Shown piece after piece: positions 1 to 32,236 of a DNA stretch of 32,236 bases. The stretch is from the IMG/VR virus record IMGVR_UViG_3300048587_000119, positions 1-32,236 of that record. One strand, written 5' to 3'. The notes under the pieces were generated by a model. That model made no database searches. It was not told the DNA's origin and was given only the letters and a program-made list of their open reading frames with translations. A program made the translations under genes and the position numbers. Positions within the stretch are counted from its first letter, which is position 1. Each line of letters starts with the position of its first letter. The DNA is from a virus.

Positions 1-127
1 TTTAAAAAGGTAGACGACAATCTACTTACTCAAGCCGATGTAGACAGCGTTGTTGAAAAGCGACTCGAACGAGAACGTAGCAAATTTGCAGACTACGACA
101 CACTCAAAGAGAAAGCCGGCAAAGTTG
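1..127. repeat. Terminal overlap, copy 1 (identical to 32110-32236)
   Basis: The first 127 bases are identical to the last 127. The repeat falls inside the scaffold gene, keeps its reading frame when collapsed, and has a length equal to a k-mer size commonly used by assemblers. It is best read as the signature of a circular assembly rather than a physical terminal repeat. Confidence 0.9.
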
Positions 128-444
128 AAACCATCGCAAAAGAATTTGAAGGCAAGATTAAGACTATCAGCGATGAAAAGTCTGACCTAGAGAAACAGCT
201 CGGCGCAGCCAAGCTAGAGACAGATAAGGTAAAGATTGTCAGCGAGTTCAAGCTATCTGATGAGTTAGCAGAGTTTGTAACCGGCGATTCAGTCGATGAA
301 CTCCGGCAGAGAGCTGAAAAGCTGTCCAAAGGAATGACTGGTGGCACTATCAAAATTGATAAGAAGCAAAAGCCCGGCGAGAAAGAAACAGACTCAAAAG
401 CGCTCGCAGGTAAATTATTCGGTAAGAATAAGTCTGACGACTAA
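1..444 (+). CDS. Capsid scaffolding protein (3' part; gene starts at 32077)
   Basis: The reading frame is open from base 1 to the TAA at 442-444 and joins in frame with the ATG at 32077 once the 127-base end overlap is closed, giving a protein of 158 residues. It is highly charged (rich in Lys, Glu, Asp), with a long predicted coiled coil over most of its length and a Gly/Lys-rich tail that ends in an acidic patch. Small charged coiled-coil proteins directly upstream of an HK97-fold capsid gene are typically scaffolds that guide procapsid assembly and are then lost. The family call rests on composition and position, since no catalytic motif exists. There is no protease gene beside it, so the scaffold probably exits intact. 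The gap to the capsid gene is 39 bases with no promoter, so both are read together. Confidence 0.75.
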   Translation, partial: FKKVDDNLLTQADVDSVVEKRLERERSKFADYDTLKEKAGKVETIAKEFEGKIKTISDEKSDLEKQLGAAKLETDKVKIVSEFKLSDELAEFVTGDSVDELRQRAEKLSKGMTGGTIKIDKKQKPGEKETDSKALAGKLFGKNKSDD

Positions 445-483
445 TTAACCGTTTAATCTATTTAGAAAGAGAGAATTAAAGTT

Positions 484-1398
484 ATGGCTAATCCCCTATT
501 AACTACTGCTCTTGACCTCGCCAACCATACCGGCGATTCATGGAGTAAGAACATTCGTGGTGGTGTTCTTTCAAGGCTAGCATCACAAGACCCAGAAATT
601 AAGGTCGGTTCTACTGACCACTTCACATTTACAGGCACTCCTAAAGCAGAGCTTGTTGGTGAGGGTTCAAATAAAAGCTCAAACGATGGTACTCCTACCA
701 AAGTCACAGCTAAAACATATAAAGTTCAGATCACATATCGTTTCTCTCAGGAACTTATGTGGGCAGACGAAGATTACCAAGCTGGCGTTGTTGATGGCTT
801 AGTAGCAAACGTTGCAACAGCACTTAGTCGTGCAGTTGACTTGATTGCTATTCATGGAATCAACCCAAAGACTGGTGAAATCTCATCTGATGTAGCAAAC
901 TACTTTGACAAAGCCGGCAACGGTGTTAGTCGTGTTGTTGCTACTGGCAATGTTCAGACCGATCTTGAAACTGCTGCAAGCGACCTTCAAGAAGCTGGAT
1001 ATATTGCAACTGGAATCGCGCTTGACCCTGTTTACGCAGGTCAATTGGCTCGAAAGAAAGACAGCCAGAACCGACCTCTATACCCAGAGCTTGGTCTAGG
1101 GTTTGGCTTCGAGAACTTTCAGGGACTTGCTGCTGCGTCTAGCGACACAGTTAGTGGTCGTCAGGAACTAGAATCTAGCGAAGTAAGCATTCAAGCTATC
1201 TTGGGTGACTACAATGCCTTCAAGTGGGGTGTTGCTCGTGAAGTTCCTCTTGAGACTATCGAATATGGTGATCCAGATGGTCTTGGTGACTTAAAGCGAA
1301 CTAACGAAATTGCAATTCGCGCCGAAGCAGTATTTGGCTTTGCAATCTTTGACGGTAATGCTTTCAGCATCATCAGCACAGCCGGCGCTAGCTCCTAG
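484..1398 (+). CDS. Major capsid protein, HK97 fold
   Basis: This 304-residue protein forms the icosahedral shell. Its N-terminal stretch, the middle segment that pairs Thr/Tyr-Lys-Val strands with a Phe-Ser-Gln-Glu-Leu helix (about residues 75-100), and the C-terminal Ala-Glu-Ala-Val-Phe-Gly-Phe segment fit the short capsid proteins of siphoviruses with an HK97 fold and no long N-terminal delta domain; the separate scaffold gene upstream takes that role. The start is preceded by a purine-rich stretch (AAAGAGAG) 9-10 bases away. Codon use is shifted to GGT, GCT, CGT and CTT compared with most neighbours and CCGG is nearly absent, as expected for the most highly expressed gene. A strong terminator follows. 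Confidence 0.9.
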   Translation: MANPLLTTALDLANHTGDSWSKNIRGGVLSRLASQDPEIKVGSTDHFTFTGTPKAELVGEGSNKSSNDGTPTKVTAKTYKVQITYRFSQELMWADEDYQAGVVDGLVANVATALSRAVDLIAIHGINPKTGEISSDVANYFDKAGNGVSRVVATGNVQTDLETAASDLQEAGYIATGIALDPVYAGQLARKKDSQNRPLYPELGLGFGFENFQGLAAASSDTVSGRQELESSEVSIQAILGDYNAFKWGVAREVPLETIEYGDPDGLGDLKRTNEIAIRAEAVFGFAIFDGNAFSIISTAGASS

Positions 1399-1420
1399 AG
1401 TCTAGTCCAGCACCGAGTAT

Positions 1421-1447
1421 AAGACCACTTCCGAGTGGTCTTTTCTC
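1421..1447 (+). terminator. Intrinsic terminator after capsid gene
   Basis: Stem AGACCACT (1422-1429) pairs with AGTGGTCT (1434-1441) around a TCCG tetraloop and is followed by a T-rich run. It should strongly limit capsid transcription into the next gene, which has its own promoter. Confidence 0.9.
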
Positions 1448-1452
1448 TTTTA

Positions 1453-1461
1453 TGCTAAAAT
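1453..1461 (+). promoter_or_regulatory. Extended -10 promoter for the gene at 1471
   Basis: TGCTAAAAT ends only 9 bases before the ATG at 1471. Transcription should start at or within about two bases of the ATG, so the mRNA would be leaderless or nearly so. The same TGCTAAAAT is used before the gene at 31304. Confidence 0.6.
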
Positions 1462-1470
1462 AAACATAAT

Positions 1471-1695
1471 ATGGCTACTAAAAAAACACCGTATATAAAC
1501 AGGTTCACAGGTAATGTAGTCGTGGTCAGTAAACAGCACGCTAAAAAACTCTCAGAGGATTATTCAGAAGTTGAGTTTGTCAGAAACGACAAAGGCAAAA
1601 GGGTTATGCGCTTACAGCTTGAAAATGCAGTGGTAGATATATCTGAAAACGAAGATGGAGAGGAAGTGATAGATGGCATCGGAAGCACAAAGTAA
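1471..1695 (+). CDS. Small basic protein of unknown function in head cluster
   Basis: A 74-residue protein, Lys-rich in the first half and acidic in the last twenty residues. I do not recognise a family. It lies between the capsid gene and the MuF-like gene, has its own promoter just after the capsid terminator and overlaps the next gene by 23 bases. No membrane segment, Cys cluster or DNA-binding motif is visible. Position suggests a head-associated or head-assembly role, but this is inference only. The start lacks a Shine-Dalgarno sequence, consistent with translation from a leaderless message. Confidence 0.65.
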   Translation: MATKKTPYINRFTGNVVVVSKQHAKKLSEDYSEVEFVRNDKGKRVMRLQLENAVVDISENEDGEEVIDGIGSTK

Positions 1696-1981
1696 ATACA
1701 TCGCCGACCTAGCAGTTATTAAGACCAAAGAGTTCAAAGAGGTCAAAGAGTTGCTCGTAGCAAGCGACATTGTAAAAGATACCAGCGAAACAGTTATGCA
1801 AGCCCAGAGTATAGCCGAGATTACGCACGCACTAGACGACCTGCAGGCTTCTAGGTTCATAGATGTACTTATAGCCACAAAAACCCCAGCACGCGAGCGC
1901 ACGTACTCTCGCCGGCGCGTTGAGCGCACGATTGCAGCACTAGAAGATATTAAAGCAACAATAGACGACTGGAGCTTCTAA
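1673..1981 (+). CDS. Small alpha-helical protein of unknown function in head cluster
   Basis: A 102-residue protein, almost entirely predicted helix, with an Arg-rich segment (ERTYSRRRVERT) at about residues 75-86 and a Trp near the end (DDWSF). It starts at an ATG with GGAGAGGAAG upstream inside the previous gene and its TAA overlaps the ATG of the MuF-like gene (TAATG), so the two are translationally coupled. I do not recognise the family. Coupling to the MuF-like gene suggests a head-assembly or internal head protein; this is inference. Confidence 0.65.
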   Translation: MASEAQSKYIADLAVIKTKEFKEVKELLVASDIVKDTSETVMQAQSIAEITHALDDLQASRFIDVLIATKTPARERTYSRRRVERTIAALEDIKATIDDWSF

Positions 1982-2523
1982 TGGATTACTCGCAACTGAA
2001 CAATACAATTACTCAGAAAGTCCTGAAGGCGCTGGCGCTTATAAATAACCCAGAGATAGACCCAGAGATACGTCAGCTCAACCAAGAGATACTGTTCCGG
2101 GAAGTTGGATCGGCAGTTTACGCTAAAGTTTATGATATGAACGCCTTTGACATGGAGATAGAGTATACTCGTGGTCCGGGCATTGACGACAGATATTACG
2201 GTCTGGCAAAGGTAGCCAGCGCCAGCGTAGCCACCGGCGCTCTCGGCTTAGATGATTACGTTCGTAACTACCTAGATACAATGGCTTCAAAAGCTCAAGA
2301 GGATGCCACCACTACTGCCCGGCAGTCCGGCAAGTTTCCAACGGTAACAAGAAAGATGAATGGCGAGACCTGCAGTTGGTGCGAATCGCTAGCCGGAACT
2401 TATACCAACCCAGACTCTGAGGTATTTAAGCGCCACAGAGGTTGTGACTGCTCTATTACCACTGAGGGCTATAGATCAAGAAACGGACTGCTTGATAACT
2501 ATGTCAAACCAAAAGACCGTTGA
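1981..2523 (+). CDS. MuF-like minor head protein
   Basis: A 180-residue protein. The C-terminal third carries the Cys/His pattern of MuF-type minor head proteins: C131-x2-C134, then H152, C155 and C157 in a segment running Cys-Ser-Trp-Cys-Glu-Ser-Leu-Ala-Gly to His-Arg-Gly-Cys-Asp-Cys. Proteins of this family sit inside the head at the portal and help genome delivery or packaging. The N-terminal part is helical and short, so this is a compact form without a fused toxin or enzyme domain. In most siphoviruses this gene follows the portal; here it precedes it, with the RusA gene in between. It ends with TGA, evidence that TGA is not recoded. Confidence 0.8.
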   Translation: MDYSQLNNTITQKVLKALALINNPEIDPEIRQLNQEILFREVGSAVYAKVYDMNAFDMEIEYTRGPGIDDRYYGLAKVASASVATGALGLDDYVRNYLDTMASKAQEDATTTARQSGKFPTVTRKMNGETCSWCESLAGTYTNPDSEVFKRHRGCDCSITTEGYRSRNGLLDNYVKPKDR

Positions 2524-2878
2524 GCTTACATTACAAGGTAGTGTTCCGAGTAAAAAGAACTCTCGTATAAACAGAGGCGATGGCATGAGCTTTCCAAGCC
2601 GGAAGTATATGGACTGGCAAAAGCTGGCAATGCAACAGACCCGGCTACAGACACGCGAGCGCTTTTTTAACCCTGTAAGCATAGAAGTAATCATATACTT
2701 TGGCACTCAGATAAGAGCCGACTTAGACAACCGGCTGACTAGTATATTAGATATGCTCGTGGAGGCAGTAATATTGAAAGACGATAAATGGCAAGATGTG
2801 CCTATTATGCAAGCACAGGCTGAATATCGCAAAGGCAAGCCGGGAGCTTTTATACGCATAACAGAGCTGTCAGAATAG
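2501..2878 (+). CDS. rusA: RusA-type Holliday junction resolvase
   Basis: A 125-residue protein starting at the ATG at 2501, which overlaps the MuF-like gene by 23 bases; an upstream in-frame GTG at 2444 would add residues unlike the family. The N-terminus runs Gly-Ser-Val-Pro-Ser-Lys-Lys as in RusA proteins, and the signature RADLDNRLTSILDML is followed by a Lys-Asp-Asp-Lys-Trp segment, giving the three acidic residues that bind Mg in RusA (the two Asp of DLDN and a later Asp). RusA cleaves four-way DNA junctions. For the phage this would clear branched DNA before or during packaging. Its place between head genes instead of a replication module fits a packaging role. Length matches the family. 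Confidence 0.85.
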   Translation: MSNQKTVELTLQGSVPSKKNSRINRGDGMSFPSRKYMDWQKLAMQQTRLQTRERFFNPVSIEVIIYFGTQIRADLDNRLTSILDMLVEAVILKDDKWQDVPIMQAQAEYRKGKPGAFIRITELSE

Positions 2879-2892
2879 TTGTAATGTTCTTA

Positions 2893-2901
2893 TGCTACAA
2901 T
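2893..2901 (+). promoter_or_regulatory. Extended -10 element upstream of portal gene
   Basis: TGCTACAAT, the first of two -10 elements in this gap; the second, at 2911-2919, matches consensus better. The TGCTACAAT form recurs at 5779 and 24309. Confidence 0.5.
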
Positions 2902-2910
2902 TACAATATC

Positions 2911-2977
2911 TGTTATAATAATTATTGAATAAACAACCACGCATACGGTGCGGCAAATCCGGCTTAAAAGGATGAGA
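2911..2977 (+). promoter_or_regulatory. Portal promoter and hairpin leader
   Basis: TGTTATAAT (2911-2919) is a perfect extended -10. The transcript leader of about 50 bases contains ACGCATACGGTGCGGCAAAT and a small CGG/CCG hairpin, followed by AAAAGGA as ribosome binding site for the ATG at 2978. It aligns with the leader before the tape measure gene (7103-7160) over about 35 bases and belongs to a set of five related leaders. Confidence 0.65.
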
Positions 2978-4324
2978 ATGGAACAAGAGCCGGTACAAAA
3001 CCCATTAACCCCAATAGCACAAGGAGTAGCAAGAGAACTGTTGCTCTGCCTCGCTGGTCACGAACCAAAAATACAAAACAAATACGACTATTATAATGCC
3101 GACAATAGCACTCGTGACTTTGGAATCTCTACACCTAAAAGAATGGTCCACTTAAGACCGGGTATTGGATGGGCTAGCCGAGCAGTTAATACATTATCGG
3201 ATCGCGTTGTATTTGATGGCTTTGCTAAAGACAGCTTCGGAATAAATGATTACTTAACTCAAATAAATGGCTACAGCGTTATTGGCCAAGCCAAGCACGA
3301 TGCATTTATAGCCGGCTGTTCGTTTATAGCAGTATCAGACGAGATGATGACCGGGCGCAAGATGCTAATACCTTTTACTGCGACTGAAGCCACTGGCGTA
3401 ATAGACCAAACAACCGGGCTATTGAAATATGGCTTGGCAGTAACTCGCTGGGCAGAGCCACAGCCAAAAAAGAAAGGTATACGCTTCGCGCCATCTGATT
3501 TCATAGTATTCACACCTAGCTTCACTGCAATATTCGAGGGTCGCACAATATCAGAAATCATCCCAAACCCAACAGGGCGCACTTTATTACATCCAATCAC
3601 GCATCGTGCAAGTGCAAACCAGCCACTCGGCAAGTCCCGGCTCACAAAAACAGCCCGGCGCATCATTCAGGAAGTTGGCAGGCTTAAAAGACGCGAGGAA
3701 ATTGCAGAGGAGTTTTACGCACTACCACAGCGCTATATTACCGGTCTAGCAGAAGGCGCTACTAAAGACGAGAACCTTGACTCGGCTATTGGTAAAGTCT
3801 GGGCGATCACAAAAGACGAAGATGGCGATGCACCAACCGTAGGTGTCCTCCAGCAAATGAGCATTGAAGGCTTTATTGGTGCAAAGAAAGACAAAGCTCG
3901 CGACTTCTGTGCAGAAACAGCACTTACTCTTCGCAACTTAGGCTATGAAACCGGCAACCCAACCAGCGCCGAGAGCTTGGCGACTATGTCAGACGATCTA
4001 TTACTAGAAGCAACCAATAGCCAAGAGGAAATGGGTCAGCAAATAAAAGAGCTGTGTATAACTCTCCGATTAGCCATGAACGGTAATGATGAAATCCCTG
4101 CAGCACTAAACGAAATCATCCCAGCGTGGAAACCTATCTTCCAAGTTGATGTCGGCGCAGCCGGTGACGCTATATTTAAGCTCTACCAAGCAATGCCTGA
4201 GATTATCGGCACAGTTTCCGGCTATAGAATGCTGGGTATTGGAATAAGAGAAGCAGAAGAGCTAGTCGCTAAAAGACAGGCTGCAACTGCAGCAAGCTTT
4301 ATGCAGAACGGAGGAGGTCAGTAA
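2978..4324 (+). CDS. Portal protein, SPP1 gp6-like
   Basis: A 448-residue protein. It forms the dodecameric ring at the unique head vertex through which DNA is pumped in and out. The order of segments is typical for SPP1 gp6-type portals: an N-terminal wing with a conserved Arg-Pro-Gly-Ile-Gly-Trp-Ala segment, a stretch ending Asp-Ala-Phe-Ile-Ala-Gly-Cys-Ser-Phe, and the helical C-terminus with Thr-Ala-Leu-Thr-Leu-Arg-Asn-Leu-Gly and Asn-Pro-Thr-Ser-Ala-Glu-Ser. I chose ATG 2978 because AAAAGGA lies about 6 bases upstream; the longer GTG start at 2948 falls inside the leader hairpin. The stop overlaps the next ATG (TAATG). Confidence 0.88.
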   Translation: MEQEPVQNPLTPIAQGVARELLLCLAGHEPKIQNKYDYYNADNSTRDFGISTPKRMVHLRPGIGWASRAVNTLSDRVVFDGFAKDSFGINDYLTQINGYSVIGQAKHDAFIAGCSFIAVSDEMMTGRKMLIPFTATEATGVIDQTTGLLKYGLAVTRWAEPQPKKKGIRFAPSDFIVFTPSFTAIFEGRTISEIIPNPTGRTLLHPITHRASANQPLGKSRLTKTARRIIQEVGRLKRREEIAEEFYALPQRYITGLAEGATKDENLDSAIGKVWAITKDEDGDAPTVGVLQQMSIEGFIGAKKDKARDFCAETALTLRNLGYETGNPTSAESLATMSDDLLLEATNSQEEMGQQIKELCITLRLAMNGNDEIPAALNEIIPAWKPIFQVDVGAAGDAIFKLYQAMPEIIGTVSGYRMLGIGIREAEELVAKRQAATAASFMQNGGGQ

Positions 4325-4749
4325 TGGCACTAACACCATTTGCAACACTAGAGCAACTTGAAGCTTTCTGGAAAGATGTCCCCGAAGCAGATGAAGGTCG
4401 CGCAGACATACTCCTAGAACTCGCCAGCAACCGTCTGCGCCTAATAGCCACTGATGTTGGTATTGACCTAGATATGAAGGTAGAAGCCAGCGAAGCCTAC
4501 TCTACTACTGCCAGATGGGTAGTAATGGAAGCAGTAAAACGTGCAATGCTTACTCCAACCGACCAACCACCTGTCGATACTTGGTCACAAACAGCCGGTC
4601 CATATTCAGAGAACTATAAGTACACCAACCCAAGTGGTGACTTATGGTTTAAAAAGTCTGAGCTTAAATCGCTTGGATTATATGGGCAACAGAAACTAAC
4701 GAGTATTAGTACTTCACAAAACTTATACTATGATATTTATTCATCTTAA
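4324..4749 (+). CDS. Head-tail connector (Gp19/Gp15-like adaptor)
   Basis: A 141-residue protein coupled to the portal gene by a TAATG overlap. The first seventy residues, with Phe-Ala-Thr-Leu-Glu-Gln-Leu followed by a helical segment that carries Ala-Asp-Ile-Leu-Leu-Glu-Leu-Ala-Ser-Asn-Arg-Leu-Arg, match adaptor proteins that dock beneath the portal (HK97 gp6 / SPP1 gp15 type). The second half has the usual Ala-Val-Lys-Arg helix and an extended Tyr/Pro-rich tail. This protein bridges the portal and the head stopper; the stopper gene itself lies far away on the map, at 31304, which is unusual. Confidence 0.75.
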   Translation: MALTPFATLEQLEAFWKDVPEADEGRADILLELASNRLRLIATDVGIDLDMKVEASEAYSTTARWVVMEAVKRAMLTPTDQPPVDTWSQTAGPYSENYKYTNPSGDLWFKKSELKSLGLYGQQKLTSISTSQNLYYDIYSS

Positions 4750-4765
4750 ATAAAAAGGATTACAA

Positions 4766-5092
4766 ATGGAAAGTGACTCAACAGTAGCAATAGCAGCACT
4801 CGGCGTACTAGCCACCTCAGTCGGTTTAATGGCGTGGGTAGTTAAAAAGGTACTCGGAGATGTAGCTCCGGCGCTTACTAAGCACGCAGAAACAGCCGAG
4901 AAGCTCGCCGGTATGGTCAGCAATAACACTGAAAGTACTCAAAAAAACACCGAGTCAAACGATGAACTGTTAAAGTTTATGCGCCGGCTAAACGGTAAGT
5001 TAGAAAAGGCTGTTATTCAAAAAGTATCTGAGCAAACGGTAGAACACCAGACTGTAAACGTCACTGAGAATAAAGAAACCTCTGCAGAATAA
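4766..5092 (+). CDS. Small membrane protein with coiled-coil tail, unknown function
   Basis: A 108-residue protein with one hydrophobic segment at about residues 7-28 and then a long polar, mostly helical tail with Asn/Thr/Glu-rich stretches. AAAAAGGA precedes the start. No family is recognised. A single N-terminal membrane helix followed by a charged coil resembles small holin-like proteins, but a two-helix holin candidate is already present beside the endolysin, and this gene sits between the connector and tail tube. It could be a second lysis or membrane-active protein, or a tail-associated protein. Confidence 0.6.
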   Translation: MESDSTVAIAALGVLATSVGLMAWVVKKVLGDVAPALTKHAETAEKLAGMVSNNTESTQKNTESNDELLKFMRRLNGKLEKAVIQKVSEQTVEHQTVNVTENKETSAE

Positions 5093-5096
5093 AATA

Positions 5097-5168
5097 TGTT
5101 ATTATATAGCCATAAGCAGAGCGCACCTCACACGCGTTGTGCCGACAACTTGAACAAAGGTAAAATCC
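5097..5168 (+). promoter_or_regulatory. Tail tube promoter and hairpin leader
   Basis: TGTTATTAT (5097-5105) is an extended -10. The leader contains ACACGC, then a clear hairpin GTTGT-gccg-ACAAC, then AAAGG about 8 bases before the ATG. Order and spacing match the other TGTT-type leaders. Confidence 0.6.
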
Positions 5169-5729
5169 ATGAACGATGCTGATAATGTTTCGTTTGGTAA
5201 ACCAAAGTCAACCGGTGCTGTTTATGTAGCACCTGCCGGCACACCTCTTCCTACTACTGCTTGGGGAACTCTCAACGCAGCTTTTAAAGGGATGGGCTAT
5301 GTCAGCGAAGATGGCTTGGTTAACTCGGTTGAGACCGATACAGAGAACATAAACGCATGGGGAGGCGACTTAGTATTAGTCGGTCAAACCACGTTTACAG
5401 AAATGTTTACTGTTAATCTCATTGAGACCAATGAAGAAGCACTAAAAGTGTATTATGGTGATGGAAACGTTACAGTTGAAGGTAATGGAAGCATTACAGT
5501 CAACCAAACCAGCGAAATGCTGCCAAATGTAGTGGTAGTATTCGAGCTAGTATTGACCGGTGGGCGCATCAAGCGCATTGTCGTGCCAAATGCTCAAATC
5601 GCTGATCGTAGTGGCGAGATCACTTACGTTGATGGCGAGGCTATCACATATCCTACTCAGTTTGTTGCTTACCCAGATGAAAATGGGCAAACACACATTG
5701 AGTACATTGCGACAGCTCTATCGTCTTAA
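5169..5729 (+). CDS. Major tail tube protein
   Basis: A 186-residue, beta-rich, Gly/Thr/Val-rich protein with few charged clusters. The N-terminal Pro-Lys-Ser-Thr-Gly-Ala-Val-Tyr-Val-Ala-Pro-Ala-Gly-Thr segment and the following Gly-Tyr-Val-Ser-Glu-Asp-Gly-Leu are characteristic of tail tube proteins of actinophage-like siphoviruses, which stack as hexamers around the tape measure. It has its own promoter and leader and a terminator right after, as expected for a gene needed in large amounts, and precedes the frameshifting tail chaperone genes as in most siphoviruses. No Ig-like C-terminal domain is present. Confidence 0.88.
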   Translation: MNDADNVSFGKPKSTGAVYVAPAGTPLPTTAWGTLNAAFKGMGYVSEDGLVNSVETDTENINAWGGDLVLVGQTTFTEMFTVNLIETNEEALKVYYGDGNVTVEGNGSITVNQTSEMLPNVVVVFELVLTGGRIKRIVVPNAQIADRSGEITYVDGEAITYPTQFVAYPDENGQTHIEYIATALSS

Positions 5730-5744
5730 GCGAAGTACACGTTT

Positions 5745-5775
5745 AAAAGCGCTCGGTATATCTGGGCGCTTTTTT
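5745..5775 (+). terminator. Intrinsic terminator after tail tube gene
   Basis: AAAAGCGC (5745-5752) pairs with GCGCTTTT (5766-5773), and the T run continues to 5775. The arm sequence is almost the same as that of the terminator at 23855-23886. Confidence 0.88.
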
Positions 5776-5778
5776 ATG

Positions 5779-5787
5779 TGCTACAAT
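5779..5787 (+). promoter_or_regulatory. Extended -10 promoter for tail chaperone genes
   Basis: TGCTACAAT starts 4 bases after the preceding terminator, giving a leader of about 30 bases with GTGGAG before the ATG at 5825. Confidence 0.6.
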
Positions 5788-5824
5788 ATCGATACAATAG
5801 TAAAAAAGAAGTGGAGCAAACACT

Positions 5825-6154
5825 ATGGCTGATGAAGATCAGAAAAAAGCTGAAAGCAGCATTAAACAAATTGACCTAGACGGATACACCTTCTCAGTAG
5901 ATACAGACCTACTAGATGATGTCGAGGCATTTGAGTATATTGACCGTATTGAAAACAAAGGTCAAATCGCCGGAATCGTGCCATTGATTAAGTTTCTTAT
6001 TGGCGACAAGGGCTATGAAGATATGAAAACCCACTTCTCTGCTATAGATGCAGAAGCCCACAAAGACGAGCCAAACTACAAAGGTCGCTTCCGAGTCAGT
6101 AAATTGAACGATGTCTACCTAGCAATCATCCAGCGCTTCGACCCAAAAGGCTAG
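5825..6154 (+). CDS. Tail assembly chaperone, short form (gpG-like)
   Basis: A 109-residue acidic protein made when the ribosome does not shift frame. It lies between the tail tube and tape measure genes, where siphoviruses encode the chaperone that coats the tape measure protein and recruits tail tube subunits. The pattern Asp-Leu-Asp-Gly-Tyr-Thr-Phe followed by helices with Ile-Val-Pro-Leu-Ile-Lys-Phe-Leu-Ile-Gly-Asp fits the N-terminal domain of actinophage-type chaperones. The slippery site is three codons before the stop. Confidence 0.85.
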   Translation: MADEDQKKAESSIKQIDLDGYTFSVDTDLLDDVEAFEYIDRIENKGQIAGIVPLIKFLIGDKGYEDMKTHFSAIDAEAHKDEPNYKGRFRVSKLNDVYLAIIQRFDPKG

Positions 6155-6540
6155 CCCTTGTTAAGATACGCTGGCAGTATCCTGACGAATTAGAGGCAGA
6201 CTTTCAGCAATACTACAACTTAGACATCGCGCACGTATCGCCAGCAAGAGCAGCGCGACTACTATTTCAATTACCGAGAAGTTGTAGAACGTTTATTGCT
6301 ATCTCGCCGGCTAACGAATGGGGATGGTCCGAGATACTAGCAAACAAAGCCACGTATTTATTGGAAGTTCTAGCTTGGCAACAGACCAAAGACGGTCAGA
6401 AGAAAGTCCCACGCCACAAACCAAAGCCATTTATACCGGAATTTATGAAGCCACCAAAAGAACCAAGCCCAATAAACAATGGCGCAGAGGCTCATACAGT
6501 AGAGGACATCCGATCTATACTAGACCTACCTCGTGGTTAA
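5825..6540 (+). CDS. Tail assembly chaperone, long form by -1 frameshift (gpGT-like)
   Basis: The short chaperone frame is joined at the slippery heptamer C-CCA-AAA (6142-6148) to the -1 frame, which is open from 6148 (AGG) to the TAA at 6538-6540, giving 108 + 130 = 238 residues. The extension has the layout of T domains in actinophage-type chaperones: Ile-Arg-Trp near its start, Tyr-Tyr-Asn-Leu-Asp, an Ala-Arg-Leu-Leu-Phe-Gln-Leu-Pro segment, Glu-Trp-Gly-Trp-Ser-Glu, a long helix, then a Lys/Pro-rich tail. No start codon fits this frame on its own, so it is made only by shifting. The long form should appear as a minor fraction and bind the tape measure protein. Confidence 0.88.
6142..6148 (+). 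other. -1 ribosomal slippery site CCCAAAA
   Basis: In zero frame the codons read CCA AAA, preceded by C, the canonical X-XXY-YYZ form. The zero-frame stop TAG lies at 6152-6154 and the -1 frame is open for 130 codons. Confidence 0.88.
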
Positions 6541-6571
6541 AAAATGTATACAGGCAAAATACTATAAAATA

Positions 6572-6614
6572 AACCGACCATATTCGTCTATTGACGAAAA
6601 AGGTCTGGTTGTTT
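6572..6614 (+). terminator. Nested hairpin after tail chaperone, possible terminator
   Basis: AACCGACC (6572-6579) pairs with GGTCTGGTT (6602-6610) with one bulge, and an inner hairpin TTCGTC-tatt-GACGAA lies within it. The following bases (GTTTC) are only weakly T-rich, so termination is uncertain; the structure could also protect the 3' end of the chaperone mRNA. Confidence 0.5.
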
Positions 6615-6629
6615 CATAACTAGATAATT

Positions 6630-6754
6630 ACCCCTATAAATCGTTATTTATACAAAAAGCGAACAAAGTCCCCTACCCTACTCCGGCATAAAAAATAAAA
6701 ACACTCACCCCTATAAACTCGTAAAAAACGCAAGACTAGGAGCTGAGTAGGGGA
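6630..6754. repeat. Short direct and inverted repeats in intergenic region
   Basis: ACCCCTATAAA occurs at 6630-6640 and 6707-6717, each followed within two bases by CGT. CCCTACTC (6676-6683) is complementary to GAGTAGGG (6745-6752), and the overlapping TCCCCTAC (6669-6676) to GTAGGGGA (6747-6754), so two alternative stems compete for the same 3' arm. The whole gap 6541-6786 holds no convincing reading frame. A regulatory or replication role is possible; nothing shows which. Confidence 0.5.
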
Positions 6755-6774
6755 GCGCCTATACGCGTGTGGGG

Positions 6775-6780
6775 TATACT
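6775..6780 (+). promoter_or_regulatory. -10 element for the gene at 6787
   Basis: TATACT is followed by six bases and then ATG 6787. This spacing gives a leaderless message and supports ATG 6787 over an upstream GTG at 6769, which would lie on top of the -10. Confidence 0.5.
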
Positions 6781-6786
6781 ATAACT

Positions 6787-7077
6787 ATGAGTAAAGATGT
6801 ATCATTTGTATTAGATCAAACAGGTGGTCAAGACATCCTTCAAAAGATGTCTGCATCGCTAGTAAAAAGGTCTGCTGATGCAATAGCCGGCAGAGCAAGG
6901 TCAATGGCTGGTAGTCTTACTTCAAACCCACCAACCATTACTGTAGAGACAAGAATAGGCACAATTAAGCGTGGTGTTCGTGCTATTGCTACAGTCAAAG
7001 CTGAAGGTCAAGACTCGCACGCTAATTACATCGGACACGTAGCGCTGGCAAAAGCAAAAGATGCAGGTCGTGTCTAA
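6787..7077 (+). CDS. Putative neck or head-tail joining protein (HK97 gp10-like)
   Basis: A 96-residue basic protein. The layout (a helix ending Arg-Ala-Arg-Ser-Met-Ala, a strand with Ile-Thr-Val-Glu-Thr, a strand pair with Arg-Gly-Val-Arg-Ala-Ile-Ala-Thr-Val, then His-Ala-Asn-Tyr and a C-terminal helix ending Ala-Lys-Asp-Ala-Gly-Arg) resembles short neck proteins of actinophages of the HK97 gp10 group, which usually sit between the connector and tail tube. Here it lies between the tail chaperone and tape measure genes. The resemblance is from memory and the call is tentative. Start chosen at ATG 6787. Confidence 0.55.
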   Translation: MSKDVSFVLDQTGGQDILQKMSASLVKRSADAIAGRARSMAGSLTSNPPTITVETRIGTIKRGVRAIATVKAEGQDSHANYIGHVALAKAKDAGRV

Positions 7078-7086
7078 TCGCTTTTA

Positions 7087-7160
7087 TGTTATAATTTCAA
7101 TATAAAAACACGCCAACGGTTGCGGCAAAACTGGATTAAGAAAGGTATAACGCGAACCAA
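7087..7160 (+). promoter_or_regulatory. Tape measure promoter and hairpin leader
   Basis: TGTTATAAT (7087-7095) is a perfect extended -10. The leader holds ACACGCCAACGGTTGCGGCA, in which CGGTT can pair with AACTG seven bases on. GAAAGG lies 15 or more bases before ATG 7161, too far for normal use, so the leader structure may bring it closer. Confidence 0.65.
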
Positions 7161-9080
7161 ATGGCAGATCTCGGTACAGCTTATGTAAGAATAGCGCCAA
7201 ACATGACCGGCATTCAGGGCAAGATTGCTCGTGGCTTCAAAGGCTCTGCCGGTCCAGCTACTGCAGCACTCGGCTCAGAAGTTGAGAGTAATAGTGGTCC
7301 TTTCCAAAGCGCTCTCGGTAAACTTGGTGGCTTCGCAAAGGGAGCAGGTATTGCTATAGGTGCTGGGCTTGCAGTTGGCGCTGCTGGGCTTGTTGCGCTT
7401 ACAGGTAAGGCTTTACTAGCCGGTGCAGAGCTAGAACAACAGCTGGGAGGCGCAGAGGCAGTATTTGGAGAGTTTGCAGACGGTATTAAGTCCAAAGCTC
7501 AAGACGCATACAAAAACGCCGGTTTATCACAGCAAGAGTTCCTACAGGGCGCAAACAAGATGGGTTCGCTATTTCAGGGCGCTGGCTTTGATGTTCAAAC
7601 ATCAATGACTATGTCAGCCGATGCTATGCAACGTGCTTCTGACATCGCTTCTATAATGGGCATCGATACTACTGCAGCACTTGAAGCAGTAACCGGCATG
7701 GCAAAGGGCAACTTTACTATGATGGACAACTTAGGTGTGGCGATGAACGACACAAGCCTAAATGCCTATGCACTAGAAAAGGGTCTTGGTAAAACTACAG
7801 CCCAGATGTCTATACAAGAGAAAGTCGGTCTTGCAAATCAGTTATTCCTAGAAAAAACAGCAAAATATGCCGGTAACTATGCAAAAGAGAATGAAACACT
7901 CTCTGGTAGCTTAAACACCACCAAAAAAGCATTTGATAACCTTCTGACCGGTCAGGGAGATGTAAATGACTTCATAGACAGCCTTTTAAATACAATAGAC
8001 ATAGCAATACCACAAATAATTGACCTACTGCCTAAAATTGTCACAGGAATAGGCTCTGTATTAAGTGCATTAGTTCCGGCGCTTGCAAAAGCCCTGCCAA
8101 TACTAATTCCGGCGCTTATTGGTGCAGTTAAAAACCTAATCTCTGCATTAGTCACTGCTCTACCTTCTATCGTTCAAGTATTGCTGACTGCTCTACCAAC
8201 TCTTATATCAGCATTTATAGAGCTATTCCTAGCATTGCTCCAAGCTCTGCCGGCTATAGTTAAGATAATAGCTGATGCAATGCCAACTATTATTGATGCA
8301 ATAGTCAACGGTCTTACTGCACCGGAAGCCCTGCAAGCTATTATTATGGGTATGATCCAACTTATGATGGCGCTTATTCAGGCAATACCGGTTATTGTTG
8401 GAGCATTGGCGAGAGCTATTCCGGTAATCGTTAAAAACATAATAGCAACGCTTACAAGCCCACAATTTATACGTCAGATGCAACAAGCCGGCGTTCAGCT
8501 ACTCCAAGCCACCATATCTGGTATATGGAGCATGCTTGGCTCAATAGGAAGTGCTGCGTGGCAAATAATAAAAACTATCGGTGGAGTATTATCTCCGAGC
8601 AGTCTAGTAAGGATTGGTGGCGACCTAATCAGAGGACTTTGGAATGGAATCAACAGTCTTGGTGGCTGGCTGAAGGATAAGATTATAAGCTTTGTAGCCG
8701 ACAAGATACCCGGTCCTGTAAAAAAAGCACTCGGAATAAACTCTCCATCAAAGGTATTTGCTGAGTTTGGTAAAAACGTGGATCAGGGCTTTGCAAAAGG
8801 TGTGGATAAACACGCCGGCATGGTAGAGAACGCAGTCAACAGCATGGCATCTAGCGCAATGGCTGGAATGACCGGTCCAATAGTAAACCCAAGTGTCGCC
8901 TTTGGATCATCATCTGCTATGGGAGCTGGAGCAAACAGCAACACTACAAACCAAAGCGTAAACATCCAAAAAATAGTGCTGGGCGATGAAAGCGCAGTCA
9001 AGGCATTCTTTAATGAGCTTAACCAAGATACAATAAACGTTGGCATGGGTATAACACCTCGTCAGGGAGCGCAAGCATGA
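7161..9080 (+). CDS. Tail tape measure protein
   Basis: A 639-residue protein. The N-terminus (Ala-Asp-Leu-Gly-Thr-Ala-Tyr-Val-Arg-Ile-Ala-Pro) is the typical start of actinophage-like tape measures. A Gly/Ala-rich hydrophobic segment covers about residues 55-95, a helical Met/Ala-rich region with Gly-Asn-Phe-Thr-Met-Met-Asp-Asn-Leu-Gly follows, and several very hydrophobic helices occupy about residues 275-440; these may enter the host membrane during DNA delivery. The C-terminal part holds the common Ile-Asn-Ser-Pro-Ser-Lys-Val-Phe segment. It sets tail length, and its modest size predicts a tail of around 100 nm. It overlaps the Dit gene by four bases (ATGA). Confidence 0.92.
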   Translation: MADLGTAYVRIAPNMTGIQGKIARGFKGSAGPATAALGSEVESNSGPFQSALGKLGGFAKGAGIAIGAGLAVGAAGLVALTGKALLAGAELEQQLGGAEAVFGEFADGIKSKAQDAYKNAGLSQQEFLQGANKMGSLFQGAGFDVQTSMTMSADAMQRASDIASIMGIDTTAALEAVTGMAKGNFTMMDNLGVAMNDTSLNAYALEKGLGKTTAQMSIQEKVGLANQLFLEKTAKYAGNYAKENETLSGSLNTTKKAFDNLLTGQGDVNDFIDSLLNTIDIAIPQIIDLLPKIVTGIGSVLSALVPALAKALPILIPALIGAVKNLISALVTALPSIVQVLLTALPTLISAFIELFLALLQALPAIVKIIADAMPTIIDAIVNGLTAPEALQAIIMGMIQLMMALIQAIPVIVGALARAIPVIVKNIIATLTSPQFIRQMQQAGVQLLQATISGIWSMLGSIGSAAWQIIKTIGGVLSPSSLVRIGGDLIRGLWNGINSLGGWLKDKIISFVADKIPGPVKKALGINSPSKVFAEFGKNVDQGFAKGVDKHAGMVENAVNSMASSAMAGMTGPIVNPSVAFGSSSAMGAGANSNTTNQSVNIQKIVLGDESAVKAFFNELNQDTINVGMGITPRQGAQA

Positions 9081-9871
9081 ACGGTGATCTAACTTTTAAT
9101 AGCAATGACCTTCAGACCTACAGCCCGACAACTAAAGTCGGCATTATTACTAATCGCATTGACCACACCAACATACCAGACAAAATTGCTGTCCTATACG
9201 CTAAAGCTGATGCAAACGGTAGTTCAATACCATCTATCAACTACCCAAGCAAAAAGATAATAATAGCCGGCTCAATACATGGAAGCACTCAGGCAAACCT
9301 AGACGACAGAATAGATACTTTCAAGGGATACTTTAACAGCAAGGATAAGAACCTAGATATTGTATACGGAAGCAGCACGCGCCGGTACATTGCTACAGCC
9401 AACACCATCTCTGTTTCAAGACAGCAAAAAGCGCTATACGCAGAGTTCTCAGTAGAGTTTATCTGCACAAACCCATTCGGATTAGATACTGCCACCACAA
9501 ACCTCTGGTCGCTAAAGTCCGGCTTCACTAGCGCCACGTTTACGGAAGCGCCAACAATAGCCGGCTCTGCTCCATACCAACTGCCTGTGATAACTATCAC
9601 AATAAACTCACTTACTGGCGATGGCGATTATGTACAAATATCTAATGACAACAACAACCAAGAACTCGTAATATACGGTCAAGGCTTAGAAGCAGCCGAT
9701 GTCGTTGTAATTGACTGCGCCGAGAGAACTGTCACGCTTAATGGCATAGAAATAGACTATTACGGTACATTCCTAGAGCTAGAGCCGGGCGCTAACTCAA
9801 TAACCTACACAGACGGTTTTACTACAAGGAATGTCGATGTAGCCGGTGTTTATACTAAACGGTGGTTGTAG
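9077..9871 (+). CDS. Distal tail protein (Dit-like)
   Basis: A 264-residue beta-rich protein coupled to the tape measure gene by an ATGA overlap. Position and layout fit Dit proteins, which cap the tail tube and hold the baseplate: an N-terminal half with a Ser-Ile-His-Gly segment, the helix Asp-Asp-Arg-Ile-Asp-Thr-Phe-Lys and Arg-Arg-Tyr-Ile-Ala-Thr, then a strand ending Val-Glu-Phe-Ile-Cys-Thr-Asn-Pro-Phe-Gly, which marks the end of the ring domain. The C-terminal half looks like a galectin-like beta-sandwich (Gly-Asp-Tyr-Val-Gln-Ile-Ser-Asn-Asp-Asn and the final Asn-Ser-Ile-Thr-Tyr-Thr-Asp-Gly). Confidence 0.85.
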   Translation: MNGDLTFNSNDLQTYSPTTKVGIITNRIDHTNIPDKIAVLYAKADANGSSIPSINYPSKKIIIAGSIHGSTQANLDDRIDTFKGYFNSKDKNLDIVYGSSTRRYIATANTISVSRQQKALYAEFSVEFICTNPFGLDTATTNLWSLKSGFTSATFTEAPTIAGSAPYQLPVITITINSLTGDGDYVQISNDNNNQELVIYGQGLEAADVVVIDCAERTVTLNGIEIDYYGTFLELEPGANSITYTDGFTTRNVDVAGVYTKRWL

Positions 9872-9874
9872 ACT

Positions 9875-12076
9875 ATGGAGCAAAACTTCTCAAGCACGAA
9901 ACTGCCAACTGCAGCAAACCAGTCTCCTAGTGAAGATGGCGCAGCATGGGTTAACCCCAGCAATATAACTGCAGATGATGGTAGTTCATCAACTCTCGGC
10001 TACTTTAACGGTGGCGACTTTGGTGCAACAATAGCCGGGACAGACTTTGACTTTCAGCAACTACCAGAAAGCGCTGTTATTGATGGAGTTGAGATTTATA
10101 TAGACGGATCACAAACCGGTTGTTATGGCAGTGTATATCTTGGCATATCCGGTGCAGTAGCAAAAGACATCGGCGCACTATCCGGCTCTTACGGTGGTCC
10201 AACTGATTTATGGGGTCTAGACTTTATCGACCCGGCAGACATTAGTACAATAGCTGCATCTGTAGACACCGGCGATGTATCTGGTGGCGCTGGTATTGCA
10301 TCCATTGATTACTTATCTATAACCGTTTATTGGCATATTGAAGTCACTGGTCTACCGGCAGAAGTTCCAACCAGAGTTGATTATAAGGTTTATTCTAGAG
10401 ACGGTAATTACTTAGGCTTGCTCCCAAATGTAACCACCAAGTTCGGATTTGCTCAAGATATAAACAGTGCCGGTACTTCTATCGCTATTGTCTGTGGTAA
10501 ATACGTCAATAACGAAGTAACCGTTGCTCCACTACTAACAGAAGCCGGCGATCCAATAACTACTGAAGCAGACGAGCCTATTACAGCCACCTCTACAGAA
10601 CTGCTTGTTACTACCGGTGCATCTCCTGACGAAGCTATATTCAAGAACTCCAACCATCTTAAGATATGGGTATACAACCAATACTACCCAAACGGAAAGC
10701 TAGAGTTCAGTGGTCAAGTTAATAGAGTAGAGTTTAAATACGCAGAGGGCGACTCATCAGTCCGTCTAACAGCATACAGCGATGGACTTGATTTGAATAA
10801 CTATATTGCTCGTGGCTATCCGTTCTCTTATACAACAGACGTTACTCAGAGCAGCCAGAACGGATATGTTACAGTCACGCAGGGTACAGGTAAAGCAGCC
10901 GGCGAGTGGCAGAGATACGGTCAAACGTGGCTCACAGGTGGCTCAGTAACTAATGTTGGTGCAATAGTTCTTAAGCTACAAGGCACTGCTACAGTCACTT
11001 TAAGCGTGTTTGACGGTCCAGCCGGTAACTTTGTAGGAAGTGTTACAAAGAACGTGGCAAACGCTAGCGCAGCCGATGTGCAGTTTGAATATGCCCAGCT
11101 TCTTGGAGTTAATAGTGCCGATGAGTATTTCATGGCTGTTTCGGTAGCGCCGGGTCAGTCAATACGAGTCTACCGGCATGGAACTTCTAGCACTTACGCA
11201 AACGGTACAATGTACTCTTCATCTTACTCGGGTGGAAGTGGTGGAGGATCATACATCGCCACAACCGGTGACTTCTATTTCATTACAAAGTCCGGTACTC
11301 CTACAACAACGACGACTTACACATCAGACGACCCTGTAGCAGATATGGCTACTGGAATATTGCTCGACTACAATGCTCGTGGTGGTCTAATAACAGAACG
11401 CGACTTTGAAGCCACTGGTTTATCTCTAACTTATACATTTATAGTTTCGTTTATTTATGATGCTATTAAAAAGATACTGGAGTTATGTCCAACCGGTTAT
11501 TATGCATATATTGACGTTGGTACTTCAGAAATAGACATCAAACAAACTTCTGTTGGTGCAGACTACACTATAGTTCGTGGCAGACATATAAACGAGCTAA
11601 ACCTAGCTCTGACAATAGAACAAGTAAAAAACTACCTATTGCTCACAGGTGGCGACACCGGTGGAGGAGTCAACTTATTTCGTGATTATGCAGACAGCCA
11701 GAGTGTTGCAAACTTTGGATTAAGAACATCTGCCCGTTCAGATAACCGTTTAACTTTAGACGCAACTGCAAACGCCATCGGCGAGACATTCATAGAAGAG
11801 AACTCGGAGGAGGTCCAAGAAACAACCATTACAGTATTAAACGAGCATATAGACATAACCCAGCTTGTGCCGGGCGTAACCATTGGCTTCAAGAACTTCG
11901 GTAACTTCATAGACGATATGGTCCTGCAGGTAGTAAGACGCGAGCCTAACTTTAGTGATGGAATCGCTGTCTTAACACTCGGCAGACTTCCAATACGAAT
12001 GAGTGACCAGATGCAACGTATAAACCGAGCCTTGCTGAACGAGCAAACAATTAACAACCCAACCTCACCAACTTAG
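9875..12076 (+). CDS. Tail hub / tail-associated protein with inserted beta-sandwich domains
   Basis: A 733-residue protein. Residues 1-155 form a beta-rich domain not usual for the core hub. The hub signature begins near residue 165 (Arg-Val-Asp-Tyr-Lys-Val-Tyr-Ser-Arg-Asp-Gly) and includes Leu-Lys-Ile-Trp-Val-Tyr-Asn and Phe-Ser-Gly-Gln-Val-Asn-Arg-Val-Glu, as in siphovirus gp37/Tal-like proteins that close the tail tip. About residues 315-465 form a Gly/Ser/Thr-rich insert resembling a carbohydrate-binding sandwich. The hub resumes to about residue 700 with Leu-Leu-Leu-Thr-Gly-Gly-Asp and Val-Pro-Gly-Val-Thr-Ile-Gly-Phe. The two extra domains probably touch the cell surface. The gene follows Dit after three bases. 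Confidence 0.8.
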   Translation: MEQNFSSTKLPTAANQSPSEDGAAWVNPSNITADDGSSSTLGYFNGGDFGATIAGTDFDFQQLPESAVIDGVEIYIDGSQTGCYGSVYLGISGAVAKDIGALSGSYGGPTDLWGLDFIDPADISTIAASVDTGDVSGGAGIASIDYLSITVYWHIEVTGLPAEVPTRVDYKVYSRDGNYLGLLPNVTTKFGFAQDINSAGTSIAIVCGKYVNNEVTVAPLLTEAGDPITTEADEPITATSTELLVTTGASPDEAIFKNSNHLKIWVYNQYYPNGKLEFSGQVNRVEFKYAEGDSSVRLTAYSDGLDLNNYIARGYPFSYTTDVTQSSQNGYVTVTQGTGKAAGEWQRYGQTWLTGGSVTNVGAIVLKLQGTATVTLSVFDGPAGNFVGSVTKNVANASAADVQFEYAQLLGVNSADEYFMAVSVAPGQSIRVYRHGTSSTYANGTMYSSSYSGGSGGGSYIATTGDFYFITKSGTPTTTTTYTSDDPVADMATGILLDYNARGGLITERDFEATGLSLTYTFIVSFIYDAIKKILELCPTGYYAYIDVGTSEIDIKQTSVGADYTIVRGRHINELNLALTIEQVKNYLLLTGGDTGGGVNLFRDYADSQSVANFGLRTSARSDNRLTLDATANAIGETFIEENSEEVQETTITVLNEHIDITQLVPGVTIGFKNFGNFIDDMVLQVVRREPNFSDGIAVLTLGRLPIRMSDQMQRINRALLNEQTINNPTSPT

Positions 12077-12085
12077 TGATATAAT
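12077..12085 (+). promoter_or_regulatory. Extended -10 promoter for the gene at 12103
   Basis: TGATATAAT overlaps the end of the hub gene. The leader is about ten bases and carries AAAGGAA before the ATG at 12103. Confidence 0.55.
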
Positions 12086-12102
12086 AACGGAAAGGAAACA
12101 CT

Positions 12103-12774
12103 ATGGTAAAAATTAGCGCACTACCACCAATGACAAGCCCTGACGGAGATGATGAAGCTCCAATTGTTGACGACAGCGTAGGAAGCACAAAGAAGTTTAC
12201 TCTTACTCTATTAAAAGAATGGCTGCAGTCGCTTGTTGGCTGGATTACTACTGCAATGATTGGTGCAGACCAAGTCACTGCCACTAAGATAGATTGGGCA
12301 GCAACAGGAGCAGATGCCGGTATATGGTGGGAAGAGCTGGGCAGGACAACTCTCGGAAGCGCCGGCGATACTATTAGCGTCACAGGTCTACCTGCAAGAA
12401 AATATTTAAGAATTCAAGGCTTATCTTTAAACTCAGGACAGAATGATACTTTTTTAAGGTTTAACAATGACTCTGGCTCTAACTATTCTTATGATGCATC
12501 AGTCTCTGTTACTTTTATAGCGCTTGATTCAGGCACTCCATCTAATCCCATATTTTTTACAGCAGATATAATAAATGTATCTAACCAAGAAAAATTAGTT
12601 GGATATAGAACAATAACAAGAGGCGCTGCAGGAGCAGGTACTGCTCCAGTTGATAGAAACGCCATTGGTAAATGGGCAAATACAGCCGATGCCATAAGTA
12701 GAGTTGATTGGGTAAACAACGGAACTGGCGACTTTGCTATAGGTTCAGAGCTAGTTGTTCTTGGTCATAATTAA
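12103..12774 (+). CDS. Tail fibre / minor tail protein with C-terminal beta-sandwich
   Basis: A 223-residue protein. Residues 1-75 contain the common fibre start (Ile-Ser-Ala-Leu-Pro-Pro-Met-Thr, then Ala-Pro-Ile-Val-Asp-Asp), a segment that often trimerises and attaches to the baseplate. Residues about 80-223 look like a jelly-roll or sandwich domain with Ser-Gly-Gln-Asn-Asp-Thr-Phe-Leu-Arg-Phe-Asn-Asn-Asp-Ser, probably a receptor-binding head. From about 12370 the codon use changes (GGA, AGA, TCT; CCGG absent) compared with the first third, consistent with exchange of the binding head. Which receptor it binds cannot be told. Confidence 0.7.
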   Translation: MVKISALPPMTSPDGDDEAPIVDDSVGSTKKFTLTLLKEWLQSLVGWITTAMIGADQVTATKIDWAATGADAGIWWEELGRTTLGSAGDTISVTGLPARKYLRIQGLSLNSGQNDTFLRFNNDSGSNYSYDASVSVTFIALDSGTPSNPIFFTADIINVSNQEKLVGYRTITRGAAGAGTAPVDRNAIGKWANTADAISRVDWVNNGTGDFAIGSELVVLGHN

Positions 12775-12780
12775 AAGTTT

Positions 12781-13095
12781 ATGGACAGCCCAATTCCTAG
12801 AAAGCAAAAGTGGAATCAGACCGAGTGGGCAATAACTCGTAAAAGAGCCATTGCTAGTAAAGACCACATTTGTGCTATATGTCACACTTTAATAGACGTT
12901 GAAGCTCCTCCATTCTCTCCACTTGCAGTAGAAGTTGACCACATAGTGCCTAGAGCTAGAGGTGGAGCATTATACGAACTAGAGAACCTGCAACTTACCC
13001 ACAGCAAGTGTAACCGTAAAAAAGGCGCTAAAATGGCAGAGGACTATCCTAGTGCAGAAGTAGGAAACCCTGTGCCTCTATCTAATAACTGGTAA
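12781..13095 (+). CDS. HNH endonuclease
   Basis: A 104-residue protein with a complete HNH motif: C31-x2-C34 zinc pair, Val-Asp53-His54-Ile-Val-Pro-Arg-Ala-Arg-Gly-Gly, Glu-Asn69-Leu-Gln-Leu-Thr-His74 and Cys77-Asn-Arg-Lys-Lys-Gly. Small phage HNH proteins either assist terminase at cos sites or act as free-standing homing nucleases. It is far from the terminase genes (18277), so a homing or mobile gene between tail and lysis modules is equally likely. CCGG, common in most of the genome, is missing from the whole gene, which supports recent arrival. No strong ribosome binding site is visible; a CATAAT 9 bases before the ATG could give a leaderless message. Confidence 0.85.
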   Translation: MDSPIPRKQKWNQTEWAITRKRAIASKDHICAICHTLIDVEAPPFSPLAVEVDHIVPRARGGALYELENLQLTHSKCNRKKGAKMAEDYPSAEVGNPVPLSNNW

Positions 13096-13105
13096 ATTGC
13101 TATCG

Positions 13106-13114
13106 TGCTATAAT
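13106..13114 (+). promoter_or_regulatory. Extended -10 promoter for the lysis genes
   Basis: TGCTATAAT is a consensus extended -10, followed by a leader of about 22 bases with AAGGAG 6 bases before the endolysin ATG at 13144. Confidence 0.7.
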
Positions 13115-13143
13115 TATGCTAGTAACAGAAATAAGGAGTTGTC

Positions 13144-14139
13144 ATGGCTTATCCAATAGAAATAAGGCTCGCTAATAAAAATGGCTGGCACACGCCAGAT
13201 GAAGCTAAAAAGTACTATGGTAGATACTCCAGAGACGGTATTACGGTCCACTGGTGGAATACCCCGACTGCAGTAAAAGACTCCGATCACGATAATATAG
13301 TCAATTACATCTTAGGCAAAGCCATCAAAGGCACAGGCTCAGTTAACTATGTATTGAGCAATAACAAGATTACTATGCTAGTAAACCCAGACAACGTGGC
13401 GTGGGCATCTCAAGCCGGCAACCCCACAACTATATCTGTAGAGTTCTCTCCCCAGCTAAACGCAGAGGGCTACAAGAAAGCCGGCTGGTTAATCAATGAG
13501 CTATTTAACCCGGTAAACGGTAGATACAAGAAAGCTCCACGCCTTTGGAAGCACAGCGATTTCTTTACTACTCAATGTCCCGGCACGCTAGACTTAAACA
13601 GAATGCTTGCAGAAGCAAACAAGTGGGCAACCGGTGGCTACAACCCAGCTCCACTACCTCCTCCACCTGCACCAGCTCCTGTGCCAGTAACTAAGAACAA
13701 GGACTTTATACTTTGGAAAGACGGTGGCGCTTATGTAGCAAACAAACAGCCGACCAACCTATACGATATGACAAACGTCACAAGCTGGCCAGATACTATT
13801 CCTGTAGTAAAATCATTTAACAAAGGCGACATCATAGACATCGCAGGTAGCTTCTACAACGTGGGCTTAAAGCGAGAGTACTATATTACTAAATTCAGCT
13901 TTGACAATAAACGTGCCACCGGCTTTAATCCTGTAGACCTAGACATATATGTCCCACCTCGACCAGTGCCAAAGCCACCAGAACCAAGTCCTACTGATCC
14001 AACCGACCCGACTCCTGTAGAACCTACTGACCCACCTGCACCAACCCCTGATCCACCAGAAGATGTGCCAGTCTGGTTTATAAAGCTAGTAAAAGACTTC
14101 ATTGTATGGATAAGCGATAAACTAAGGTTAACCAAATAG
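13144..14139 (+). CDS. Endolysin: N-acetylmuramoyl-L-alanine amidase
   Basis: A 331-residue cell-wall hydrolase. Residues 1-165 form an Amidase_2/PGRP-type zinc domain, with likely ligands H36 (in Val-His-Trp-Trp-Asn), H137 (Lys-His-Ser-Asp) and C145 (Gln-Cys-Pro-Gly). A Pro/Ala-rich linker (168-182) leads to a middle domain (183-270) that may bind the wall. A Pro/Thr/Asp-rich spacer (272-305) then leads to a C-terminal amphipathic helix with several aromatic residues (307-331), an unusual end that could contact the membrane. There is no signal peptide, so export depends on the holin. It heads a lysis operon with two small genes, each with a strong ribosome binding site. Confidence 0.88.
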   Translation: MAYPIEIRLANKNGWHTPDEAKKYYGRYSRDGITVHWWNTPTAVKDSDHDNIVNYILGKAIKGTGSVNYVLSNNKITMLVNPDNVAWASQAGNPTTISVEFSPQLNAEGYKKAGWLINELFNPVNGRYKKAPRLWKHSDFFTTQCPGTLDLNRMLAEANKWATGGYNPAPLPPPPAPAPVPVTKNKDFILWKDGGAYVANKQPTNLYDMTNVTSWPDTIPVVKSFNKGDIIDIAGSFYNVGLKREYYITKFSFDNKRATGFNPVDLDIYVPPRPVPKPPEPSPTDPTDPTPVEPTDPPAPTPDPPEDVPVWFIKLVKDFIVWISDKLRLTK

Positions 14140-14147
14140 GAGGTTAC

Positions 14148-14240
14148 ATGGGAATATTCGGAGACATCATACGTCTGCCCGGCGAAATCGTTGGTGGCGT
14201 TGTTGATGTAATACAAGAAGAGATAGAAGATAGATTTTAA
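14148..14240 (+). CDS. 30-residue amphipathic small protein in lysis operon
   Basis: A 30-residue reading frame from ATG 14148 with a near-perfect TAGGAGG seven bases upstream, equal in strength to those of its neighbours. It begins Met-Gly-Ile-Phe-Gly-Asp-Ile-Ile, continues with a Gly/Val-rich hydrophobic stretch and ends with an acidic helix. It lies 8 bases after the endolysin gene and 11 bases before the holin gene. The strong ribosome binding site and tight packing argue that it is real. It could be a small membrane-active helper or antiholin-like peptide; I know no matching family. Confidence 0.65.
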   Translation: MGIFGDIIRLPGEIVGGVVDVIQEEIEDRF

Positions 14241-14251
14241 CAGGAGGCTAC

Positions 14252-14500
14252 ATGAAAGACGATAATAAAAAATTACTAAACCCAGACAACAACACTGCAA
14301 AAGCAAAATCAGTGCGAACATTCATTCAAAGCGTAACAGCCACAGTTGGCGCGTTCTTATACGGTCTATGGGGTCTGCCGGGCGTTAGTGAATACACACA
14401 GGAGTTTGTAAAGACTCAAGGTCTAGAGCTATTGCTCGGCTTGGCTGTATTGGTTGGATTACCTGCAGCAGCTATTGCATACATTCAGAACCGTAAATAA
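14252..14500 (+). CDS. Holin, two predicted membrane helices
   Basis: An 82-residue protein with a polar, Lys/Asn-rich start (1-20), a first hydrophobic helix at about 25-46 and a second at about 58-78, then Asn-Arg-Lys at the end. Small size, two helices and charged ends fit holins that open the membrane for the endolysin. CAGGAGG sits before the ATG. The intrinsic terminator directly after it ends the lysis operon. Confidence 0.8.
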   Translation: MKDDNKKLLNPDNNTAKAKSVRTFIQSVTATVGAFLYGLWGLPGVSEYTQEFVKTQGLELLLGLAVLVGLPAAAIAYIQNRK

Positions 14501-14511
14501 AAACAAACCAA

Positions 14512-14545
14512 AAAGAGCGCTCTCGCAATTAGCGCTCTTTTTTAT
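14512..14545 (+). terminator. Intrinsic terminator after holin
   Basis: AAAGAGCGCT (14512-14521) pairs with AGCGCTCTTT (14531-14540), a 10-bp stem with a 9-base loop and a T run. With A-rich sequence on the other side it could also stop transcription of the opposite-strand HNH gene. Confidence 0.92.
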
Positions 14546-14577
14546 TGGCAGTATTTATTTTTTACTGAGTACAAATA

Positions 14578-14973
14578 TTATACAACAGGTGGCTTAACAT
14601 TCTCAAGCTTCCGGCTGCCTTTCATATCATTGCAGTACTTACACGCCGGCTGGAGATTATCTAGCGCAAATCGCTTACTAGAGTCGTGAGAACGTGGAAT
14701 AACGTGGTCTAGTGTAAGATGCTCCAAGTCTAGTCTAATAGGACACCAGTCGTGAATACGCAGGTAACAGAGCCAGTATTTACCGTCTACTGGCGCTGGG
14801 TTCTTTCTAATCCAAGTGGCACGCGTAACAAACCACTGCCGAGTTTGCTTTCCAACTCTATTTATTGGAGTGCGTTTGAGTGCTTTCTTGGGGTTTGTAA
14901 AACATTGATAAGGGAAGTGTCCCATCTGTTTGCAGTGCTTGCATGGCTTCTTTGGAAATCTATCTAATGACAC
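14578..14973 (-). CDS. HNH endonuclease with N-terminal CCHC zinc knuckle
   Basis: A 131-residue protein from the GTG at 14973, chosen because GAGGAG lies 7 bases upstream; longer starts would run through the promoter and into the divergent gene. Residues C11-x2-C14-x4-H19-x4-C24 form a CCHC knuckle, a nucleic-acid-binding element seldom seen on phage HNH proteins. A basic linker follows, then the nuclease: C69 and C77, D89-H90-Val-Ile-Pro-Arg, N106, and C111-x2-C114-Asn. It is the only minus-strand gene between 1 and 28558 and lies between the lysis operon and an unrelated plus-strand operon, an arrangement typical of free-standing homing nucleases. Confidence 0.85.
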   Translation of the reverse strand: MSLDRFPKKPCKHCKQMGHFPYQCFTNPKKALKRTPINRVGKQTRQWFVTRATWIRKNPAPVDGKYWLCYLRIHDWCPIRLDLEHLTLDHVIPRSHDSSKRFALDNLQPACKYCNDMKGSRKLENVKPPVV

Positions 14974-14998
14974 TCGCTTGCTCCTCTTTAATAAATTA

Positions 14999-15007
14999 AG
15001 TATAACA
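14999..15007 (-). promoter_or_regulatory. Extended -10 promoter for the minus-strand HNH gene
   Basis: Read on the minus strand this is TGTTATACT, followed by a short leader with GAGGAG. The same element drives the glycosyltransferase operon at 31081-31089. It is back to back with the plus-strand promoter at 15020-15028. Confidence 0.65.
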
Positions 15008-15019
15008 ATACTTTTTTTA

Positions 15020-15028
15020 TGATAATAT
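15020..15028 (+). promoter_or_regulatory. Extended -10 promoter for the gene at 15035
   Basis: TGATAATAT lies six bases before ATG 15035, so the message should be leaderless. No Shine-Dalgarno sequence is possible in this gap. Confidence 0.6.
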
Positions 15029-15034
15029 TTGATT

Positions 15035-15286
15035 ATGGATGTGCAACGCATAGAAGGCATAAAATATGACCTCGACAAATTACAAGATCAAGAAATAGTC
15101 AACATACGTGGACACTTACTAGAAACCCACGCACGCGTTACCGGTGAGATTGCATTACTAGAGTTTAAGTTATTTCAAAGAACCCAGCACCCACTACCAC
15201 TTGAAGATGATCTAAATGGATACGGAGAAATTGCAGACCCAGAAACGTGGCAACACTACATTGATGCTGTAAAGGATAAAGACTAG
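15035..15286 (+). CDS. Small helical protein of unknown function
   Basis: An 83-residue protein. Its first fifty residues look like two antiparallel helices (Ile-Lys-Tyr-Asp-Leu-Asp-Lys-Leu, then Arg-Gly-His-Leu-Leu-Glu-Thr-His-Ala-Arg-Val-Thr-Gly-Glu-Ile), and the C-terminal part has Pro-Glu-Thr-Trp-Gln-His-Tyr. I do not recognise it. ATG 15035 was chosen over an upstream TTG at 15029 because the -10 element ends at 15028. The next gene starts with GTG directly after its stop, so the two form one transcription unit. Confidence 0.65.
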   Translation: MDVQRIEGIKYDLDKLQDQEIVNIRGHLLETHARVTGEIALLEFKLFQRTQHPLPLEDDLNGYGEIADPETWQHYIDAVKDKD

Positions 15287-15667
15287 GTGGCTGAGCGCCT
15301 CCACGACCACCACATATTACATTATCGCCGACCCCACGAATCCCACGAAGATACCAAGTGGATTAGGAGGAGAGGTGGCTTAATAGTCGGCATGCTAATA
15401 GATGTCCATGATGATCTGCACAAAAACACACCCGGCGTTCCGGTAATAGATATATACATGGCACGCCGGGTTAAAAGCATTATGATCAGGGAAGGTATAC
15501 CAAACGACCCATTCGCAGCAATAGACAACTACTGCTATGCAATAGAGCAAGCCAGCCTATCTCCTAAAACCTACGAATTAGAGAGAACTGTTGGCGAGAT
15601 GGCTATAGAAGCTGTCCGGCTACAAATACCGTATATCAAAGAAGGGTCTATGTATGCAGGAGTTTAG
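15287..15667 (+). CDS. Unknown protein with His-rich N-terminus
   Basis: A 126-residue protein starting with GTG immediately after the previous stop. The N-terminus is rich in His and Arg (His-Asp-His-His-Ile-Leu-His-Tyr-Arg-Arg, then His-Asp-Asp-Leu-His-Lys-Asn), which could bind a metal; the rest is helical. The His clusters recall HNH-like or nuclease-type metal sites, but no full motif can be completed, so no enzymatic function is assigned. It overlaps the next gene by 14 bases. This three-gene set (15035-16040) may act in regulation or DNA metabolism before the ParB/methyltransferase genes. Confidence 0.65.
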   Translation: MAERLHDHHILHYRRPHESHEDTKWIRRRGGLIVGMLIDVHDDLHKNTPGVPVIDIYMARRVKSIMIREGIPNDPFAAIDNYCYAIEQASLSPKTYELERTVGEMAIEAVRLQIPYIKEGSMYAGV

Positions 15668-16040
15668 CGAGTTTAATGTGCGAGTAAATACAGAAGAGCT
15701 GGGTTCAATGGTGCTTAGATGCACGCCGGACAACTCGGTCCTATACCTGCACCATCCTGATAGAAACGAACACTATGATCATATTTTTAGAAGATTAGCA
15801 GAGGATGAAACTCCTGAACCACTAAGAGGCACGCATAGTAATCTCGGTGGCTTTATCTGGCGCGAGGTACTAGGGCATGATGAGTTTGAGAATATCGCCA
15901 CTCTAGTAAGTAATAGTTGCAACTTTCCAGTAATATACAAGCCTGAACCAGACCCAGCCGATGCCCAGCAATACGAAGAGTTTGCTATGAAACAAATGCA
16001 CCGAGAGCTAGAGGACATTGACCCGGAGGACTTTCAATAG
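15654..16040 (+). CDS. Acidic protein of unknown function
   Basis: A 128-residue protein, acidic especially in the last thirty residues. A His-rich segment (Leu-His-His-Pro-Asp-Arg-Asn-Glu-His-Tyr-Asp-His) is near residues 33-44, and the middle has Gly-Gly-Phe-Ile-Trp-Arg-Glu-Val. No family is recognised. It overlaps the previous gene by 14 bases and ends 75 bases before the ParB-like gene, which has its own promoter. Confidence 0.62.
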   Translation: MQEFSEFNVRVNTEELGSMVLRCTPDNSVLYLHHPDRNEHYDHIFRRLAEDETPEPLRGTHSNLGGFIWREVLGHDEFENIATLVSNSCNFPVIYKPEPDPADAQQYEEFAMKQMHRELEDIDPEDFQ

Positions 16041-16049
16041 AATTAACTG

Positions 16050-16115
16050 TGTTACAATAACAACATTAACCAACGCGCATACGGGAACTACCCGGTAACA
16101 AAGGAGAAGGCGACA
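16050..16115 (+). promoter_or_regulatory. ParB-gene promoter and hairpin leader
   Basis: TGTTACAAT (16050-16058) is an extended -10. The leader holds ACGCGCATACGGGAACTACC with a clear CGGG-aacta-CCCG hairpin, then AAAGGAGAAGG before the ATG. It shares the ACGC...ACGG order with the portal and tape measure leaders. Confidence 0.65.
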
Positions 16116-16604
16116 ATGGCAAACCCAAAATCAGAAGTAGAAGTAAAAACCTACGTTGAAAAGATAGACAAGCTTATTGCTAACGACTCAAATCCAAGAA
16201 AGATTAGTCGAAAAGCTTATGAATCACTAAAGAAATCACTCAGGGACTTTCCTGAGATGAAACAACTGCGCGAAATAGTAGTTGATGAAAACCTGACCAT
16301 TCTAGGTGGACATCAGCGTATTTACGCACTCAAAGAACTCGGTTATTCAGACGTTACCATTAAGCAAGTAACTGGCTTAACAGATAAGCAAAAGCGCGAG
16401 TTCATTATTAAAGACAACACTGCATCTGGTGAGTGGGATACGGATGTAATTGCAAACCTATGGGATATTGAAGAACTAGAGAATTGGGGAGTGCCTAGCT
16501 TTAACTTCGGAGACATCGGAGACGAGCCAAACGACCCTGCTGCAAAAGACAGCCAAAACAAAACACACACCTGTCCCGGCTGTGGTCTTGAGTTCGAGGA
16601 TTAA
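16116..16604 (+). CDS. ParB/Srx-like nuclease-domain protein
   Basis: A 162-residue protein. Residues 10-100 have the ParB N-terminal fold pattern: Lys-Ile-Asp-Lys-Leu-Ile-Ala-Asn then Asn-Pro-Arg-Lys, the strand Glu-Ile-Val-Val-Asp, and the key box Gly-Gly-His-Gln-Arg at 64-68, which binds nucleotide in ParB-like proteins. The C-terminus ends with a zinc-ribbon-like Cys-Pro-Gly-Cys-Gly (153-157). Phages and mobile elements often place such a domain before a DNA methyltransferase, fused or adjacent, as here. No DNA-binding HTH of true partition ParB is present, so a partition role is unlikely; a role in directing or regulating DNA methylation is more plausible. Confidence 0.82.
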   Translation: MANPKSEVEVKTYVEKIDKLIANDSNPRKISRKAYESLKKSLRDFPEMKQLREIVVDENLTILGGHQRIYALKELGYSDVTIKQVTGLTDKQKREFIIKDNTASGEWDTDVIANLWDIEELENWGVPSFNFGDIGDEPNDPAAKDSQNKTHTCPGCGLEFED

Positions 16605-16622
16605 AGCAGAAATGGAGTTAAC

Positions 16623-17318
16623 ATGGCGAGGCATTATGGCATCCCCTATATGGGAAGCAAACAAAAACTAGTTGATAAAATAATACCTTTTATTCTAAAC
16701 AGGCATCCTGATACAACCGACTTTTACGATCTATTCGGTGGAGGTGCTAGCGTATCTCTATATCTAGCCCTGAAACAACCAAAGCTAAAAGTTCACTACA
16801 ACGAGCTTAGTCAAGCCATAAGTAATCTAGTGGTCCACTTAAAAGAAGGTGGCGACATACCATTTGACTTTATTACCCGACCAGAGTTTGAGCGCCAATA
16901 CAAAGGTGACGACTGGCACGCCGGCATGCTACAAACCTGCTGGACATTTGGAAATAATCAAAAAGGCTATTTATACGGTCTTGATATACAGGACTTTAAG
17001 GAGGAATTATCAAAACTAGTAACGACTGGTGAGGCAGATATAAACTACCTCGAAACATTTACAAACGACTTTGTACTAAAAGAATATGGCAAGCAGGTCA
17101 GCACACGCATATTTCTCAACGCAGAACGCTACAAGACCCCATACCAGCGCCGGATTGTACTTTCTCGACAAATACCCTATATCGGCGCATTACAGCACCT
17201 AGCGAGGCTTGAGAGGCTTGTGCAGATAAAAAACATGCCCGGAATAAGCACGCTAGACGTTATGGTCGGCAAAAGCTACTCTGAAGTTCCTATACCAGAG
17301 AGAGAGAGAGAGCAATAG
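16623..17318 (+). CDS. D12-class adenine DNA methyltransferase, N-terminal part (frame broken)
   Basis: These 231 residues hold the N-terminal two thirds of a Dam-like N6-adenine methyltransferase. Motif X is Ile-Pro-Tyr-Met-Gly-Ser-Lys-Gln-Lys-Leu (7-16) and motif I is Asp-Leu-Phe-Gly-Gly-Gly-Ala-Ser (37-44) for S-adenosylmethionine. The DNA-recognition region follows. The frame runs into an (AG)8 repeat (17297-17312) and stops at TAG 17316-17318, just before the catalytic DPPY motif, which continues in another frame at 17318-17557. With one AG fewer (or two more) a single 310-residue (or 312-residue) enzyme results. In this assembled form the protein lacks its catalytic motif. No restriction enzyme is nearby; as an orphan methylase it may protect phage DNA or affect gene control. 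Confidence 0.8.
   Translation: MARHYGIPYMGSKQKLVDKIIPFILNRHPDTTDFYDLFGGGASVSLYLALKQPKLKVHYNELSQAISNLVVHLKEGGDIPFDFITRPEFERQYKGDDWHAGMLQTCWTFGNNQKGYLYGLDIQDFKEELSKLVTTGEADINYLETFTNDFVLKEYGKQVSTRIFLNAERYKTPYQRRIVLSRQIPYIGALQHLARLERLVQIKNMPGISTLDVMVGKSYSEVPIPEREREQ
17297..17312 (+). repeat. (AG)8 dinucleotide repeat at methyltransferase frame break
   Basis: Eight AG units lie exactly where the methyltransferase reading frame changes. Such tracts lengthen or shorten in 2-base steps by slippage. 7 or 10 units would restore the frame; 8 or 9 would not. It is the longest dinucleotide tract I noticed in the window. Confidence 0.9.
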
Positions 17319-17557
17319 TGTATTGCGACCCACCATACGAAAACACAGCCGAGTATAGAGAAGGTGGCTTTGATCATAAGGCTTTTTATGATTGGGTTAT
17401 GGCACAACCTCATCCGGTATACATTAGCAGCTATAAAGTCAGCGACCCTAGACTTAAGCTAGTTAAAGCAATCAATACTAGAAGCTTACTTGCAGCAGCA
17501 TATACCGACAAGGCAAGCTATAACTACGAGAACCTCTACTGGAATGGCGTGGAGTAA
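17318..17557 (+). CDS. D12-class adenine DNA methyltransferase, catalytic C-terminal part
   Basis: The 79-residue frame begins with Tyr-Cys-Asp-Pro-Pro-Tyr-Glu-Asn-Thr, the catalytic motif IV of adenine methyltransferases, then Glu-Gly-Gly-Phe-Asp-His and Phe-Tyr-Asp-Trp-Val, normal D12 sequence. Read upstream in the same frame the sequence gives Ala-Ile-Val before Tyr-Cys-Asp-Pro-Pro, the expected beta strand, so the frame naturally crosses the AG repeat. The GTG at 17318 overlaps the stop of the N-terminal part (TAGTG), so restart by a terminating ribosome could make this piece separately. A split enzyme joined from two peptides, phase variation and an assembly error are the three possible readings. 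Confidence 0.8.
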   Translation: MYCDPPYENTAEYREGGFDHKAFYDWVMAQPHPVYISSYKVSDPRLKLVKAINTRSLLAAAYTDKASYNYENLYWNGVE

Positions 17558-17563
17558 TAACCC

Positions 17564-18277
17564 ATGTCCGAGAACACAAAGCTCCAAGATAAGTTCTTAA
17601 TAACTACAGCCTATCAGGAACGAGTACAAAAGTTATTCAAAAAGCCACAAAAAGGCAAAGACAAAGCTGTTCTTGACCGGCTACACGATGAGTGGTTTTT
17701 TAATCTGCCTCCCGGCTACTTTAAGAAACTAACGGAAGAGTGGAACGAGCGCAACCTACGAATAAAGATTAAGCCACAAAAGAACTATGATGAATGGCTA
17801 AACTACTTTAAAACCCTGCCACCAACGTCTATCAAGATGCTCGCAGCCACAGGGCAGGACTTCCTACCCACAGAAGCATACGCAGCACTTAGTCGTTGGC
17901 ACGATATTATTGGCAACCCACATCGAATAGACAAAATACATCAATCCGGGCTTACAAGTCCAAAAGCAAACAAGGACAGTAAGACAATAGCCCAGCTCGC
18001 GCTCGCTAATGACCGTCTGGGCGTTCTAAAAGCCACACGCGATAAAATAGCCGAGAAACTAGACAAAGGCGCTGGTAGCCGAGATACAGCCCTTTTAACG
18101 CGTGAAATGACTGAGATTATGACACAAATTGCAGACTACGAAAAAAGACTCGGTCCTAAAAAAACAACCGAGCTTGGCAGGCTACTGGATGAAGTGCCAA
18201 ATAAAAAGCGCACCAGAAGCAAAGGCGCTCGCAACACTAGCTTTAAATCAAGAGTAACTATAGAGGATGTAAACTAA
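17564..18277 (+). CDS. Terminase small subunit (actinophage-type)
   Basis: A 237-residue protein coupled to the large terminase gene by a TAATG overlap. The C-terminal half has the pattern of actinophage small terminases: a long helix (Leu-Lys-Ala-Thr-Arg-Asp-Lys-Ile-Ala-Glu-Lys-Leu), Ser-Arg-Asp-Thr-Ala-Leu-Leu-Thr-Arg-Glu-Met, a second helix, then Leu-Leu-Asp-Glu-Val and a basic Ser/Arg-rich tail. The N-terminal 125 residues, rich in Lys, Trp and Tyr, are probably the DNA-recognition part, though I cannot name its fold. The subunit recognises the packaging start site on phage DNA and passes it to TerL. Confidence 0.72.
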   Translation: MSENTKLQDKFLITTAYQERVQKLFKKPQKGKDKAVLDRLHDEWFFNLPPGYFKKLTEEWNERNLRIKIKPQKNYDEWLNYFKTLPPTSIKMLAATGQDFLPTEAYAALSRWHDIIGNPHRIDKIHQSGLTSPKANKDSKTIAQLALANDRLGVLKATRDKIAEKLDKGAGSRDTALLTREMTEIMTQIADYEKRLGPKKTTELGRLLDEVPNKKRTRSKGARNTSFKSRVTIEDVN

Positions 18278-19743
18278 TGCCCAAGCTATACGGAAACCCC
18301 AAGCCACGCCTTGACTACTACAAAAACGGAGATATATGGCTAGCAGACAAAACTATCCGGCTACTAGAGCATTACGGTATAAAGCTACTCGACTGGCAAA
18401 AAGCTATTTTATACAGGTGGATGGCTGTTGAAGAAGATGAATTCGGAGAGTGGAAGTGGGTCAATACCGACTGTGGCTTACTAGTGCCAAGACAGAACGG
18501 TAAATCTGAACTTATGATCGCCAGAATAGTCGGAGGCATGATATTTCTCGGCGAGGCACTCATCTACACAGCCCACAGCGATAATACCGTTGCTGAAATA
18601 AAACGCAGGGTCTTGCGCTTCTTCTACGATGCAGAGGAGGAGATACGCGACATGCTAACAGAGGAGTTCGACAAAGAACCAAAAAGCCTCGACTACATTG
18701 AGCTTAGAAACCGAGCAAGATGTGTGTTCAGAACCAGAACACGCACAAACGGACTGGGTAGCACTAACGATGTTCTACTATTAGACGAAGATCAGGAAGA
18801 GACCGATGCCCAGCAGGAAGCATTACTTCCTACCATCTCTGCCGGTAAGAACCACAACCACCAAACTATAAGAGCCGGTACTCCACCAAGTGGTGGAGGC
18901 AAAGGTACAGTCTTTATGCGAATGCGCCAAGCAGTCATTAAACGAAAAGCGCCGGATGTCTGTTGGCAGGAGTGGTCAGTCGAAACAATAACCGACCCCA
19001 GCGATGAGGAGGCTTGGTATAAAGCTAATCCTAGTCTTGGTTATTTCCTAATGCGCTCTGCAGTAAAATCGGAATCCCAGAAGATGGCAATAGACAGCTT
19101 TAACAAGATGCGTCTTGGCTGGGTAGCCGGCGTGGAAAGCATGCGAGCTATTACTGACGAACAATGGTCGCCTCTTGCAGTAAAAGCAGTGCCTTTGCCA
19201 GATAACGCCAACATAGTCTATGCAGTTAAGTTCGCGCCAGACGGTAGCTCCGTATCGCTAGCTGTGGGAGTAGTTATGCCAGATACTAGAACACACGTTG
19301 AATTAGTAGAGCGCAAGCCTATGAGTGCCGGCACAGGCTGGCTCGCAGACTGGATACTAGCTCGCTGGCGTAAACCCAACAAGATCATAATTGATGGCGC
19401 AGCAGGCACGCAGTTATTAGTAGAGGAGCTTATACGTTCCAACCAGAAGCTTAAAAAGAAGATACTTACTCCAAACGTTAGAGAAGCCGGTGCAGCATAC
19501 GCAGACTTCTATACTGGCATCGAGCATCAAACACTCACTCACTTCGACCAGCCGGCTCTAAACGTATCAATACGAACAGTAAAAAAGCGAAGCATTGGCA
19601 AAGATGGGATGTTTGGTTATTCCAGCATGAACCCAGACATACAAAGCGATCCAACTGAAGCAGTAGCATTCGCGTTTTATGGCGCACGCCGGTTCAAAAA
19701 GGACAAAACCACCAGTGGTAGCAGTCAATCTGTTATGGTATAG
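18277..19743 (+). CDS. terL: Terminase large subunit
   Basis: A 488-residue DNA-packaging motor. The ATPase half has a Walker A variant Val-Pro-Arg-Gln-Asn-Gly-Lys-Ser (70-77), Walker B Val-Leu-Leu-Leu-Asp-Glu (166-171) and Gly-Thr-Pro-Pro-Ser (201-205) as a likely motif III. The nuclease half has Asp322 in Phe-Ala-Pro-Asp-Gly, Asp373 in Ile-Ile-Ile-Asp-Gly and an acidic residue near Asp458 as candidate metal ligands. It belongs to the HK97/actinophage group by the Pro-Arg-Gln-Asn-Gly-Lys sequence. The terminase pair normally stands next to the portal; here it is about 14 kb away, downstream of the lysis genes. Confidence 0.92.
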   Translation: MPKLYGNPKPRLDYYKNGDIWLADKTIRLLEHYGIKLLDWQKAILYRWMAVEEDEFGEWKWVNTDCGLLVPRQNGKSELMIARIVGGMIFLGEALIYTAHSDNTVAEIKRRVLRFFYDAEEEIRDMLTEEFDKEPKSLDYIELRNRARCVFRTRTRTNGLGSTNDVLLLDEDQEETDAQQEALLPTISAGKNHNHQTIRAGTPPSGGGKGTVFMRMRQAVIKRKAPDVCWQEWSVETITDPSDEEAWYKANPSLGYFLMRSAVKSESQKMAIDSFNKMRLGWVAGVESMRAITDEQWSPLAVKAVPLPDNANIVYAVKFAPDGSSVSLAVGVVMPDTRTHVELVERKPMSAGTGWLADWILARWRKPNKIIIDGAAGTQLLVEELIRSNQKLKKKILTPNVREAGAAYADFYTGIEHQTLTHFDQPALNVSIRTVKKRSIGKDGMFGYSSMNPDIQSDPTEAVAFAFYGARRFKKDKTTSGSSQSVMV

Positions 19744-19806
19744 TGCTGTGTAGCCTAGCAGGGAAGTAAGACACTCTTCTAGCTAAGAAACTCCATTTCG
19801 GTAATC

Positions 19807-19832
19807 AGACGAGCCTAAATAGCTCGTCTTTT
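19807..19832 (+). terminator. Intrinsic terminator after terminase genes
   Basis: AGACGAGC (19807-19814) pairs with GCTCGTCT (19822-19829), loop CTAAATA, then TTT. A weaker hairpin precedes it: TAGC (19756-19759) with GCTA (19782-19785) around GAAG/CTTC; this may stabilise the 3' end. Confidence 0.9.
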
Positions 19833-19841
19833 ACTTTACTA

Positions 19842-19870
19842 TTGACATATAAGCAAGAATAGTGTAATAT
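19842..19870 (+). promoter_or_regulatory. Consensus sigma70-like promoter for the gene at 19877
   Basis: TTGACA (19842-19847), a 17-base spacer and TAATAT (19865-19870), followed by six bases and the ATG at 19877. This is the best -35 box in the window and again predicts a leaderless mRNA. It likely starts the accessory region, perhaps early in infection using the host polymerase. Confidence 0.75.
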
Positions 19871-19876
19871 GTAGAC

Positions 19877-20071
19877 ATGATTAACAAAATCAAAAACACA
19901 ATCACAAACAAATATTACAAATACCAACCAAGCGAATTTATGCCTATCTTTATAGAGGGCGAGCTAGCAAACAAAAAAGAGTTTCATTGGTACAAAGCCA
20001 AAAGAGCAGCCGGGCATGTACATTGGTATATAAAAGCTCTACGCTACGAAATCAAACAAGCACAACAGTAG
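19877..20071 (+). CDS. Small basic protein of unknown function
   Basis: A 64-residue basic protein (many Lys, Tyr and His) with Tyr-Lys-Tyr-Gln-Pro-Ser-Glu-Phe and His-Trp-Tyr-Lys-Ala-Lys-Arg-Ala segments and a C-terminal Lys/Gln-rich helix. It has a consensus promoter and no ribosome binding site. The small size, positive charge and strong promoter fit an early host-takeover or nucleic-acid-binding protein, but no family is recognised. Confidence 0.6.
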   Translation: MINKIKNTITNKYYKYQPSEFMPIFIEGELANKKEFHWYKAKRAAGHVHWYIKALRYEIKQAQQ

Positions 20072-20101
20072 TAGAGACCCCTAAGAGACCTTTTAATTTC
20101 C

Positions 20102-20173
20102 AGCTTTTACATACTATATAGAAGTGTTCTTTTAGAACAATTTTATATACTATATAGAAACAGAAAGCTTTTA
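20102..20173. repeat. Nested direct repeats and palindrome upstream of the gene at 20303
   Basis: ATACTATATAGAA occurs twice (20111-20123 and 20147-20159), flanked outside by two copies of AGCTTTTA (20102-20109 and 20166-20173). Between the two inner copies is the palindrome TGTTCT-ttt-AGAACA (20125-20139). The ordered arrangement looks like a protein-binding array: an operator or replication iterons. Confidence 0.6.
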
Positions 20174-20190
20174 ATGGCTAAAACAGGCAC

Positions 20191-20220
20191 TTATACACAG
20201 TGTCCACAGGTTTATGCACC
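20191..20220 (+). promoter_or_regulatory. DnaA box TTATACACA with degenerate neighbours
   Basis: TTATACACA at 20191-20199 fits the DnaA consensus TTATNCACA. TGTCCACA (20201-20208) and TTATGCACC (20212-20220) are partial matches just behind it. With the nearby repeats this could be a replication origin or a DnaA-controlled promoter region. Confidence 0.45.
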
Positions 20221-20258
20221 GATAAGCAAAAGCGAAGTTGCTGCAATATTTATTACTG

Positions 20259-20267
20259 TGCTATAGT
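20259..20267 (+). promoter_or_regulatory. Extended -10 promoter for the gene at 20303
   Basis: TGCTATAGT with TTGCTG (20238-20243) 18 bases before its hexamer as a weak -35. The leader of about 29 bases carries GGAGGG 5 bases before the ATG. Confidence 0.55.
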
Positions 20268-20302
20268 TTCAAACACAAGACTAAAAAGAGATGGAGGGAT
20301 AA

Positions 20303-20800
20303 ATGTCTTACAAGATTAACGACCAGCGAAAACAAACGATGCTGGCTCGTATAGGAGACGCATCAGAACTAATAGACGACCAGCGTTTCCTACCGTTCTA
20401 CCGGAGTATTCAGATAAAGCTAGAGAACATGGGCAACCCGGAAGAGTGGGTTAATATGATCGCTACTGCCAAACAAAAGAGCAATCCTAGTCACTACTTT
20501 GCAAAGCTCTGCCGGATGGTAAAAGACGGAACATACCGGTTCGTTAAGAAGGTTAAAGAGATAACCGGAAGCACAGCCCTATATCTACACGACAAGCTAG
20601 TGAAGTTTAACTTCGGTAAATATCAAAAATACTGGGTAAGAAAAGCTCAAGAGTTTATAAATCAAAACGGAGAGGCAGGCTTTGCTGAACTAATGGAATA
20701 TGCAGATCGCAAAGGCATCAGTCAAAAGTACTTCGCAGCAGCACTCAAAAACGGTAAACCACCTCGCGCTTACTACCAGCAGGTCATTCGGTCCAAGTAA
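20303..20800 (+). CDS. Basic protein, possible replication-associated protein
   Basis: A 165-residue, Lys-rich, mostly helical protein. Segments include Asn-Pro-Ser-His-Tyr-Phe-Ala-Lys-Leu-Cys-Arg-Met-Val, Lys-Tyr-Trp-Val-Arg-Lys-Ala and a final Gly-Lys-Pro-Pro-Arg-Ala-Tyr-Tyr. No enzyme motif is present. It is the largest gene of the accessory region and sits directly after the DnaA box and repeats, as replication initiator genes often do beside their iterons. That context is the only reason for the suggestion; it could also be a regulator. Its stop overlaps the next start (TAATG). Confidence 0.6.
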   Translation: MSYKINDQRKQTMLARIGDASELIDDQRFLPFYRSIQIKLENMGNPEEWVNMIATAKQKSNPSHYFAKLCRMVKDGTYRFVKKVKEITGSTALYLHDKLVKFNFGKYQKYWVRKAQEFINQNGEAGFAELMEYADRKGISQKYFAAALKNGKPPRAYYQQVIRSK

Positions 20801-20919
20801 TGTGGTTTATACTCTTTTTGCTACTAGCGCCGATCCTGCTCCTGCTATACGCCACCTACCTGATGCTTAAAGCAGTATTTGTAATATTTATAGCGCTATT
20901 CAGCTTACTAATAAGATAA
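20800..20919 (+). CDS. 39-residue hydrophobic membrane protein
   Basis: A 39-residue frame starting within the TAATG at the end of the previous gene and ending in another TAATG. Nearly every residue is hydrophobic (Leu, Ile, Phe, Val) with a Pro near residue 11 and Arg at the end, so it should span the membrane once or twice. It lacks its own ribosome binding site and depends on coupling. Tiny membrane proteins in early phage regions often affect host membrane state or exclude other phages; nothing more can be said. Confidence 0.55.
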   Translation: MWFILFLLLAPILLLLYATYLMLKAVFVIFIALFSLLIR

Positions 20920-21020
20920 TGGATCAAGGTATACCCTGTGGCTCGCATGAGAATAACTCCTTTGACTATACCTGTGATGACTGCATGATACCCGACTCTC
21001 TTGACCCACCTGAAATATAG
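20919..21020 (+). CDS. 33-residue Cys-rich small protein
   Basis: A 33-residue acidic peptide coupled by TAATG to the previous gene. It holds Cys-Gly-Ser-His and Cys-Asp-Asp-Cys about nine residues apart, a possible zinc-binding CxxH...CxxC site. The tight coupling of three successive genes supports translation. Function unknown. Confidence 0.5.
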   Translation: MDQGIPCGSHENNSFDYTCDDCMIPDSLDPPEI

Positions 21021-21035
21021 GAGCATAATTAAAAC

Positions 21036-21055
21036 ATTAAGTCTTAACTCTTAAT
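21036..21055. repeat. Inverted repeat ATTAAG/CTTAAT
   Basis: ATTAAG (21036-21041) and CTTAAT (21050-21055) are complementary with an 8-base loop. Without GC content it is unlikely to be a terminator; an operator is possible. Confidence 0.3.
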
Positions 21056-21094
21056 AACAAAAACAACTAAATCGCATGAATGGAGGGTCTTATT

Positions 21095-21193
21095 GTGCGT
21101 GCAAGATTTATAAATCAAATCATAAAGCTACTGATAAACAAAAAGCCACAAACTGGCAGGCTCGACCCTGTTACCAATAAAGTTATTTGGTAG
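21095..21193 (+). CDS. 32-residue basic small protein
   Basis: From GTG 21095, with GGAGGG about 8 bases upstream, to TAG 21193. The peptide is basic with an amphipathic start (Arg-Phe-Ile-Asn-Gln-Ile-Ile-Lys-Leu-Leu). An overlapping 34-residue frame from ATG 21076 lacks a ribosome binding site and is less likely. Function unknown. Confidence 0.42.
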   Translation: MRARFINQIIKLLINKKPQTGRLDPVTNKVIW

Positions 21194-21202
21194 TTATACA
21201 CA
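21194..21202 (+). promoter_or_regulatory. DnaA box TTATACACA
   Basis: A second exact match to TTATNCACA, starting right after the stop codon at 21193 and 19 bases before the -35 of the next promoter. Confidence 0.4.
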
Positions 21203-21220
21203 GGAATAAGCATTATTATA

Positions 21221-21249
21221 TTGACTAACGGTATACGGTTAAGTATAGT
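21221..21249 (+). promoter_or_regulatory. Promoter with operator-like spacer for the gene at 21284
   Basis: TTGACT (21221-21226), 17-base spacer, TATAGT (21244-21249). The spacer contains AACGGTATACGGTT, closely similar to AACGGTACACCGTT in the spacer of the promoter at 23907-23935, which suggests one regulator for both. Confidence 0.6.
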
Positions 21250-21283
21250 TAAAACTACCTATATAAAAGAGATGGAGGTCTAC

Positions 21284-21619
21284 ATGGGTATATTTAATAA
21301 AAACCAATCTAAACTGCCAGAGTTTCTACGTGAGGATGAGCCAAACATAGAAAGCCCGGTCAACTATAACAGTGTTCTAGATTACTTGGTCGGTCTAGCA
21401 GAAGAAGATCACGACAAGATATTCAAAGTGTCCAAGATATATCGGGAGGCAAACAAAAAAGCCTCTGAAGTATTAGGCATAGACGATGAACCTACAACTT
21501 CAATACTAGAAAACGAATCATCGCCGGCGTTAGTAGTAGAAGGAACAGTCGAAGATAACTTTCTAGACGAGCCTGACTTCTTAGAAGATGAACCTAAAAA
21601 GCCAAAGGCTAAGAAATAG
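21284..21619 (+). CDS. Acidic protein of unknown function
   Basis: A 111-residue protein from ATG 21284, preceded by GGAGG 6 bases upstream; an upstream in-frame start at 21221 would lie in the promoter. The N-terminal part is mixed; the C-terminal half is rich in Asp, Glu and Pro and ends with a Lys-rich tail (Glu-Pro-Lys-Lys-Pro-Lys-Ala-Lys-Lys). Strongly acidic early phage proteins can mimic DNA or bind host proteins, but this is only a thought. No family recognised. Confidence 0.62.
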   Translation: MGIFNKNQSKLPEFLREDEPNIESPVNYNSVLDYLVGLAEEDHDKIFKVSKIYREANKKASEVLGIDDEPTTSILENESSPALVVEGTVEDNFLDEPDFLEDEPKKPKAKK

Positions 21620-21621
21620 CC

Positions 21622-21723
21622 ATGATCAAATATGAGTGTGGCTTCTTTGCTATAAACAAAGACCACTGCTGGATTAACGGACATTGTATTGTCTGCCGGA
21701 AACTACAGGAGACAACTAAATGA
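21622..21723 (+). CDS. 33-residue Cys/His-rich protein, possible zinc finger
   Basis: From ATG 21622 to TGA 21723. Cysteines at 6, 16, 22 and 25 and His at 15 and 21 form a dense metal-binding pattern (Asp-His-Cys-Trp, Gly-His-Cys-Ile-Val-Cys). The stop overlaps the next start (ATGA). A compact zinc-binding peptide is plausible; function unknown. Confidence 0.5.
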   Translation: MIKYECGFFAINKDHCWINGHCIVCRKLQETTK

Positions 21724-21854
21724 ACCCCAACAATGAAGTAACTATGTCAGTAACATTTACTATTAAAGAACTAGAGGCTATGCTCTCAAACGCAAAAGCC
21801 GGTGGCTCGGTAGAAGTAATGCTTACACTCAAAAAGGAGCTAATACTTAGATGA
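21720..21854 (+). CDS. 44-residue small protein
   Basis: A 44-residue frame linked by ATGA overlaps at both ends (21720-21723 and 21851-21854). It has a strand-like Thr-Met-Ser-Val-Thr-Phe-Thr-Ile, a helix Glu-Leu-Glu-Ala-Met-Leu and a second strand, so it could fold as a tiny beta-alpha-beta unit. Function unknown. The chain of couplings supports translation. Confidence 0.5.
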   Translation: MNPNNEVTMSVTFTIKELEAMLSNAKAGGSVEVMLTLKKELILR

Positions 21855-22180
21855 ACGACTGGCACAAACAAATACTAATGCTAATAACAATACTTGGCGC
21901 AGCACTAGCACTGCTGGCGCTAACTAGCGCAAAGGCTCAAACGGTCCAGCTGGAATGCCCACCACCAACAGAAGCCGGTGTGTACTTCGAGAGAGGCATA
22001 GGAAAAGACGGAAACATAATCTGTGGCTTTCAATACAACAACGAGTGTCCATACGCTTCAGGCTACTCTGCAGACGATGAGATGTGTCAAAAGTTCGAGC
22101 AACAACAAATACCACAAGTAAAATCTGAAACAATGGAGGTTTCAAACGATGAAGTACAAGCACAACCAGAAGGTAAGTAA
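21851..22180 (+). CDS. Exported or membrane-anchored Cys-containing protein
   Basis: A 109-residue protein with an N-terminal hydrophobic helix (about residues 8-25) followed by Ala-Lys-Ala-Gln, which fits either a signal peptide cleaved after Ala29 or an uncleaved anchor. Four Cys in the mature part (Glu-Cys-Pro, Ile-Ile-Cys-Gly, Asn-Glu-Cys-Pro, Met-Cys-Gln) could form two disulfides outside the cell, and the tail is Gln/Glu/Pro-rich. A phage protein placed at the host surface early in infection could block superinfection. That role is inference. Coupled by ATGA to the gene before. Confidence 0.6.
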   Translation: MNDWHKQILMLITILGAALALLALTSAKAQTVQLECPPPTEAGVYFERGIGKDGNIICGFQYNNECPYASGYSADDEMCQKFEQQQIPQVKSETMEVSNDEVQAQPEGK

Positions 22181-22295
22181 ACCGGTCCAAGCACTAAGCA
22201 CTGTATTGACTGCGCTAGTATACGCGATACTCATAGCACTAGCAGTAGCACTTCTGAGTTTAATAATTGATTTCATTACATGGATCTGGGTTTAA
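22149..22295 (+). CDS. 48-residue membrane protein
   Basis: From ATG 22149, with GGAGG 8 bases upstream inside the previous gene, to TAA 22295. It has a basic start (Lys-Tyr-Lys-His-Asn-Gln-Lys) and a single long hydrophobic stretch (about 17-45) ending Trp-Ile-Trp-Val, a typical one-helix membrane protein with its N-terminus inside. The partial overlap with the exported protein suggests that both act at the membrane. Function unknown. Confidence 0.55.
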   Translation: MKYKHNQKVSKPVQALSTVLTALVYAILIALAVALLSLIIDFITWIWV

Positions 22296-22296
22296 T

Positions 22297-22512
22297 ATGA
22301 GTAAAAAAGACCAAGCAATAAAAGTATTGCCAGAGTTTCTAAAAGTAATTGAATCAGACTTAATGAAAGTCGAGCATTATTTTAAACAAGCCATCAAGGT
22401 TGCACTTGTTGCAGAGGATAAAACAAAAGCCGAAGAGCTAGCAGAGTTCTATGTAGATGTAGAAGCACTCAGTAAACAGTTTCAAAGCAGCATAAGAAAG
22501 TTGGTTGACTAA
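22297..22512 (+). CDS. Small helical protein of unknown function
   Basis: A 71-residue protein from ATG 22297 (an upstream in-frame start would not be a normal start codon). It is predicted to be almost all helix with heptad-like spacing (Phe-Leu-Lys-Val-Ile-Glu, then Glu-Leu-Ala-Glu-Phe-Tyr-Val-Asp-Val-Glu-Ala-Leu), so a helical dimer is likely. No ribosome binding site is visible and it follows the previous stop by one base. Unknown family. Confidence 0.55.
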   Translation: MSKKDQAIKVLPEFLKVIESDLMKVEHYFKQAIKVALVAEDKTKAEELAEFYVDVEALSKQFQSSIRKLVD

Positions 22513-22769
22513 TGGATGGAAAGAGCCAAGCATGGCGCGATGCAGCAGACCAGCTACTGCTGGCCCTTGCAAAAGAGAATAAATACATTGTTGCAGATAT
22601 GCTGATTATATTCCTAGAATCTGCAAACTATGGTCTAAACGATTACTCAACACTCGGAGGCGTATTTAAGCGTGGAGCAAAGAAGGGAATAATTAGCCGG
22701 ATACAAAGACCGACCAAACAAGCCCTGTGGGTAAGTCAAATATATAATAAGCCAGAAATGGAGATATAA
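22512..22769 (+). CDS. Small winged-helix-like phage protein
   Basis: An 85-residue protein coupled by TAATG. The pattern (a helix with Ala-Trp-Arg-Asp-Ala-Ala-Asp, Val-Ala-Asp-Met-Leu-Ile-Ile-Phe-Leu, then Asp-Tyr-Ser-Thr-Leu-Gly-Gly-Val-Phe-Lys-Arg-Gly-Ala-Lys-Lys-Gly and Ile-Ile) matches small winged-helix proteins common in actinophages, where the Gly-x-Phe-x-x-Ala-x-x-x-Gly-Ile segment leads into the wing. Such proteins probably bind DNA or partner with replication proteins. It is followed by a second wHTH gene. Confidence 0.62.
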   Translation: MDGKSQAWRDAADQLLLALAKENKYIVADMLIIFLESANYGLNDYSTLGGVFKRGAKKGIISRIQRPTKQALWVSQIYNKPEMEI

Positions 22770-22771
22770 TC

Positions 22772-23038
22772 ATGGCTACTAGAATAGAGCCGGCAATTGA
22801 GCCGGGCAAGAGAACAAAAGGTTTATCGCAAGCAGAGAAGATTATCAGAATACTCAAAGATGCCGGCAATAGAGGCGTGCCAAACTACGAGTTCCCAAAA
22901 CAGGCAATACTTAGATACTCAGCCAGAATAGACGAGCTTCGCAAAGACGGTTATAACATATATTGCGAGCGCCAAGTCATAAACGGCAGATCAACTGGAG
23001 TTTGGATGTACTTCCTAACGGAGTCTGACGATGTATAG
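22772..23038 (+). CDS. Helix-turn-helix protein (HTH_39-like)
   Basis: An 88-residue protein. The core Glu-Lys-Ile-Ile-Arg-Ile-Leu-Lys ... Ala-Ile-Leu-Arg-Tyr-Ser-Ala-Arg-Ile-Asp-Glu-Leu-Arg-Lys-Asp-Gly-Tyr-Asn-Ile is the signature of a short phage winged-helix family in which Ser-Ala-Arg-Ile-x-Glu-Leu-Arg is the recognition helix. It probably binds DNA as a regulator. With its neighbour it forms the only clear DNA-binding pair in the accessory region, so either is a candidate to bind the AACGGT-type operators. Confidence 0.75.
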   Translation: MATRIEPAIEPGKRTKGLSQAEKIIRILKDAGNRGVPNYEFPKQAILRYSARIDELRKDGYNIYCERQVINGRSTGVWMYFLTESDDV

Positions 23039-23177
23039 TGGCAACCCACAAGACAACTTTGCAATAATTGACATAGCTCAAACACTAGAACGCATTAGAC
23101 TGCTTCTAAGAACCGACTCCGGCAGAGCTAAAGTAAACAAGATGATTAGAACTAAATGGCTCGGAGGTAAATCATGA
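23031..23177 (+). CDS. 48-residue small protein
   Basis: From ATG 23031, overlapping the HTH gene by 8 bases, to TGA 23177, which overlaps the next ATG (ATGA). It is helical with an amphipathic middle (Thr-Leu-Glu-Arg-Ile-Arg-Leu-Leu-Leu-Arg) and a basic end. Function unknown. Confidence 0.5.
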   Translation: MYSGNPQDNFAIIDIAQTLERIRLLLRTDSGRAKVNKMIRTKWLGGKS

Positions 23178-23386
23178 GTTTCATTAAATACTTCAGTATC
23201 TCTTATTGGCAAAAACGCAAACGTAGATGCAACCACTGTGGCTTTGGAGACAATAAGAACTTGGGTCAAGTACAGTTTGGAATAGCCTTTGACAACGTAA
23301 AACCTAAAAGATACTGGCATGAGTTTTGCTTTTCAATTAGCCAGAATATGCCAACTCTAAACTATAAACGTGGTGGCAAGAAGTGA
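23174..23386 (+). CDS. Small zinc-finger-like protein
   Basis: A 70-residue basic protein. Cys19-x2-Cys22-Gly and His49-x2-Cys52 give four possible zinc ligands spaced as in a treble-clef or zinc-ribbon fold, with a Lys/Arg-rich start (Lys-Arg-Lys-Arg-Arg) and a Lys-rich end. GGAGG is upstream of the ATG. A nucleic-acid-binding role is plausible; the family is not recognised. Confidence 0.55.
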   Translation: MSFIKYFSISYWQKRKRRCNHCGFGDNKNLGQVQFGIAFDNVKPKRYWHEFCFSISQNMPTLNYKRGGKK

Positions 23387-23634
23387 AAGAACCCAAGAAA
23401 TACGAGTTAAATATAAAAGACCTACTCCAAATCCCGGAAGATAGATTTGAAGATTTTATAATAGACTTAGTCAAATGGCACAGCGCCACCAGAAACTTTG
23501 TAAAATTACTCGAAGAGCTTGGCAAGGCAATAAATACTCCGGATGCTATTGGACATACTAAAATGATATGGATAGACGATGGCAAGCACGAAGGTAAAAT
23601 AATAATAAACGGAATCGACAAAGGGAGTTTATGA
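23383..23634 (+). CDS. Small protein of unknown function
   Basis: An 83-residue protein from GTG 23383, overlapping the previous gene by four bases and the next by four (ATGA). The first half is acidic and helical (Ile-Pro-Glu-Asp-Arg-Phe-Glu-Asp-Phe-Ile-Ile-Asp-Leu), the second half has strands with Met-Ile-Trp-Ile-Asp-Asp-Gly and Lys-Ile-Ile-Ile-Asn-Gly. No family recognised. Confidence 0.55.
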   Translation: MKEPKKYELNIKDLLQIPEDRFEDFIIDLVKWHSATRNFVKLLEELGKAINTPDAIGHTKMIWIDDGKHEGKIIINGIDKGSL

Positions 23635-23744
23635 CTCTGCAGGTTTATACTACCGGCGACAACTGCGACTGCTGCAAAAAGCTAATCGAGTGGCTAGAAG
23701 CTAATGGTATAAAGTACAATATAGTCGATGTAAGCAAGTACTAG
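23631..23744 (+). CDS. Truncated glutaredoxin-like (NrdH-type) protein
   Basis: A 37-residue frame starting Met-Thr-Leu-Gln-Val-Tyr-Thr-Thr-Gly, then Cys-Asp-Cys-Cys at 13-16, and Leu-Glu-Ala-Asn-Gly-Ile-Lys-Tyr-Asn-Ile-Val-Asp-Val. This is the first beta-alpha-beta unit of a glutaredoxin with the redox cysteines, but the TAG at 23742 cuts it at less than half of the normal 75-80 residues, before the cis-Pro (Val-Pro) and Gly-Phe motifs. No other frame downstream continues the fold. The stop is the start of the structured RNA candidate. Probably a decayed gene; a functional micro-redoxin is less likely. Confidence 0.55.
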   Translation: MTLQVYTTGDNCDCCKKLIEWLEANGIKYNIVDVSKY

Positions 23745-23890
23745 CCGGTGCGACCCTGACCAACTTCGGTAGCAGGTTAATAAAGGTTCAATGACTTCAG
23801 ATGCCCAACTAAGAAGTAACAGCCGGCAACAATACGCGTGAGGCGTAGTTTAAGCACAAAAGCGCTCTGGATCGGGCGCTTTTGTGTACT
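23744..23890 (+). ncRNA. Candidate structured RNA ending in an intrinsic terminator
   Basis: No reading frame covers this region. It folds by eye into a multi-helix RNA. GCCGG (23744-23748) closes with CCGGC (23823-23827). Inside are CCTGACC (23755-23761) with GGT-ag-CAGG (23768-23776, two-base bulge) and ACTTC (23794-23798) with GAAGT (23813-23817). Next comes TACGC-gtgag-GCGTA (23833-23847), then the terminator. Together this is a three-way junction plus two hairpins. It is not a tRNA, as the T-arm and acceptor spacing do not fit. It could be the 3' end of the accessory operon mRNA processed into a regulatory RNA. No family recognised. Confidence 0.45.
23855..23890 (+). terminator. Strong, possibly bidirectional intrinsic terminator
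   Basis: An 11-bp stem CACAAAAGCGC (23855-23865) with GCGCTTTTGTG (23876-23886). The A and T runs lie in the stem itself, so it can stop transcription from either side. It ends the long accessory operon. Confidence 0.85.
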
Positions 23891-23908
23891 AAGTGACAAA
23901 TATCACTT
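23891..23908. promoter_or_regulatory. Inverted repeat AAGTGA/TCACTT, possible operator
   Basis: AAGTGA (23891-23896) and TCACTT (23903-23908) flank a 6-base centre and touch the -35 of the next promoter, an arrangement typical of repressor sites. Confidence 0.4.
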
Positions 23909-23935
23909 GTAAACGGTACACCGTTACTATATACT
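23907..23935 (+). promoter_or_regulatory. Promoter with operator-like palindrome for the gene at 23974
   Basis: TTGTAA (23907-23912), 17-base spacer, TATACT (23930-23935). The spacer holds the palindrome AACGGT-AC-ACCGTT (23912-23925). The promoter at 21221-21249 has the related AACGGTATACGGTT in the same place. Confidence 0.55.
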
Positions 23936-23973
23936 CAAGGAGTAAACATAAGACATGGAAAGGCAAAAAACCC

Positions 23974-24264
23974 ATGACAAACCTACACTACCAAAGACAA
24001 ACAACTAACGTACTAAACGGAACTAGCTTACAAGGCTATGTAAAAGCAACCTTCGCAGAGCTAGTAAGCGCATTCGGACAGCCAGAAATAAACCCTTCCG
24101 ATAAAGTAATACACCAATGGGCGCTAAACATCGAAGGCGTAATCTGCAGCATATACGACTACAAAGACCACCTAAACACTGGCAAGCCTGAAGAGTGGCA
24201 CGTAGGAAGCAAGCAAAAAGTAGCAGTAAGACTAATAGAGCAAATACTGGCAGAGAATAAATAG
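23974..24264 (+). CDS. Conserved phage protein of unknown function (WHVG-type)
   Basis: A 96-residue protein from ATG 23974; a longer frame from 23893 would cross the promoter. Segments Leu-Asn-Gly-Thr-Ser-Leu-Gln-Gly-Tyr, Ala-Phe-Gly-Gln-Pro, Trp-Ala-Leu-Asn-Ile-Glu-Gly-Val, Ile-Tyr-Asp-Tyr-Lys and Trp-His-Val-Gly belong to a small protein family that I remember as widespread in phages without known role. It has its own, apparently regulated promoter and a hairpin after it. A role in host interaction or anti-defence would fit this setting but is not shown. Confidence 0.65.
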   Translation: MTNLHYQRQTTNVLNGTSLQGYVKATFAELVSAFGQPEINPSDKVIHQWALNIEGVICSIYDYKDHLNTGKPEEWHVGSKQKVAVRLIEQILAENK

Positions 24265-24266
24265 CC

Positions 24267-24288
24267 TAGCGACCTGAGTAAGTCGCTA
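24267..24288 (+). other. RNA hairpin after the gene at 23974
   Basis: TAGCGAC (24267-24273) pairs with GTCGCTA (24282-24288) around an 8-base loop. No T run follows, so it is a weak terminator at best; it may shield the mRNA end. Confidence 0.45.
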
Positions 24289-24308
24289 AACTGCTCTGCC
24301 TTGATTTA

Positions 24309-24317
24309 TGCTACAAT
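24309..24317 (+). promoter_or_regulatory. Extended -10 promoter for the fibre genes
   Basis: TGCTACAAT, followed by an AT-rich leader of about 33 bases without a visible ribosome binding site before ATG 24357. A nearer TATATT (24334-24339) could serve as a second -10 with a very short leader. Confidence 0.55.
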
Positions 24318-24356
24318 TTACTTAGTAATAACATTAACTATATTGCATAAAAAACT

Positions 24357-25157
24357 ATGATAGACCTGCCCAACATTCAGCGATCACTCTACCACAACCC
24401 AAAAGGTGGCAAGAACGGTGGCGCTCCCGGTAAAGACGGTCTAGAAATAGAACTGCAGACAAACAGCACTCACATCCTCTGGCGCTACAGAGGCTTTAAT
24501 AAATGGAATAACCTCATTGCATTAAGAGATATAACCGGCGACAAAGGTCCACAAGGCAAACCCGGCATAAAAGGCGATGATGGTCAAAAAGGCGACACTG
24601 GCGCTCCCGGTCCACAAGGACAGCCCGGACAGCAGGGAATACCCGGCGCACAAGGCTTACCGGGCTTAGACGGTAGAGATGGTCGTAGCGTAGAGTTTAG
24701 AAAGTCAGCAACCCATATTCAATGGCGCTTTGTAGGTGACTCTTTATGGGTAGACCTTGTGCCATTAGAAGAACTCAAAGGCGAGAAAGGTGATCGTGGT
24801 CCTGAGGGTAAGCAGGGAAGAGAAGGCGCTCCCGGCGCAGAAGGCGCAAGAGGTCCGATGGGCTTTACTGGTCCAGCCGGTCCTGAAGGTCCTCCCGGCT
24901 CTGGCTCTGGCGCAACTAATACATTTGAATCAGTATCTAAAAACCTAAAGTCGTGGGATGCAACTCTCGGCTACACCGGCGACCAGCTCACAAGCATTGC
25001 CTATACTGACGGAGTGCAAACCATAACCAAAACACTCAACTATACCGGTCTACAACTGACATCGCTTGTTCTATCCGGCGACACACCTAGTGGCATAGAC
25101 TTAACTAAAACGTTATTATATACAGGTGATCAACTAACAGGAGCTAATTACTCGTAA
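24357..25157 (+). CDS. Collagen-like tail fibre protein
   Basis: A 266-residue fibre. Two Gly-X-Y collagen stretches (about 61-109 and 142-181) each follow a 32-residue module of the same type (29-60 and 110-141, both with Thr-His-Ile-x-Trp-Arg and a Trp-x-x-Leu end). The module repeat shows internal duplication. The C-terminal part (182-266) has three copies of a Tyr-Thr-Gly-x-Gln-Leu-Thr strand turn. Collagen-like segments form stiff trimeric rods that space a receptor-binding or linking domain from the virion. Its TAA overlaps the ATG of the large fibre (TAATG), so both are made together. Pro/Gly-rich rods with many Lys, Ser and Thr are candidate targets for the glycosyltransferases encoded nearby. 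Confidence 0.85.
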   Translation: MIDLPNIQRSLYHNPKGGKNGGAPGKDGLEIELQTNSTHILWRYRGFNKWNNLIALRDITGDKGPQGKPGIKGDDGQKGDTGAPGPQGQPGQQGIPGAQGLPGLDGRDGRSVEFRKSATHIQWRFVGDSLWVDLVPLEELKGEKGDRGPEGKQGREGAPGAEGARGPMGFTGPAGPEGPPGSGSGATNTFESVSKNLKSWDATLGYTGDQLTSIAYTDGVQTITKTLNYTGLQLTSLVLSGDTPSGIDLTKTLLYTGDQLTGANYS

Positions 25158-28100
25158 TGGCAACAATTACAACGGACACTTATCTTGACGGAGGCGTTGC
25201 TAGAACAGCAGGCGAGGCTTGGACTATAAACGGTGGTATATTAACCATCAGAACCGATACACGTTGGCACGCTAACGCACCGGCATCAATGCTCGGCTCA
25301 ATAGCAGCAACAACCATTTCAGCTACTCTTGGTGGTGGCGTTCTAGTCGACTCAAGAAACGTGCGTTGGATGCCCTATGATACTGGCTCTGGCACAGTTC
25401 CAGCTATTGGCACATCTATTACTCAGGGAGCCGTTACCGGATATTTACTAGGTGTCTGGGCAGACTATACCTCTGCACCAGTCGCAGTTGGTGGCGCAAT
25501 GCCAGCCACCGGCTATATTAAATTCAGAGAAGTCACAGGTGGAGCATTCGCAGCCGGCGCTCTGACAGGCATAAGTGCCAGCGCTACTGCAGCAGACCGT
25601 CAAGGCTGGATAGAGGTGGTTCAGGACATCGCAGTAGCAAATACAGTGCCTCGTCTTGGTTTCTGGCGAACTAGAGGTGGCTGGTTTGAACTCGACCAAG
25701 TAACTTCTGGTAGTGCTAATGATGTTATTCAAATACCTACTAATGGTGGTGGTGCTGGCACTCACGTTCCTGCTATATGGATTGAAACTGGTGTAGGAAC
25801 TAACGTATACGAAAAATACCCTGCAATTCTTTCTACTTGGTTCTTAGCTGCAAACTTAGGAACTGATGATAGGGCAAAGTTTGTTCAAACTCTAGGAAGT
25901 GGACAGGTTAGAATAGGCTTTGACGGTACTACTAACGCTGGTTATGTACCCCCTGCTGGCTGTCGCATACGCATACCGAGCAATATAGGCAGACAAACTT
26001 CATCTGCTAACCGAGCATTGAACCTAGTACCACACGCTACAATAGCTTCACGACCAGACTGGACAACTACATCTGCTGGCGATATAGACTTTGAATACTT
26101 TATGGACGACTGGTATCACTTGTTTACTGCACCATACCGAGTAAGACACATTCATTGTGCTACTTTTGATATTCACAGTTCTTCAAATATGGCTGCACCC
26201 ACTGAGCTAGAAGATTATTGTACTGGCTCTTATCTAGGAACTTCTATTAGCTTCACTCAAACCAACAACCCACTTGGTGGAACAGTAACCGATTGTTCTT
26301 TTTACCGAGCAGCAGCAGCTTCTAACGGTCACTCGTGGGCTATGACTGGCTGTTCTAACTATGAGTTTGCTGGAACTGTAGAAACTGGTGTTATTCAATA
26401 TGCTCGTTCAACTGGTTTAGTATCATTTGGACAGTGTAGAAACTTTACTCAGACTGGCGTATTCAAGACTGTAGCTGTAACTGTTACACCGTCTACATCA
26501 TTTAACTTCACCTTTGAACGCATACGCTACGTAGACAGATTACTTGGAACTACGAACGCTACAACTGGTAAGTATGTAGTTACGACTTTAGTATCGTCTG
26601 ACAATATCGTAGTGAATAATATAGACTTTGGTGGCTATGCTAACGTACACCCATACTTAGGTGTATTTAACTCATCTAACTGTTCTAACATCAAGATTAG
26701 AAATGGTGGTACTGCTGCAAGTCCGATAGGTGGTGCAACCAACGCACCAGCTTCTATATATGTAGACTCTGGAAACAATGATGGTATGAAAGTACAGAAT
26801 ATATACTTAACAGCAACCAGAACTGGTTTATATACTACAGTCAACACCTCAAAGAACCAGACATTTGAAAACTTAAGAGGTACTGTTGGATCAACTGCTA
26901 CTGCATCAGTAAATACTCTCGCCAAAGGACTGCGCTCTGCATCCAACTCAGTAACCGGTCAAGCTTCTGTATACGGTACTCACGTATTTGATATGTTTGA
27001 ATCCGACACAGTTGGTCGTGTCTGGTGGGCTATGAACGAGCCAACAGCCTTTTCTAATAGCTTTGTAACTCTTACGCTAGCCGGAGCAGCCGGTGGCTTC
27101 ACATCCGGTGGTCAAGTAGCAATGCCAACTTCCGGCGATGTGCTAATAATTGAAATGCCATATTACGCTATTGGTCATACTGCATTCGCAAACTCTGCTG
27201 CAACACTAACTGGCACAAATACCGGGAACTTCTCTTATGAATACGACATCGATATAAATGACGGTAATGGCTTCACCGGTTCATACCAAACACTCAATGG
27301 TGCAAACCTATCAGCTGAAACAATAGACCCTGTTCTAGGCTACAAACTAAAACTTCGCATTACCTGTACTGCTAGCTCCACCACTAACGCACTAACATAT
27401 ATAAGAATAAATACAGTCTCCACAGCATTAGCTCAAGCCAACACTTATCCACTAGACACAGCAAACCCAACCCTAGAACTTACAGGATTAACAACAGGCA
27501 CAACAATTGCAGTCTTTAACGCTGACTATTCGCAAGAGCTAGATAGAGAAGTACTAGCCGGCTCAACATTCACATACAACTATGAATGGATCAGCGATAT
27601 TGGCGACTTCGATGTAAATATACTGGTCTGGAAAGACGACAAAGTGCCATTTATAAGCACCATTACTTTAAGTGAAGAGAACCAGTCCATACCACTCAAC
27701 CAATCAGACGACCTTGTATACGACTCAGCCTATACAAATACTCATACAATAGACTTTGCCAACGAGCTTATTATTCTAGACACCGGAGAGTATAACGTAC
27801 AAGAAGTGTACTCAAGATGGAAAGACCAGATGCTACTTACTACAAACGCACAATACGACTTCGCATTCTCTCAAGTAGGTGGTAACTCAACCGGTGGAGC
27901 TAACTCAATTCCGTTTTACACCTTCTTATCTAATGGCTGGAAAGTCCGACCTGACGAAGTAGACGGTACAACTAACGTAGTAGGTGGCATTTTACTAACA
28001 GACGATTCAAGCGACCCATTTGTAGACACGCTTGGCGCATATACAGTAAGAATAAACTACCAACAGCCGGTCCAAGCCATCGCAGTATCTACCGGAGGTG

Positions 28101-28558
28101 GTGGAGGAGCTACTGCATCAGAAGTCTGGGCATTCGCAACAAGAACACTATCTAGCGCCGGAGTAAGTGCTATACAGTCAGGATTAGCACCTGCCAATGA
28201 ATACGACAGTGAACTTGCAGCAATACAAGCCGATCTAGATAACCCTGCTCAATATAGAGCAGATGTTTCAGCTCTTGCTACAAGCGCTGAGATTGCAACA
28301 CTTAACGACATCTCTGCAGCCGATGTAAATACACAGGTTACAAATGCGCTTACTACTTACGACCCACCAACAAAAGCAGAACTAGACAGCGCACAAACAG
28401 CAATAGAGGGCGACATAGCCGGATTAAATGATATTAGCCCAGCTCAAGTAAGAGACGCTATGACTCTAGGCACTGCAGAAACACCAGCCACCGGAAGCAT
28501 TGACGATAAGCTAAACAAAGTGAAAGTCGACACCGGCTTAATCCCTGCAGCGCTATAG
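25157..28558 (+). CDS. Large tail fibre / receptor-binding protein
   Basis: A 1,133-residue protein, the largest of the genome. Residues 1-130 are Gly/Ala/Thr-rich strands that probably attach to the collagen-like rod. About 130-600 is a Ser/Thr/Asn-rich region with many short strands and Asn-Cys-Ser/Asn-Ile-Val repeats that looks like a right-handed beta-helix, the common receptor-binding or glycan-cleaving fold. About 600-960 holds sandwich-type domains, with the fibre segment Gly-Trp-Lys-Val-Arg-Pro near 935. The final 150 residues have the tail Ala-Ser-Glu-Val-Trp-Ala and end Asp-Asp-Lys-Leu-Asn-Lys-Val-Lys. From about 25560 to 26950 codon use differs and CCGG is absent. No catalytic residues can be assigned. 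Confidence 0.8.
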   Translation: MATITTDTYLDGGVARTAGEAWTINGGILTIRTDTRWHANAPASMLGSIAATTISATLGGGVLVDSRNVRWMPYDTGSGTVPAIGTSITQGAVTGYLLGVWADYTSAPVAVGGAMPATGYIKFREVTGGAFAAGALTGISASATAADRQGWIEVVQDIAVANTVPRLGFWRTRGGWFELDQVTSGSANDVIQIPTNGGGAGTHVPAIWIETGVGTNVYEKYPAILSTWFLAANLGTDDRAKFVQTLGSGQVRIGFDGTTNAGYVPPAGCRIRIPSNIGRQTSSANRALNLVPHATIASRPDWTTTSAGDIDFEYFMDDWYHLFTAPYRVRHIHCATFDIHSSSNMAAPTELEDYCTGSYLGTSISFTQTNNPLGGTVTDCSFYRAAAASNGHSWAMTGCSNYEFAGTVETGVIQYARSTGLVSFGQCRNFTQTGVFKTVAVTVTPSTSFNFTFERIRYVDRLLGTTNATTGKYVVTTLVSSDNIVVNNIDFGGYANVHPYLGVFNSSNCSNIKIRNGGTAASPIGGATNAPASIYVDSGNNDGMKVQNIYLTATRTGLYTTVNTSKNQTFENLRGTVGSTATASVNTLAKGLRSASNSVTGQASVYGTHVFDMFESDTVGRVWWAMNEPTAFSNSFVTLTLAGAAGGFTSGGQVAMPTSGDVLIIEMPYYAIGHTAFANSAATLTGTNTGNFSYEYDIDINDGNGFTGSYQTLNGANLSAETIDPVLGYKLKLRITCTASSTTNALTYIRINTVSTALAQANTYPLDTANPTLELTGLTTGTTIAVFNADYSQELDREVLAGSTFTYNYEWISDIGDFDVNILVWKDDKVPFISTITLSEENQSIPLNQSDDLVYDSAYTNTHTIDFANELIILDTGEYNVQEVYSRWKDQMLLTTNAQYDFAFSQVGGNSTGGANSIPFYTFLSNGWKVRPDEVDGTTNVVGGILLTDDSSDPFVDTLGAYTVRINYQQPVQAIAVSTGGGGGATASEVWAFATRTLSSAGVSAIQSGLAPANEYDSELAAIQADLDNPAQYRADVSALATSAEIATLNDISAADVNTQVTNALTTYDPPTKAELDSAQTAIEGDIAGLNDISPAQVRDAMTLGTAETPATGSIDDKLNKVKVDTGLIPAAL

Positions 28559-29206
28559 TTAAATATTGATAACTTGCTTATTCCAAGTAACAAGACTGTC
28601 TGCTAGCCTATGAGCAACTCTAGCTCCCGGCGCTTTGCCATGATCCAATAAACTGTCTAGCTCGTCATTATGGTCCACTAAAGATGGCATAGTGTAGTAA
28701 ATAGGCAGACGATTACGTTGGTAGAATATACCAATACGAGTGTCATACGGTTCATCTCTATCATCTACAAACTCAAGCATTGGTTTTATATGGCTGGAAG
28801 GTATAACAATACCAACTCCCCACATAAGCAACCAGAACTGTAACCAACTATCATCATTAACCTTGTCTACTGCTAATTGTACTCGTTTACCAAGTGGGCG
28901 CGCTCTGCCGGTATAAAGCGACACTAAAGACTTACTTGGCACGCTTTCCAGCGCTCCCAGCAGGTTTTCAAAGAAAAAAGGGCATAATATAGCATCGTCT
29001 TGAATTACAACGTGCCAGTCGCCTCTATTCACGCCGGCAAGTAATGCCCGTTTGCCATTATCCCACTCTTCTTGGTGCGAACCGGCATCAACGCCATCAT
29101 AAGAAATGCTTACATCCATAAATGAATACTTTTTTAGTTCAGTTGCTAGCGCCTCTGCTTGGTCCTTGCGCTTTGGATGAGCCATTACTGCAACGGTAAT
29201 ATTCAT
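28559..29206 (-). CDS. Glycosyltransferase-like protein (GT-A type)
   Basis: A 215-residue protein, last gene of the minus-strand operon. It starts with the strand Ile-Thr-Val-Ala-Val-Met-Ala-His-Pro, and Trp-His-Val-Val-Ile-Gln-Asp70-Asp71-Ala gives the acidic pair that binds metal and nucleotide sugar in GT-A enzymes. Later Trp-Gly-Val-Gly-Ile-Val-Ile-Pro and Tyr-Asp-Thr-Arg-Ile-Gly fit the acceptor side. Size is normal for compact phage glycosyltransferases. Its stop codon touches the stop of the large fibre with no gap. It most likely transfers a sugar to virion proteins or a host glycan. Confidence 0.75.
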   Translation of the reverse strand: MNITVAVMAHPKRKDQAEALATELKKYSFMDVSISYDGVDAGSHQEEWDNGKRALLAGVNRGDWHVVIQDDAILCPFFFENLLGALESVPSKSLVSLYTGRARPLGKRVQLAVDKVNDDSWLQFWLLMWGVGIVIPSSHIKPMLEFVDDRDEPYDTRIGIFYQRNRLPIYYTMPSLVDHNDELDSLLDHGKAPGARVAHRLADSLVTWNKQVINI

Positions 29207-29207
29207 G

Positions 29208-29747
29208 CTACTGCCCTGCAGGGATAATACAAGTCATGCTGTCAGCGACATCTGCGTCACGCCGGTAATGCTTTATCTTGAGCTTTGACTTTTTTAGATA
29301 ATCAATAGTTGTAAGCTTAGAGTCGACATAAGAGGGCATAAGTGAAGTGTGCAAATCCTCTAAAACGTAAAAACCACCTTTGTTTAATTGCTTATAGTAG
29401 AGATGCTCAAAAGAAGCTTGTTGGTCGGCTGTTTTATGGCTTCCATCATCAATAATAATGTCGAAATTACCAAGTTTCTTTAATGCTGCAGTATCAGTAG
29501 CGTCTAATTGCAATACTTTTACTCCCGGAATCTGAACATGCGACTTATCGAATATGTCGACTCCGACAATTTCAGCATTAGGGTAATACTCTGCCCACAT
29601 TGCCAAACTAGCACCATCCATTACACCTATCTCTAATAATCTACCTTTGAATGATCGCTTTGGCAGGTTCTTTTCATAAAAGTCGCAGTATTTATGAAAG
29701 AAAGCTTTGTCTGTGTTGTGTTTTATACCTAGTTCTTGCAGTTTCAT
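29208..29747 (-). CDS. SAM-dependent O-methyltransferase (TylF/MycE-like class I)
   Basis: A 179-residue class I methyltransferase: motif I Leu-Glu-Ile-Gly-Val-Met-Asp-Gly-Ala-Ser (38-47), Val-Gly-Val-Asp (61-64) to bind the ribose, Ile-Ile-Ile-Asp-Asp-Gly-Ser-His (97-104) and Tyr-Val-Leu-Glu-Asp-Leu-His-Thr-Ser (127-135). The Asp-Asp-Gly-Ser-His and Glu-Asp-Leu-His signatures match sugar O-methyltransferases of the macrocin/mycinamicin type, where these acidic residues hold a metal. Located between two glycosyltransferase genes, it probably methylates the sugar they attach. The start has GGAGG upstream and overlaps the previous gene (ATGA). Confidence 0.85.
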   Translation of the reverse strand: MKLQELGIKHNTDKAFFHKYCDFYEKNLPKRSFKGRLLEIGVMDGASLAMWAEYYPNAEIVGVDIFDKSHVQIPGVKVLQLDATDTAALKKLGNFDIIIDDGSHKTADQQASFEHLYYKQLNKGGFYVLEDLHTSLMPSYVDSKLTTIDYLKKSKLKIKHYRRDADVADSMTCIIPAGQ

Positions 29748-31054
29748 CTAACGTTCCTCCTCAACCATCTTTGGTAATCAGGATGGTCGGCAAATTTCTC
29801 TTTGCCATATTTTTTATTGAATATATATATATTACCCCACTTCATGTCTAATTGATCACGCGCCGGCATAGCACTTACGGTACTAGAGGGCTTATGTTCT
29901 ACTATGGCATCAAGCACTATCATTGGAAGCACGCCTTTGTCTTTTACTTGCTCTATAACAACATCATCACTGCACCAGAAGCTTACATCTTCGTCAAACC
30001 TACCTATGTCCTCCCAGAGCTTGCGCTTAATCATAAAGCACCAACCAGAGAAGTGTCTGCCACACTCATCTCCCAGCTCGTTCTTTATAAAGCCCTTCTG
30101 ACGTAAATCATTAGGCTCGTGTGGGCTTACAACATCGTTACCTGCAGCAATAAGGTTATGTAGCCATCCGTCTTTGAACACTAAGTCGTTATTGGCGATC
30201 ATAATCCATTCGGCAGAGCCTAGCGCAGCAGCAGTATTAGCGAAGCCATTATAGTTAAACTTACCCGGCTTGTGTATGGTGGTCGCGTTCTTGTACTTAT
30301 AGTCGCCACCATTCTCTACTACAATAATATTTATAGGCAGTCCGTTGGTAGTATAGAAGCATGTATTGACTGCCTCTTGGGTCATAGTAACCGTTCTAGA
30401 GTCAGTTGCTTTGGAGAGTATAACCACATCAACAACCGGCTTCTGTCTGCGTGGCTCGGTTCGGTTATACTTCCAAGCCTGTGTCTCCGTAGTCTCTGCG
30501 TTGTAATCGTAATAGTATAGGACTTTCTTTATATCATGCTCGGTCTTTAGATGAGGCAGTAGAACTTTACCGTAGCCGGCATCCTCTCCATATAGTATGT
30601 TCGGAAAGCTAGACTTCAAAGACACCTCGCGCTTTATACAACAGATATGGTTCGGAATACGGTGGTAACTAGAAGGTAGATTATAGTCACGCTTAACATC
30701 CTTTGAGTAGTAACATATCTTAGCCACCTCTCCGTTAAGGCTTACCTCTGCTTGAAACACTATGCTGTCTGCATCAGTAGCAGTAGCATCGAGCAACTCT
30801 TTTATATAGTCGTCAGAAATACGATCATCATCGTCAACGAACGCAATATATTTACCTTGAGCCAGCTCAACCATCTTGTTGCGCTTATGTCCTAGCATCA
30901 TCTTCTTGTTGTCTGTAAGTACTATGATCTCAACGCGCTCCTGCTCTTCAGGTGTTAGTGCCTCCAGCTGAGTAAATAATTGTTTCTCTATTTGTAATAA
31001 AAAGTTGTCATAACGAGTGTTAACACTGCATATAAGTATAGATAAATCAATCAT
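29744..31054 (-). CDS. Two-domain glycosyltransferase (tandem GT-A)
   Basis: A 436-residue protein, first gene of the minus-strand operon. Domain 1 (about 1-200) is GT2-like: Leu-Ser-Ile-Leu-Ile-Cys-Ser, Lys-Arg-Asn-Lys, Phe-Val-Asp-Asp-Asp-Asp (72-77) and Gly-Glu-Asp (156-158). Domain 2 (about 206-436) repeats the fold: Val-Asp-Val-Val-Ile-Leu-Ser, Ile-Ile-Val-Val-Glu-Asn-Gly, Ile-Ala-Asn-Asn-Asp (286-290), Ser-Gly-Trp-Cys-Phe-Met-Ile-Lys and Cys-Ser-Asp-Asp (361-364). Two active sites in one chain could add two sugars in turn. Followed by the methyltransferase with an ATGA overlap. GGAGC precedes the start. Targets could be the adjacent fibres. Confidence 0.85.
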   Translation of the reverse strand: MIDLSILICSVNTRYDNFLLQIEKQLFTQLEALTPEEQERVEIIVLTDNKKMMLGHKRNKMVELAQGKYIAFVDDDDRISDDYIKELLDATATDADSIVFQAEVSLNGEVAKICYYSKDVKRDYNLPSSYHRIPNHICCIKREVSLKSSFPNILYGEDAGYGKVLLPHLKTEHDIKKVLYYYDYNAETTETQAWKYNRTEPRRQKPVVDVVILSKATDSRTVTMTQEAVNTCFYTTNGLPINIIVVENGGDYKYKNATTIHKPGKFNYNGFANTAAALGSAEWIMIANNDLVFKDGWLHNLIAAGNDVVSPHEPNDLRQKGFIKNELGDECGRHFSGWCFMIKRKLWEDIGRFDEDVSFWCSDDVVIEQVKDKGVLPMIVLDAIVEHKPSSTVSAMPARDQLDMKWGNIYIFNKKYGKEKFADHPDYQRWLRRNVR

Positions 31055-31080
31055 TATTGCTCCATTTCATAACTTTTTTT

Positions 31081-31089
31081 AGTATAACA
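31081..31089 (-). promoter_or_regulatory. Extended -10 promoter for the glycan-modification operon
   Basis: On the minus strand this reads TGTTATACT, the same nine bases as before the minus-strand HNH gene. The leader is about 20 bases. Confidence 0.65.
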
Positions 31090-31170
31090 CGCGCCAAGAC
31101 TAGCCGGCAGAGCTAATATATTATCTAACAAATGCTTTATTAAATGCCAAAACTATAACAGATATAAAAC

Positions 31171-31179
31171 TGTGGATAA
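31171..31179 (-). promoter_or_regulatory. Perfect DnaA box (TTATCCACA on the minus strand)
   Basis: TGTGGATAA on the plus strand, the exact complement of the classical DnaA box. It lies in the divergent gap, 5 bases before the GC-rich inverted repeat. Confidence 0.55.
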
Positions 31180-31183
31180 ATAG

Positions 31184-31228
31184 ACGGGGGGAGGTCGCCT
31201 TCGCGCTGTGGAATCCACACTCCCCCGT
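31184..31228. repeat. GC-rich nested inverted repeat, candidate origin or packaging site
   Basis: Outer arms ACGGGGGGAG (31184-31193) and CTCCCCCGT (31220-31228); an inner perfect palindrome TGTGGA-A-TCCACA (31207-31219) that itself resembles half DnaA boxes. It is the most GC-rich inverted repeat of the window and lies between divergent operons. No T run follows, so it is no terminator. Confidence 0.6.
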
Positions 31229-31287
31229 ATAAATACCGAATTTGTGGGAGCAATTCTGCCAAGCGTTTTTCTGTGAGCGCGAAAAGG

Positions 31288-31296
31288 TGCTAAAAT
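31288..31296 (+). promoter_or_regulatory. Extended -10 promoter for head stopper genes
   Basis: TGCTAAAAT, seven bases before ATG 31304, again too close for a leader with a spaced ribosome binding site. Confidence 0.6.
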
Positions 31297-31303
31297 AAAG
31301 GTT

Positions 31304-31639
31304 ATGAAGGGTATTACTCTCACATTTGTCAAACAGGTTTCAAACGGAACGGACAGCTTTAATAATCCGACCTATACTACTAGCAATGTCGAAGTAGAGG
31401 ACTGCTTAGTAGCACCAATCACTGAGCCGGCTACAGCCAGAGAGCAACAGGCAATGGAGCAGAGCAAAGACCAGATACGAATACACCTGCCAAAAGCTAG
31501 CACTGCAGATGTCAGCGACTCGGAGCTTACTTGGAACGGAAAGGTCTTTCACATAGACAGCGACAGTGTTGTCTTTATGGATGAGAACACGCCAACGCGC
31601 TGGAATAGGTACTTCAGAGGAGAAAGCATAAATGGCTAA
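31304..31639 (+). CDS. Head closure / stopper protein (SPP1 gp16-like)
   Basis: A 111-residue beta-rich protein. Its layout fits head-tail stoppers: strands around Val-Glu-Val-Glu-Asp-Cys-Leu-Val-Ala-Pro, a disordered loop with Glu-Gln-Gln-Ala-Met-Glu-Gln, then Ile-Arg-Ile-His-Leu-Pro-Lys-Ala and Ser-Asp-Ser-Glu-Leu-Thr-Trp-Asn-Gly-Lys-Val-Phe-His-Ile, ending with Pro-Thr-Arg-Trp-Asn-Arg-Tyr. These proteins plug the filled head and dock the tail. It overlaps the tail terminator gene by 8 bases. It heads the virion operon here rather than following the connector at 4324. Confidence 0.75.
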   Translation: MKGITLTFVKQVSNGTDSFNNPTYTTSNVEVEDCLVAPITEPATAREQQAMEQSKDQIRIHLPKASTADVSDSELTWNGKVFHIDSDSVVFMDENTPTRWNRYFRGESING

Positions 31640-31991
31640 TATAGAATCATCAGTTATTGCATGGCTTAACACTATCTTATCGGATGGCTGGGTAGCTTAC
31701 GGAGACAAACCAAAAACCCCACCAGCAAAATATGTTCTAGTGGATCGCACCGGTGGCGCAAGAGAAGCAATGGTCCTTGACCGGGCAGAGATACTAATAG
31801 AGGTTTATCACAAGACTAGCCGAGCAACTGCTAGCGCTCAAGCCGACTTCATAGCAGACGAAATAGTAGCACTGGAAGCTTACTCACAAGATATAACTCA
31901 CGCCAGCGTAAACTCTGTCGTAAACCTTGATGATACATTGGCGCAGTTCCATCGCTATCAAATATACTGCGATGTCTTTAACCGGCGCTAG
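31632..31991 (+). CDS. Tail terminator protein (SPP1 gp17-like)
   Basis: A 119-residue protein. Val-Ala-Tyr-Gly-Asp-Lys-Pro-Lys-Thr-Pro-Pro, Tyr-Val-Leu-Val-Asp-Arg-Thr-Gly-Gly, Val-Leu-Asp-Arg-Ala-Glu-Ile-Leu-Ile-Glu-Val-Tyr and a final Phe-His-Arg-Tyr-Gln-Ile-Tyr give the alpha/beta fold order of tail terminators, which cap the tail tube at its head-facing end and stop its growth. GGAGAAAG lies upstream of the ATG inside the stopper gene. Confidence 0.78.
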   Translation: MANIESSVIAWLNTILSDGWVAYGDKPKTPPAKYVLVDRTGGAREAMVLDRAEILIEVYHKTSRATASAQADFIADEIVALEAYSQDITHASVNSVVNLDDTLAQFHRYQIYCDVFNRR

Positions 31992-32020
31992 AACAAAAGT
32001 TGTTGTATTTAATTCGTTTA

Positions 32021-32076
32021 TGTTATATTTGAGTTAGTCAGAACAAACGGTTACTCACCGGAAAGGAAAAGAGGGA
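32021..32076 (+). promoter_or_regulatory. Scaffold/capsid promoter and hairpin leader
   Basis: TGTTATATT (32021-32029) is an extended -10. The leader has a CGGT-tactc-ACCG hairpin, then GGAAAGGAAAAGAGGG before the ATG. It is the leader of the unit that ends in the capsid gene, since no other promoter lies before 484. Confidence 0.6.
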
Positions 32077-32236
32077 ATGGCTGAATATTTTACAAAAGAT
32101 GGCGATGAGTTTAAAAAGGTAGACGACAATCTACTTACTCAAGCCGATGTAGACAGCGTTGTTGAAAAGCGACTCGAACGAGAACGTAGCAAATTTGCAG
32201 ACTACGACACACTCAAAGAGAAAGCCGGCAAAGTTG
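32077..32236 (+). CDS. Capsid scaffolding protein (5' part; continues at base 1)
   Basis: ATG 32077 begins Met-Ala-Glu-Tyr-Phe-Thr-Lys-Asp-Gly-Asp-Glu-Phe-Lys-Lys-Val-Asp and runs off the end in frame. From 32110 the sequence repeats base 1 onward, so this is the start of the same gene that ends at 444; the first 11 residues are encoded only here. A GA-rich ribosome binding site lies just upstream. Only one copy of the gene exists in the circular genome. Confidence 0.8.
   Translation, partial: MAEYFTKDGDEFKKVDDNLLTQADVDSVVEKRLERERSKFADYDTLKEKAGKV
32110..32236. repeat. Terminal overlap, copy 2 (identical to 1-127)
   Basis: Exact copy of the first 127 bases. Removing one copy gives a circle of 32,109 bp with an intact scaffold gene. 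Confidence 0.9.

Follow-up and report, generated by a model that had tools for sequence, protein, structure and literature searches.

The phage record examined here raises the question of why the gene for a DNA adenine methyltransferase should be interrupted exactly at a simple repeat, and whether the interruption represents a decayed gene, an artefact, an enzyme made in two pieces or a genetic switch caught in one of its states. The record, IMGVR_UViG_3300048587_000119 of IMG/VR (32,236 nt, analysed whole and called the window below), encodes phage head, portal, tail, lysis and terminase genes, and at 16623-17557 it carries a D12 adenine methyltransferase gene that is divided between two reading frames, the break falling exactly at an (AG)8 tract (17297-17312). 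The first frame, ORF A (16623-17318, plus strand), comprises the N-terminal 231 codons with the SAM-binding FGGG motif and the target-recognition region, and ends ...SYSEVPIPEREREQ at a TAG (17316-17318) directly past the tract. The second, ORF B (17318-17557, plus strand), is joined to ORF A by a net -1/+2 shift, has a possible GTG start and reads RERERAIVYCDPPYENTAEY..., its 79 codons up to the stop at 17555-17557 including the catalytic DPPY (17327-17338) and the rest of the catalytic domain; the DPPY frame contains ...AIVYCDPPYENTAEY... and extends to 17557.

Both pieces were recognized as parts of one enzyme class. PF02086 (D12) in Pfam matches the N-terminal piece at 9-57 (E=1.6e-5, above the gathering score), which covers the D12 domain with its FGGG motif, and PHROG 56 (DNA methyltransferase) matches ORF A (E=3.5e-14) as well as ORF B (E=2.9e-10). 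DPPY (motif IV) is encoded but out of frame with the N part in this assembly, whereas the two are on the same polypeptide in all intact close relatives, and because DPPY lies in another frame we file the window gene as a frame-broken D12 member. By frame arithmetic, seven AG units would give one protein of 310 residues, in agreement with the 308-310 aa of the intact relatives. Coordinates, frames and domain matches thus agree with the initial annotation, which had described a D12/Dam-like methyltransferase split exactly at the repeat and had stated that seven or ten units, and not eight, restore the frame.

The methyltransferase gene lies between a ParB-like gene directly upstream (16116-16604; PHROG 498, E=5e-26; PHROG 620, E=2e-24) and the genes for the terminase small subunit (17564-18277; PHROG 1459, E=1e-8) and large subunit (18277-19743; PHROG 9, E=3e-48), all on the plus strand. 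ParB-like genes are frequent partners of phage methylases. Protein-level scans of IMG/VR identified seven close relatives (L002 to L007 and L012, with L005 and L006 encoding an identical protein), which are 63-74% identical to the window methylase over the N half and 77-85% over the C part. The gene order ParB-like gene, methylase, small terminase, large terminase is common to the window and these relatives; the ParB-like gene is kept in all of them, and the large terminase is intact and 77-86% identical. No relatives were found in bacterial genomes by protein-level search, nor in plasmids. Upstream, about 1 kb with small ORFs (14967-16040) separates a conserved minus-strand ORF (14578-15078) from the ParB-like gene, and fewer than 100 bases occupy this place in L007 and L012.

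In all seven close relatives the methylase is a single ORF of 308-310 codons without any repeat. Five residues lie between VxI and (I/V)(I/V)YCDPPY in these proteins, compared with six (PERERA) in a seven-unit version of the window gene. Since none of the seven carries the repeat, the tract was gained in the lineage of the window. The initial annotation had named eight units in all relatives, together with conserved split proteins, as the finding that would speak against switching; what the relatives display is a tract-free gene and an unsplit protein. Among more distant D12 methylases (L016-L027), in-frame amino-acid repeats of the LQQLEY type occur ahead of the DPPY strand, near the position of the AG tract in the window.

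An AlphaFold2 model of the intact homologue L003 (mean pLDDT 87.7) placed the tract in structural context. In this model a strand (229-233) leads into DPPY (234-237), and residues 225-229, those replaced by the tract, precede or begin this strand, so that the tract would encode the loop just ahead of it (the pre-DPPY loop). The top matches in a fold search with the model included T4 Dam, E. coli Dam and DpnM, with modest TM-scores (0.35-0.5), and the predicted fold is Dam-like.

These comparisons bear on whether the two frames could form a working enzyme as they stand, with translation stopping at the TAG and restarting at the overlapping GTG (TAGTG), or with a +2 hop inside the repeat. The overlap is indeed present, such a hop would preserve AG pairing, and the C half is conserved. 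All close relatives nevertheless make single proteins, so that the split form is not conserved, a restart would fall inside the strand leading to DPPY, the ribosome site is weak and AG-rich, and no classical slippery heptamer occurs. We therefore regard a two-piece enzyme as the least probable of the explanations considered, and a very unlikely one. Readthrough or recoding of the TAG was rejected, because the conserved frame differs from the frame beyond this codon.

An assembly or sequencing error, in which the true genome would have seven units and a whole gene, is also improbable, if marginally less so. The window is known from a single metagenomic record, and short repeats are known sites of indel errors in some sequencing chemistries. 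Against such an error, the 16 bp of the tract are far below read length, and the genes neighbouring the methylase align to those of the relatives without any other frame break. Moreover, even with seven true units the tract itself would persist, and it is absent from the relatives.

To judge decay, unique changes in the window gene were counted at columns invariant in six other sequences. For the C half the count was 0 of 50 and for the N half 3 of 99, compared with 0-4 and 1-9, respectively, in the same count for intact relatives. Nonsynonymous divergence of the window gene is similar to that among the intact relatives, with synonymous sites near saturation. Because both halves evolve like an intact gene, with no extra wear at invariant columns in either, old decay is unlikely and was rejected; judged by these substitutions, the methylase is under constraint, either still or until very recently. 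A recent break would equally account for this lack of wear, and recent one-way loss, in which an AG slip killed an unneeded gene and the tract is a mere low-complexity stretch of Glu-Arg codons whose reversion is not selected, is the main rival to switching, since one OFF sequence cannot tell the two apart. Such a loss is in turn more probable than an assembly error or a two-piece enzyme.

The (AG)8 tract is the sole dinucleotide run of at least seven units in the window, and under a first-order Markov model runs of at least eight units of any dinucleotide are expected about 1e-4 times per 32 kb, which makes a 16-bp pure run improbable by chance and counts against loss at a merely low-complexity stretch. 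It is pure, lies inside an ORF, has a unit that is not a multiple of three, sets by its length the frame of a gene that is otherwise intact, with both halves conserved, and exceeds the cut-off of at least six units applied to dinucleotide tracts of phase-variable genes (PMC6321876). The authors of PhasomeIt state that their cut-offs take in tracts with mutability below 1e-5 (PMC6321876); eight AG units may thus slip too rarely, which is a point against switching. The same six-unit cut-off is reached elsewhere in the window by an (AT)6 tract (29821-29832), which lies in frame near the 3' end of a minus-strand glycosyltransferase gene (29744-31054); about 0.02 runs of this kind are expected by chance per window. 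This gene belongs to a group of glycosyltransferase genes at 28559-31054, and its product is 56% identical to Gordonia phage proteins although the G+C content of the phage is only 44%. The Gordonia-like glycosyltransferase may point to a host that is an actinobacterium or is associated with actinobacteria.

We searched IMG/VR and 85,000 genomes for the same design, defined as at least six AG units no more than 30 bases away from a DPPY codon string. Only two records were found in IMG/VR, both phage ParB-methylases. In L029 an (AG)7 tract is in frame within an intact gene of 533 residues (...LLTPERERAVIDLVFTDPPY), whereas in L028 an (AG)8 tract is followed by a broken frame (...LLNAEREREP, then a stop). 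Across their N parts the two share 57% identity at the protein level and 66% at the DNA level, and since the tract has been kept at this DNA identity it has outlived much divergence. L094-L097 share 86% identity with L029 in the ParB N part, but in them a separate C5-type methylase gene takes the place of the DPPY domain, an instance of module exchange.

In the 85,000 genomes, the pattern matched six loci (L030-L035), all of them tract-bearing methylases of mycoplasmas with 8-15 units before DPPY. The related Type III Mod M.MmyCI of Mycoplasma mycoides was OFF with 12 units and ON with 10 units by activity (PMC3498834). Like the window gene, M.MmyCI and the mycoplasma Mod genes have an AG tract in the coding region just before DPPY whose unit number sets the frame, and their OFF forms also end right after the tract. 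M.MmyCI differs from the window gene in belonging to a cellular Type III restriction-modification system, in its methylase class and in adjoining a res gene, whereas the D12 enzyme of the window is a phage methylase that stands alone, flanked by a ParB-like gene on one side and the terminase on the other.

A version of the DPPY pattern with G8 or longer matched at least 120 stretches in IMG/VR, of which 80 loci were kept (L108-L187). Most of the matches listed are phage methylases with a G8-G14 tract in the same pre-DPPY loop. Among those with callable genes, after removal of duplicates, 40 are in frame and 27 are broken at the tract (about 40%), whereas an independent set of tract-free phage methylases, collected by protein similarity, contains 61 genes in frame and none broken there; the difference (Fisher p=1.1e-9) is a rough guide only, the sets having been collected differently and the G-tract set mixing families. 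One pair captures a single step: L108, with G10, is in frame and L133, with G9, is broken, and across 1,409 bp, where they share 92.6% identity, their sole indel is one G in the tract. In their family, 74 genes have a longest pre-DPPY G run of 2-4 and six genes one of 10, with none between, which indicates that the tracts are discrete gains and not the tail of G-rich codons. The methylase of L173 was not found in E. coli genomes.

Like the window gene, these ParB-methylases (L028/L029 and L108/L133) lie beside the terminase in phage contigs and carry a slippery tract in the pre-DPPY loop, and among them the two frame states occur; L028, L029 and L133 adjoin terminase genes as the window methylase does. 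They differ in that their methylase domain is PF01555 (N6_N4_Mtase) fused to ParB_N and not D12, and many such enzymes have G tracts and not AG tracts. A further phage D12 enzyme, encoded by L142, has a G8 tract ahead of DPPY and thus shares the class and tract position of the window gene, but its tract is mononucleotide and in frame and it is not a close relative. Other orphan phage methylases also have the D12 domain, namely T4 Dam and those of Podophage Lau218 and the lactococcal 936-group phages, the enzymes of Lau218 and the 936 group being 27-35% identical to the window protein; we know of no slippery tract or split in any of them.

Two further sets of split genes were considered and set aside. 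In the S. pyogenes prophages Javan447, Javan476 and Javan492, the two annotated CDS of the methylase meet well downstream of the pre-DPPY loop, and in Staphylococcus phage S-CoN_Ph26 many frame breaks occur along the gene, which looks like sequencing error.

Taken as a whole, the window gene is probably a phase-variable phage methylase sampled in its OFF state. The number of AG units in the pre-DPPY loop would set the frame of this D12 (Dam-like) adenine methyltransferase, with slipped-strand mispairing at replication adding or removing units. With four, seven or ten units the frame would be uninterrupted and the enzyme expected to be produced (ON); with eight, translation would stop right past the tract, ahead of the catalytic motif (OFF). 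A burst or a lineage would then contain a mix of genomes with and without the methyl mark, and mixed methylation could be of use where hosts vary in restriction or in methyl-dependent defence. From the comparisons above we infer that switching at this locus would be reversible; this supposes that the tract slips often enough and reverts, that the ON protein methylates DNA, and that the phage benefits.

Recent one-way loss appears considerably less likely, although it is favoured by the absence of the tract from close relatives and by OFF being the single known state at this locus. Besides the improbability of the run, it is opposed by the position of the tract, which occupies exactly the loop that harbours slippery tracts in other phage methylases and in mycoplasma Mod genes, and by the lack of any break there in the 61 tract-free phage methylases of the comparison set. 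The tract is a recent feature of one lineage and could be a one-off. A difference in tract length was seen in one phage methylase pair, L108 and L133; the IMG/VR viral contigs searched contained no second copy of the window locus and no other tract length for it. The phase-variable reading of the initial annotation thus stands as the best one and is supported by the wider survey, with the reservation that it rests on one sequence at the locus with no length variant found and tract-free close relatives.

Repeat-switched methylases are well known in bacteria, where phase-variable methylases act as regulators and defences. We found no report of a repeat-switched phage-encoded methylase in the open-access literature searched, which is weak evidence of novelty. 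The earlier opinion that such switches are rare in phages seems doubtful, tract-bearing phage methylases in both frame states being common in IMG/VR, many of them in unrelated phages. A wider proposition, for and against which the balance seems to us about even, is that phages commonly carry hypermutable ON/OFF methylases, that AG or G tracts arose repeatedly before DPPY in D12 and ParB-N6/N4 enzymes beside the terminase, and that the genomes packaged by a phage population are in part methylated and in part not, so hedging its bets between restriction and defences that sense methylation, the window being an AG-type case caught OFF. This general pattern, more than the window gene alone, carries most of the interest. 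If true, it would offer a testable reason for the broken or split annotation of many phage methylases, and a simple count of reads across existing viromes would serve as the test. The methylation state of a phage stock would then change without any difference in host, and phage anti-restriction would be a random, heritable strategy of the population.
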